Below, piece after piece: positions 1 through 40,482 of a stretch of 40,482 bases of DNA. The stretch spans positions 1 through 40,482 of the forward strand of contig DASYVL010000070.1 in the NCBI GenBank assembly GCA_035937135.1, written 5' to 3'. The translations under genes and the position numbers were made by a program. The notes below the pieces were generated by a model. The model was not told the origin of the DNA, made no database searches, and saw only the letters and a list, made by a program, of their open reading frames with translations. Numbering within the stretch: the first letter of the stretch is position 1; each line of letters begins with the position of its first letter. The stretch is from Terriglobales bacterium. Lineage in GTDB: Bacteria; Acidobacteriota; Terriglobia; Terriglobales; Acidobacteriaceae.

Positions 1-672
1 CAGCTCGTCGCTGCGCATGAATTCGAGCTGCTGGCCGGCGAGCGGTCCGAACAGGGCCTTGCCCGAGACCTGCTGCCACCAGGTGCCGGTCTCCGCGTCG
101 CGCATGAGGAAGTTCTGGTTGTTGATGCCGGCCAGGTGAAAGCTGAGCGTCCTTCCCCCGACCGTCCGTTTCCACACCAGACCGGTGTGGCACAGCGTTC
201 AATAAGTGGCGACCAGCGGCACGCCTCCCAGCGTGTCGTTGACCAGGTGGTGGTAGGCCATGGCGCGGATGGGATAGGCGCGGGCCTGGGCGCCGCTGCG
301 CACCGCCAGCACCATCTCGTCGGAATCGAGCTTGACCTGCGCCGCGCTCTCGAACTGCGGGGTGGTGATGGGCCGGAAGAAGACGCGCTCGAAGTAATTG
401 AAGCGCGCCAGCGCGGCGGAGGCGACCACCAGCAGCACTCCCACGGTGACCAGCGCCTTCCGCGGCCAGCGCGAGCCACGCAAGAGCCCGAACGCCAGGA
501 TCAGGGCGGCGAGGCCGGTCACGACGGTTACCAGCGGCGCCCAGGTGCGCAGCGTGAGCGCCAGCGTCAGGGCCTCCGGCGACTGGCCGCGGAATGGCCG
601 GATGATCCACGCCGGGATGAGCACCACGGCGAGACTTGCCACGACCAGCAGCGCGAAGAGGGCGCGTTTCAT
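1..672 (-). CDS. DUF3179 membrane protein, probable selenoprotein (3' end beyond window)
   Basis: The start ATG at 672 gives three N-terminal membrane segments (about residues 4-25, 45-68 and 75-95), then the DUF3179 domain. The frame meets TGA at 199-201 (codon 158) and continues open for 66 codons to the window edge with clear DUF3179 sequence: after VPLVATY comes the stop codon, then TLCHTGLVW, a GINNQNFLMRD stretch, WWQQVSG and GPLAG. The family normally reads Y-C-x-x-C here, so the UGA replaces the first Cys of a CxxC pair, giving U-x-x-C. A hairpin with a GGUCU loop follows directly. I read the UGA as selenocysteine. The family's biochemical role is unknown to me; a redox or metal-binding role of the U/C pair is inference. 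It lies downstream of uvrC and a secreted protein on the same strand. The alternative is a nonsense mutation or sequencing error. Confidence 0.85.
172..201 (-). promoter_or_regulatory. Candidate bacterial SECIS element directly after the in-frame UGA
   Basis: On the minus-strand message, the UGA (201-199) is followed by 8 bases and then a perfect 7-bp stem, CCACACC (190-184) with GGTGTGG (178-172), closing a GGTCT loop (183-179). SelB binds bacterial SECIS hairpins whose apical loop carries GGU about 16-37 bases after the UGA. The E. coli fdhF loop is AGGUCU, nearly identical. The loop here starts 15 bases after the UGA, at the short end of the range. The stem is stable and all of it is coding, as expected for bSECIS. 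Confidence 0.75.
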
Positions 673-719
673 GGGCTTCTGTGATTCTCCCGGTTCTCTG
701 GCCGTCATGCAAGCTCGGC

Positions 720-835
720 TTGAACCACGGAGGCACGGAGGCGCGGAGCAAGTCAAAAGCATGACCACGAAGGACACCCCTCGGCCCCGCTCGGGGCAGG
801 CTCCGGGACACGAAGGCCATCCGCGGAGGGCGGAC
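720..835. repeat. Intergenic repeat of the ACCACGGAGGCACGGAGG type
   Basis: The gap between the secreted protein and the DUF3179 gene holds a purine-biased repetitive stretch (AACCACGGAGGCACGGAGGC, then CACGAAGGACACC and CACGAAGGCC) and a small palindrome-like CCCCGCTCGGGG. This resembles dispersed noncoding repeats common in acidobacterial and other GC-rich genomes. A related repeat appears to have entered uvrC at 2664-2810. Confidence 0.5.
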
Positions 836-1714
836 CTAAGGAACCAGCCGTCGGTAGCGGGCGTAGTCGTGGATGGCGACGCCGAGGAAGCTCGGGTGCC
901 GTTGGAATGCCGCCTCAACGGAAGCGGCGATTGCTTCCAGGTCTGACTCCGCAGGCCCGCTGGCAGAGTTCGCGGGCAGGTGGGAGGGATCGGCGCTGAT
1001 GCCGATCCAGAGCTTTTTCCCGGCAGCGTCCGCGGACTCCATCTTTGCCCGGTTGGCGTCCACGACCTTCTGAGCGGTGTCCTTGTATGTCATCACCACG
1101 ATCTGGTCGGCCCGGTCGAGGACCGCTTCGCTCATGGACCGGGGACCGGCTGTAATCCGGTTGAACGAGACCGGCACGTCCACTACCAGCGGGAGCGCCA
1201 GCGGGCGCGCCTGATCGCGGATCCAATCAACGAACGCGAGGTAGCGCGCGGCCAGGTCTTCGTGTCGTACGGCCTTCCACTCCGGCAGCGACTGGGGCTC
1301 GACATCCAGGTGGATGGCGTCGAAGCGCTCGGTCGGGCGGCTTTCTCCGTCATAGTGCCGCACCGCCTCCAGGAAAGCGACAGCGCCGGAGCGGCGGTCG
1401 GGGAAGAGCCAGTCCGGCTCGCCGTTCAGGGCCTGCACAGTGATTCCCTGGGCGTGAGCGCGGCGGATGAGGCGGCGGTAGAGCTCGGGCTCGTGTTGCA
1501 GCCGTTGGGTTGCCGCCGAGAAGAAAATCGTGCTGGTTCGTTTCTTGGCGGTGAAGGCAAGCAGGGCCTCCAACTCGCCGGGATCCTCGAACAAGGCAGG
1601 CTTCCAGACCCAGAGCGCGCGCGCGGGCCGGAGGGCCGACCTGGAGGAGGCGATTTGCGCGCACACGGACGGCGCCAGGGTGATGGCGATCATCAGAAGC
1701 ACGAACCGGCGCAT
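836..1714 (-). CDS. Secreted protein, possible TIM-barrel glycosidase-like fold
   Basis: This 292-residue protein starts with a signal peptide (about residues 1-20, ending SVCAQ). The body has features seen in (beta/alpha)8 barrel hydrolases: ALWVWKP near 33-39, a strand ending in acidic residues at 134-140 (IHLDVEP), and VVMTYKD further on. These resemble strand ends of putative polysaccharide-acting barrels, but I cannot assign a family. The start ATG has a GGGGAG ribosome site about 10 bases upstream. It lies 16 bases after uvrC and is probably co-transcribed. The export signal is well supported; the enzymatic role is inference. Confidence 0.75.
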   Translation of the reverse strand: MRRFVLLMIAITLAPSVCAQIASSRSALRPARALWVWKPALFEDPGELEALLAFTAKKRTSTIFFSAATQRLQHEPELYRRLIRRAHAQGITVQALNGEPDWLFPDRRSGAVAFLEAVRHYDGESRPTERFDAIHLDVEPQSLPEWKAVRHEDLAARYLAFVDWIRDQARPLALPLVVDVPVSFNRITAGPRSMSEAVLDRADQIVVMTYKDTAQKVVDANRAKMESADAAGKKLWIGISADPSHLPANSASGPAESDLEAIAASVEAAFQRHPSFLGVAIHDYARYRRLVP

Positions 1715-1730
1715 TGGTTTCGTTCTCCCC

Positions 1731-3680
1731 TTACCTCCGGAAGTGGCCGAGGATGGCTTCGGCCTGCGGCCGGGTGACGACGGCGGCGAGGGCGGCGGCG
1801 CCGGCGGCCTTGACCGCTTGAACGCTGCCGAAGTGCTCGAGCAGGCGGCGGCGAGTGGTTTCGCCGATGCCGGGGATCTCCAGCAGCTCGGAGGCGCGGT
1901 CGCGCATCTGGCGGCGCTTGCGGTGGAAGGTGACGGCGAAGCGGTGGCTCTCGTCGCGGATGCGCTGGATCAGGTGCAGCACCGGCGAGTGGCGGTCGAG
2001 CGCCAGCGGCTCGTCCTCCTGGCCGTGGACGTAGATGATCTCCTCGCGCTTGGCGATCGCCGCCAGCGGCTGGTGGACGATCTGCAACGACTCGAGCGCC
2101 TGGGCGGCGGCGTGAAGCTGTCCCAGGCCGCCATCAACAAGGATGAGCGAGGGCATCTTCTGCTTGTCGTTTTTCTGTTCTGCTTGCAGGCGCTTGTAGC
2201 GCCGGGCGACCACTTCGCGCATGGCCGCGAAGTCGTCCACGCCTTCCACGCTCTTGATGAGGAACTTGCGGTAGTCGGACTTCTTCATCTTACCGTCTTC
2301 CCAGACCACCATGGAGGCCACCGTTTCCGCCCCTTGGATGTGGGAGATGTCGAAGCACTCGATGCGGTGGGGCAGCTCGGGCAGGGTGAGCGCGTCCTGC
2401 AGCGCCTGCTGGATGGCGCGCGTCGCGGGCTGGAGGACGCGGAAGCGCTGGTCGTACGACTGCTTGGCGTTGCGCGCGGCCAGGTCCAGCAGCGAGCGCT
2501 TCTCGCCGCGCTGCGGGACGTGGATCTCAACCCGGCCGTCGCGGCTCTCCGCCAGCAGCTCCTCCAACGCGGCGCGGTCGTCGAAATCCACCGGCAGGTA
2601 GATGTTGCGCGGGACGTAGGGCTGGCCGATGTAGACCTGCTTCAGCAGGGCGGAGAAGAAGACGGCGGGGTCGAAGCTCTGCGAACTCTGCGTCGGTTCT
2701 CGGCGAGCTCTGCGGTCAGGGTCTTTAGCCGCAGAGGGCGCAAAGGAAGGATTCACAGAGGGCGCAGAGGATTCCGCAGAGAGCGCAGAGGAATCCGCGG
2801 AAGGCGCGGAGAAAACCTCGGGCAGGTCTTCCCAGAAGAACTCACGGCGGTCGAGGATGCGGCCGCCGCGCATGTGAAACAAGTTGACCGCCAGCCGCTG
2901 CTCCTCGAAGTGGTAGCCGAAGAGGTCGGCGTCGTCGCCGGCGACGGCGGCCATGCGCTGCTTCTCGCTCAACTGGGTGAGGGTGGAGATGAGGTCGCGG
3001 TACTTGGCGGCGCGCTCGTACTCCTCGGCGGCGGAGGCCTGCTCCATGCGCGCCTTGAGGGAATGCGCCAGGTCCGTCGGCCGTCCTTCCAGGAAGAGCT
3101 TCAGGTCGCGCACCGCCTCCTGGTAGATCTCGTCGGTGGTCAGGCCCTGGACGCACGGTCCCAGGCAGCGCCGGATGTGGTACTGCAAACACGGCCGGGG
3201 ATGGAAGTGCGTGAGGTCCACGGTGCAGGAGGGCACCAGGAAATGGCGGTGGATGAGGTCAGCGACGCGGTGGGCGAGGTTGGCGGGGAAGTAAGGGCCG
3301 TAGTAGGCGCTGCCGTCCTGCTTGAGACGCCGGGTGACGTACACCCGCGGGAAGCGCTCGCCCAGGGTGAGCTTGATGTAGGGATAGGTCTTGTCGTCGC
3401 GCAGCAGGATGTTGAAGCGCGGCTGCTTCTGCTTGATGAGGTTGTTCTCGAGGGCCAGGGCCTCCTTCTCGTTGTCCACGACGATGTAATCGAGGTCGAC
3501 GGCCTCGCGCAGGAGCGAGCCGGTTTTTGCGTCCTCCGCCGCGCCCTCGGCGAAGTAAGAGCGCACTCGCGCCCGCAGGCTGTTGGCCTTGCCCACGTAC
3601 AGCACCTCGCCCTCGGCGTTCTTGTAGAGATATACGCCGGGGCTGGCGGGCAGGGTCCGGATCTTCTGGTGGAGGTCCAT
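1731..3680 (-). CDS. uvrC: UvrABC excinuclease subunit C
   Basis: UvrC makes both incisions around a DNA lesion in nucleotide excision repair, recruited by UvrB. Domains in order: GIY-YIG nuclease (about 11-90, with GVYLYK and YVGKANSLRARV), a Cys-rich patch (C164, C172, C176), the UVR UvrB-contact helix pair (about 205-235), the RNase H-like C-terminal nuclease with FDISH and LILVDGG, and a terminal helix-hairpin-helix (LLEIPGIGETTRRRLLEHFG). At 649 residues it is longer than usual (about 610). The excess is a Ser/Ala/Pro-rich insert at residues 291-339, encoded by a degenerate DNA repeat. Reading frame and domains are otherwise intact. It is the first gene of a minus-strand run. Confidence 0.97.
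   Translation of the reverse strand: MDLHQKIRTLPASPGVYLYKNAEGEVLYVGKANSLRARVRSYFAEGAAEDAKTGSLLREAVDLDYIVVDNEKEALALENNLIKQKQPRFNILLRDDKTYPYIKLTLGERFPRVYVTRRLKQDGSAYYGPYFPANLAHRVADLIHRHFLVPSCTVDLTHFHPRPCLQYHIRRCLGPCVQGLTTDEIYQEAVRDLKLFLEGRPTDLAHSLKARMEQASAAEEYERAAKYRDLISTLTQLSEKQRMAAVAGDDADLFGYHFEEQRLAVNLFHMRGGRILDRREFFWEDLPEVFSAPSADSSALSAESSAPSVNPSFAPSAAKDPDRRARREPTQSSQSFDPAVFFSALLKQVYIGQPYVPRNIYLPVDFDDRAALEELLAESRDGRVEIHVPQRGEKRSLLDLAARNAKQSYDQRFRVLQPATRAIQQALQDALTLPELPHRIECFDISHIQGAETVASMVVWEDGKMKKSDYRKFLIKSVEGVDDFAAMREVVARRYKRLQAEQKNDKQKMPSLILVDGGLGQLHAAAQALESLQIVHQPLAAIAKREEIIYVHGQEDEPLALDRHSPVLHLIQRIRDESHRFAVTFHRKRRQMRDRASELLEIPGIGETTRRRLLEHFGSVQAVKAAGAAALAAVVTRPQAEAILGHFRR
2664..2810. 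repeat. Degenerate 21-24-bp tandem repeat inside uvrC
   Basis: Four imperfect copies of a unit like CGCAGAGGGCGCAGAGGATT occupy about 2730-2815, flanked by related sequence. The reading frame stays open and yields a low-complexity Ser/Ala/Pro segment between conserved UvrC regions. The unit resembles intergenic repeats such as that at 720-835. Confidence 0.6.
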
Positions 3681-3739
3681 GCTGGGAAAATTCTACAGCG
3701 TGGGATGCGTCCCCCGGGGCGCGGTACAATGGAAGCAGC

Positions 3740-4327
3740 ATGTTGCGCCGCGCTTTGCTCTTGTTGGTTGTTTTCCTGTGCGCGCTGGCCTGGGGACAGG
3801 GCGCGCCCACCGCGGAGCAGAAGTCCGGCACTCCGCCGCCCAAGAACCCGCCTCCGCCGCGCTCCGAGCCCGTCCAGGACCAGAACGAAAGCTCCAGCCG
3901 CGACACCCAGATCGACATCCATGATTCGAGCGGCCAGATGCCTTCGGAGATGAACGAAGGGGAAGAATCCGCCGACAGCGACGTGCAGGAGATGCGCCCC
4001 TACGATCCCCACCGCGCCGAGCACAACGTGGAGGTCGGCGACTACCTCATGCGGCGCAAGAGCTACCGCGCCGCGGAGAGCCGCTATCGCGAGGCGCTGG
4101 AGTACAAGCCCAACGACGCCATCGCCACCTTTCGCCTGGCGGTGGTGCTGGAAAAGACTGGAGAGCTGGACGAGGCGCGGCAGCGTTACCAGGAGTATCT
4201 GAAGGTCCTGCCCCAGGGACCCTTCGCGGCGGAGTCACGCAAGGCGCTGGCGCGCCTGAAGCCGAAGAAGGAAGCTCCCAAGCAGGCTTCGCGCGCTACT
4301 TCTCCACCCGCAGAAAACCACCCGTAG
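3740..4327 (+). CDS. Exported TPR-repeat protein
   Basis: The 195-residue product has a signal peptide (1-20, ending ALAWGQ), a Pro- and acid-rich linker (about 21-90), and about two TPR helices pairs at 95-158 (DYLMRRKSYRAAESRYREAL, then LAVVLEKTGELDEARQRY). TPRs are protein-protein scaffolds; no partner can be inferred. The chosen ATG is preceded by GGAAG at a good distance, and more upstream in-frame starts lie inside uvrC on the other strand. Its 3' end overlaps the convergent lipoprotein gene by 32 bases. It is divergent from uvrC, leaving about 60 bases for both promoters. Confidence 0.85.
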   Translation: MLRRALLLLVVFLCALAWGQGAPTAEQKSGTPPPKNPPPPRSEPVQDQNESSSRDTQIDIHDSSGQMPSEMNEGEESADSDVQEMRPYDPHRAEHNVEVGDYLMRRKSYRAAESRYREALEYKPNDAIATFRLAVVLEKTGELDEARQRYQEYLKVLPQGPFAAESRKALARLKPKKEAPKQASRATSPPAENHP

Positions 4328-4925
4328 AGGCGTCGACGGCCACGGTCAGCTTGGCGTCGCCGCGCGAGTCGCCGTACACCACGTGCCAGAGCAGTTGGTT
4401 CTTGCGCGAGTCCCAGTCGAGGACGAAGAGCACGGGCTGGTCCGGCGTCTTCTTCATCAACTCTTTGCCGCCGTGTTCCTGCGCGACCTGGAATGCCTGG
4501 TCGCTGTCGATCTTGAGGAAGGCGAAGTCGAAGGGACGGGTGGAGGGGTTCGAGGGATTGAAGGTGTCCTCGAGTCCGGGGGAGATGCCGCGCTCGCGGG
4601 CGTCCTCCTCGGAGGCCACGCCCGACCACAGGTAGCTCTTGGCGGCGCGGCGCTGCGTCGAGGCGAAGGTCGCGCGCCAGATGCCCGCGTTGCCCTCGGC
4701 CACCGGCGCGCCCTTGGTGTACTGCGACTCCAGGCGGAAGGGCTGGGTGTCAGCGGCCCAGGCACGTGCCGTCACGAACAGCTTCTGGAAAGCCACGCGG
4801 CCGGTCAGGTACTCGTCGGCAGGCTTGGCCGGCGCCGGCTTCGCGGGCTCCGAGGTCTTCGGGGGTTCCGAGGAGCATCCCGCAAGCAGTCCCAACGCCA
4901 GCATCCCCAGCAGGACCTTCTTCAT
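4296..4925 (-). CDS. Predicted lipoprotein of unknown function
   Basis: The 209-residue protein has a lipoprotein signal with the lipobox LLAGC (Cys17), followed by a Pro/Lys/Ala-rich tether (18-37) and a globular domain. The C-terminal part (LFVLDWDSRKNQLLWHVVYG, then VAVDASTGGFLRVEK) resembles the repeat seen in PepSY-type domains, but the match is too weak to name. It should be anchored in a membrane facing the periplasm. Its stop codon lies inside the end of the convergent TPR gene. The 93-base gap to the divergent DUF1569 gene must carry both promoters. Confidence 0.85.
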   Translation of the reverse strand: MKKVLLGMLALGLLAGCSSEPPKTSEPAKPAPAKPADEYLTGRVAFQKLFVTARAWAADTQPFRLESQYTKGAPVAEGNAGIWRATFASTQRRAAKSYLWSGVASEEDARERGISPGLEDTFNPSNPSTRPFDFAFLKIDSDQAFQVAQEHGGKELMKKTPDQPVLFVLDWDSRKNQLLWHVVYGDSRGDAKLTVAVDASTGGFLRVEK

Positions 4926-5018
4926 GATGACCGCCGTATAATCTCGCTTTGCCGCCGCTGGGCACGAGCTTCAAACTTGCGGCGGGAGCACATTCTAATC
5001 GAAGCCAGGGAGCGTGGG

Positions 5019-5540
5019 ATGGATTCCACACTGCAGCGCGTGAAGGACGCCATCGAGGCCGCCACCGGCGGCATGAGCGCCGAGCAACTCGTCCAGCATC
5101 CCGAGGGGAAGTGGTCGGCGGCCGGGATCCTCGAGCATCTCTCCATCACCTTCGGCGGAACCGCGCGCCTGATGCGAAAGTGCATGGAGGGCGGCAAGCC
5201 CCTGGGCTCCGCGCCCATGCTCAAGCAGCGGCTGGCAGCCTTGGTGGTCACTGGCTGGGGATACTTTCCCACGGGCCGGCCTGCGCCCGAGTTTTCCCAG
5301 CCCAAGGGCCTGAGCGGCGAAGTTGCGCTCCAGACCATCCACGACAACCTGGCGGCCATGGACCAGGGGCTGGCCGAGTGCGAGCAGCGCTTCGGGGCGG
5401 AGGTGAAGATCGCCGACCACGTCGTGCTGGGGCCGCTCACCATCCCGCAGTGGCGCCGCTTCCATTGGGTGCACACCCGGCACCACATGAAGCAGATCGA
5501 GCGGCTGCGGGGTTCCTCGTCCGGTCAGTCCAGCCCGTAA
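5019..5540 (+). CDS. DinB-superfamily protein, DUF1569 type
   Basis: This 173-residue protein has the DinB four-helix layout: an early helix with H40 (ILEHLSITFGG) and a late histidine cluster in HVVLGPLTIPQWRRFHWVH followed by TRHHMKQIERL (H149, H152, H155, H156). DinB-like folds use three histidines to bind a divalent metal, and some members are thiol-dependent transferases. The GPLT..W...H..HH pattern is that of DUF1569. The ATG at 5019 has AGGGAG just upstream. The 3' end overlaps the convergent response regulator gene by 16 bases. No substrate can be proposed. Confidence 0.85.
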   Translation: MDSTLQRVKDAIEAATGGMSAEQLVQHPEGKWSAAGILEHLSITFGGTARLMRKCMEGGKPLGSAPMLKQRLAALVVTGWGYFPTGRPAPEFSQPKGLSGEVALQTIHDNLAAMDQGLAECEQRFGAEVKIADHVVLGPLTIPQWRRFHWVHTRHHMKQIERLRGSSSGQSSP

Positions 5541-6889
5541 GCGTGGATCTTGTTGAGCAGGGTTTTGTAGGAGACGCCGAGGCGCTGGGCGGCGGCGGAC
5601 TTGTTCCATTTGCATTCGCGCAGGGTTGCCTCGATCTTGGCGCGCTCCACCGAAGCCACGGCGCGGGCTGAAACCTCGGGCAGGGAATCGCCCGCAGGGA
5701 GGCTCTCTCCGACCTGAGCGGAGCGGACGTTGGCAGCCAGGCCGAGGTCGGCTGCGGTCAATTCGCCATCGTTCAGGATGGAGGCGCGCTCGAGCACGTT
5801 CTGCAATTCGCGCACGTTGCCCGGCCAGGCGTGCGCGCGCAAGGCGGAGAGGGCGGCGGGCGCAAGCTTCAGTCGGGGCTTGCGCAGCTCACGGCGGAAG
5901 CGATCCAGAAAATGCTCGGCCATGACCAGGACGTCATCGCCGCGCTCACGCAGCGCCGGGATGCGGATGGGACATACGGCCAGGCGGTAGTAGAGGTCGC
6001 GGCGAAACTCGTTGCGCTCGGCCGCACCTTCCAGGTCGCGATTGCTGGCGGCCACCACGCGCACGTTGACTTGGATCCCGCCCGAGCCCCCCAGACGCTC
6101 GACCACCCGCTCTTCCAGCACCCGCAACAGCTTGGACTGCGCGCTCGCGGGCAGCTCACCGATCTCGTCGAGAAACAGCGTTCCACCGTGAGCCAGCTCG
6201 AACTTGCCGGGGCGGCGGACGTCGGCGCCGGTGAAGGCGCCGCGCTCGTGTCCGAACAATTCGTTTTCCATCAGAGTTTCCGGGATGGCGGCGCAGTTCA
6301 GGGCGACGAAGGGCTTGCCGGCGCGCGAGCTTAGCTGATGCAACGCGCGCGCGAACAGTTCCTTGCCGGTGCCGCTCTCGCCCAGCAGTAGCACGGTGGT
6401 GTCGGTTGGGGCGACGCGCTGCATCTCGCGCGCCGCCGCCTGCATGGCGGGGTGCTCGCCCACGATGCGGGGGAAACCGAAGCGGCGGGCGTAGTCCTCC
6501 TTGAGCACCAGGTTCTCGCGCCAGAGCTGCTGGCGCTCGATGGCGCGGCCCAACAGGTGGCGCAGGTGGTCGAGGTCGATGGGCTTCTGGATGAAGTCAT
6601 AGGCGCCGTCGCGCATGGCGGCCACGGCCTCGGCAACGCCGCCGTAGGCGGTCATCAGGACCACGGGCGTCGCGGCGTCGGCTTCGAGCGCGGCGCGCAG
6701 CACGTCCATTCCCGTGCCCTGGGGAAGCCTCAGGTCGGTGAGCACGGCGGAGAAGCACTGGCGGCGCAGCGCGGTGAGGGCCTCGGCCAGGCTGGCGGCA
6801 GGGGTGACCTCGTACTCCATGCGCCCGAGCGCCGTCGCCAGCATCTCCCTCAGCTCGGCTTTGTCCTCGACCAGCAGGATGGTTTCCAT
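5525..6889 (-). CDS. Sigma-54-dependent NtrC-family response regulator
   Basis: The 454-residue protein has a receiver domain (1-118, phospho-acceptor D52 in LTDLRLP, K102), a sigma-54 AAA+ domain with Walker A GESGTGKE (170-177), an intact GAFTGA loop (217-222), Walker B GGTLFLDE (235-242), and a Fis-type helix-turn-helix at the end ([19 protein letters not shown]). Once phosphorylated it should open sigma-54 promoters. Its likely partner is the PAS kinase at 8152-9492, separated from it by two secreted coiled-coil genes. The ATG sits immediately after the T-tract of an intrinsic terminator and has almost no ribosome-binding site. Confidence 0.93.
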
Positions 6890-6927
6890 AAGAAAAGCCC
6901 CCGGGGGCGATGGGGCCGCCGGGGGCT
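6889..6927 (-). terminator. Intrinsic terminator abutting the response-regulator start codon
   Basis: On the minus strand a perfect 9-bp stem, AGCCCCCGG (6927-6919) with CCGGGGGCT (6904-6896), is followed by TTTTCTT and then directly by the ATG of the downstream regulator. It should end or attenuate transcription from the coiled-coil genes. Confidence 0.75.
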
Positions 6928-6947
6928 GACGGTCTCAGATCAGGAAC

Positions 6948-7481
6948 TCATTCGGCCCAGGAGTCGGGGAGCTCGGCCTTGCGCAACTCGTCCTTCATGT
7001 CTTCCAGCTTCTGCTTTTCCTGCTGGAGCTGCTGTTCGTTGGCGGCTTTGTCGGCGCAGAGGGTTCCGTAGGAGCAGGCGACCGCGGCCGGGCGGAGCTT
7101 GAGCTCCCGGTCGAGCCCGGTAATCTCGCGCTCCAGCAGGGTGATGGCGGCGCGCTGCTTCTTGAAGCGCCCGCGCCACTCGGCCTCCAGCCGGTCGAGC
7201 TCTGCCTTGGCCTGGGCCGCAGCCTTGGCGTCCTTCGCCGGTGCCGCGGGCTTCTCCCGGGCGGCGATGGAAGGCTGCTCGGCGGCCGTCGGGGTGGTGG
7301 TGCTCAGGGCGCCGCTGGTGGGAAGATTGTCATTGGTATAGACCTTCTGGGAGGCGGTCGGGGCCGGCTTGTTCATGCGATTCCGCCGGGCGGCGTCGGC
7401 GAGCGATTGAGCGTTGGCAGAGAGCGCCGCAAGCGCCAGCAGCGCGGCAACATTTGCGAGAATCATCAGACCTCTACGCAT
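6948..7481 (-). CDS. Secreted coiled-coil protein, paralogue A
   Basis: The 177-residue product has a signal peptide (1-25, ending LSANAQ), the block YTNDNLPTSGALS at 48-60, an Ala/Lys-rich linker, and a long heptad-like coiled coil (about 85-170) ending QKLEDMKDELRKAELPDSWAE. Two Cys at about 135-141 could pair after export. It is the tandem paralogue of the gene just upstream, with the shared block at the same residue numbers. Such proteins are frequent in acidobacterial genomes as I recall, and their role is unknown to me. GAGG precedes the ATG. An intrinsic terminator follows the stop. Confidence 0.85.
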   Translation of the reverse strand: MRRGLMILANVAALLALAALSANAQSLADAARRNRMNKPAPTASQKVYTNDNLPTSGALSTTTPTAAEQPSIAAREKPAAPAKDAKAAAQAKAELDRLEAEWRGRFKKQRAAITLLEREITGLDRELKLRPAAVACSYGTLCADKAANEQQLQQEKQKLEDMKDELRKAELPDSWAE

Positions 7482-7523
7482 GGAACCTCACTGCAGGCCT
7501 CTCAGCCGGGCCTGCCTCAGCTT

Positions 7524-8105
7524 CTAGTCTGCCCAGGTGTTGGGAAGGCCGGCCTTGTGGAGATCGTCTTTCATGTCCTCTAGCTTCTGCCTGGCCTCTT
7601 CCAATCCCTTTTTCTTTCCTTCGAGCTCGTCCTGGTACTTCTTGTTCTCAGAGGCCCACAGCACCGGGTTGCGCAGGCGAGACCCCAGGTCCTGGGAGTT
7701 CGACTGGGTTTGCGCCTGGCGGCTGTTATTCTCCCGCTCCGCCACATCGAGCTCCCGCTGCAATGTGGCAATCACGTTCTTCTGCTCGGCGAACTTGGCC
7801 CGCCACGCGCCCTCCAGCTTGGTCTTGTCCTTTCCTGAATCCGCGTCGCCTTTGGCCTTGGCGGCGCTGGTCGAGGTCGCGGACGAAGCCGAATCCGCGG
7901 TCGTGGCCGAACTGGCGCCTGCCGTGCTAAGCGCGCCCGAGGTGGGCAGGTTATCGTTGGTGTATTCCTTGACGTCCGCCGGGGCGGGCGCTTTCTTGGC
8001 GCGCTGCTGCCGGGCGTAGTCGCCCAGCGACTGTGCGGCGGCGGTGGCGGTCAGCAATCCCGCCAGGGCCAGCAGAACGATGGTTCCTTGCAATGTGTAT
8101 TTCAC
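7524..8105 (-). CDS. Secreted coiled-coil protein, paralogue B
   Basis: I start this gene at the GTG at 8105, since GGGGGAGGA lies 6 bases upstream and the translation then begins with a clean signal peptide (1-25, ending TAAAQ). The 193-residue product repeats the plan of its downstream neighbour: SLGDYARQQR after the signal, YTNDNLPTSGALS at 48-60, a Ser/Ala/Thr linker (61-85), then a Gln/Lys/Glu coiled coil ending QKLEDMKDDLHKAGLPNTWAD. It lies 46 bases after the histidine kinase gene on the same strand, so the kinase, both coiled-coil proteins and the regulator probably share transcripts. Confidence 0.85.
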   Translation of the reverse strand: MKYTLQGTIVLLALAGLLTATAAAQSLGDYARQQRAKKAPAPADVKEYTNDNLPTSGALSTAGASSATTADSASSATSTSAAKAKGDADSGKDKTKLEGAWRAKFAEQKNVIATLQRELDVAERENNSRQAQTQSNSQDLGSRLRNPVLWASENKKYQDELEGKKKGLEEARQKLEDMKDDLHKAGLPNTWAD

Positions 8106-8151
8106 AGCTGTTCCTCCCCCAAAGTCTGGGGACACAATTCCACCCAATATC

Positions 8152-9492
8152 TTACCCCAATTTGGATGCGGTTTGCGCTGCTTTGGATACGGGAAACGAG
8201 AGGGTAAACGTGCTCCCGGCCGCGTCACTGGCCACCGAAATCGTGCCTCCGTGCTCGGTCAGGATGCGGTGGACCAGCGCCAGTCCCAAGCCCGTGCCCT
8301 GGGACTTGGTGGTGAAAAAGGGGATGAAGATCTTGGCGAGGTCTTCCTGAGGGATGCCGCCACCGTTGTCGCGCAGGACCAGGCGCAGGGAGTCGCCCGC
8401 GCTCTCGGCCGAGACCGAGACCTCGGCGGGCTTGCCATCCCGTGCGGCCTCGGCGCTGTTGCGCAGCAGGTTGGCGAAGGCCTGGCGCAGCGCGGTGGGG
8501 TCCCCGGTCAGCTCTAGGGCCGCGGGAAAGGCCGTAAAGCGCAGGGTGACGCCGCACTCGCGGGCGCAATCCTCGAGCAACGGGCGCAGCTCGAGCGTCT
8601 CGGCCTGGAAGCCCTGCGGCCGCGCGAAGTTCAGGAAATCAGTGACGATGCGGGTCAGGCTCGCGGTCTCGGCGGCGATCTTGCGCGCGAACTGCTGCGA
8701 GGTTTCCGCGTTCCTTTCCGTAGCCAGCATCTGGGCGTAGCCGGAGATGGTGGCCAGGGAGTTCTTGAACTCGTGCGCAATCCCGGCGGACATCTCGCCC
8801 AGCGCCGCCTGGTTCTCCCGCAGGCGCACCTGGCGGGTGAGCGTGGTGATCTCCGTCAGGTCGCTGACCAGGCAGGCGGCGCCCAGGGTGTCGCCGGTGG
8901 CGGTGCGCACCGGAGAGAGCGTGATGCCCAGGACGCGGCGCTCTCCCGCGGGCGTCTGGTAGTCGGCTTCCAGTCGGCGGAAGGCAGATCCCTTGCGCAG
9001 CGCCTGCTCCACGGCTCCGGTCAGCGCCTCCACGGAAGAATCCGGCTCCCCGGGCGCCATGCGCACGCTGCTTACTCCTCGGAAAAGGTCCCGGGCATGC
9101 AGTCCCAACGGCGAGGCGTATCCCAGGATGGACTTGGCTGCATTGTTCGCCTGCTGCACCAGGCCCGCGGGATTGAACAGCAGCACGCCGCTGGGCAGGT
9201 TGGAGAGCACGGCGGCGCTGACGTTCTCCGAGACCTGGGCGCGCTCACGCTCCACCTTATGCAGGCGGTCCAGTTCTTTCTCTTGCTCCTTGAGCCGCTG
9301 GATCACACCCTGATAGGCGGCCAGAGTGAAGCCACCGTCGGCGGAGGCGCGGGGAGCCGTTTCCCCCACCTGCTCCTCGGTGATCCTCTGGCGCAGGCGC
9401 CGCATCAGCCACACCCCCACCACAAACGCCACCACCCCTCCCACCAGGACGATCCCCATGCGGATGAACAGCGGGTTGGTGAGCAGCTTCAC
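8152..9492 (-). CDS. PAS-domain sensor histidine kinase
   Basis: The 446-residue protein has one N-terminal membrane segment (8-30), a coiled linker (60-90), a PAS domain (about 92-215), a HisKA dimerisation helix with H240 in GIAHEFKN, and an ATPase domain with N-box (LLRNSAEAA), G1 (DNGGGI) and G2 (GTGLGLALV). The weak periplasmic portion suggests that it senses a cytoplasmic or membrane cue through PAS. Its ATG overlaps the stop of the prepilin peptidase gene (ATGA), implying translational coupling to pilin processing. The probable partner is the NtrC-type regulator at 5525-6889. Confidence 0.93.
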   Translation of the reverse strand: MKLLTNPLFIRMGIVLVGGVVAFVVGVWLMRRLRQRITEEQVGETAPRASADGGFTLAAYQGVIQRLKEQEKELDRLHKVERERAQVSENVSAAVLSNLPSGVLLFNPAGLVQQANNAAKSILGYASPLGLHARDLFRGVSSVRMAPGEPDSSVEALTGAVEQALRKGSAFRRLEADYQTPAGERRVLGITLSPVRTATGDTLGAACLVSDLTEITTLTRQVRLRENQAALGEMSAGIAHEFKNSLATISGYAQMLATERNAETSQQFARKIAAETASLTRIVTDFLNFARPQGFQAETLELRPLLEDCARECGVTLRFTAFPAALELTGDPTALRQAFANLLRNSAEAARDGKPAEVSVSAESAGDSLRLVLRDNGGGIPQEDLAKIFIPFFTTKSQGTGLGLALVHRILTEHGGTISVASDAAGSTFTLSFPVSKAAQTASKLG

Positions 9493-10421
9493 AAGTAGGT
9501 CTCCACATACCAGCGGATGAGGGCGTCGCCGAAGAAGACGGCGACCATGGCCATCGTCCCCAGGAAGACGCCAAAGGGCATCTCGTAGTGACGATAGACC
9601 ATGCTGGCGGACTTCCAGGCGCGGCGGCGCGCCGTGGGCAGGGACTCATGGTTGCGCTCCATGCGGCGCTGCGTCCGCTTGATCCACACCATCAGGATGG
9701 TGCTGAGTCCGGCGAGCGAGCCGACCAGCGACGCCGAGAACAGCGTAAAGACAGTCAGCTTGACGCCCAGGAAGGCGCCCACTAGGGCCATCAGCTTGAC
9801 GTCGCCGAAGCCCATGCCCTCGATGCCGCGGGCGCGCAGGTAGATTGCCCCGGCGCCGTAGATGAACGAGGCGCCGACGGCCGCGCCCAGGAGCGCGTCG
9901 CCCAGCGACAGCAGCCGCCAGGGGAGGTCATGGCTGTGCACCCCCAGCCAGGGCATGAGGCGGGCCGCCAGCCCGTCCACCGGAGCCAGCAGGCTGAAGA
10001 GGACGCCCAGGACCAGGCCGGGCAGGGTGAGCGCGTCGGGCAGGAGCTTGGTCTCGGCGTCGGTAAAGATCAGCCCCAGCAGCAGGAAGGAGAAGACACA
10101 GAACTTCAGCGTCCAAAACGTAGGGCCGAAGGTCAGCCAGCAGGCCAGGAAGAGGAGCCCGGTGAGCAACTCGACGAAGACGTAGCGCGGCGAGATGGGT
10201 GCCTTGCAGTTGCGGCAGCGGCCGCCCAGCACCAGCCAGCTCACAACCGGGATGTTGTCTCGCGCGCCGATGGGCGCGTGGCACTGCGGGCACGCCGAGC
10301 GCGGGCGCACCACCGAGAGCCCCAGCGGCAGCCGGTGGATGCACACGTTCAGAAAGCTTCCAAAGGCCAAGCCAAAGAGGAAGATGGCGGTCGCGTAGAA
10401 GAAAGGCGGCAGGTCGGTCAC
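9489..10421 (-). CDS. pilD: Type IV prepilin peptidase / N-methyltransferase
   Basis: PilD cleaves the leader of type IV prepilins and pseudopilins at the inner membrane and N-methylates the new terminus. This 310-residue protein has the N-terminal zinc-type tetracysteine motif (CPQC and CRNC), then about seven membrane segments with both catalytic aspartates, one in FTDAETKLLPD and one in the GxGD motif (GMGFGDVKLMA). A loop of about 40 residues with KRTQRRMERN lies between late helices and is longer than usual. The start is a GTG. It is the only pilus gene outside the 27673-34885 cluster in this window. Confidence 0.95.
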   Translation of the reverse strand: MTDLPPFFYATAIFLFGLAFGSFLNVCIHRLPLGLSVVRPRSACPQCHAPIGARDNIPVVSWLVLGGRCRNCKAPISPRYVFVELLTGLLFLACWLTFGPTFWTLKFCVFSFLLLGLIFTDAETKLLPDALTLPGLVLGVLFSLLAPVDGLAARLMPWLGVHSHDLPWRLLSLGDALLGAAVGASFIYGAGAIYLRARGIEGMGFGDVKLMALVGAFLGVKLTVFTLFSASLVGSLAGLSTILMVWIKRTQRRMERNHESLPTARRRAWKSASMVYRHYEMPFGVFLGTMAMVAVFFGDALIRWYVETYL

Positions 10422-10475
10422 GGGCTTGCGATGCCCTCGATTTCCGGAGGAATGAGGAGATTATACGGCTTCGCT

Positions 10476-10605
10476 TGTCATCCTGAGCGGAGCGAGGCGG
10501 ATGCCGAGCGAAGGCGAAGGACCCCTGCCCCGGCGCGGTTCTTAACGTCATAGGGGTCCTTCGACTCGCCGGCTCGTATTCACTCGCGGCTCGCTCAGGA
10601 TGACA
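10476..10605. repeat. 130-bp inverted-repeat element
   Basis: The ends are TGTCATCCTGAG (10476-10487) and CTCAGGATGACA (10594-10605), perfect inverted copies. A second inner pair, GAAGGACCCCT (10515-10525) and AGGGGTCCTTC (10552-10562), lies towards the middle. There is no coding capacity. A half copy, almost identical to the right arm, occurs at 16521-16573. It looks like a REP/MITE-type dispersed repeat. Confidence 0.75.
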
Positions 10606-10610
10606 TAGCC

Positions 10611-11084
10611 TTAGGACGGATCCCTGAACCGCAGCAGGTCGCCGCAGAGGGAGATGGCGTCGGCGGTGTGGGGTGGCAACGCGCCGCTCCAGCTCATCTT
10701 GCGGCGGTTCACCAGGCGTACCTCGGGTCCGCAGTGCTGCCAGCCGTTCACGGTTTCCTGGCGGAGGGCGAGGGCATAGGCGGCGGCGTCCGGGTCTTCC
10801 TGCTTCCATTCCAGCAGCGACGCTTCCAGGGACTCGCTGAGCGCCTCCCCAGGCAGCAGGCAGAGCACCCAGTCGTGGACTGCATGGCCGGCGCCGGAAG
10901 CGTCGTCGCTCTGGGAGGAAGCGCCTTCCACTCGCGCGCCATGTTTGCGGGCGATTTTCTGGGTCGCATCGCTGGAGCCATGGTCGATTACCAGCAACTC
11001 GTCGCAGGCGCGCAGGGAGTCGAGCGCGCGCCCGATGCGCCGGGCGTCGTTCATGGTGTGTAGAAGTGCGGTGATCCGGGGCAC
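10611..11084 (-). CDS. Short GT2-like glycosyltransferase domain protein, probably degenerate
   Basis: From the GTG at 11084 the 157-residue product begins ITALLHTMNDARRIGRALDS and has ELLVIDHGSSDAT (29-41), as in family 2 glycosyltransferases of the WaaE type. Late in the protein, EVRLVNRRKMSWSGALPPH matches the acceptor-side segment of that family. The usual acidic metal motif after DW-V-L is missing: residues 72-80 read WVLCLLPGE instead of a LDADE-like motif. It is also shorter than the family (about 250). It may be inactive or non-catalytic. No clear ribosome site was found, so the start is uncertain. Confidence 0.65.
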   Translation of the reverse strand: MPRITALLHTMNDARRIGRALDSLRACDELLVIDHGSSDATQKIARKHGARVEGASSQSDDASGAGHAVHDWVLCLLPGEALSESLEASLLEWKQEDPDAAAYALALRQETVNGWQHCGPEVRLVNRRKMSWSGALPPHTADAISLCGDLLRFRDPS

Positions 11085-11144
11085 GGGCGAAGAGCATAGC
11101 CCAGATTCGAGCGTGGTGAGTGGTGAGGGGCGAGTGGGATTCGG

Positions 11145-11190
11145 CTGGGAAAAGAAGCGGAGGCCGGCGGCGTGCGCCACCGGCCTCCGC
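11145..11190 (-). terminator. Intrinsic terminator of the BON lipoprotein gene
   Basis: A perfect 11-bp stem, GCGGAGGCCGG (11157-11167) with CCGGCCTCCGC (11180-11190), has a 12-base loop. On the minus strand it is followed by TTCTTTTCCC, giving a credible rho-independent terminator just past the stop at 11198. Confidence 0.8.
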
Positions 11191-11197
11191 AGGGTAC

Positions 11198-12253
11198 CTA
11201 GCGCCGTTCCAGGCGAGGCCGATCTGGATCGCGCGTGGCCGCCCCCGAGGCCGAGGGCACGACGGTCACGTCGTTGGCCAGGCGGAATTGGAGTACATCC
11301 TCGGGCTGGACCTTGATTGGCTTGCCCTTGGTGATGCCTTGCACGCCGGTGCCGGCGCCTGCGCCCGCCGCTGCGCCGATGGCCGCTCCCTTGCCGCCGC
11401 CGGCGATGGCGCCGATGATGGCGCCCAGCGCCGAGCCGCCGCCGATGGTGGCTGCGGTGCGCGTGCCGCGCGAGCTGCCCTTAGCGTTCCAGACGCTGGT
11501 CGCGAGCGTATAGGACTTGCCGTTCATTTGGAGACGGACCAGCTGCATCGTCAGCTCCGAGCGTCCCTTGAAGTGGCCGGCGCTCTTCACATCGGTCACT
11601 CGGCCTTGCACCTCGGTCCCGGCCGGCGCTACCACCCGGTCTTCGACCATGATGGGCGACTCCAGGCTGGCCCGGAAGGTGTCACCCACTTGATTGACCT
11701 CCGAGTCGAGGCCGTCCACCATGCGAACGGAAACCGTCGTGCCCGCGGGAATGGTGACGTGCTCCGGCGCCGCCGGTATCGGGTCGGGTGGCGGGGGCGG
11801 AGTGAAGGGCGGAATGACCGCCGGAGCGGGACTGCTCGGCGAGTCGTTGCTGGCCATTTCCGTCGGGCGCACCTTCGAGTGGGAGGGCGAGCTTCGGGTC
11901 ACAGCCGGCCGTGACTGCGGCGGCGCGGGAGGCGGAGCCTCCGGGATCGAGGCCGCAGCCGGCGCGACTTGCAGGTTGTTGATGACCGTCTTCACGCCCT
12001 CGATCTCAGCGGCGTCGCTGGAGGCCTTCAGGCGCTCGTCATCCCGGTTGACAGTCCCCGAGAGCGTGACCGTGCCACCCGCGACACTGACCACGATTCG
12101 CTGGGCGGGGAGATCCCCATTGATCTTGTTCTGCACCTCACCGGCCAGTTGCGCGTCGGTCTTGGCGCTTGAGCAGCCGACGGCCGCCAGCGCCAATGTA
12201 AGCGCCAGCGCCGGCAGGAGCCAGGGCCGTTTCCATAAGTGCGACATTCTCAT
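11198..12253 (-). CDS. BON-domain lipoprotein with C-terminal glycine zipper
   Basis: I start at the ATG at 12253, which has AAGGAG 5 bases upstream. The 351-residue product has a lipobox (LAAVGC, Cys27), a BON domain (about 33-97, with [14 protein letters not shown] and [11 protein letters not shown]), a Pro/Ser-rich linker (98-170), a beta-rich domain (about 175-265) and a Gly/Ala stretch typical of a glycine zipper (about 275-310, [20 protein letters not shown]). BON domains bind membranes or lipids, and glycine zippers insert in or associate with membranes. It is likely an envelope-integrity protein anchored in the outer membrane. A terminator follows. Confidence 0.88.
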
Positions 12254-12352
12254 GACTTCTCCTTGCGAATCCGGGAGATACAAACCCTTAGATGCACGGT
12301 TGCGGGAGGGGGATTGCCTGGGAAAAGCACTTTAAGGACGAATCTGCGACCG

Positions 12353-12772
12353 TTAATCTCTGGGCGGGAGGGCGCAATTCACGTCGCAGGGAGGAGGCGC
12401 GCCCATCCAGCGCAGCAGGAATCGTGGGATCTGGTAGCGGTGGTCGGCGATGAACTGATAGACCATAGGGCCGGCCCAGCGGCAGGGGGGCACGCGCATC
12501 AGGCCAGCCAGCCAGCGCCAGCGCGGCAGGGCCGAGAGCACCGCGATCCAGCCGAAGAAGCCGATGCGCCAGTCGCCGTCCGGGGTGCACACGTGCATGC
12601 GGCGGCCGAGCTCAGCGGGCGCGAAAGGGGTCCCGGCGGCGACCTCGGGGCGGTTGAAGTCGCGGAACTCCAGGCGATGTTCGCGGTCCCGCCGCTCCAC
12701 CCAGGCCTGCGCCCACTGGCAGAAGGGGCAGTTGCCGTCGTCATACACCGTGAGTTTGGCCGCTACGTCCAT
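12353..12772 (-). CDS. DCC-family thiol-disulfide oxidoreductase-like protein (DUF393)
   Basis: The 139-residue protein starts with the DCC-family signature VYDDGNCPFCQW (C15, C18), a thioredoxin-like redox CxxC near the N-terminus. The following FRDFNRPEV and MHVCTPDGDWRIGFFGWIAV segments are typical of the family, in which a substrate-binding hydrophobic region follows. No signal peptide is seen, so it acts in the cytoplasm. Its physiological substrate is not known. It is 99 bases upstream of the BON gene on the same strand and could share its transcript. Confidence 0.88.
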   Translation of the reverse strand: MDVAAKLTVYDDGNCPFCQWAQAWVERRDREHRLEFRDFNRPEVAAGTPFAPAELGRRMHVCTPDGDWRIGFFGWIAVLSALPRWRWLAGLMRVPPCRWAGPMVYQFIADHRYQIPRFLLRWMGAPPPCDVNCALPPRD

Positions 12773-12919
12773 GGCGCCGCCCAGAGCTCCGGGGGAACTC
12801 CTTTCCGGGAAGGGGAATACTTCCCAGGATTCTAATGCTCAGCCCGGTGCCGCCGATTCATTTTTCCCGGCGACTGTGATAAACCATCTGTCGCCGGAGA
12901 AAGAACCCGAGCCGCCGAA

Positions 12920-13276
12920 ATGTCTATCCGCGTGGAACGCAGCGACTTCGACGTCGATGAAGGCCGCTGCCAGTACTACGTCCTACTGAAACCCAACGTC
13001 AGCAAGGAAGAGGTCAACGTGCAGACACGCGTGCCGCTGGAGGTGGCGGTCTCCGTTTCCGAGAACGGCGACCTGGCGGATGTGAGCTTTGTGCTGCCCA
13101 AGAAGTACCGCAGCGACCAGGCCCTGGCCTTCCTGAAAAAGCAGCCCACGGTGAACTACGTGAGCCCGCGAGTGTTCCTGGCCATCCCCGGCTCCAGCGG
13201 CGACTCCGTCTTCAACGCCCCCGCCAACCTGGAAGTGGACGCGGCCGGGCGCATCGTCGGGCTGGATATCCACTGA
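12920..13276 (+). CDS. Conserved-looking small protein of unknown function
   Basis: I do not recognise this 118-residue protein. It is rich in beta-strand-like segments (CQYYVLLKPNV, LEVAVSVSENGDLADVSFVL), has no signal peptide, membrane segment or Cys pair, and ends NLEVDAAGRIVGLDIH. The closing motif resembles the DUF2283 style (strand, Asp-Xaa-Asp, Gly-Arg-Ile-Val-Gly-Leu-Asp), but that match is only impressionistic. The divergent neighbour is the DCC gene, with a 147-base gap. Codon use is like that of its neighbours. Confidence 0.7.
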   Translation: MSIRVERSDFDVDEGRCQYYVLLKPNVSKEEVNVQTRVPLEVAVSVSENGDLADVSFVLPKKYRSDQALAFLKKQPTVNYVSPRVFLAIPGSSGDSVFNAPANLEVDAAGRIVGLDIH

Positions 13277-13297
13277 ACAATCCAGCGGCTTCCTGAT

Positions 13298-14362
13298 TCA
13301 GACCGCGACCACGGCGGTGGTCTTGTCGTGCGCGGCGTCGTGGCGGGCGCGGCGGATATCGTTGACGTCGCCCATCACCACCACCACCGAGCCCAGCTCC
13401 AGCTTGAAGTCGTCGGGCGGGTTGGCCCGGAAGCGCGACTCCTTGCCCTCGGCGGTCTTCACCGCCAGCACCAGTAGGTTGTATTTGCTGCGCATGTTCA
13501 AAGCCTGCAGCGCGCTTCCCGTCCAGGGCGAAGTCGCGCCAATCTCGATGTCCTCGATGCGCAGGGTGCGCGACTGCTCCTTGAGCATGAGGTCGAGGAA
13601 GCTGACCACGTGCGGGCGCACTAGCTCGCTGGCCAGCCGCAGGCCCCCGATGCGGTTGGGCGAGACGGTGGAGTTGGCGCCCGCCTTAAGCATGCGCTCG
13701 GAGAACTTCTGGTCGGTGCAGCGGGCCACGATGCGGATGGCGGGATTCGACTGGCGGACCATGACGGTGATCACCAGGTTGTCTTTGTCCGCCGCCAGGC
13801 CGGCGATCATCCCCTTGGCGCGGTCCACGCCCGCCTGCTCGAGGATCTCCTCGTCGGTCGCGTCCCCGATCACGTAGAGCATCTCCTTGTAGTCCTCGCC
13901 GGCGTGCTCGCGGAACTTGTTGATGTTGTCCTCGTGGCTCTCGATCACCACGTAGGGCGTGCCGGTCTTGTGCAGTTCTTCCACCGCGTGCCGGCCGGTC
14001 GTTCCCAGGCCGCAGATGATGTGGTGATTTGTCAGGTTGCTGATCCGCTTTTGCATCTTGCGTCTCCAAAAGAAGTTGGTGAGTTCGCCCTCCACCAGGA
14101 AGGCGGTGACCGCGGAGAACACGTACACCATGAGGGTCACGCCCACCAGCACCACGAATATGTTGAATATCCGCAGCTCAGGGTTGTGCGAGGTGTCCAC
14201 GATCTCGCTGTAGCCCACGCCCGCCAGGGTGATGATGGCCATGTACAGCGCCTGCAGGAAGGTGACCGAGAGGCCGCCCAGCAGGCGGTATCCGGCCACG
14301 CTGGCCGAGACAACAACCAGCAGCACTACAGCGGCCACGTACAGCCTTCGCCGGAGGTTCAT
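13298..14362 (-). CDS. Ion channel with RCK (TrkA-N/TrkA-C) regulatory domains
   Basis: The 354-residue protein has two membrane helices (about 7-26 and 65-90) around a pore loop (ALYMAIITLAGVGYSEI), then a Rossmann RCK domain (HIICGLGTTGRHAVEEL, about 110-230) and a TrkA-C domain (about 255-340). This is the MthK/Kch-type ligand-gated potassium channel architecture. The filter reads GVGYS (48-52) where potassium channels have TVGYG, so selectivity may differ. The RCK GxGxxG motif should bind a nucleotide or ion. The start is the ATG at 14362. The gene is convergent with the small protein upstream and divergent from mobA. Confidence 0.9.
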   Translation of the reverse strand: MNLRRRLYVAAVVLLVVVSASVAGYRLLGGLSVTFLQALYMAIITLAGVGYSEIVDTSHNPELRIFNIFVVLVGVTLMVYVFSAVTAFLVEGELTNFFWRRKMQKRISNLTNHHIICGLGTTGRHAVEELHKTGTPYVVIESHEDNINKFREHAGEDYKEMLYVIGDATDEEILEQAGVDRAKGMIAGLAADKDNLVITVMVRQSNPAIRIVARCTDQKFSERMLKAGANSTVSPNRIGGLRLASELVRPHVVSFLDLMLKEQSRTLRIEDIEIGATSPWTGSALQALNMRSKYNLLVLAVKTAEGKESRFRANPPDDFKLELGSVVVVMGDVNDIRRARHDAAHDKTTAVVAV

Positions 14363-14542
14363 GCGCGCTCTTGATTATCTCTCGGGGGGGGCGGGAAAGT
14401 GACGCGATTCTAGCATAGCCCCATTTGTGGTGCAGTGAGCGCCCGCCGATTGGTGGAAGGGGTGCAGGGCGAATCCGCGGCCGAATCGCGCGCGTCCACC
14501 CGGTTCCGGGCGGCGTGTATCATCGGTCGCAGGTCTCAATGA

Positions 14543-15142
14543 ATGAAGGAAGACGTCACCGCATTCGTGCTGGCCGGCGGGAAAAGCACCCGCATGGGCC
14601 GGGAGAAGGCCATGCTGGAGCTGGGCGGGCGAACGCTGCTGGAGCGCGCCCTGAAGCTGGCCTCCTCGGTTGCCGCCGAGGCCATCATCGTGGGACCGCG
14701 GGCGGACTTGGAGCTTTACGGCCGCGTGGTCGAGGACGTCTATCCCGGCCAGGGGCCGCTGGGCGGCATTCATGCGGCGCTGTGGACCACCCCCACCGAG
14801 TTCAACCTGATCCTGGCGGTGGATACGCCCTTCCTGGAGTCGCGCTTTCTGAAGTACCTGTTGGAGCAGGCGCAGGAGAGCGGCGCCGTGGTCACCCTCC
14901 CTCGGACCGCGGATGGCTTTCATCCTTTGGCGGCGGTCTATCGCCGCGCCTTCCGCGAGACCGCGGAACGGGCGCTCCGGGAAGGCCGGAACAAGATTGA
15001 CGTGCTCTTCGCCGAGGTCGAGACCCGCATCCTGGAGGCCGCAGAACTGGAGAAACTTGCCTTCGCGCCCGCAATCTTCGAGAATCTGAACACCCCTGAG
15101 GATGTGGAGCGCGCCCACGGGCGCAGCCGAGGAGAGCAATGA
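14543..15142 (+). CDS. mobA: Molybdenum cofactor guanylyltransferase
   Basis: MobA transfers GMP from GTP to molybdopterin to make the guanine dinucleotide cofactor. The 199-residue protein has the nucleotidyltransferase motif LAGGKSTRMGREK (10-22), GPLGGIHAAL (71-80) and the metal-binding aspartate D94 in LAVDTPFLE. Length is normal for MobA. Its stop overlaps the ATG of the ABC ATPase gene (ATGA), so the two are translationally coupled, although no functional link is obvious. The start has only a weak AGGT ribosome site. Distinguishing it from the MocA type is not possible here. Confidence 0.88.
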   Translation: MKEDVTAFVLAGGKSTRMGREKAMLELGGRTLLERALKLASSVAAEAIIVGPRADLELYGRVVEDVYPGQGPLGGIHAALWTTPTEFNLILAVDTPFLESRFLKYLLEQAQESGAVVTLPRTADGFHPLAAVYRRAFRETAERALREGRNKIDVLFAEVETRILEAAELEKLAFAPAIFENLNTPEDVERAHGRSRGEQ

Positions 15143-15894
15143 GTACGCCGCAACCCTTCATCGAGTTTCGTGAGGTCTCCAAGGCCTTCGGCGAGCACCG
15201 CGTGCTCGACCGCGTCAGCTTCGACGCCCTGCCCGGCGAGACCGTTTGCATCCTGGGGCGCAGCGGGGTGGGGAAGTCGGTCTCCCTGCACCACATCATG
15301 GGGTTCCTCAAGCCGGACTCGGGGCGGATTCTTGTCGCCGGCGAGGACATCACCGACTACGACGAGCAGGAGTTGCAGCGCATCCGCAAGAAAGTCACCA
15401 TGGTCTTCCAGAATGGCGCACTCTTCGACTCGCTCACCGTGGGCGAAAACGTGGCCTTTCCCCTGCGCGAGCAGGGCGGCCTCAGCGAAGTGCAGACCTA
15501 CCAGATCGTGGACGGCTTGCTGGAGATGGTGGGCGTCCAGCAGTACCGCGACCTGCTCCCCTCCGACCTCTCCACCGGCATGAAGCGCTCGGTGGCCATC
15601 GCCCGCGCCCTGGCCTCGCAACCCGAAGCCGTCCTCTACGACGAGCCCACCACCATGGTGGACCCCCTGATGGCGCAGCTCCTGGGCGACCTCATCAAGA
15701 AGCTCAAATTCCAACTCAAGCTCACCAGCATCGTCGTCACCCACGACATGCGTCTGGCCAAGAAGCTCGCCGACCGCGTCGTCTTCCTGCATGAGGCCAA
15801 GCGCATCTTCTTCGGCAAGCCCGAGGAGATGGAGCGCAGCCAGGACCCCGTCATCCGCCAGTTCCTGGAGTTGGACGAGCTCAGGGTGGCTTGA
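15139..15894 (+). CDS. mlaF: ABC transporter ATP-binding protein, MlaF-like
   Basis: MlaF powers the Mla phospholipid transporter at the inner membrane. The 251-residue protein has Walker A GRSGVGKS (40-47), Q91 of the Q-loop (VFQNGALFDSLT), a signature LSTGM (144-148, usually LSGGM), Walker B AVLYDEPT (164-171) and switch H202. The QNGALFDSLTVGENVAFPLRE stretch is typical of MlaF. The D-loop reads MVDP rather than GLDP. No mlaE, mlaD or mlaC lies beside it; the gene follows mobA by a 4-base overlap. The exact substrate is inferred from family only. Confidence 0.82.
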   Translation: MSTPQPFIEFREVSKAFGEHRVLDRVSFDALPGETVCILGRSGVGKSVSLHHIMGFLKPDSGRILVAGEDITDYDEQELQRIRKKVTMVFQNGALFDSLTVGENVAFPLREQGGLSEVQTYQIVDGLLEMVGVQQYRDLLPSDLSTGMKRSVAIARALASQPEAVLYDEPTTMVDPLMAQLLGDLIKKLKFQLKLTSIVVTHDMRLAKKLADRVVFLHEAKRIFFGKPEEMERSQDPVIRQFLELDELRVA

Positions 15895-15926
15895 CATTCG
15901 CCTTTCATTCGCCTAACATATTGCGT

Positions 15927-15941
15927 CTCCGGCAGCCGGAG
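15927..15941. other. Short hairpin between mlaF and the DinB gene
   Basis: CTCCGG (15927-15932) and CCGGAG (15936-15941) pair around a CAG loop. No T-tract follows, so it is not a clear terminator. Two copies of CATTCGCCT precede it. Confidence 0.35.
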
Positions 15942-15972
15942 GGGAATCCAATAGCGAAATCTGGAGGGAAAC

Positions 15973-16482
15973 ATGGCATTCAGTGAAGCGCTTTTGCCCG
16001 AGTTTGATCAGGAAGTAGTAGGAATCCGCAAGACGCTGGAGCGCGTCCCGGAGGAGAAGCTGGGATGGAAGCCGCACGAGAAGTCCATGACCATGGGCGG
16101 GCTGGCCACGCACCTGGCCAACGTCCTGACCTGGGCGGTGATCACCGTGGACAACGATTCCTTCGACCTTGCGCCGGGCGGCGTGCCCATGGCGCCGGTC
16201 CCGCAGGTGAAGTCGCGTAAGGAGTTGCTCGAGACCTTCGACCAGAACGTGGTTGCAGCGCGCAAGGCCATCGCCGGGGCCGCCGACGCGCACCTGCTAA
16301 AACCCTGGGCGCTGCTCCACAACGGCAAGCAGGTGGTCTCCATGCCGCGCATCGCTGTGCTGCGCAGCTTCGTGATGAACCACGCCATCCATCACCGCGC
16401 GCAACTGGGAGTCTATTTGCGGCTGAACAATCTGCCCGTACCCTCCATCTATGGGCCGTCGGCGGATGAGGGGACGATGTAG
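15973..16482 (+). CDS. DinB-family metal-binding protein
   Basis: The 169-residue protein has the DinB four-helix-bundle pattern with three likely metal ligands: H47 (GGLATHLANVL), H137 and H141 in NHAIHHRAQLGVYLR. Family members include thiol transferases and damage-inducible proteins of unknown activity. Length is typical. It has a strong TGGAGGG ribosome site 5 bases before the ATG. It is unrelated in sequence to the DUF1569 protein at 5019-5540 apart from the shared fold. A half repeat element follows its stop. Confidence 0.88.
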   Translation: MAFSEALLPEFDQEVVGIRKTLERVPEEKLGWKPHEKSMTMGGLATHLANVLTWAVITVDNDSFDLAPGGVPMAPVPQVKSRKELLETFDQNVVAARKAIAGAADAHLLKPWALLHNGKQVVSMPRIAVLRSFVMNHAIHHRAQLGVYLRLNNLPVPSIYGPSADEGTM

Positions 16483-16520
16483 CGTTCGCGCCGCGAGGGG
16501 GAAGGGTCTGGGGAGAACGT

Positions 16521-16573
16521 AGGGGTCCTTCGACTCGCCGCTCGCGTTCGCTCGCGGCTCGCTCAGGATGACA
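16521..16573. repeat. Half copy of the 10476-10605 inverted-repeat element
   Basis: This starts AGGGGTCCTTCGACTCGCCG and ends CTCAGGATGACA, matching the right arm of the 130-bp element at 10552-10605 almost base for base over 53 bases. Its left partner is absent. Confidence 0.7.
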
Positions 16574-16578
16574 GATTG

Positions 16579-16848
16579 TTACTTGGCCGGCAGGGCGTGC
16601 AGCCGGGCGCTCAGGCGGGACTTGTAGCGGGCGGCGGCATTGCGGTGGATGGTCCCTTTGCGGATGGCCTGGTCGATGGCCGAGACCGTCTCCCGGAACT
16701 GGGCCTCGGCGGCCTTCTTGTCGCCGGCAGCCAGGGCCTCCCGGAAGTGCCGCATGATGGTGCGGAAGCGCGAAGTGTGGACGCGGTTCTGGGCGGTGCG
16801 CTTCACGGTCTGACGGGCGCGCTTAAGCGCGGAAAAATGATTTGCCAT
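16579..16848 (-). CDS. rpsT: 30S ribosomal protein S20
   Basis: S20 is a three-helix primary binder of the 16S rRNA 5' domain. The 89-residue protein reads MANHFSALKRARQTVKRTAQ and ends in a Lys/Arg-rich helix; length and basic composition fit. The gene stands alone with its own sigma-70 promoter. The ribosome site (AGGAAGG) is about 12 bases from the ATG, slightly long, with an intervening T6 tract. A half repeat element sits just past the stop and no T-tract terminator was seen. Confidence 0.97.
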   Translation of the reverse strand: MANHFSALKRARQTVKRTAQNRVHTSRFRTIMRHFREALAAGDKKAAEAQFRETVSAIDQAIRKGTIHRNAAARYKSRLSARLHALPAK

Positions 16849-16899
16849 TCGAAAAAACTGCCTTCCTAAAGGGATTTTTTTTGTTCCGCGGAAACTAGT

Positions 16900-16929
16900 A
16901 TTCTACGGCAACCTCTCAGGGCCGGTCAA
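16900..16929 (-). promoter_or_regulatory. Sigma-70 promoter for rpsT
   Basis: On the minus strand TTGACC (16929-16924) and TAGAAT (16905-16900) are separated by 18 bases. This is a near-consensus pair about 50 bases upstream of the rpsT ATG. Confidence 0.65.
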
Positions 16930-16940
16930 ACCACGATAAT

Positions 16941-16979
16941 CCAGCAGCCAAGGCCAGCAGCGAAGGCCAGCAGCCAAGG
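16941..16979 (+). repeat. Three tandem 13-bp repeats before the AAA+ gene
   Basis: CCAGCAGCCAAGG is repeated exactly three times (16941, 16954, 16967), with one mismatch in copy 2. The third copy ends 6 bases before the ATG at 16986, so its AAGG serves as the ribosome-binding site. Confidence 0.8.
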
Positions 16980-16985
16980 AACGCC

Positions 16986-18596
16986 ATGCCCACGAGCCTC
17001 GAGCGCCTGAAGCTCCTCATCAACTCCAACACGCCCATCGTGCTCATGGAGACGGTGGAGGAGGGCCGCTGTCTGGCCCTGGTGCGCCAGGCCTGCGCCG
17101 AGCTGAACCTGACGCTCTTCGAGTGGAGCATCGCTGACGGGCTACAGCGCAGCGGCATCCCGTAGGCGCCCGAGGCCGCCGACCCGCGCCAGCACGAGTG
17201 GAGTGCTGGCCCTCAGGCCAGTTCCGCCGACCCCAACCTGCTCGACCCCAACCTCAATCCCCGGGACTCCGCCGGCCCCATCCTGAACACGCAGCAGCCG
17301 GCCAACGTCCTGGCGCACATCGAGACTCTGACCATCGAGGCCGTCTTCCTGCTCAAGGACTTTCACCGCCACTTGGACGACGTGATCGTGGTGCGGCGAG
17401 TGCGGGAAGTCTCGCAGCACTTCGCGCGCAGCCGGCGGGCGCTGGTGCTGACCGGGCCGTCGCTGCCCATGCCGCCCGAACTGGAGAAAGAGGTCGAGTA
17501 CGTGGACCTGCCGCTGCCCGACGCGGCGCGCCTGCGGCAGATCGTGGACGAGACCTACGCGCGCCTGGCCAAGACCCGCAAACTGAAGCGCACCCTCGAC
17601 GCAGCCGGCCTCGAAGCCGCCGCCAACAACCTGCGCGGGCTCACCGAGGACGAGGCCGAGCGCGCCATCTCCCAGGCCATTGTTGCCCGCTACGCGCTCT
17701 GCTCCGAGGTGGTCACCGATGTCCTCGAAGCCAAGAAGGAGACGCTGCGCCGCTCCGGCATGCTGGAGTTCATCGAAGTCTCGGACTCCATGGGCTCCAT
17801 CGGCGGCCTGGAGAACCTGAAGAAGTGGCTCCGGCAGCGCCAGGGCGCCTGGGAGGACTCGGCTCGCGCCTACGGGCTCGACCCGCCCCGCGGGGTCATC
17901 CTTATGGGCGTGCAGGGCTGCGGCAAGAGCCTGTGCGCGCGTGCCATCGCCGGCGAGTGGAAGCTGCCGCTGGTGAAGTTCGATACCGCCGCCGTCTACG
18001 ACAAGTACATCGGCGAGACCGAGAAGCGCATCCGCAAAATCTTCCGCGTGGCCGAACAACTGGCGCCCGCCGTGCTCTGGATCGACGAACTGGAGAAGGT
18101 TTTCGCCGGCAGCGGCCCCGATTCGGCCTCGTCGGACGCCGGCGTCTCCGCCCGCCTGCTGGGCTCCTTCCTGGGCTGGATGCAGGACCGCAAGGTGCCG
18201 ATGTTCGTCGCCGCCACCTCCAACAACGTCAACGTGCTGCCTCCGGAGCTGATCCGCAAAGGCCGCTTCGACGAGATTTTCTTCGTGGACCTGCCCAACC
18301 CCGCCGAGCGCCGCATCATCTTCGAACTGCACCTCAAGCGCCGCAAGCTGGACCCTAAGGCATTCGACCTGGAAAAGCTGGTGGCGGCGAGCGAAGGCTA
18401 TTCGGGCGCGGAGATCGAGGCGGCGGTGCAGTCCGCCATGTACGCCAGCTTCTCCGACAAGAAGCCGGTGACCACGGCGATGGTGCTGGAGGCGCTGGGC
18501 GCGACCGTGCCCCTTTCCACTACCCGCGCCGAGGACATCGAGCGGCTGCGCGAGTGGGCGCGCGAGCGGGCGGTGCCCGCTTCGGCGGCAAAGTGA
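16986..18596 (+). CDS. Ycf46-like AAA+ ATPase, interrupted by an in-frame amber codon
   Basis: The frame reads from ATG 16986 through a Ycf46-type N-terminal region (LKLLINSNTPIVLMETVEE, then LTLFEWSIADG) to TAG at 17163-17165 (codon 60), then continues open to 18596 with FLLKDFHRHLDD, a AAA+ domain with Walker A GVQGCGKS (308-315), Walker B AVLWIDELE (362-370) and second-region GRFDEIFFVDLP. No frameshift is seen: both sides are in one frame. The only restart starts downstream are poor; the first is TTG at codon 130, inside the conserved HRHLDD. CAG to TAG by one base would explain it. I judge this a nonsense-mutated or sequencing-affected gene rather than two genes. Confidence 0.85.
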
Positions 18597-18610
18597 GGGG
18601 GCAGGAGAAA

Positions 18611-18640
18611 TTGAGGCAACGTGCACCGCGTTCCTATAAT
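18611..18640 (+). promoter_or_regulatory. Sigma-70 promoter upstream of the small membrane protein
   Basis: TTGAGG (18611-18616) and a perfect TATAAT (18635-18640) are 18 bases apart. The gene start follows at 18659, only 19 bases after the -10 box, giving a very short leader. Confidence 0.65.
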
Positions 18641-18658
18641 GAGAAACAGTAGGCGGCA

Positions 18659-19015
18659 ATGCGCGCCATGAGCGATTCGCAACCCACAGTCGAACCACGC
18701 ATGGAGCGTTTTCCAGCGATGGTGCTTTACGGATGGTTTGTGCGCTTCCTCGCCATCCTCATGCTCATCGCGGTCTGGGCTGGACACTTCTTCTTGCAGC
18801 GCACATGGCCAGCCCCGTTCAAGCTCTGGTTGTGCACGGCCCTTGGGGTCGCGGCGATTCTGCGGAGCATTTTCAGGCGAGGGCCGGGCCTTCGCACGGT
18901 TGCGCCGTCTGGCGTCACGCCGGTGATTTCACCGTTCCAGGCTTTCGTCGTCGTCGCGATTCTTGTTGCCGGGAGCGTCTTTTTTACATGGGTCGCATTC
19001 GGCCCACCCCATTGA
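18659..19015 (+). CDS. Small predicted membrane protein of unknown function
   Basis: I do not recognise this 118-residue protein. It has three hydrophobic segments (about 28-48, 55-70 and 92-113) and basic loops between them, so it is probably an inner-membrane protein. An in-frame ATG three codons downstream is an alternative start. A near-consensus promoter lies just upstream. The gap to phoH (19016-19181) holds no recognisable gene. Confidence 0.65.
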   Translation: MRAMSDSQPTVEPRMERFPAMVLYGWFVRFLAILMLIAVWAGHFFLQRTWPAPFKLWLCTALGVAAILRSIFRRGPGLRTVAPSGVTPVISPFQAFVVVAILVAGSVFFTWVAFGPPH

Positions 19016-19181
19016 ACCCACTCATCGTCTATAGCGGCCCTGGTTGACTCCCCATAGCGAGCGGCGTACGCTTAGCCCCAATGGGCGTTTTTTCCGCGCC
19101 GGTCTTTAGCCTCGCAGCCTGCCCCGATTCCTTGCCAAATCAGAAACCGCCCCTGCCCCGGAGGCTCGTCCCAGAGATTTC

Positions 19182-20222
19182 ATGAAGAAGCACATCCCCA
19201 TCGCTCCCCACATCGAGACCCTGTTCGGCACCCACGACGAAAACCTGCACACGCTTGAGGATGGCCTGCACGTCTCCATCGACCTGAAGTCCGACCGGTT
19301 GGAGATCCAGGGCGCGGCGGAGAGCGTGGCGCGCGCCGAACAGGTGTTCGCCGATTACCAGCACCTGCAGCATGCCGGCTTCGGCTTCAACAACGGCGAT
19401 CTGGGCTCCATGCTGCGGCTGGTAGCGGCCGACGCGAGCGTTACGTTGCGCAGTCTGGCCGAATCGGGGCGGCAGCGGTCGTTGGGCAAGCGCCCGGTGC
19501 AGCCCAAGAGCCCCAACCAGCGCCGGTATCTCGAAGCCATCGAGAATAGCGACATGGTGTTCGGCATCGGGCCGGGCGGCACGGGGAAGACCTACCTGGC
19601 GGTGGCCATGGCCATCTCGGCGCTACTGTCCAAGAAGGTGCATCGCATCATCCTGGCGCGCCCGGCCGTAGAAGCGGGCGAGCGCCTGGGCTTTTTGCCC
19701 GGCACCCTGCAGGAGAAGATCGATCCCTACCTGCGCCCACTCTACGACGCCCTCTACGACCTGCTGGACGCGGACAAGGTGGAGCGCTTCCTGGAGAAGA
19801 ACATCATCGAGATCGCTCCCATCGCCTTCATGCGCGGGCGCACGCTCAACGATTCCTTCGTCATTCTCGACGAGGCGCAGAACACCACCTCGGAGCAGAT
19901 GAAGATGTTCGTCACCCGCCTGGGATTCAACTCCAAGGCGGTCATCACCGGAGACGTCACCCAGATCGACCTGCCGGGGGCGCGGCGCAGCGGCTTACTG
20001 GAGGCCATGGACATCCTGGGCAAGGTCGAGGGACTGGCCTTCGTCTATTTCACCGAAGGCGACGTGGTGCGCCACCATCTGGTGCAGCGCATCATCCGCG
20101 CCTACGACGAGCGCAAGCAGAGCGACCTGGCGGCGGAAGGTAAGGCGCCCGACACCAGGTACGGAGCGTCCCCGGCCGGTGGAAAGACGGGCAAGGAACT
20201 CCGCAATCGCCCCGTGGATTGA
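19182..20222 (+). CDS. phoH: PhoH-family ATPase (YbeZ-like)
   Basis: PhoH/YbeZ is an RNA-associated ATPase that works with YbeY in RNA maturation. The 346-residue protein has a degenerate N-terminal KH-like part (about 20-75), Walker A GPGGTGKT (130-137), Walker B (FVILDEAQN) and the GDVTQIDLP motif near 260. Length fits YbeZ. It is followed 34 bases later by ybeY, a corC-like gene and era, the usual cluster. The ribosome site is weak (AGAG). Confidence 0.95.
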
Positions 20223-20256
20223 AGGCGAGTAGAATAATGATGGGAGGGCTGGATTT

Positions 20257-20730
20257 ATGGCCCTCCCATTCGTTTTGGAAGACCTTGTGGTGATTCTTGA
20301 GAAAAAATTGCGGGGCGTCAGCGCAGCGGCGCTGAGCCGGTTCGCGGGACGGGCGCAGCGCGCCGCCGGCCTGCGCGGCCGGGTGAGCATCCTGGTGACG
20401 GGGAGCGCCGAGCTGCGCCGCCTGAATCGCCGCTACCGCCGCGCCGACCAGCCCACGGACGTGCTCTCTTTTCCGACCCGTGGCAACGGGATGGCCGGCG
20501 ACATCGCCATCTCGGCGGAGGTTGCCGCCGGGAACGCGCGGCGCTTCGGGCACTCCGCAGCGGCGGAGGTGAAGATCCTGATCCTGCATGGCCTGTTGCA
20601 CCTGGCCGGACTCGACCATGAGCGCGACCGCGGCCAGATGTCGCGTCGGGAAGAGAAGCTGCGGCGCAGGCTGGGCCTGCCGGCGTCACTGATTCAGCGG
20701 AGCTCCCCGGCAGCGGGGAAAGAATCATGA
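20257..20730 (+). CDS. ybeY: Endoribonuclease YbeY
   Basis: YbeY is a zinc-dependent RNase needed for 16S rRNA 3'-end maturation and ribosome quality control. The 157-residue protein has the zinc motif HGLLHLAGLDH (H111, H115, H121), TDVLSFP (67-73) and a normal length. The N-terminal 30 residues are variable, as usual. A GGGAGGG ribosome site lies about 9 bases before the ATG. Its stop overlaps the start of the CorC-like gene by 4 bases (ATGA), so the two are coupled. Confidence 0.95.
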   Translation: MALPFVLEDLVVILEKKLRGVSAAALSRFAGRAQRAAGLRGRVSILVTGSAELRRLNRRYRRADQPTDVLSFPTRGNGMAGDIAISAEVAAGNARRFGHSAAAEVKILILHGLLHLAGLDHERDRGQMSRREEKLRRRLGLPASLIQRSSPAAGKES

Positions 20731-21995
20731 CTTGGGCGATCATCCTCGTGGGATCGGGGCTCATCGTGCTACTCGCGCTGGTCTCCTATGTGGACCGCGT
20801 GTACACGGAGATGGGAAAGTTCCTCTCCCGCGAATTCCAGGAGAACATCGAGGCCTTCGAGAAGCTGGTTGAGCCCCGCGTGGGCGCCAGCCGCTCGCGC
20901 ATCCAGCTCTCCATGGCAGTGCTGGCCCAGCTTTTCACCGCGGCCATCGCGCTGCTCTTCGGTTTCGTCGTCTTCCGCGACGGCCTGTGGGACTTTCCCG
21001 AGATTGCGCAGGCGAGCGTCGCCATCATCTTCGTGATCATCCTCTTCAACCGCTTGTTGCCCTTCGTCCTGTTCACGCGCACCCGGGGCGACTGGCTGGC
21101 CCCGCTGGCGCCGCTGCTGCGCTTGCTGGTGTACCTATCCTTGCCCGTGACCCTGGTGCTGAGTTTCTGTCTTTCGGTGGCGGCGCTGGCCGAAGAGCAT
21201 CCCCCGGAGGAGCCCCAGCCCGGCGATGCCGTAGATGCTCTCATCGAGGCGGGCCAGGACGAAGGCATCCTGCAGGAGGGTGATAAGCAGCTCATCCAGT
21301 CGGTGGTCGAGTTCGGCGAGAAGACGGTGCACGAGGTGATGACGCCGCGACCGGAGATCGTCGCCGTCCCCGCCGATACTAGCGTCGAGCAGTTCACCGA
21401 GCTGCTGCGCGCCAAGCCCTACTCCCGCATGCCCGTGTACGAAGGTTCTATCGACCATGTGAAGGGCATCGTCTTCGCTCACGACGTGCTGCAGGTGGCG
21501 GACACCGAGGCCCGCGCCCAGACCGTGGGGAAGATGATGAAGCCCGTGCACTTCGTCCCCGAGAGCCAGCGGGTGCGCACGCTCATGCGAGAACTCCAGA
21601 AGGAGAACCAGCACATGGCCGTCGTGGTGGATGAGTACGGGAACGTCGCCGGCGTGGTCACCCTCGAAGACCTGATGGAGGAGATTGTGGGCGAGATTCG
21701 CGACGAGCACGAAGCCAAGGCTGACATCGTGCGCGAGTCCGAAAGCTCCTACGTCGTCCCCGGGCGCATGGACGTGGACCGCCTCGCGGAACTCTTTGGC
21801 GTTCGTCCCGAGGGCAGGGACGCCGCGACCGTGGCCGGGCTGGTGAGCGAGCTGCTGGGACGCATCCCCGCCCCGGGCGAGGTTGTGGAAGACGACGGCT
21901 TGCGCTTCGAGGTCCTGGAAGCCAGTTCCCGGCGGGTGGAACGCCTGCGCATCAGCCGGCGGAGCTCCGCGCCTCCCAAGGCCGCGAGCGCCTGA
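20727..21995 (+). CDS. CorC/HlyC-type transporter-associated CBS protein
   Basis: The 422-residue protein has four or so hydrophobic segments (about 3-25, 62-84, 94-112 and 128-150), two CBS domains (about 197-255 with VHEVMTPRPEIVAVPADT, and 265-325 with VVVDEYGNVAGVVTLEDLMEE) and a CorC_HlyC domain (about 335-405). Members bind nucleotides through CBS and act in Mg2+/Co2+ homeostasis. The membrane part is diverged from DUF21, so the exact transport role is open. It sits between ybeY and era in the conserved order. Confidence 0.9.
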   Translation: MTWAIILVGSGLIVLLALVSYVDRVYTEMGKFLSREFQENIEAFEKLVEPRVGASRSRIQLSMAVLAQLFTAAIALLFGFVVFRDGLWDFPEIAQASVAIIFVIILFNRLLPFVLFTRTRGDWLAPLAPLLRLLVYLSLPVTLVLSFCLSVAALAEEHPPEEPQPGDAVDALIEAGQDEGILQEGDKQLIQSVVEFGEKTVHEVMTPRPEIVAVPADTSVEQFTELLRAKPYSRMPVYEGSIDHVKGIVFAHDVLQVADTEARAQTVGKMMKPVHFVPESQRVRTLMRELQKENQHMAVVVDEYGNVAGVVTLEDLMEEIVGEIRDEHEAKADIVRESESSYVVPGRMDVDRLAELFGVRPEGRDAATVAGLVSELLGRIPAPGEVVEDDGLRFEVLEASSRRVERLRISRRSSAPPKAASA

Positions 21996-22110
21996 TCAGC
22001 GATGTTGAGGCGTTTAGCGGGCGTCTGAGCCCGCTGCCGAAATCCTGACCCTGAGCGCAGCGAAGGAGAAGGAGCTCGGGGCCGCAACTTGAAAAGGAGC
22101 GGAGAAAGCT

Positions 22111-22130
22111 AGACACTCTGTTGAGTGTCT
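22111..22130 (+). promoter_or_regulatory. Perfect hairpin overlapping the era start codon
   Basis: AGACACTC (22111-22118) pairs with GAGTGTCT (22123-22130) around TGTT. The GTG start of era (22125-22127) lies inside the 3' arm, so the folded RNA would hide it. AGGAG (22095-22099) is upstream. Confidence 0.6.
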
Positions 22131-23033
22131 TTCCGCTCCGGATTCGTCTCCATCATCGGCCGGCCCAACGCCGGCAAATCCACCCTACTGAACGCGCTGG
22201 TGGGCCAGAAGGTCGCCATCGTCACCCACAAACCTCAGACCACCCGCAACCGCATCCAGGGGATTGTGAATGTTCCGGCGCGTAAGGGCCGGCCCGCGGG
22301 GCAGGTGGTCTTCCTGGACACGCCCGGCGTGCATAAGCCGCAGTCGTCCCTCAACAAGAAAATGATGCGCGAGGTCCACGACGCTCTCGAAGGCCGTGAC
22401 CTGCTGCTGCTCATCACCGACGTCACCGAAAGGTTCGGCGGCGGCGATGAATTCGTCCTCGACCTGGTCCAGCGGGCCGGCGGCCCCGCCTTCCTGCTGC
22501 TCAACAAGATCGACCGCGTGGACAAGGGCCGGCTGCTCCCGCTCATCGAGGGATACAGCCGGAAGCATGAGTTTCAGGAGATCATCCCCATCTCGGCGCT
22601 CAAGCGCGACGGGCTCGACCTGCTGGTCGACAAGGTCATCCACGCCCTGCCCGAGGGTCCGCGCTATTTCCCCAAAGACCAGATCACCGACCAGCCCGAG
22701 CGCTTTCTGGCGGCGGAGATCATCCGCGAAAAGATCCTCATCGCCACCGGGCAGGAGGTGCCGTATGCCAGCACGGTGCAGGTGGAGAGCTGGGAAGAGT
22801 CGCCGAAGTTGACCAAGATCGCCGCCGTTCTCTACTGCGAGCGCGACGGGCAGAAGAAGATCCTCATCGGCAAGGGCGGCGAGATGATGAAGAGGATCGG
22901 CACCTCAGCCCGGCTCGAGATCGAGAAGCTGCTCGGCACCAAGGTCTTCCTGGAAATGTTCGTCAAGGTCGAGCCCAACTGGCGCGAGTCGCGCGAGTTT
23001 GTGGAGGGTCTGGACTGGCGCCACCAGACCTAG
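22125..23033 (+). CDS. era: GTPase Era
   Basis: Era is a GTPase that checks 16S rRNA 3'-end assembly through its KH domain. The 302-residue protein has G1 GRPNAGKS (12-19), G2 region (KPQTTRNRIQGI), G3 DTPGVHKP, G4 LNKID and the KH domain with KKILIGKGGEMMKRIGTSAR. Length is normal. An in-frame TGA sits right before the GTG at 22125, and no ATG precedes it in frame, so the start is GTG. A perfect hairpin covers this start. It ends the phoH-ybeY-corC-era run. Confidence 0.95.
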   Translation: MSFRSGFVSIIGRPNAGKSTLLNALVGQKVAIVTHKPQTTRNRIQGIVNVPARKGRPAGQVVFLDTPGVHKPQSSLNKKMMREVHDALEGRDLLLLITDVTERFGGGDEFVLDLVQRAGGPAFLLLNKIDRVDKGRLLPLIEGYSRKHEFQEIIPISALKRDGLDLLVDKVIHALPEGPRYFPKDQITDQPERFLAAEIIREKILIATGQEVPYASTVQVESWEESPKLTKIAAVLYCERDGQKKILIGKGGEMMKRIGTSARLEIEKLLGTKVFLEMFVKVEPNWRESREFVEGLDWRHQT

Positions 23034-23044
23034 CCGGCAGCCGG

Positions 23045-24392
<1,348 letters not shown>

Positions 24393-24400
<8 letters not shown>

Positions 24401-26687
24401 GCGGGTTGGGCGCCCCTCCCGGCTCGGCCGCCAGCGGCAGCTCTACGATGAAGCGCGTGCCGATGGGCGAGTTTTCCTCCACACGGATGGAGCCGTGGTG
24501 GTCCTCGATGATGCGGCTGACGATGGCCAGGCCCAGTCCGGTGCCGCGCTCCTTGGTGGAGAAGTAGGGCAGGAAGAGCTTTTCTTTCAGCTCGCGCGTC
24601 ACGCCGTGCCCGGTATCGGCGACCACGATCTCGACCGCCTCCCGCGGTCCCAGCAACGCGGTGGAGATGTGCACCTCGCGGACCAGCGAGTCCTGCATGG
24701 CTTCGGCGGCGTTGTCCACCAGATTAGCCAGCGCGCGCTTCATGGACTCCGGGTCGGCCATCACCGCCGGCAGGTCGGAGGCCAGGTTCGTCTCCACCCG
24801 TATGTTCTCCAGGCGCCCGTTGAACATGGCCAGCGCTCCTTCGACGATGGTGTTGACGTTGGCGGGCTGCGGCTGGCTGGCCGGGAAGCGCGCCATGGTG
24901 GAGAACTCGTCCACCAGGGTGCGCACGGTTTCCACCGCGCCGGCGATGGTTTCCGCGCAGCTCAGCAAGAGCTCGACCGAGGCCGCGTCGGGCGGCGTGC
25001 CGCGCTCCAGGTGGCGGCGGATTCGCTCCGCGGAGATGGCGATGGGGGTGAGCGGATTCTTGATCTCGTGGGCCACGCGGCGGGCCACCTCGCGCCATGC
25101 CGCCTGCTTCTGCGCCCGCAGCAGGTCGGAGAGGTCCTCGAACACCAGCACGTAGCCCAGGCGCTGCCCGTCGTGCTCCAGCGAGGCCACGGTGACCACC
25201 ACGTTGAGGCGAGCGCGCGGCAGCGCAATCTCCATCTGACTGGTGGCCGAGCCCATGCGGTCGGCCTTGCGCAGCAGATAGTCCAGGTCCTGAGCCACCT
25301 CGTCGGCGAACAGGTCGCGCAGGGAGGAGCCGGTGGCGAAGGCGCGGGTGGCGCTGCCGCGGCGGATCTCCGGCGCGCCGAAAATGCGGTGGAAGGCGGG
25401 ATTGGTGCGGGTGAGCCGCCGCTCCGCGTCGAGCGAGAGCACGCCCGTGGGGATGCTCTCCAGGATCGTCTCCATGTGCTGCCGACGCTGTTCCAGCTCG
25501 ACGTTGGCGGCGGCCGCTTCACGGCTGGAGGCCTCCACCTGGAGCCCACTGGCTTCCAGGTCCGCGGCCATGCGATTGAAGGACTGGATCAGGTCGCCCA
25601 GCTCATCCGCCGCCGGCAGCGCCACGCGGTAGTCCAGGCGCCCGCGGGAGAGTTCGTGGGTGGCTTCGGCCAGCGCAGCCACCGGGCGGGTGACCAGCTT
25701 GGAGAGGAAAATGGCCAGCCAGGTGGACGCGAACAGCACCAGCACGGTCAAAAGCAGCAGCAGGCCCATGTAGGTGGCCCGCACCAGCTTGCGCTGGCGG
25801 CTCAACTCCAGATACTTGCGCTGGCTGTCCTCGAGTTCCTTGAGCTTGGCGGAAAAGGTCGCGGGCAGCGGCACCGCCACCACGATGCGCCCGTCCGCTC
25901 CCACCGGAGCGCTGGCCAGCATGTACTCCTTGCCATTGATCTGGAAGCGCTCCGCTCCGCCGCGGCTCACTCCCATGCTGGAGAAGATCTGGGAGTGCAG
26001 CACCGCCCAGGGCTCGGGCGAGCGGAAGGCGGCCACCGCGTCCTCTTCCTTGCCCTCGCGCACCAGCGCCAGGGCGAAGCCACCCTGCAGCGTGGGCTCG
26101 TGGCGGCGGAATTCGCTCATCACGGCAGAAAAGTTGCTGCTTTCGAAGGCGCGCCGGATCTCGGGAGACGCGGCGATGGCGACTGCCTCCGCGCGCGCGT
26201 TCTCCCGGGCGTAGGTGGAGAGCATGGCGGCCACTTCGCCGGAGTTCTGGCCCATCTCCTCCACCGGGCCCGAGAACCATTTGTCGATGGAGCGGTTCAT
26301 CAGCCCGTAGGCGAACATGAAGAGGAAGAGCACGGGAGTGAACGAGAGGATGAGCGCGCCCACCACCATGCGGGTGCGGAACTTCGAGCCCAGCACACCC
26401 AGGCGGCGTTCGGCGTAGAGCTTCAGCAGATGACGCAGCAGCACCACGCTCAGCGCCACCAGCAACAGGAAGATCAGGGCGGAGAGCGCCGCCAGCAGCA
26501 GCGTCTGCTGCGACGTGTCTGGCCGGAAGATAGGGTCGAAGGCCTGCTGCCAGAAGAGGAAGGTGAACAGCAGGAAGATGCCGATGGCCAGCAGCACCAG
26601 CGGCCACTTGCGGTGGCGCTTCTCGCCGGGTTCGCGGCTTGGGAGTTCGGGCAACACGCGGCTCTTCCCCCCGGACGCGCCAGGCAT
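24393..26687 (-). CDS. NtrY-like sensor histidine kinase
   Basis: The 764-residue kinase has four membrane segments (about 28-48, 62-85, 105-128 and 300-325) flanking a periplasmic sensor region (about 130-300), HAMP (about 325-380, TRPVAALAEATHELSRG), PAS (about 400-500), HisKA with H540 (ARRVAHEIKNPLTPIA) and an ATPase domain with NLVDNAAEAM, DTGHGV and GTGLGLAIV. This is the NtrY layout. It overlaps the cognate regulator by 8 bases at 24393-24400. The stimulus is unknown. The start is the ATG at 26687. Confidence 0.94.
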
Positions 26688-26759
26688 AGAGCCGATTGCA
26701 GGGATTCGCCGGGAGAGAAGTCACATTATAGTCCCTGCCAGTGGCTCTCGGAGCGCAGC

Positions 26760-27491
26760 TCAGCCGCCGGGCAGGAAGGGCGCGAGCGGGCAGTGCTCGC
26801 AGCGGGCCTCCGCCTTGCGGCAATATTGGTGTCCGACGGCGACCAGCAGGGCGTGCATCTGGTTGTAGCGGCGCGCTACGGGGGAGAATGTTGCAGAACT
26901 CATGCGGGAGGCCGGGTGCCGCGGCTGCTCGCCCAGTTGGTGCGGCTCGGGAACTCGCCGCAGGGCGCGCTCGAAGCTCCGGCGGACTTCGTCGTAGGGA
27001 GCGTGGAAGGAAAGAACCTGGTGGCGATCGAGGATGCGGCGGGTGTAGGCGTCCACTACGAAGACCGGATGCCCGCCGGCGTAGAGCAGGATGGAGTCGG
27101 CGGTCTCCGGGCCGATGCCATTGAGAGCCAGAAGCTCGGCGCGCAGTTCGGCCGTGGGGCGGGCGAACATCCGTTCCAGGCTGCCGTCGTAGTTCGCGTC
27201 CAGCCAGGCAACGAAGAGCTTCAACCGCCGTGCCTTCTGGCGGAAGTAGCCAGCGGGGCGGATCAGCCGCTGCAAGCGGGCTAATGGAATGCGGCGGATT
27301 CCCGCCACGCTCAACCGGCGGGCGTGGCGCAGGTTGGCAAGCGCCTGCTCCACGTTTCCCCAAGCCGTGTTCTGGGTGAGAAGGGCGCCAACGATGACCT
27401 CGAATCGGCTCTGCGCGGGCCACCAGTTCTGCGGTCCCCAGGCGCGCCGCAGGGCGCGGTAGAAGCCGCGGAGAGTGGGATTGGCGCTCAT
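26760..27491 (-). CDS. Endonuclease III-like HhH-GPD DNA glycosylase
   Basis: The 243-residue protein has the HhH-GPD motif LNGIGPETADSILLYA and the catalytic Asp in VFVVDAYTRRIL. It matches the COG2231-type relatives of endonuclease III rather than Nth itself: the lyase Lys of Nth is a Glu (GPETADS), so it should be a monofunctional glycosylase. Three Cys of the iron-sulfur loop are present (C-x6-C-x2-C, CRKAEARCEHC), but the fourth, five residues on, is Leu. I chose the ATG at 27491; an upstream ATG at 27572 is possible. Confidence 0.87.
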   Translation of the reverse strand: MSANPTLRGFYRALRRAWGPQNWWPAQSRFEVIVGALLTQNTAWGNVEQALANLRHARRLSVAGIRRIPLARLQRLIRPAGYFRQKARRLKLFVAWLDANYDGSLERMFARPTAELRAELLALNGIGPETADSILLYAGGHPVFVVDAYTRRILDRHQVLSFHAPYDEVRRSFERALRRVPEPHQLGEQPRHPASRMSSATFSPVARRYNQMHALLVAVGHQYCRKAEARCEHCPLAPFLPGG

Positions 27492-27530
27492 TTTTCGCAG
27501 TCCGGCGTTGACGATTCTAGTCCCTCCCGA

Positions 27531-27559
27531 TTGACAATTTCTGTCACACGTCATACGAT
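27531..27559 (+). promoter_or_regulatory. Sigma-70 promoter of the pil operon
   Basis: TTGACA (27531-27536) and TACGAT (27554-27559) are 17 bases apart, the best sigma-70 match in the window. The pilB ATG follows at 27673, leaving a leader of about 105 bases with a GC palindrome. Confidence 0.7.
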
Positions 27560-27590
27560 TCGCGAAAACCACTGCCAGCGGCAGCCTATG

Positions 27591-27602
27591 CCCCCCGGGG
27601 GG
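27591..27602 (+). other. GC palindrome in the pilB leader
   Basis: CCCCCC (27591-27596) and GGGGGG (27597-27602) form a perfect 12-base palindrome. No loop bases separate the arms, so as RNA it would need a strained turn. It could instead be an operator half-site pair. Confidence 0.35.
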
Positions 27603-27672
27603 TGTGTTTAAGCGCTTCCGGGGGAGTATAGTTTCAGATTCATAATCATTACTCGGACAGGGAGTCGGACGT

Positions 27673-29388
<1,716 letters not shown>

Positions 29389-29421
29389 TCTCTATCCTGG
29401 AAGGGGAAGGCGGATTCCGAT

Positions 29422-30528
29422 ATGGCGACGACGCTCAGTGACCTACTGAAGAAGATGCTGGAGATGAACGGCAGCGACCTGCACATCACCACCAACTCGC
29501 CGCCACAGGTCCGGGTGCACGGCCACCTCACGCCGCTGGACATGCCGCCGCTGACCCCGGCAGAGACCAAGCAACTGGCCTACAGCGTCCTGACCGACGC
29601 CCAGAAGCACCGCTTCGAGGAGAACCTGGAACTGGACTTCTCCTTTGGCCTGAAGGGCCTGGCGCGCTTCCGCGGCAACTGCTTCAACCAGCGCGGCGCC
29701 ACCGGCGCCGTCTTCCGCGTCATCCCGTTTGAGATCAAGTCTTTCAACCAGCTCAATCTGCCGCAGGTGATTTCCAAGCTGTGCGAGAAGCCGCGCGGTC
29801 TCATCCTGGTGACCGGGCCGACGGGCTCGGGTAAATCGACCACGCTGGCGGCCATGATCGACAAGATCAACACCGAGCGCCACGAACACATCATCACCAT
29901 CGAAGACCCCATCGAGTTCGTGCACCAGAACAAGAACTGCCTGGTGAACCAGCGCGAGGTGCATTCCGATACCAAGTCGTTCACGGACGCGCTGCGCGCA
30001 GCGTTGCGCGAAGACCCCGACGTGGTGCTCATCGGCGAGATGCGCGACCTGGAGACCATCGAGGCGGCCCTGCGCATCGCCGAGACCGGCCACTTGACCT
30101 TCGGCACGCTGCACACCAACTCCGCGGCCTCTACCATCAACCGCGTCATCGACGTCTTCCCCTCCCACCAGCAATCGCAGATCCGCGCCCAGCTTTCCTT
30201 AGTGCTGGAAGGGATTTGCTGCCAGGCGCTGCTGGCCAAGCCCGGAGGGCAGGGCCGGTGCATGGCCATGGAGATCCTGGTGCCCAACGCCGCGGTCCGC
30301 AACCTCATCCGCGAGGACAAGATCCACCAGGTGTATTCCGCCATGCAGGCGGGCCAGGACAAATTCGGCATGCAGACGTTCAACCAGTCGCTGGCCTCGC
30401 TGTACTTCCAGAAGCAGATCACGTTGGAGGTAGCGGTCCAGCGCTCGTCCATGCCGGATGAACTCAACGAGATGATCAGTCGCGGCGCGGGGCTGAACAA
30501 GGGAGTCCCTGCGCCGGTACGCAGGTAA
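29422..30528 (+). CDS. pilT: Type IV pilus retraction ATPase PilT
   Basis: PilT depolymerises the pilus for twitching. The 368-residue protein has Walker A GPTGSGKS (132-139), Walker B (VLIGEMRDLETIEAAL), HERHEHIITIEDPIEF-like Asp-box region and the retraction signature AVRNLIREDKIHQVYSAMQAG, near AIRNLIRE. It is the second gene of the pil cluster, 40 bases before pilC. Confidence 0.97.
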   Translation: MATTLSDLLKKMLEMNGSDLHITTNSPPQVRVHGHLTPLDMPPLTPAETKQLAYSVLTDAQKHRFEENLELDFSFGLKGLARFRGNCFNQRGATGAVFRVIPFEIKSFNQLNLPQVISKLCEKPRGLILVTGPTGSGKSTTLAAMIDKINTERHEHIITIEDPIEFVHQNKNCLVNQREVHSDTKSFTDALRAALREDPDVVLIGEMRDLETIEAALRIAETGHLTFGTLHTNSAASTINRVIDVFPSHQQSQIRAQLSLVLEGICCQALLAKPGGQGRCMAMEILVPNAAVRNLIREDKIHQVYSAMQAGQDKFGMQTFNQSLASLYFQKQITLEVAVQRSSMPDELNEMISRGAGLNKGVPAPVRR

Positions 30529-30567
30529 AGGGAATCAACGGCCGGGAAGCCGGCCAAGGAGGTCCAG

Positions 30568-31788
30568 ATGCCAGTCTTTACATTCAAGGGAACAGACGCA
30601 GCGGGCAAGAAGGTGGCCGGCGAGCGCACGGCGGAGAACAAGCAGGTGCTGGCCGCTGCCTTGCGGCGGGAGCGCATCCAGCCCGGCGCCATCAAGGAGA
30701 AGGGCAAAGAGTTCGTGATGCCCACCTTCGGCTCCGGCAAGGTCGCCACCAAGGACCTCGCCATCTTCTTCCGCCAGTTCTCGGTGATGATCGACGCCGG
30801 ACTTCCCCTGGTACAGTGCCTGGAGATCATGGCCGCCAATCAGGAGAACCCCACCTTCCAGAAGTGCCTGACCGGCGTGCGGACCACGGTGGAAGGCGGC
30901 GCCACTCTGGCCAACGCCATGAAGGGCTATCCCAAGATCTTCGACGAACTCACCACCAACATGATCGAGGCGGGCGAGACCGGCGGTATTTTGGACGTCA
31001 TCCTGCAGCGCCTGGCCGGATACGTGGAAAAGGCCGTGAGGCTGAGAGGCGCGGTGAAGTCGGCGCTCATCTACCCGGTCTCGGTCATCTCCATCGCCCT
31101 CGTCGTGGTGGGAGGGCTGATGATCTTCGTGGTTCCCATCTTCGCCAACCTGTTCGCCGGCTTGGGCGTGGACCTGCCGCTGCCCACCCGCATCGTCATG
31201 GGCACCAGTAATGCGCTGGGATTCTTCGTCTTCAAGCTTTGGTTTGTGTGGATCCCGGGCACCATAGCCTTCGTTTGGGGATTCAGACAGGTCCTCAAGA
31301 CGCGCAGGGGCCGCTACCTCTTTGACAAGATGCTGCTGAACATCCCGGTGATGGGTATGTTGCTGCGCAAGATCGCGGTGGCGCGCTTCACCCGGACGCT
31401 GGGCACCCTGATCACCTCGGGCGTGCCCATCCTGGAGGGCCTATCCATCACCGCCCGCACCTCGGGCAACGCCGTCCTGGAAGAGGCGCTGATGAAGGTG
31501 CGCAAAGCCATCGAGGAAGGCCGCACCATCGTGGACCCGCTGAAGGAAAGCGGCGTGTTCCCCAACATGGTGACCCAGATGATCGGCGTGGGTGAGGCCA
31601 CCGGCGCCATGGACGCCATGCTGTCGAAGATCGCGGACTTCTACGAAGAAGAGGTGGACACCGCCACCAAGGACATGCTGACCCTGCTGGAGCCCATTAT
31701 GATCGGCTTCCTGGGCGTGGCCGTCGGTGGCATCGTCATCTCCCTGTATATGCCGCTGTTCGCCATGATCGGCAAACTGGCAGGGTAG
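30568..31788 (+). CDS. pilC: Type IV pilus inner-membrane platform PilC
   Basis: PilC is the inner-membrane platform on which PilB and PilT act. The 406-residue protein has two GspF domains (about 70-195 with FFRQFSVMIDAGLPLVQCLE, and 275-400 with FTRTLGTLITSGVPILEGL) and three membrane helices near 170-195, 215-240 and 375-400. The ribosome site is AAGGAGG about 6 bases before the ATG. It follows pilT and precedes pilS in one orientation. Confidence 0.96.
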   Translation: MPVFTFKGTDAAGKKVAGERTAENKQVLAAALRRERIQPGAIKEKGKEFVMPTFGSGKVATKDLAIFFRQFSVMIDAGLPLVQCLEIMAANQENPTFQKCLTGVRTTVEGGATLANAMKGYPKIFDELTTNMIEAGETGGILDVILQRLAGYVEKAVRLRGAVKSALIYPVSVISIALVVVGGLMIFVVPIFANLFAGLGVDLPLPTRIVMGTSNALGFFVFKLWFVWIPGTIAFVWGFRQVLKTRRGRYLFDKMLLNIPVMGMLLRKIAVARFTRTLGTLITSGVPILEGLSITARTSGNAVLEEALMKVRKAIEEGRTIVDPLKESGVFPNMVTQMIGVGEATGAMDAMLSKIADFYEEEVDTATKDMLTLLEPIMIGFLGVAVGGIVISLYMPLFAMIGKLAG

Positions 31789-31866
31789 GCGCGGAGCCGC
31801 AACCTCCGGAGCGCAGCGTCCCCAGGCGGGGTGTCTCGCCGGATCCTGCCGCGCAGAGCCGAGCCC

Positions 31867-33528
31867 ATGAACGCACGAATCGGATCTCAGTTCAACGAGC
31901 GTACCTGGCTCACCTGGCTGGTGAAGGTGCGCATCATCGTCATCACCTTCCTCCTGGGCATCGGCCTGGCCATCATCCGGCTTACGACCAACAACATCAG
32001 CGAGTTCGGCTTCGTCAGCGTGATCGTGCTCTGGTACACGATCTCGGTCTTCTACGCCCTGCTGCTCTCTATCTGGGACGACTACCTCATTCAGTCGCGG
32101 CTGCAGATCCTGGCCGACCTGGTTTTCGTCACCGCCATCGTCTATCTTGCCGGCGGCAGCGACACTCCCTTCAACTTCCTCTATCCGCTGGTCATCATTA
32201 TCGCCAGCATCGTGCTCTCCCGCGCCTGGGCCTACCTGGTGGCGGCGCTCTCCTTCATCCTGTTCGGCGCCACCCTGGAGCTGGCCTACTTCGACGTCAT
32301 CCACTCCTACGCCACCACCCGGCCGGACCCCAAGTCGTTGCAGGCCATCATCTTCATCAACCTCTTCGCCTTCATGGCCGTGGCCTACCTTTCCAGCAGT
32401 CTGACCACCAAGCTGCGTCAGGTGGATGTGCAGCTCCAGGATAAGAGCGGCGCCCTGGAGAAGCTGGAGGCCCTGCACGAGAACATCATCAACTCCATGC
32501 GCGGCGGCGTCATTACCACCGACCTGGAAGGACGGGTCACGCTGTTGAACGCGCCCGGGCAGGCGCTGCTCGAGCGTCGCGGCCGCCAGGCGCTGGGGCA
32601 GCCGGTCTCCAAGCTCTTTCTCGATCGCCTGCCCGACGTCTCCTCCTCTTCCATCCAGGGCGAGGTCCGCTCCCTCACTCCCTCGGGCAAGGAGAAGACC
32701 TTCAGCATCACCGCCTCGCCGCTGACCGTCCCCGAGCGCGGCATCCTGGGCTACGTCTACGCCTTCTCCGACCTGACCGAGATCCGGAGGCTGGAGCGCG
32801 AGGTGCGCATGCGCGACCGGCTTTCCGCGGTCGGCCGCATGGCGGCGGGCATCGCCCACGAGATCCGCAACCCGCTCTCCTCCATCGCCGGCTCGGTCAA
32901 GCTGCTCTCCGAGATCTCCACCCTCAACGACGAGCAGCGCACCATGGTGGAGATCGTCACTCGCGAGTCGCAGCGGCTCAACACCATCATCTCCGACTTC
33001 CTCACCTATTCGCGCGAGAAGAGGCTGGAGTTCACGTGCCTGGACCTGCTGCCGCTGCTCGAAGACACCCTCACCCTGCTGGAGAACCGGCCCCGCAAGG
33101 CGCCGGTCGAGGTGGTGCGCCGGCTGGAGCCGGGCCCGGCCTTCTCGCTGGTGGATGGCGACCGGATGAAGCAAGTGTTCTGGAACATCTGCGAGAACGC
33201 GCTGCAAGCCATGCCCGAAGGCGGGCGGCTCACCGTCTCGCTGCGCGGCGACGGCGACAACTGGCAGATCAGCTTCGCCGATACCGGGCACGGGCTGGCT
33301 TCGGAGCAGATGGACAAGATCTTCGAGCCCTTCCAGACCCAGTTCGACGGCGGGACCGGGCTGGGGCTGGCCATCGTGTACCAGATCGTGCAGGCCCACG
33401 ACGGCAGGATCTGGGCGCGCTCGGCGCCGGGCGAGGGCGCAGAGTTCACCCTGGAACTGAAGCGAGCCGCACCGCCGGCGGAGGCTGAGCCCGCCGCAGC
33501 CGCCGTGGCCAAGGCGGGCCATGGCTAA
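31867..33528 (+). CDS. pilS: PilS-like sensor histidine kinase
   Basis: PilS senses pilin level in the membrane and phosphorylates PilR. From the ATG at 31867 (553 residues) there are about six hydrophobic segments up to residue 175 (TAIVYLAGGSDTPFNFLYPL included), PAS (about 190-300), HisKA with H331 (GIAHEIRNPLSSIAGSVKL) and an ATPase domain with NICENALQAM, DTGHGL and GTGLGLAIV. A GTG at 31831 is an alternative start, adding 12 residues, and has AGGCGGG nearby. Its end overlaps pilR by 8 bases. Confidence 0.93.
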   Translation: MNARIGSQFNERTWLTWLVKVRIIVITFLLGIGLAIIRLTTNNISEFGFVSVIVLWYTISVFYALLLSIWDDYLIQSRLQILADLVFVTAIVYLAGGSDTPFNFLYPLVIIIASIVLSRAWAYLVAALSFILFGATLELAYFDVIHSYATTRPDPKSLQAIIFINLFAFMAVAYLSSSLTTKLRQVDVQLQDKSGALEKLEALHENIINSMRGGVITTDLEGRVTLLNAPGQALLERRGRQALGQPVSKLFLDRLPDVSSSSIQGEVRSLTPSGKEKTFSITASPLTVPERGILGYVYAFSDLTEIRRLEREVRMRDRLSAVGRMAAGIAHEIRNPLSSIAGSVKLLSEISTLNDEQRTMVEIVTRESQRLNTIISDFLTYSREKRLEFTCLDLLPLLEDTLTLLENRPRKAPVEVVRRLEPGPAFSLVDGDRMKQVFWNICENALQAMPEGGRLTVSLRGDGDNWQISFADTGHGLASEQMDKIFEPFQTQFDGGTGLGLAIVYQIVQAHDGRIWARSAPGEGAEFTLELKRAAPPAEAEPAAAAVAKAGHG

Positions 33529-34885
33529 TATCCTGCTCTGCGACGACGAGCGCTCCATCTGCGAGATGCTCGACCTGGCCCTGCGCAAGGGGGGGCACCG
33601 GGTGGAGACGGTCAATTCCGGCGCCGCTGCCAAGCGCAAGATCGACGGCGCCCTCTACGACATCATCGTCACCGACGTCCGCATGCCCTCCGTCGACGGC
33701 TTGGAGGTGCTGCGCCACGCCCGGCTCATCTCCCCGGACTCTCTGGTGCTGCTCATCACCGCCCTCGACGATTCAGAAACCCCCATCCAGGCGCTCAATG
33801 CCGGCGCCTTCCACTTCATTCGCAAAGGCCCCGCCCTGCTCGAGGACGTGAAGGCCGCCATCGGCCTGGCCGCGGAGAAGATCACCCTGCGGCAACAGAA
33901 CTTCGCCTTCCGGCGCGACGCCGCCAGCCGCAACACGCTGGAGAACTTCATCGGCACCAGTCCGCCCATGCAGAAGCTGAAGGAGACCATCCGCACCGTC
34001 GCCTCCACCGGCTCGACCATCGTCATCAAGGGCGAGAGCGGGACGGGCAAGGAGCTGGTGGCCCGCGCCGTTCACGCCTGCTCGCCCCGCGCCGCCGAGC
34101 CCTTCGTCTCCGTCAACTGCGGCGCCTTCCCCGAGACCCTGCTGGAGAGCGAGCTCTTCGGTTACGTGAAGGGCGCTTTCACCGGCGCCGGCCAGAACAA
34201 GAGCGGCCTGTTCGAGGCGGCCAACGGCGGCACCCTCTTCCTCGACGAGATCAGCGAGACCACGCCCGCCATGCAGGTCAAGCTGCTGCGGGTGCTCCAG
34301 GAGCGCAGCCTGCGCCCGGTGGGAGGAACCCAGGAGATTTCGGTGGACGTGCGCGTCATCTCCGCCACCAACAAGGACCTGGACGAACTGGTCGCCTCCG
34401 GCGGCTTTCGCGAGGACCTCTACTACCGGCTGAGCGTCATTCCCATCGTGGTCCCGCCGCTGCGCGAGCGCCGCGAGGACATTCCCCTGCTGGTCCTCCA
34501 CTTCCTCAAGAAGTACGCGCCCGCGGCGGGGAAGAGCATCGTGCGCGTCACGCCGCAGTCGCTCGAAGCGCTGCGCGACTACGACTGGCCGGGAAACGTC
34601 CGCCAACTGGAGAACACGGTGGAGCGCGCCGTGGCCCTCGAGACCTCCGACCAGTTGCACGTGGAGCTGCCGGTCGAGCGGTCGAAGGCGCGGACGGCTG
34701 GAGGGCCGGCGCCCGCCGCCATTCCCGCCGACGGCCTCGATATGGAGGGCTACGTGGCCTCCATCGAGCGCTCGCTGCTCGAGTCGGCGCTGCGCCAGTC
34801 CGAGGGCGTCCAGACCCGCGCCGCCGAGCTGCTCAAGCTCTCCTACCGCTCATTCCGGCATCTGGTGAAGAAGTACGAAATCTAG
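33521..34885 (+). CDS. pilR: PilR-like sigma-54 response regulator
   Basis: PilR turns on pilA transcription with sigma-54. The 454-residue protein has a receiver domain (D52 in VTDVRMPSVDG), Walker A GESGTGKE (171-178), intact GAFTGA (218-223), Walker B GGTLFLDE (236-243), and a Fis-type helix-turn-helix (TRAAELLKLSYRSFRHLVKKY). The Lys-Pro site reads K102-G-P, slightly altered. It overlaps pilS and ends the operon. It faces the TPR gene tail to tail across 43 bases. Confidence 0.94.
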   Translation: MANILLCDDERSICEMLDLALRKGGHRVETVNSGAAAKRKIDGALYDIIVTDVRMPSVDGLEVLRHARLISPDSLVLLITALDDSETPIQALNAGAFHFIRKGPALLEDVKAAIGLAAEKITLRQQNFAFRRDAASRNTLENFIGTSPPMQKLKETIRTVASTGSTIVIKGESGTGKELVARAVHACSPRAAEPFVSVNCGAFPETLLESELFGYVKGAFTGAGQNKSGLFEAANGGTLFLDEISETTPAMQVKLLRVLQERSLRPVGGTQEISVDVRVISATNKDLDELVASGGFREDLYYRLSVIPIVVPPLRERREDIPLLVLHFLKKYAPAAGKSIVRVTPQSLEALRDYDWPGNVRQLENTVERAVALETSDQLHVELPVERSKARTAGGPAPAAIPADGLDMEGYVASIERSLLESALRQSEGVQTRAAELLKLSYRSFRHLVKKYEI

Positions 34886-34928
34886 AGAAGGGTGAACCGT
34901 TGACCGTAACCCATTAACAGCAAACCTG

Positions 34929-35282
34929 TTACTCCTTCTGCTTTAGCTGCTGCTTCCACCCCAGGATGCGCGCCTTGTTCGCCTCTTCCTCCGCCTCCGG
35001 GACCATCCCTTTCTTCTGGTACAGGATGGAGAGGCTGGTGTGGGCCAGGGTGTCGTTGGGGTCGAGGGTGGAGATCTTCTGGGCAACCTCGATGGCTTCG
35101 TCCAGGCGGTTCAGGTCCTGATAGGCGCGGGCCAGCCCGTGCATGGCGTCGGTGAAGGAGGGGTCGAGCTCGATGGCCTTCTTGTACTGCTCGATGGCCT
35201 CCTGGTGGCGGCCTTCGGCGTAGAGGTCGAGCGCGCTGTAGTAGTGGTCTTCCGCCGCCTGACGATTGCCCGCGTCACTCAT
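34929..35282 (-). CDS. Small TPR-repeat protein
   Basis: The 117-residue protein starts at the ATG at 35282 (MSDAGNRQAAEDHYYSALDL) and has about three TPR motifs (YAEGRHQEAIEQYKKAIELD, GLARAYQDLNRLDEAIEVAQ, then SILYQKKGMVPEAEEEANKA). There is no signal peptide. It is probably a cytoplasmic scaffold. A longer frame to 35360 exists but its extra codons run through a repeat. It is convergent with pilR. Confidence 0.85.
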   Translation of the reverse strand: MSDAGNRQAAEDHYYSALDLYAEGRHQEAIEQYKKAIELDPSFTDAMHGLARAYQDLNRLDEAIEVAQKISTLDPNDTLAHTSLSILYQKKGMVPEAEEEANKARILGWKQQLKQKE

Positions 35283-35399
35283 GGCTTCGAGTATATTGGA
35301 TTTGTGATGTTGGACTTGTAATTTGTGATTTGCCAGGCGAAGGCAGCGCCGCTTCGGCATTTAGAAATCACCAATCACCAATCACCAATTACAAATACT
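35283..35399. repeat. AT-rich imperfect inverted repeat with ATCACCA units
   Basis: The gap between the TPR gene and the small plus-strand gene holds TTGTAATTTGTGATTTG-like sequence on one side and AAATCACCAATCACCAATCACCAATTACAAAT-like sequence on the other (35365-35398), with three ATCACCA units in a row. The arms pair imperfectly. The AT content contrasts with the GC-rich surroundings. Confidence 0.55.
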
Positions 35400-35400
35400 G

Positions 35401-35634
35401 ATGAACTACATCCTCCGCTTCCTGTGGAACTCGACCCGCGGACACCGCCTGGCTCCGTGGCGCAGCCCCTACCTCAAATGGCGCATTGAGACCTATGCCG
35501 GCCTCAAGATGAACAAGATCGGCTTCCTGGAGTTCTGGGGATTCATGTGGCGCGAGCGGACTCAACTCGCGCGCTTCCTCAAGTGGACCTCGGAGATGGA
35601 CCGCTACGCCCGCCCCAAGCCCAAGAACCCATAA
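35401..35634 (+). CDS. Small basic, Trp/Arg-rich protein of unknown function
   Basis: This 77-residue protein (MNYILRFLWNSTRGHRLAPW at the start) has many aromatic and basic residues, one short hydrophobic stretch (KIGFLEFWGFMW), and no Cys. I do not recognise it. The pattern is coding-like, with GC-rich codons and no stop in a dense frame. It lies directly after the AT-rich repeat, which may carry its promoter. A membrane-associated or nucleic-acid-associated role is possible, but not supported. Confidence 0.7.
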   Translation: MNYILRFLWNSTRGHRLAPWRSPYLKWRIETYAGLKMNKIGFLEFWGFMWRERTQLARFLKWTSEMDRYARPKPKNP

Positions 35635-35669
35635 GTGTTGTGTGGATGCGGGCGACACGCCCGCGCAGG

Positions 35670-36497
35670 TTATCCCGCCGCTTCCGCAGGCGCGGCTTCC
35701 TCGAAGAGCACGCCCACGTCCGAGCCCTTGTCGACGCCCAGCACACGCGACGCTTGGCCGCGGTGCGTGGCGATCTCCAAGAATCCCATGCTGCCCAGGA
35801 TGGCGAACACCTCGCCGGCGGCGCCGTCGGCGTAGGCCGTGCGCAGGCGCGTGACCTCGCTCTTGCCGATCAGCACCTTGAACGCCGGCGGCGTCGGCGG
35901 GTCGAACAGCCGGGGAAGGTCTCTGGGCGTGAAGTTGGTGATGAGGTTGCCGAACTTGTCTACCTTGAGCACCACGCCCTTCATCAGATTGTCATTGATG
36001 GGTTTGGGCTTGGGCGCGGCAAAGCGCACAAAGTCGTCGATCTCCTCGCCGAACTTCGAGACCTCGACCCCCTTGCTCAGCCATCCCGCCACCGCGGCGA
36101 ACAGGTCGCGGCCCTGGAAGGTGTTGCTCGTGGGCTGCAGGAAGTAATGGTCGGCGGTGATGTGTCGCACCGAGAGCCGCTCCTCCTGCTCATACACCAG
36201 CGACAGCACGCCGTTGTCCGGCGCCAGAAAGACATGTTTCTCAGCCGTGACCAGCAGCGGCCGCCTGGAACTCCCTACCCCCGGGTCCACAATCACCAGG
36301 TGGACGGTGTCCGTCGGGAAGTAGCGATAGGCCTGGGCGATGGTCAGGGCCCCGTCCAGCACGTCGTAGGAGTGCACTGAGTTGCAGATGTCCACGAGCT
36401 GCGCCGCCGGGTTGATGGTCAGGATCACCCCCTTCATCGCGCCCACGTAGTGGTCGCTCTCGCCGAAGTCGGTGGTGAAGGTGATCAGCCGCTGCAT
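35670..36497 (-). CDS. S-adenosyl-L-methionine hydrolase (DUF62 type)
   Basis: The 275-residue protein has the family signature ITFTTDFGESDHYVGAMKG (5-23), VDPGVGS, FLAPDNGVLS and an IDKFGNLITNF-like segment (KVDKFGNLITNFTPRDL). DUF62 proteins use water or hydroxide to hydrolyse SAM to adenosine and methionine, as related enzymes use halides. AAAGG precedes the ATG. It may remove SAM or recycle it; a regulatory role is inference. The next gene upstream is the peptidase, and 149 bases separate the two. Confidence 0.9.
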   Translation of the reverse strand: MQRLITFTTDFGESDHYVGAMKGVILTINPAAQLVDICNSVHSYDVLDGALTIAQAYRYFPTDTVHLVIVDPGVGSSRRPLLVTAEKHVFLAPDNGVLSLVYEQEERLSVRHITADHYFLQPTSNTFQGRDLFAAVAGWLSKGVEVSKFGEEIDDFVRFAAPKPKPINDNLMKGVVLKVDKFGNLITNFTPRDLPRLFDPPTPPAFKVLIGKSEVTRLRTAYADGAAGEVFAILGSMGFLEIATHRGQASRVLGVDKGSDVGVLFEEAAPAEAAG

Positions 36498-36646
36498 TGG
36501 GAAAGCCTTTCTCTCTGCCGGGTCGCATTCCTGGAGGCATCGGAAAAATATCGCGGTAGTGCGGCAAAGTCAAGCGTAACAAGCAGATATGGCCGAAGCG
36601 GGCCGCCTGCCAGCCACCCCGGCGCAGGCCCGAGCTCCGGCGCCGC

Positions 36647-38830
36647 CTACGGCTTCACCCCCAACTGCCAGAACAGGAATGAATAGATGTCGGTGTTCTC
36701 CCCTATGATCTTGGCGATGGGCTTGCCCGCGCCGTGTCCCGCCTTGGGCTCGATGCGCAGCAGGATGGGACGCTTGGCATCGCTGCCGTTCGCCGCCCGC
36801 GCCTGCATCAGCGCCGCCATCTTCTTGGCGTGCATCGGATCCACCCGCGTGTCCGTGTCCGCGGTCATGAACAGGATGGCGGGATAACTCTGCCCCTCCT
36901 TCACGTGGTGGTAGGGCGAGTAAGCGTAGAGCCACTCGAACTGCTTGGCATCGTCCGCCGAGCCGTATTCCGGGATCCACAGCTTGGCGATCTGGAAGTT
37001 CTGGTAGCGCAGCATGTCGAGCAGCGGCACCTGGCATACCACAGCGCGGAACAGGTCCGGCCGCTGGGTGAAAGCCGCGCCCATCAGCAGCCCGCCATTC
37101 GAGCCTCCCTGGATGGCCAGGTGCTCCTTGTCCGTGTACTTCTGCGAGATGAGGAACTCGGCGGCGGCGATGAAGTCGTCGAAGACGTTCTGCTTGTTGC
37201 CCAGCATGCCGGCGCGGTGCCAGTCCTCGCCGAACTCGCTGCCTCCGCGCATGTTGGCTTCCGCGAACACTCCGCCGTGCTCCAGCCACAGATACACGCC
37301 GCGGCGGAAGGCGGGAGTAGAACTGATGTTGAATCCTCCGTATCCGGTCAGCAGCGTCGGATTCTGACCGTTGAGTACCAGGCCGCGCTTGGCCACCACG
37401 AACATCGGGACCTTGGTGCCGTCCTTGGAGAGGAACCACATCTGCTTTACCTGGTAAGCGGCGGAGTCCACCGAGGGCGCCGCCACCTTGGCCCACTGCG
37501 AGGACACCCCCGTGGCCAGCGGGTAGTGGTAGATGGTCGGAGGCACGGTGTAGGACTGGAAGCCGTAGAAGGCTTCCTTGCTGTTCCACTCGCCGCCCAG
37601 GCCGATGATGGTGCCGATGGTGGGCAGGTTGACGTCCTTCAGGAACTTGCCGCCGGTGGTGAAGAGTCTCAGTTGCGAGCTGGCGTTCTTTTCGTACTCC
37701 GCGAACAGCTGCCCGCCGATGATCTTGGTGCTGGTCAGCACCGCGTCGCTCTGGGGAATGATCTCCTTCCAGTTGGCGCGCGCGGGATTCGCCGCCGCCA
37801 CTTTGAACACGCGGTACCGCGGCGCGTCCTCGTTGGTCATGATGTAGATGTCGCCGTTATAGATCTCCGCGTTGTAGATGAAGTTCTTGCCCTCGGTCAG
37901 CGGCGTGAAGTCGCCCTCGCTCGTCGCCTCGCGGACGAACAACTCACTCTTGGTCCAGCCCTGGTAGGCGGCGACCATCAGCCAGCGGCCGTCGTTCGAA
38001 AGCCCGACTCCCGGCCACTCCTGCGGATCGCGTCCCTTGCCGAAGATGAGCGGGTCGCCCTCCGGCTTGCTCCCCAGCACGTGATAGAAGACGTGCCGGT
38101 TGTACATTTCCTCGCCCGCCGCTACCTCGCCCTTCTTGGGATAGCGGGTGTAGTAGAAGCCGGAGCCGTCCAGCTTCCAGTCGAGGCTGGCGGCGCGCGT
38201 CTGCGGGATCTCGTCCGGCAGCAGCTTCCCGGTCGCCGTCTCCAGCACGTGCAGCGTACTGATCTCCGAGCCCGAGGGCGACGTCCCGTAGGCCACGTAC
38301 TTGCCGTCGCGCGACGGAAACCACCAGTCGAGCGCCACCGTGCCGTCCGCCGCCATCGCGTTCACGTCCAGCAGCGCCCGGTCCTTTCCATGGACGCCGC
38401 GGCGCACGTACAGCACCGGCTGGTTCTGATGGCCCTCGCGCCGCGTGTAGAGGTAGTACGGCCCGGCAATTTGCGGCGTGTTGATGGTGCCGATGGTCAG
38501 CAACTGCTCCAGGCGCGCGTGAATCTGGTCGCGTCCCGGCAGCGGGTCGAGCAGGCTGCGCGTGTACGCCAGTTCTTTCGACACCCAGGCCTGGGCGTCG
38601 GGATCGTCCCGATTCTCCAGCCAGCGGTAGGGGTCGGCGATCTTGTGCCCGTTCAGCGTGTCCTCGACCGCCCCGACCTTGGCCGGCGGTGGGCCGGCAG
38701 GGTTCGTCTCCGCCGACGTCGCGGACGTTCCCGCGCCACCGTCATTTCCGCTGTTCTGCTGTGCCAGCGTAACCGCCGCCATCCCCACCACCACTCCCAG
38801 GATCCAGAGCAACCGGGCCACTCCTCGCAT
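36647..38830 (-). CDS. Secreted prolyl oligopeptidase (S9A family)
   Basis: I start at the ATG at 38830, which has AGGTGAG upstream and begins a signal peptide (1-24, MRGVARLLWILGVVVGMAAV). The 727-residue protein has the beta-propeller N-terminal domain and the alpha/beta-hydrolase catalytic domain with Ser577 (GGSNGGLLMG), the acid Asp in TADTDTRVDP and the His in KAGHGAGKP. It cuts after proline in short peptides and here is exported, so probably in scavenging. A longer frame to 38950 lacks a plausible start. Confidence 0.94.
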   Translation of the reverse strand: MRGVARLLWILGVVVGMAAVTLAQQNSGNDGGAGTSATSAETNPAGPPPAKVGAVEDTLNGHKIADPYRWLENRDDPDAQAWVSKELAYTRSLLDPLPGRDQIHARLEQLLTIGTINTPQIAGPYYLYTRREGHQNQPVLYVRRGVHGKDRALLDVNAMAADGTVALDWWFPSRDGKYVAYGTSPSGSEISTLHVLETATGKLLPDEIPQTRAASLDWKLDGSGFYYTRYPKKGEVAAGEEMYNRHVFYHVLGSKPEGDPLIFGKGRDPQEWPGVGLSNDGRWLMVAAYQGWTKSELFVREATSEGDFTPLTEGKNFIYNAEIYNGDIYIMTNEDAPRYRVFKVAAANPARANWKEIIPQSDAVLTSTKIIGGQLFAEYEKNASSQLRLFTTGGKFLKDVNLPTIGTIIGLGGEWNSKEAFYGFQSYTVPPTIYHYPLATGVSSQWAKVAAPSVDSAAYQVKQMWFLSKDGTKVPMFVVAKRGLVLNGQNPTLLTGYGGFNISSTPAFRRGVYLWLEHGGVFAEANMRGGSEFGEDWHRAGMLGNKQNVFDDFIAAAEFLISQKYTDKEHLAIQGGSNGGLLMGAAFTQRPDLFRAVVCQVPLLDMLRYQNFQIAKLWIPEYGSADDAKQFEWLYAYSPYHHVKEGQSYPAILFMTADTDTRVDPMHAKKMAALMQARAANGSDAKRPILLRIEPKAGHGAGKPIAKIIGENTDIYSFLFWQLGVKP

Positions 38831-38877
38831 AAGCTCACCTCGCGAACCCAAAAGCGTACCATAGCAATGGCCGACGC

Positions 38878-38907
38878 CTGACAACTGCCCCAGGACCGTG
38901 TTATAAA
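38878..38907 (+). promoter_or_regulatory. Probable sigma-70 promoter of tRNA-Asn
   Basis: CTGACA (38878-38883) and TATAAA (38902-38907) are 18 bases apart, 43 bases before the mature tRNA. Confidence 0.55.
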
Positions 38908-38950
38908 AAGAAGGAGACGTGCCCGCTTGGGTGCGTTTCTGCGACCACAC

Positions 38951-39025
<75 letters not shown>

Positions 39026-39052
39026 TTTCTTTTCTGGGGGGTGTCGGTTTCT

Positions 39053-39076
39053 GAGGTCCTTCGCTCCGCTCAGGAT
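39053..39076. repeat. Fragment of the TCCTTCGCTCCGCTCAGGAT repeat
   Basis: GAGGTCCTTCGCTCCGCTCA then GGAT lies between the two copies of the tRNA 3' end. It is a shorter relative of the 10476-10605 family. An imperfect relative is at 22041-22066. Confidence 0.55.
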
Positions 39077-39113
39077 TTCGGCTGCGGGCTCGGACGCCCG
39101 CAAGACGCCTCAA

Positions 39114-39145
39114 GTTCGAGTCCTACCTGAGGAGCCATTTCTTTT
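39114..39145 (+). repeat. Direct duplicate of the tRNA-Asn 3' end
   Basis: The 32 bases from GTTCGAGTCC to the T-rich tail repeat exactly those at 39002-39033, covering the T-loop, 3' acceptor strand, CCA and first downstream bases. The copies are 112 bases apart. This is an att-like duplication. Confidence 0.8.
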
Positions 39146-39181
39146 TCCGTGGTTCGCTGGATTCCCGTTTCGTAGAACCCC

Positions 39182-39907
39182 TTGACGCCCGAGACCCGTC
39201 AACGGATCCAGATCGTGATGGCCATAGCCTTGGCCATCGCCGCCATCCGCGTCGCCATCATTTTCTACCAGCGCTACACCGAGAAGAGCGCGACCGCGGA
39301 AAGACCGCCCGAGCAGCCCCTGAACCCGGACTACTACGTTGTTCCCCATAAGCTCTACGCCTACGACCTGAGGTCGGCGCAGAAGCTGGTGGGACGCCCG
39401 GTGTGGGTGCGGGCGGGTTACCGCTCCGCCTATTTTCCTTGCGAGCCGGCGCGCCTCCACTGCGACTTCCGGCAGGAGGCGGGGCTGCTGGGGCCCATCC
39501 AGCGCCTCGAGGTGAAGGACGTCATCCGCTTGTCCTCGCCCTTGGCTCCCGGCCAGCCCCAGATCATGGTGGTCTTCGAGAAGGAAGGGAAGTCCTACGC
39601 CTTCTCCGTGGGCGCTATGACCGGCGAGAACTACACGCTCTTCATCGACGACATGCTCTACCTCCAGGACCCGCACCAGCTCTACCGGCACTGGCCGGCG
39701 GAGGTCTGGCAGGCTGTCGACCAGCACCAGATTCACAAGGGCATGAACGAGCTGCAGGTCACGTTCTCCCTGGGCACCGGATATCTCCACGGCGGCGGGC
39801 AGGGTTCCACCCGGGTCCTGACTTTTCCCAACGGCGGCAAGCCGCTGGTGGTGACCTTGGAGCAAGACAAGGTCGTGGACGTCGAGCCTGCGCCTCCGGG
39901 CTCCTGA
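39182..39907 (+). CDS. Membrane-anchored protein of unknown function
   Basis: The 241-residue product from TTG at 39182 has a basic N-terminus, one membrane anchor (about 9-29, IVMAIALAIAAIRVAIIFYQ) and a periplasmic domain rich in beta strands (YYVVPHKLYAYDLRSAQKLV, GENYTLFIDDMLYLQDP). Two Cys (C87, C94 or nearby) in FPCEPARLHCDF could pair. The start is uncertain: a downstream ATG at about 39218 is possible, but would cut into the anchor. I cannot name the family. A strong hairpin follows. Confidence 0.8.
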   Translation: MTPETRQRIQIVMAIALAIAAIRVAIIFYQRYTEKSATAERPPEQPLNPDYYVVPHKLYAYDLRSAQKLVGRPVWVRAGYRSAYFPCEPARLHCDFRQEAGLLGPIQRLEVKDVIRLSSPLAPGQPQIMVVFEKEGKSYAFSVGAMTGENYTLFIDDMLYLQDPHQLYRHWPAEVWQAVDQHQIHKGMNELQVTFSLGTGYLHGGGQGSTRVLTFPNGGKPLVVTLEQDKVVDVEPAPPGS

Positions 39908-39925
39908 GCAGCCGCACGGCACTAA

Positions 39926-39955
39926 AAAGGTCCCCGCGCTTGAACGGGGACCTTT
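39926..39955. terminator. Terminator hairpin between convergent genes
   Basis: AAAGGTCCCC (39926-39935) and GGGGACCTTT (39946-39955) form a perfect 10-bp stem with a 10-base loop. The A-rich 5' side and T-rich 3' side make it plausible in both directions. Confidence 0.75.
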
Positions 39956-39986
39956 GAGTTGGAGAACTCAGCCAACGAGGCTGGGT

Positions 39987-40328
39987 TTAGTGATGGTCGT
40001 GATCGCGAGAGTTATCGTTGCTCTCCCAGTCACGGTCGTTATGCCAACTCTGTGAGCGGCCATCCCACCAGGAATGAGCGCGGCTCCAGCAGCGCTCGCG
40101 CTCCGCGCGCAGCGTGCTCCGCCTGCTCGCCACCTGTCGGCTGTTGACGCCGTGCTGGCGAATGGCCTTATCGAGCTGGAACTCCGCCCTCTCAACGCGT
40201 TGCCGGCATGCTCCTTTGTAGTCGTTCTTCGCACTCGCGCTCGGCACTCCTACAAACAACAGAAGCACAGCCACCACCGCGGTCGCCAACACCTTTACAG
40301 CTCTTCCTGCATTCTGTCCTCTTATCAC
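39987..40328 (-). CDS. Small secreted protein with His/Asp-rich tail
   Basis: The 113-residue product has a signal peptide (about 1-33, ending PSASA), a basic helical domain with two Cys (GACRQRVERAEFQLDKAIRQ and ERERCW), and a tail rich in Trp, Ser, Asp and His (DWESNDNSRDHDHH). The Cys pair may form a disulfide outside the cytoplasm and the tail may bind metal (inference). I do not know the family. It faces the membrane-anchored gene with a terminator hairpin between. Confidence 0.75.
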   Translation of the reverse strand: MIRGQNAGRAVKVLATAVVAVLLLFVGVPSASAKNDYKGACRQRVERAEFQLDKAIRQHGVNSRQVASRRSTLRAERERCWSRAHSWWDGRSQSWHNDRDWESNDNSRDHDHH

Positions 40329-40464
40329 AGGATCCTCCTTCCCGCACTTCGCGGATTTTAGTCTATTAGATGTGCAGCCCGAGTATGAGGGTTGCGCTGT
40401 GGAGCCTGCTTACTGTCATGTGCTACTAGCCACTGGCCCCTCATCTGCGCTATCGTTTCCGGCC

Positions 40465-40482
40465 ATGAACCGACGAGAGCTT
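40465..40482 (+). CDS. Start of a gene cut by the window edge
   Basis: The window ends ATG AAC CGA CGA GAG CTT (MNRREL), which looks like the start of a twin-arginine or basic N-terminal leader. Only six codons are visible. Confidence 0.3.

Follow-up and report, generated by a model that had tools for sequence, protein, structure and literature searches.

A well-supported selenoprotein gene of the DUF3179 family in a Terriglobales bacterium, with a predicted membrane anchor and a bSECIS hairpin conserved across acidobacterial relatives

The SECIS element of fdhF in E. coli, which is SelB-dependent in that organism, presents a GGUCU apical loop on a short stem shortly past the UGA codon, and offers the closest described counterpart to the RNA structure reported here. 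On the protein side, members of DUF3179 (PF11376) with a U-x-x-C/T motif stand on lists of predicted prokaryotic selenoproteins, in the passages of PMC9312934 and PMC13188914 that deal with the family, and a report of 2006 described selenoproteins in acidobacteria (PMC1794560). DUF3179 is otherwise rarely mentioned in the literature we searched. The suspicion, voiced when the DNA was first read, that the family might already be regarded as a source of selenoproteins is borne out by these passages; going by them, the selenoprotein status of DUF3179 is not new, and the gene described below is an added member of a listed family. It shares with the listed proteins both the domain and the Sec-for-Cys U-x-x-C motif, whereas the acidobacterial branch to which it belongs is set apart by membrane helices at the N-terminus and by a GGUCU bSECIS that hardly varies. 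A tandem duplication, the confinement of U-x-x-C to the first repeat and a cluster-less Rieske-like fold go unmentioned in the DUF3179 passages of the same two papers.

The window, that is, the whole 40,482-nucleotide stretch analysed, is contig C70 of a 192-contig, 2.2-Mb Terriglobales genome, and window position 1 is C70 position 1. The gene lies at its very edge, on the minus strand at positions 1 to 672, starts with ATG at 672-670 and leaves through the contig start, so that 224 codons of the 5' part are present and the 3' end is lost. The sequence-only reading had given it as 172-672; the frame, the UGA and the hairpin are as it described them, but the gene is longer than that interval and runs off the contig. 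Residues 102-221 match PF11376 across the UGA (E 1.5e-35; 123.5 bits against a curated cut-off of 27), which places the coding sequence on both sides of the single UGA in DUF3179, as had been proposed. The in-frame UGA, a probable selenocysteine codon, is codon 158 (199-201, minus strand) and opens the motif U-T-L-C, which is closed by a TGC cysteine codon at 190-192 (minus strand) in the nearly invariant column C166 of our alignment A3; the peptide immediately after the UGA is T-L-C-H-T-G-L-V-W, and U-T-L-C occupies the Cys column of the family. A gene at 836-1714 (minus strand), without a Pfam family match, separates it from uvrC at 1731-3680 (minus strand). Among the flanking genes scanned we saw no conserved DUF3179 neighbourhood, and thus no functional partner can be named.

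Just downstream of the UGA the RNA folds as CCACACC-GGUCU-GGUGUGG (172-190, minus strand), with its first base 8 bases after the UGA, a perfect 7-bp stem (190-184 paired with 178-172) and a loop at 183-179, in agreement with the hairpin picked out in the sequence-only reading; as in other bSECIS elements, it lies just 3' of the codon and has G in its apical loop. The loop, at first called nearly that of E. coli fdhF, is in fact identical to it, the fdhF segment TTGCA-GGTCT-GCACC having been confirmed in E. coli genomes, while a 7-bp stem, a start 8 bases downstream of the UGA and an unrelated host protein are particular to this locus. The hairpin occurs once in the window against zero copies expected, and the tight hairpin segment has a z of -2.7 to -3.2. 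Among random synonymous versions of TLCHTGLVW drawn with local codon usage, however, seven pairs arise in 20%, and seven pairs plus GGUCU in 1.2%. The single sequence is therefore only moderately beyond chance, and it is conservation across species that makes the case.

To follow this conservation we scanned a single genome for each species, which gave 61 loci, and added 40 stretches from genomes of the same class, yielding 74 U-x-x-C-H-T-G sequences for comparison with the window. TGA stands at the codon 158 site in nearly all of about 60 genome loci from many acidobacterial lineages, those nearest to the window gene included, and other relatives carry TGC or TGT there, so the UGA falls exactly where the family has the first Cys of its motif, as the sequence-only reading had anticipated and as its suggested alignment of homologues bears out. 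The UGA and the GGUCU loop are present in all 75 U-x-x-C-H-T-G sequences, window included, and all seven stem pairs in 74 of them; four sequences show a compensatory swap of the loop-closing pair from C-G to G-C, made by two silent changes (ACC-GGT-CTG to ACG-GGT-CTC). In relatives with Cys (TGC) whose peptide is identical or almost so, by contrast, GGUCU survives in only 1 of 15, and codons vary freely between CAT and CAC and among GGG, GGA, GGC and GGT. Constancy of the hairpin with UGA and its drift with a Cys codon point to selection acting on the RNA where the codon is UGA. Amino acid identity is also higher after the UGA (64-83%) than before it (35-53%), which indicates that the part 3' of the UGA is translated.

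Several individual sequences stand out. One locus (L071:4001-4618) is the sole UxxC sequence with two broken stem pairs (ACG-GGT-CTG-GTC). Nannocystis pusilla, a member of the Myxococcota, has a UGA-form gene (L099:3926-5038) that shares the hairpin and sits amid acidobacterial sequences in the tree, possibly as a result of gene transfer; the reading frame of this gene seems disturbed farther 3'. Two relatives (L167 and L168) have Ser at both motif positions (S-P-M-S and S-L-L-S) and apparently lack a redox pair.

The genome encodes selA (E 1.6e-168), selB (E 1.2e-113) and selD (E 2.4e-111). The last carries its own in-frame UGA, followed by a folded stem-loop, in a U-x-x-K motif like that given for selD in a published selenoprotein listing. 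Of the four sel genes proposed as a genome-level check, selC alone is incomplete. Its remnant, on the 5.7-kb contig C145 and adjoining the gene that accompanies selC in relatives, retains GGAAGCGCATGGGGTCCGGTGACTCTCCCGGTCTTCAAAACCG, and its first 44 bases are 100% identical to those of the nearest relative (G401), whose tRNA-SeC is intact. At C145:360, which is 360 bases before the contig end, the sequence changes abruptly within the anticodon stem, and the rest of the assembly yielded no 3' half. The 360 bases past this junction, which open with the inverted repeat ATTTGAT...ATCAAAT, are unrelated to those of relatives; they gave no PHROG match (E 0.4) and no viral contig match to an exact 23-base pattern. 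The junction may be due to an integrated element, to a mixture of strains or to an artefact of the contig. The best Rfam tRNA-Sec match in the assembly (C11:18032, 49.4 bits, above the cut-off) was rejected as tRNA-Ser(TGA) by ARAGORN, and a tRNA search pattern running from anticodon to T-arm was too strict for these tRNAs. Neither in the stretches read here nor in relatives does selC lie beside selA, selB or selD. Intact tRNA-Sec (65-75 bits) was present in 11 of 11 UGA-bearing relatives tested and missing from G376, the sole Cys-form relative tested.

We suggest that the product of the gene is very probably a DUF3179 protein anchored in the membrane, and that SelB and the hairpin allow its UGA codon 158 to be read as selenocysteine, most likely to form a thiol-type redox centre. 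The label of selenoprotein is well supported by the sequence comparisons, given the conserved UGA and hairpin, the presence of selA, selB and selD, and tRNA-Sec in UGA-bearing relatives. SelB carrying Sec-tRNA would bind this hairpin, beginning 8 bases past the UGA; the ribosome would then insert Sec at codon 158 rather than stopping. In the product, about three membrane helices at the N-terminus would be followed by two beta-domains in tandem, and U-x-x-C in the first of these domains would most likely cycle between a selenol/thiol pair and a selenenyl-sulphide. Judging from the motif, the most likely role of the pair would be electron exchange with thiols or some other acceptor at the cell envelope, where the protein is presumably located.

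The state of selC leaves some room for a different history, in which an element interrupted selC, this strain thereby lost Sec decoding not long ago, and a former selenoprotein gene now ends at its UGA. The sharp junction in the anticodon stem and the missing 3' half are what such a loss would produce, but selA, selB and selD have open frames and strong matches, the DUF3179 gene retains its frame and hairpin, and the junction lies near the end of a short contig, a common place for faults of assembly or strain mixing; we consider this history improbable. That the UGA is instead read as an amino acid other than Sec, through genome-wide recoding or a suppressor, would accord with the lack of an intact tRNA-Sec in the assembly, yet it is scarcely credible beside a selD UGA that is a classical Sec site, the presence of selA and selB, a loop equal to that of fdhF, TGA as the terminal stop in 22 of 83 UGA relatives and tRNA-SeC in all 11 UGA relatives tested. 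A pseudogene made by nonsense mutation or sequencing error at a Cys codon would take one base change (TGC to TGA), and by itself the stem is not unusual with this peptide, but the same TGA at about 60 independent loci and a hairpin conserved only with TGA already refute it, just as the first reading of the DNA had judged a random nonsense mutation unlikely.

For the architecture of the protein we turned to a model of a full-length relative (L058, 400 aa; mean confidence 95.7), which has three long N-terminal helices (residues 6-29, 38-70 and 75-94) followed by two beta-domains that are repeats of each other (profile comparison E 3.9e-29). By this model and alignment A3, the N-terminal membrane anchor of the window gene, about three hydrophobic helices, would span an estimated 403-672 (minus strand), and the first repeat, bearing U-x-x-C, corresponds to 10-369 (minus strand; genome match C70:10-369). 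U/C-x-x-C occurs only in the first repeat, and the invariant alignment columns include its Sec/Cys together with Asp151, Asp197 and Trp204 (L058 numbering).

In the whole model each repeat matches Rieske-fold proteins. Repeat 1 modelled alone (confidence 95.3) resembles Rieske [2Fe-2S] ferredoxin folds (3gce, 2qpz, 3c0d) over about 90-98 aligned residues, with VIA Z 8.0-8.8 for the best 22 rows, and 50 of 50 among the matches listed in its fold search are Rieske-fold proteins. These matches are consistent, with Z reaching 9.3, but the E values given by Foldseek are 0.01-0.04, with repeat 1 at E 0.04, probability 1.00 and TM about 0.4-0.6, and a sequence search of solved structures returned nothing meaningful. 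The cluster ligands C-x-H ... C-x-x-H appear in none of 127 DUF3179 sequences, and the predicted resemblance of fold does not make DUF3179 a Rieske protein. The idea that UxxC replaces the box-II ligands was dropped, as the aligned ranges, rather than a residue-level alignment, suggest that Sec sits at an earlier strand turn and not in the cluster motif.

A tree of 122 proteins requires at least four changes between Sec and Cys forms, and since its root is arbitrary their direction is not fixed. Sec appears in three separate groups: U-T-L-C, which includes the window gene, U-S/G-Y-C and U-P-L-A, the latter two with their own hairpins of 5-6 pairs and G-first loops. U-P-L-A belongs to the branch sister to that of the window gene, where the second Cys is lost; three such genes (L031, L033 and L040) keep Sec, have Ala in place of that Cys and carry a GGUGU-loop hairpin. 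We would give about even odds to a wider view in which DUF3179 is a tandem Rieske-type duplication that lost its Fe-S cluster and gained a thiol/selenol site in repeat 1, with Sec in the three tree groups, one of them (U-P-L-A) without a resolving Cys.

By these observations, a DUF3179 branch found widely among soil Acidobacteriota probably uses Sec, and gene callers that halt at UGA will miss or truncate the protein. The same peptide, with Sec in some relatives and Cys in others, serves as a natural control of unusual clarity and shows that the RNA hairpin is under selection. For a family of unknown function, the predicted Rieske-like duplication may serve as a structural lead.

Follow-up and report, generated by a model that had tools for sequence, protein, structure and literature searches.

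Introduction

Among the sources of in-frame stop codons distinguished by Belinky et al. (2021; PMC7918605) are annotation artefacts, sequencing errors, pseudogenes and tolerated stops. The TAG at codon 60 of the AAA+ ATPase frame described here belongs to this known set. It resembles the in-frame nonsense codons treated in that paper in being a single stop in a conserved frame with no more degradation, whereas an example given there involves a stop common to several related genomes and the present one is found in one assembly. The arrangement of the encoded protein, with an AAA domain following a conserved N-terminal region, is like that described for the Ycf46/Slr0374-type AAA+ ATPases (PMC7496141); the name Ycf46 is carried over from the label used in an initial annotation of this DNA and is not an orthology assignment to cyanobacterial Ycf46. 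The 476-residue part of the protein beyond the stop is matched across its residues 75 to 475 by the profile phrog_8638 (E 3e-130), for which PHROGs gives the function as unknown. The ATPase of Rhizobium phage vB_RleS_L338C is 37.6% identical over 82% of the same part but, unlike the one described here, is phage-borne. Recoding of UAG by pyrrolysine, amber suppressor tRNAs or allo-tRNAs likewise involves a UAG within an open frame, but at this locus the UAG is not conserved, PylS is below its cut-off, and no tRNA with a CTA anticodon was found among 40. The bacterial code reassignments known at the time of one survey all concerned UGA (PMC8629427). A literature search found no paper on this ATPase locus.

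An AAA+ ATPase Frame Interrupted at Codon 60

The window, meaning the whole 40,482-nt stretch of DNA that was analyzed, is contig 70 of a metagenome-assembled genome of an uncultured acidobacterium (2,225,851 bases). On its plus strand, positions 16986 to 18596 hold an AAA+ ATPase frame of 536 codons that is open apart from the TAG at codon 60 (17163–17165), after which 476 sense codons lead to a terminal TGA (18594–18596). The 59 codons before the TAG (16986–17162) begin with an ATG preceded by AAGGA and form a conserved block. Because the sequence scores as coding in one frame both upstream and downstream of the TAG, and because the 59 upstream residues have a match in all 56 homologous loci examined (L082–L137), the interrupted frame is beyond what chance would give. 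Judged by its sequence, the 59-residue segment is the conserved start of the same ATPase and not a separate small gene. Downstream, Pfam identifies an AAA ATPase domain (PF00004; residues 304–435, 17895–18290; E 2.9e-28) and an AAA lid (PF17862; residues 460–494, 18363–18467; E 5e-8), both intact and above the Pfam cut-offs, which places the protein among the AAA+ ATPases, a protein-remodelling type of ATPase. The frame and its domains thus bear out the initial annotation, which had described an amber codon 60 within a conserved AAA+ frame that continues for 476 codons with its motifs intact.

Apart from the TAG, no further lesion was found in the 536-codon frame, which implies that a null allele would have to be young, or that the TAG is an error, or that the gene still works. 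The best single reading, which we give about an even chance of being correct, is that this lineage or strain carries a recent nonsense null allele of the AAA+ ATPase gene, which is single-copy and patchy in its distribution. Translation would begin at 16986 and RF1 would terminate it at the UAG after 59 residues; the product would be a fragment of the N-terminal region, the ATPase part would not be made in useful amounts, and the gene would have been inactivated, or nearly so, by a recent nonsense mutation. The TAG would then truly be present in the organism's DNA, and the 59-residue fragment would be functionless.

Homologous Loci in Related Genomes

We found 59 homologous loci in the collection of genome contigs (genome_contigs) and compared 56 of them over the whole frame; the other three are the distant L138 and L140 and a locus with a 46-base N-run near its contig start (L139). 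The 56 loci are 62–71% identical to the window in their best segment and derive mostly from MAGs titled Terriglobia, Acidobacteria, Acidobacteriales or Acidobacteriaceae, the genus itself being represented in the collection by this genome alone. The initial annotation had proposed comparing close relatives at codon 60; among these more distant ones, 52 of the 56 loci consist of one open frame, four are broken by a frameshift or an N-run, and none shares the TAG, which is seen in this assembly alone. An early stop at a position where 52 of 56 orthologues are open, none with a TAG, is the pattern of a nonsense pseudogene. The column aligned with codon 60 in the 52 uninterrupted relatives contains alanine (20), valine (11), threonine (7), serine (5), proline (3), histidine (2), and aspartate, isoleucine, leucine and glycine (one each). 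Glutamine occurs there in none of the 52, although the alignment is loose at this point. The suggested single change from CAG to TAG therefore finds no support among the relatives.

Three of the four broken copies (L105, L110 and L133) are split by frameshifts without any N, and the fourth (L135) is split at an N-run. Relative to its closest relative, L103, L105 (1431–1740) lacks 53 bases of the region encoding a linker, which shifts the remainder into another frame; the first frame is closed at codon 63 by a TGA, which a TTG of the downstream frame overlaps. Since 53 is not a multiple of three and PhoH is broken on the same contig, the L105 break is probably a deletion or a misassembly. The other copies break at about codons 126, 147 and 420. 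A break common to the relatives was rejected as an explanation, since the positions differ among broken copies and the L105 break arises from its 53-base deletion with respect to L103.

Position of the Stop in the Protein

The TAG lies at the start of the linker (residues 58–97, 17157–17276), which is gapped and variable in length among the relatives; the second part of the N-terminal region, conserved among the relatives, lies 3′ of it (residues 98–257, 17277–17756). When the frame was modelled with AlphaFold2, the TAG being read as glutamine (mean pLDDT 67.5, pTM 0.41), most of the two N-terminal parts flanking the linker had pLDDT values of about 76–89, and residues 58–97 had values below 50. 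In this model 16986–17162 encodes helices and strands belonging to the N-terminal region. Searched against the PDB with Foldseek, the model gave p97/VCP-type matches of about 570–630 columns. A degenerate AAA-like domain at the N-terminus may be present, but it is only a lead, since the TM-scores are 0.25–0.39 among the 50 matches listed.

A stop at the edge of an unstructured linker could separate two pieces of a working protein, the second piece being made from a non-standard start codon. The L105 copy, which is also broken in the linker and has a TTG overlapping its TGA, would fit such an arrangement. We regard this as scarcely credible here. The first in-frame ATG, GTG or TTG past the TAG is the TTG of codon 130 (17373–17375), within the conserved HRHLDD segment just as the initial annotation stated; it lacks a good ribosome-binding site. 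The CTG, ATC and ACG codons in the intervening 69 codons have at most four of six matches to AGGAGG, which is not a good ribosome-binding site either. The L105 break is itself probably a deletion or misassembly, and the other broken copies break elsewhere. Re-initiation after the TAG was rejected for want of a suitable start, in agreement with the earlier judgement that clean re-initiation is unlikely.

Reading of TAG in This Genome

TAG behaves as an ordinary stop in this genome, and nothing found points to an altered genetic code. RF1 is present, scoring 528.5 bits where the cut-off is 423.25, and codon use identified 191 genes in 234 kb, of which TGA terminates 81, TAG 68 and TAA 42. Of the 51 relatives in which the stop of the orthologue can be seen, 23 also end it with TAG. 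The prfB gene carries CTTTGAC (identified by eye), which we take to be the usual frameshift site of that gene. A CTA anticodon was present in none of the 40 tRNA genes found, a set that is incomplete in that tRNA-Phe and tRNA-Ile are missing from it, so the search for an amber suppressor tRNA proposed by the initial annotation was negative within this set. PylS scored 21.4 bits against a family cut-off of 178, and pyrrolysine was rejected on this basis. Genome-wide reassignment of TAG was rejected, given the presence of RF1, the use of TAG to end 68 of 191 genes and the infrequency of internal TAGs in 519 kb.

Open frames for SelA (contig C159) and SelB (contig C72) score above their cut-offs. 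The sole tRNA-Sec candidate outside the typed tRNA genes is a sequence on the minus strand of contig C145 (C145:342–402; L187:342–402) that scores 32.5 bits against a cut-off of 47, lacks the variable and T arms, and has a UCA anticodon (by eye); it is either an assembly deletion or a degenerate gene. A second sequence, on contig C11, passes the tRNA-Sec cut-off with 49.4 bits but is tRNA-Ser(TGA) according to ARAGORN. Selenocysteine at the UAG was rejected, given the UCA anticodon of the extra candidate, the position of the TAG in a variable linker and the absence of cysteine from the aligned column in 52 relatives. Separately, contig C36 (337–412; L188:337–412) contains a tRNA-Leu(CAA)-like 3′ part with no matching 5′ acceptor strand, as seen by eye.

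The initial annotation had also suggested looking for other genes with an internal TAG. We scanned 519,073 bases for coding potential, amounting to 23% of the genome with the window among them, and detected 43 in-frame stops flanked both 5′ and 3′ by coding-like sequence: 16 TAA, 14 TGA and 13 TAG. In 39 cases a start codon follows no more than 23 codons later, which is the ordinary arrangement where one gene gives way to the next. The remaining four are two that resemble gene ends (before AroA and after prfB; gene names here were assigned by eye), the codon 60 TAG, which of all 43 is the farthest from any next start (69 codons), and a TAG on contig 153. The last interrupts an orphan ORF of 128 codons on the minus strand between prfB and metK (C153:447–830; L214, L211), with coding-like sequence beyond the stop. 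Homologues of this ORF were limited to its own genome among 61 genomes and, among 398, to three weak partial matches besides its own, and it matched nothing in Pfam or PHROGs. Having no convincing homologue, it may represent another broken gene or may not be a gene at all. Looser settings add a small number of junctions distant from a start; these include the TAGs at L199:4742, L196:7732 and L209:8217, whose downstream sequence scores 0.06–0.23. Under strict settings the 519 kb thus hold one further candidate for a gene with an internal TAG.

These results bear on the proposal that the UAG is a tolerated or regulated readthrough site, at which a suppressor or near-cognate tRNA, acting where the linker is flexible, would allow a little full-length ATPase to be made. 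Most residues should be tolerated in the linker, the frame is otherwise intact, and Belinky et al. argue that numerous bacterial genes with an in-frame stop are not pseudogenes (PMC7918605). Allo-tRNAs with unusual anticodons are described from Acidobacteria (PMC7609411), and the orphan ORF supplies one other internal TAG in the same genome. Set against this, no relative among 56 has the TAG, neither a CTA anticodon nor PylS was found in the searches above, RF1 is present, and RNA folding 3′ of the TAG is unremarkable (z −0.25). SelA and SelB are present, yet the only extra tRNA-Sec candidate appears to read another codon. Readthrough is accordingly improbable, and its specific form, in which an unseen suppressor or allo-tRNA holds the ATPase at a low level and the stop acts as an expression dial, is very improbable. 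Functional readthrough and a protein made in two pieces are, taken together, unlikely. The case would matter only if the TAG and a full-length protein were confirmed; it would then be an instance of readthrough in an ordinary acidobacterial ATPase gene.

Background of Broken Genes in Related Assemblies

Adjoining the ATPase gene on the plus strand are open genes for PhoH, YbeY, a CorC-like and an Era-like protein (19182–23033). A PhoH match is present in the same locus in 38 of the 56 relatives, many loci being cut by contig ends. Among these core neighbours in the relatives' loci, two of 116 copies are broken without an N: the PhoH of L105 and the CorC of L134 (QIAJ01000061.1; L134:11166), which has an in-frame TAG at residue 122. 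The count of 116 leaves aside incomplete copies, the PhoH of L117 (broken at an N-run) and the gene at 23045 (three intact, 12 incomplete), and it treats the PhoH of L118 as intact because its end is natural. For the ATPase itself, three of 55 copies are broken without an N, with two N-gapped copies left out; at such small numbers there is no clear difference between 3/55 and 2/116. The relatives' MAGs have a background of isolated breaks, and the codon 60 TAG therefore needs no special explanation. More generally, a single in-frame stop in a MAG gene calls for caution, being near a background seen even in core neighbours.

This background gives weight to a consensus or assembly error in the MAG, with the real gene uninterrupted, a reading that comes close behind a null allele and that we consider quite possible, if somewhat short of even. 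The assembly is a draft in 192 contigs, the rest of the frame is intact with normal-looking constraint, and the lesion background in MAGs spans both ATPase copies and core neighbours, one of the latter being a TAG. With two of 116 neighbours broken in other MAGs, such lesions can equally be assembly background, which counts against a null allele. On the other side, the scan surveyed substitution-type stops, and since it returned only one other strict-setting candidate in 519 kb, substitution errors that create stops cannot be frequent; moreover, the whole window contains no N or ambiguous base. Of the three explanations put forward in the initial annotation, a null allele and an assembly error both fit the evidence, whereas readthrough gained no support where it could be tested.

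Distribution and Constraint of the ATPase Gene

A recent nonsense null allele is favored because recent pseudogenes are common among bacteria and because the gene is patchy in its distribution. Whole-genome searches detected a long homologue in 11 of 60 relatives, with no stop within any match, and 80 of 398 sampled family genomes, its own included, encode the ATPase at E 1e-60 or better. The family survey listed 82 places, the window's own among them, and at each of these the matched part is free of stops; the query begins after codon 60. This patchiness across the family suggests that the gene is probably dispensable. It is also single-copy, in that no intact second copy was found in this assembly: the sole other match there is an AAA domain that is 30% identical, and a separate search gave, besides the window itself, one 33-base match at 88% identity.

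Constraint was assessed by a leave-one-out comparison restricted to columns with at most one exception among the relatives. Of 182 conserved columns the window's copy deviates at five, which ranks it joint fifth highest among 53 sequences with a range of 0 to 21. The frame shows no trace of prolonged decay, a result compatible with a recent null allele, with an error and with a gene that still works. Further degradation, in the form of extra stops, frameshifts or lost conserved residues, was not found, as would be expected if a pseudogene were recent.

A defence role of the IetA or TRIP13 kind was considered and rejected, the scores being only partial: the NCBIfam model for IetA (NF042959, printed IteA) gave 79.7 bits against a cut-off of 510, and the PADLOC IetA profiles gave partial matches, mainly to the AAA part, with a best value of 1e-26. 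Searched with the ATPase part (17166–18593 of the window), 58 phage records contain relatives with E-values of 1e-20 or lower.
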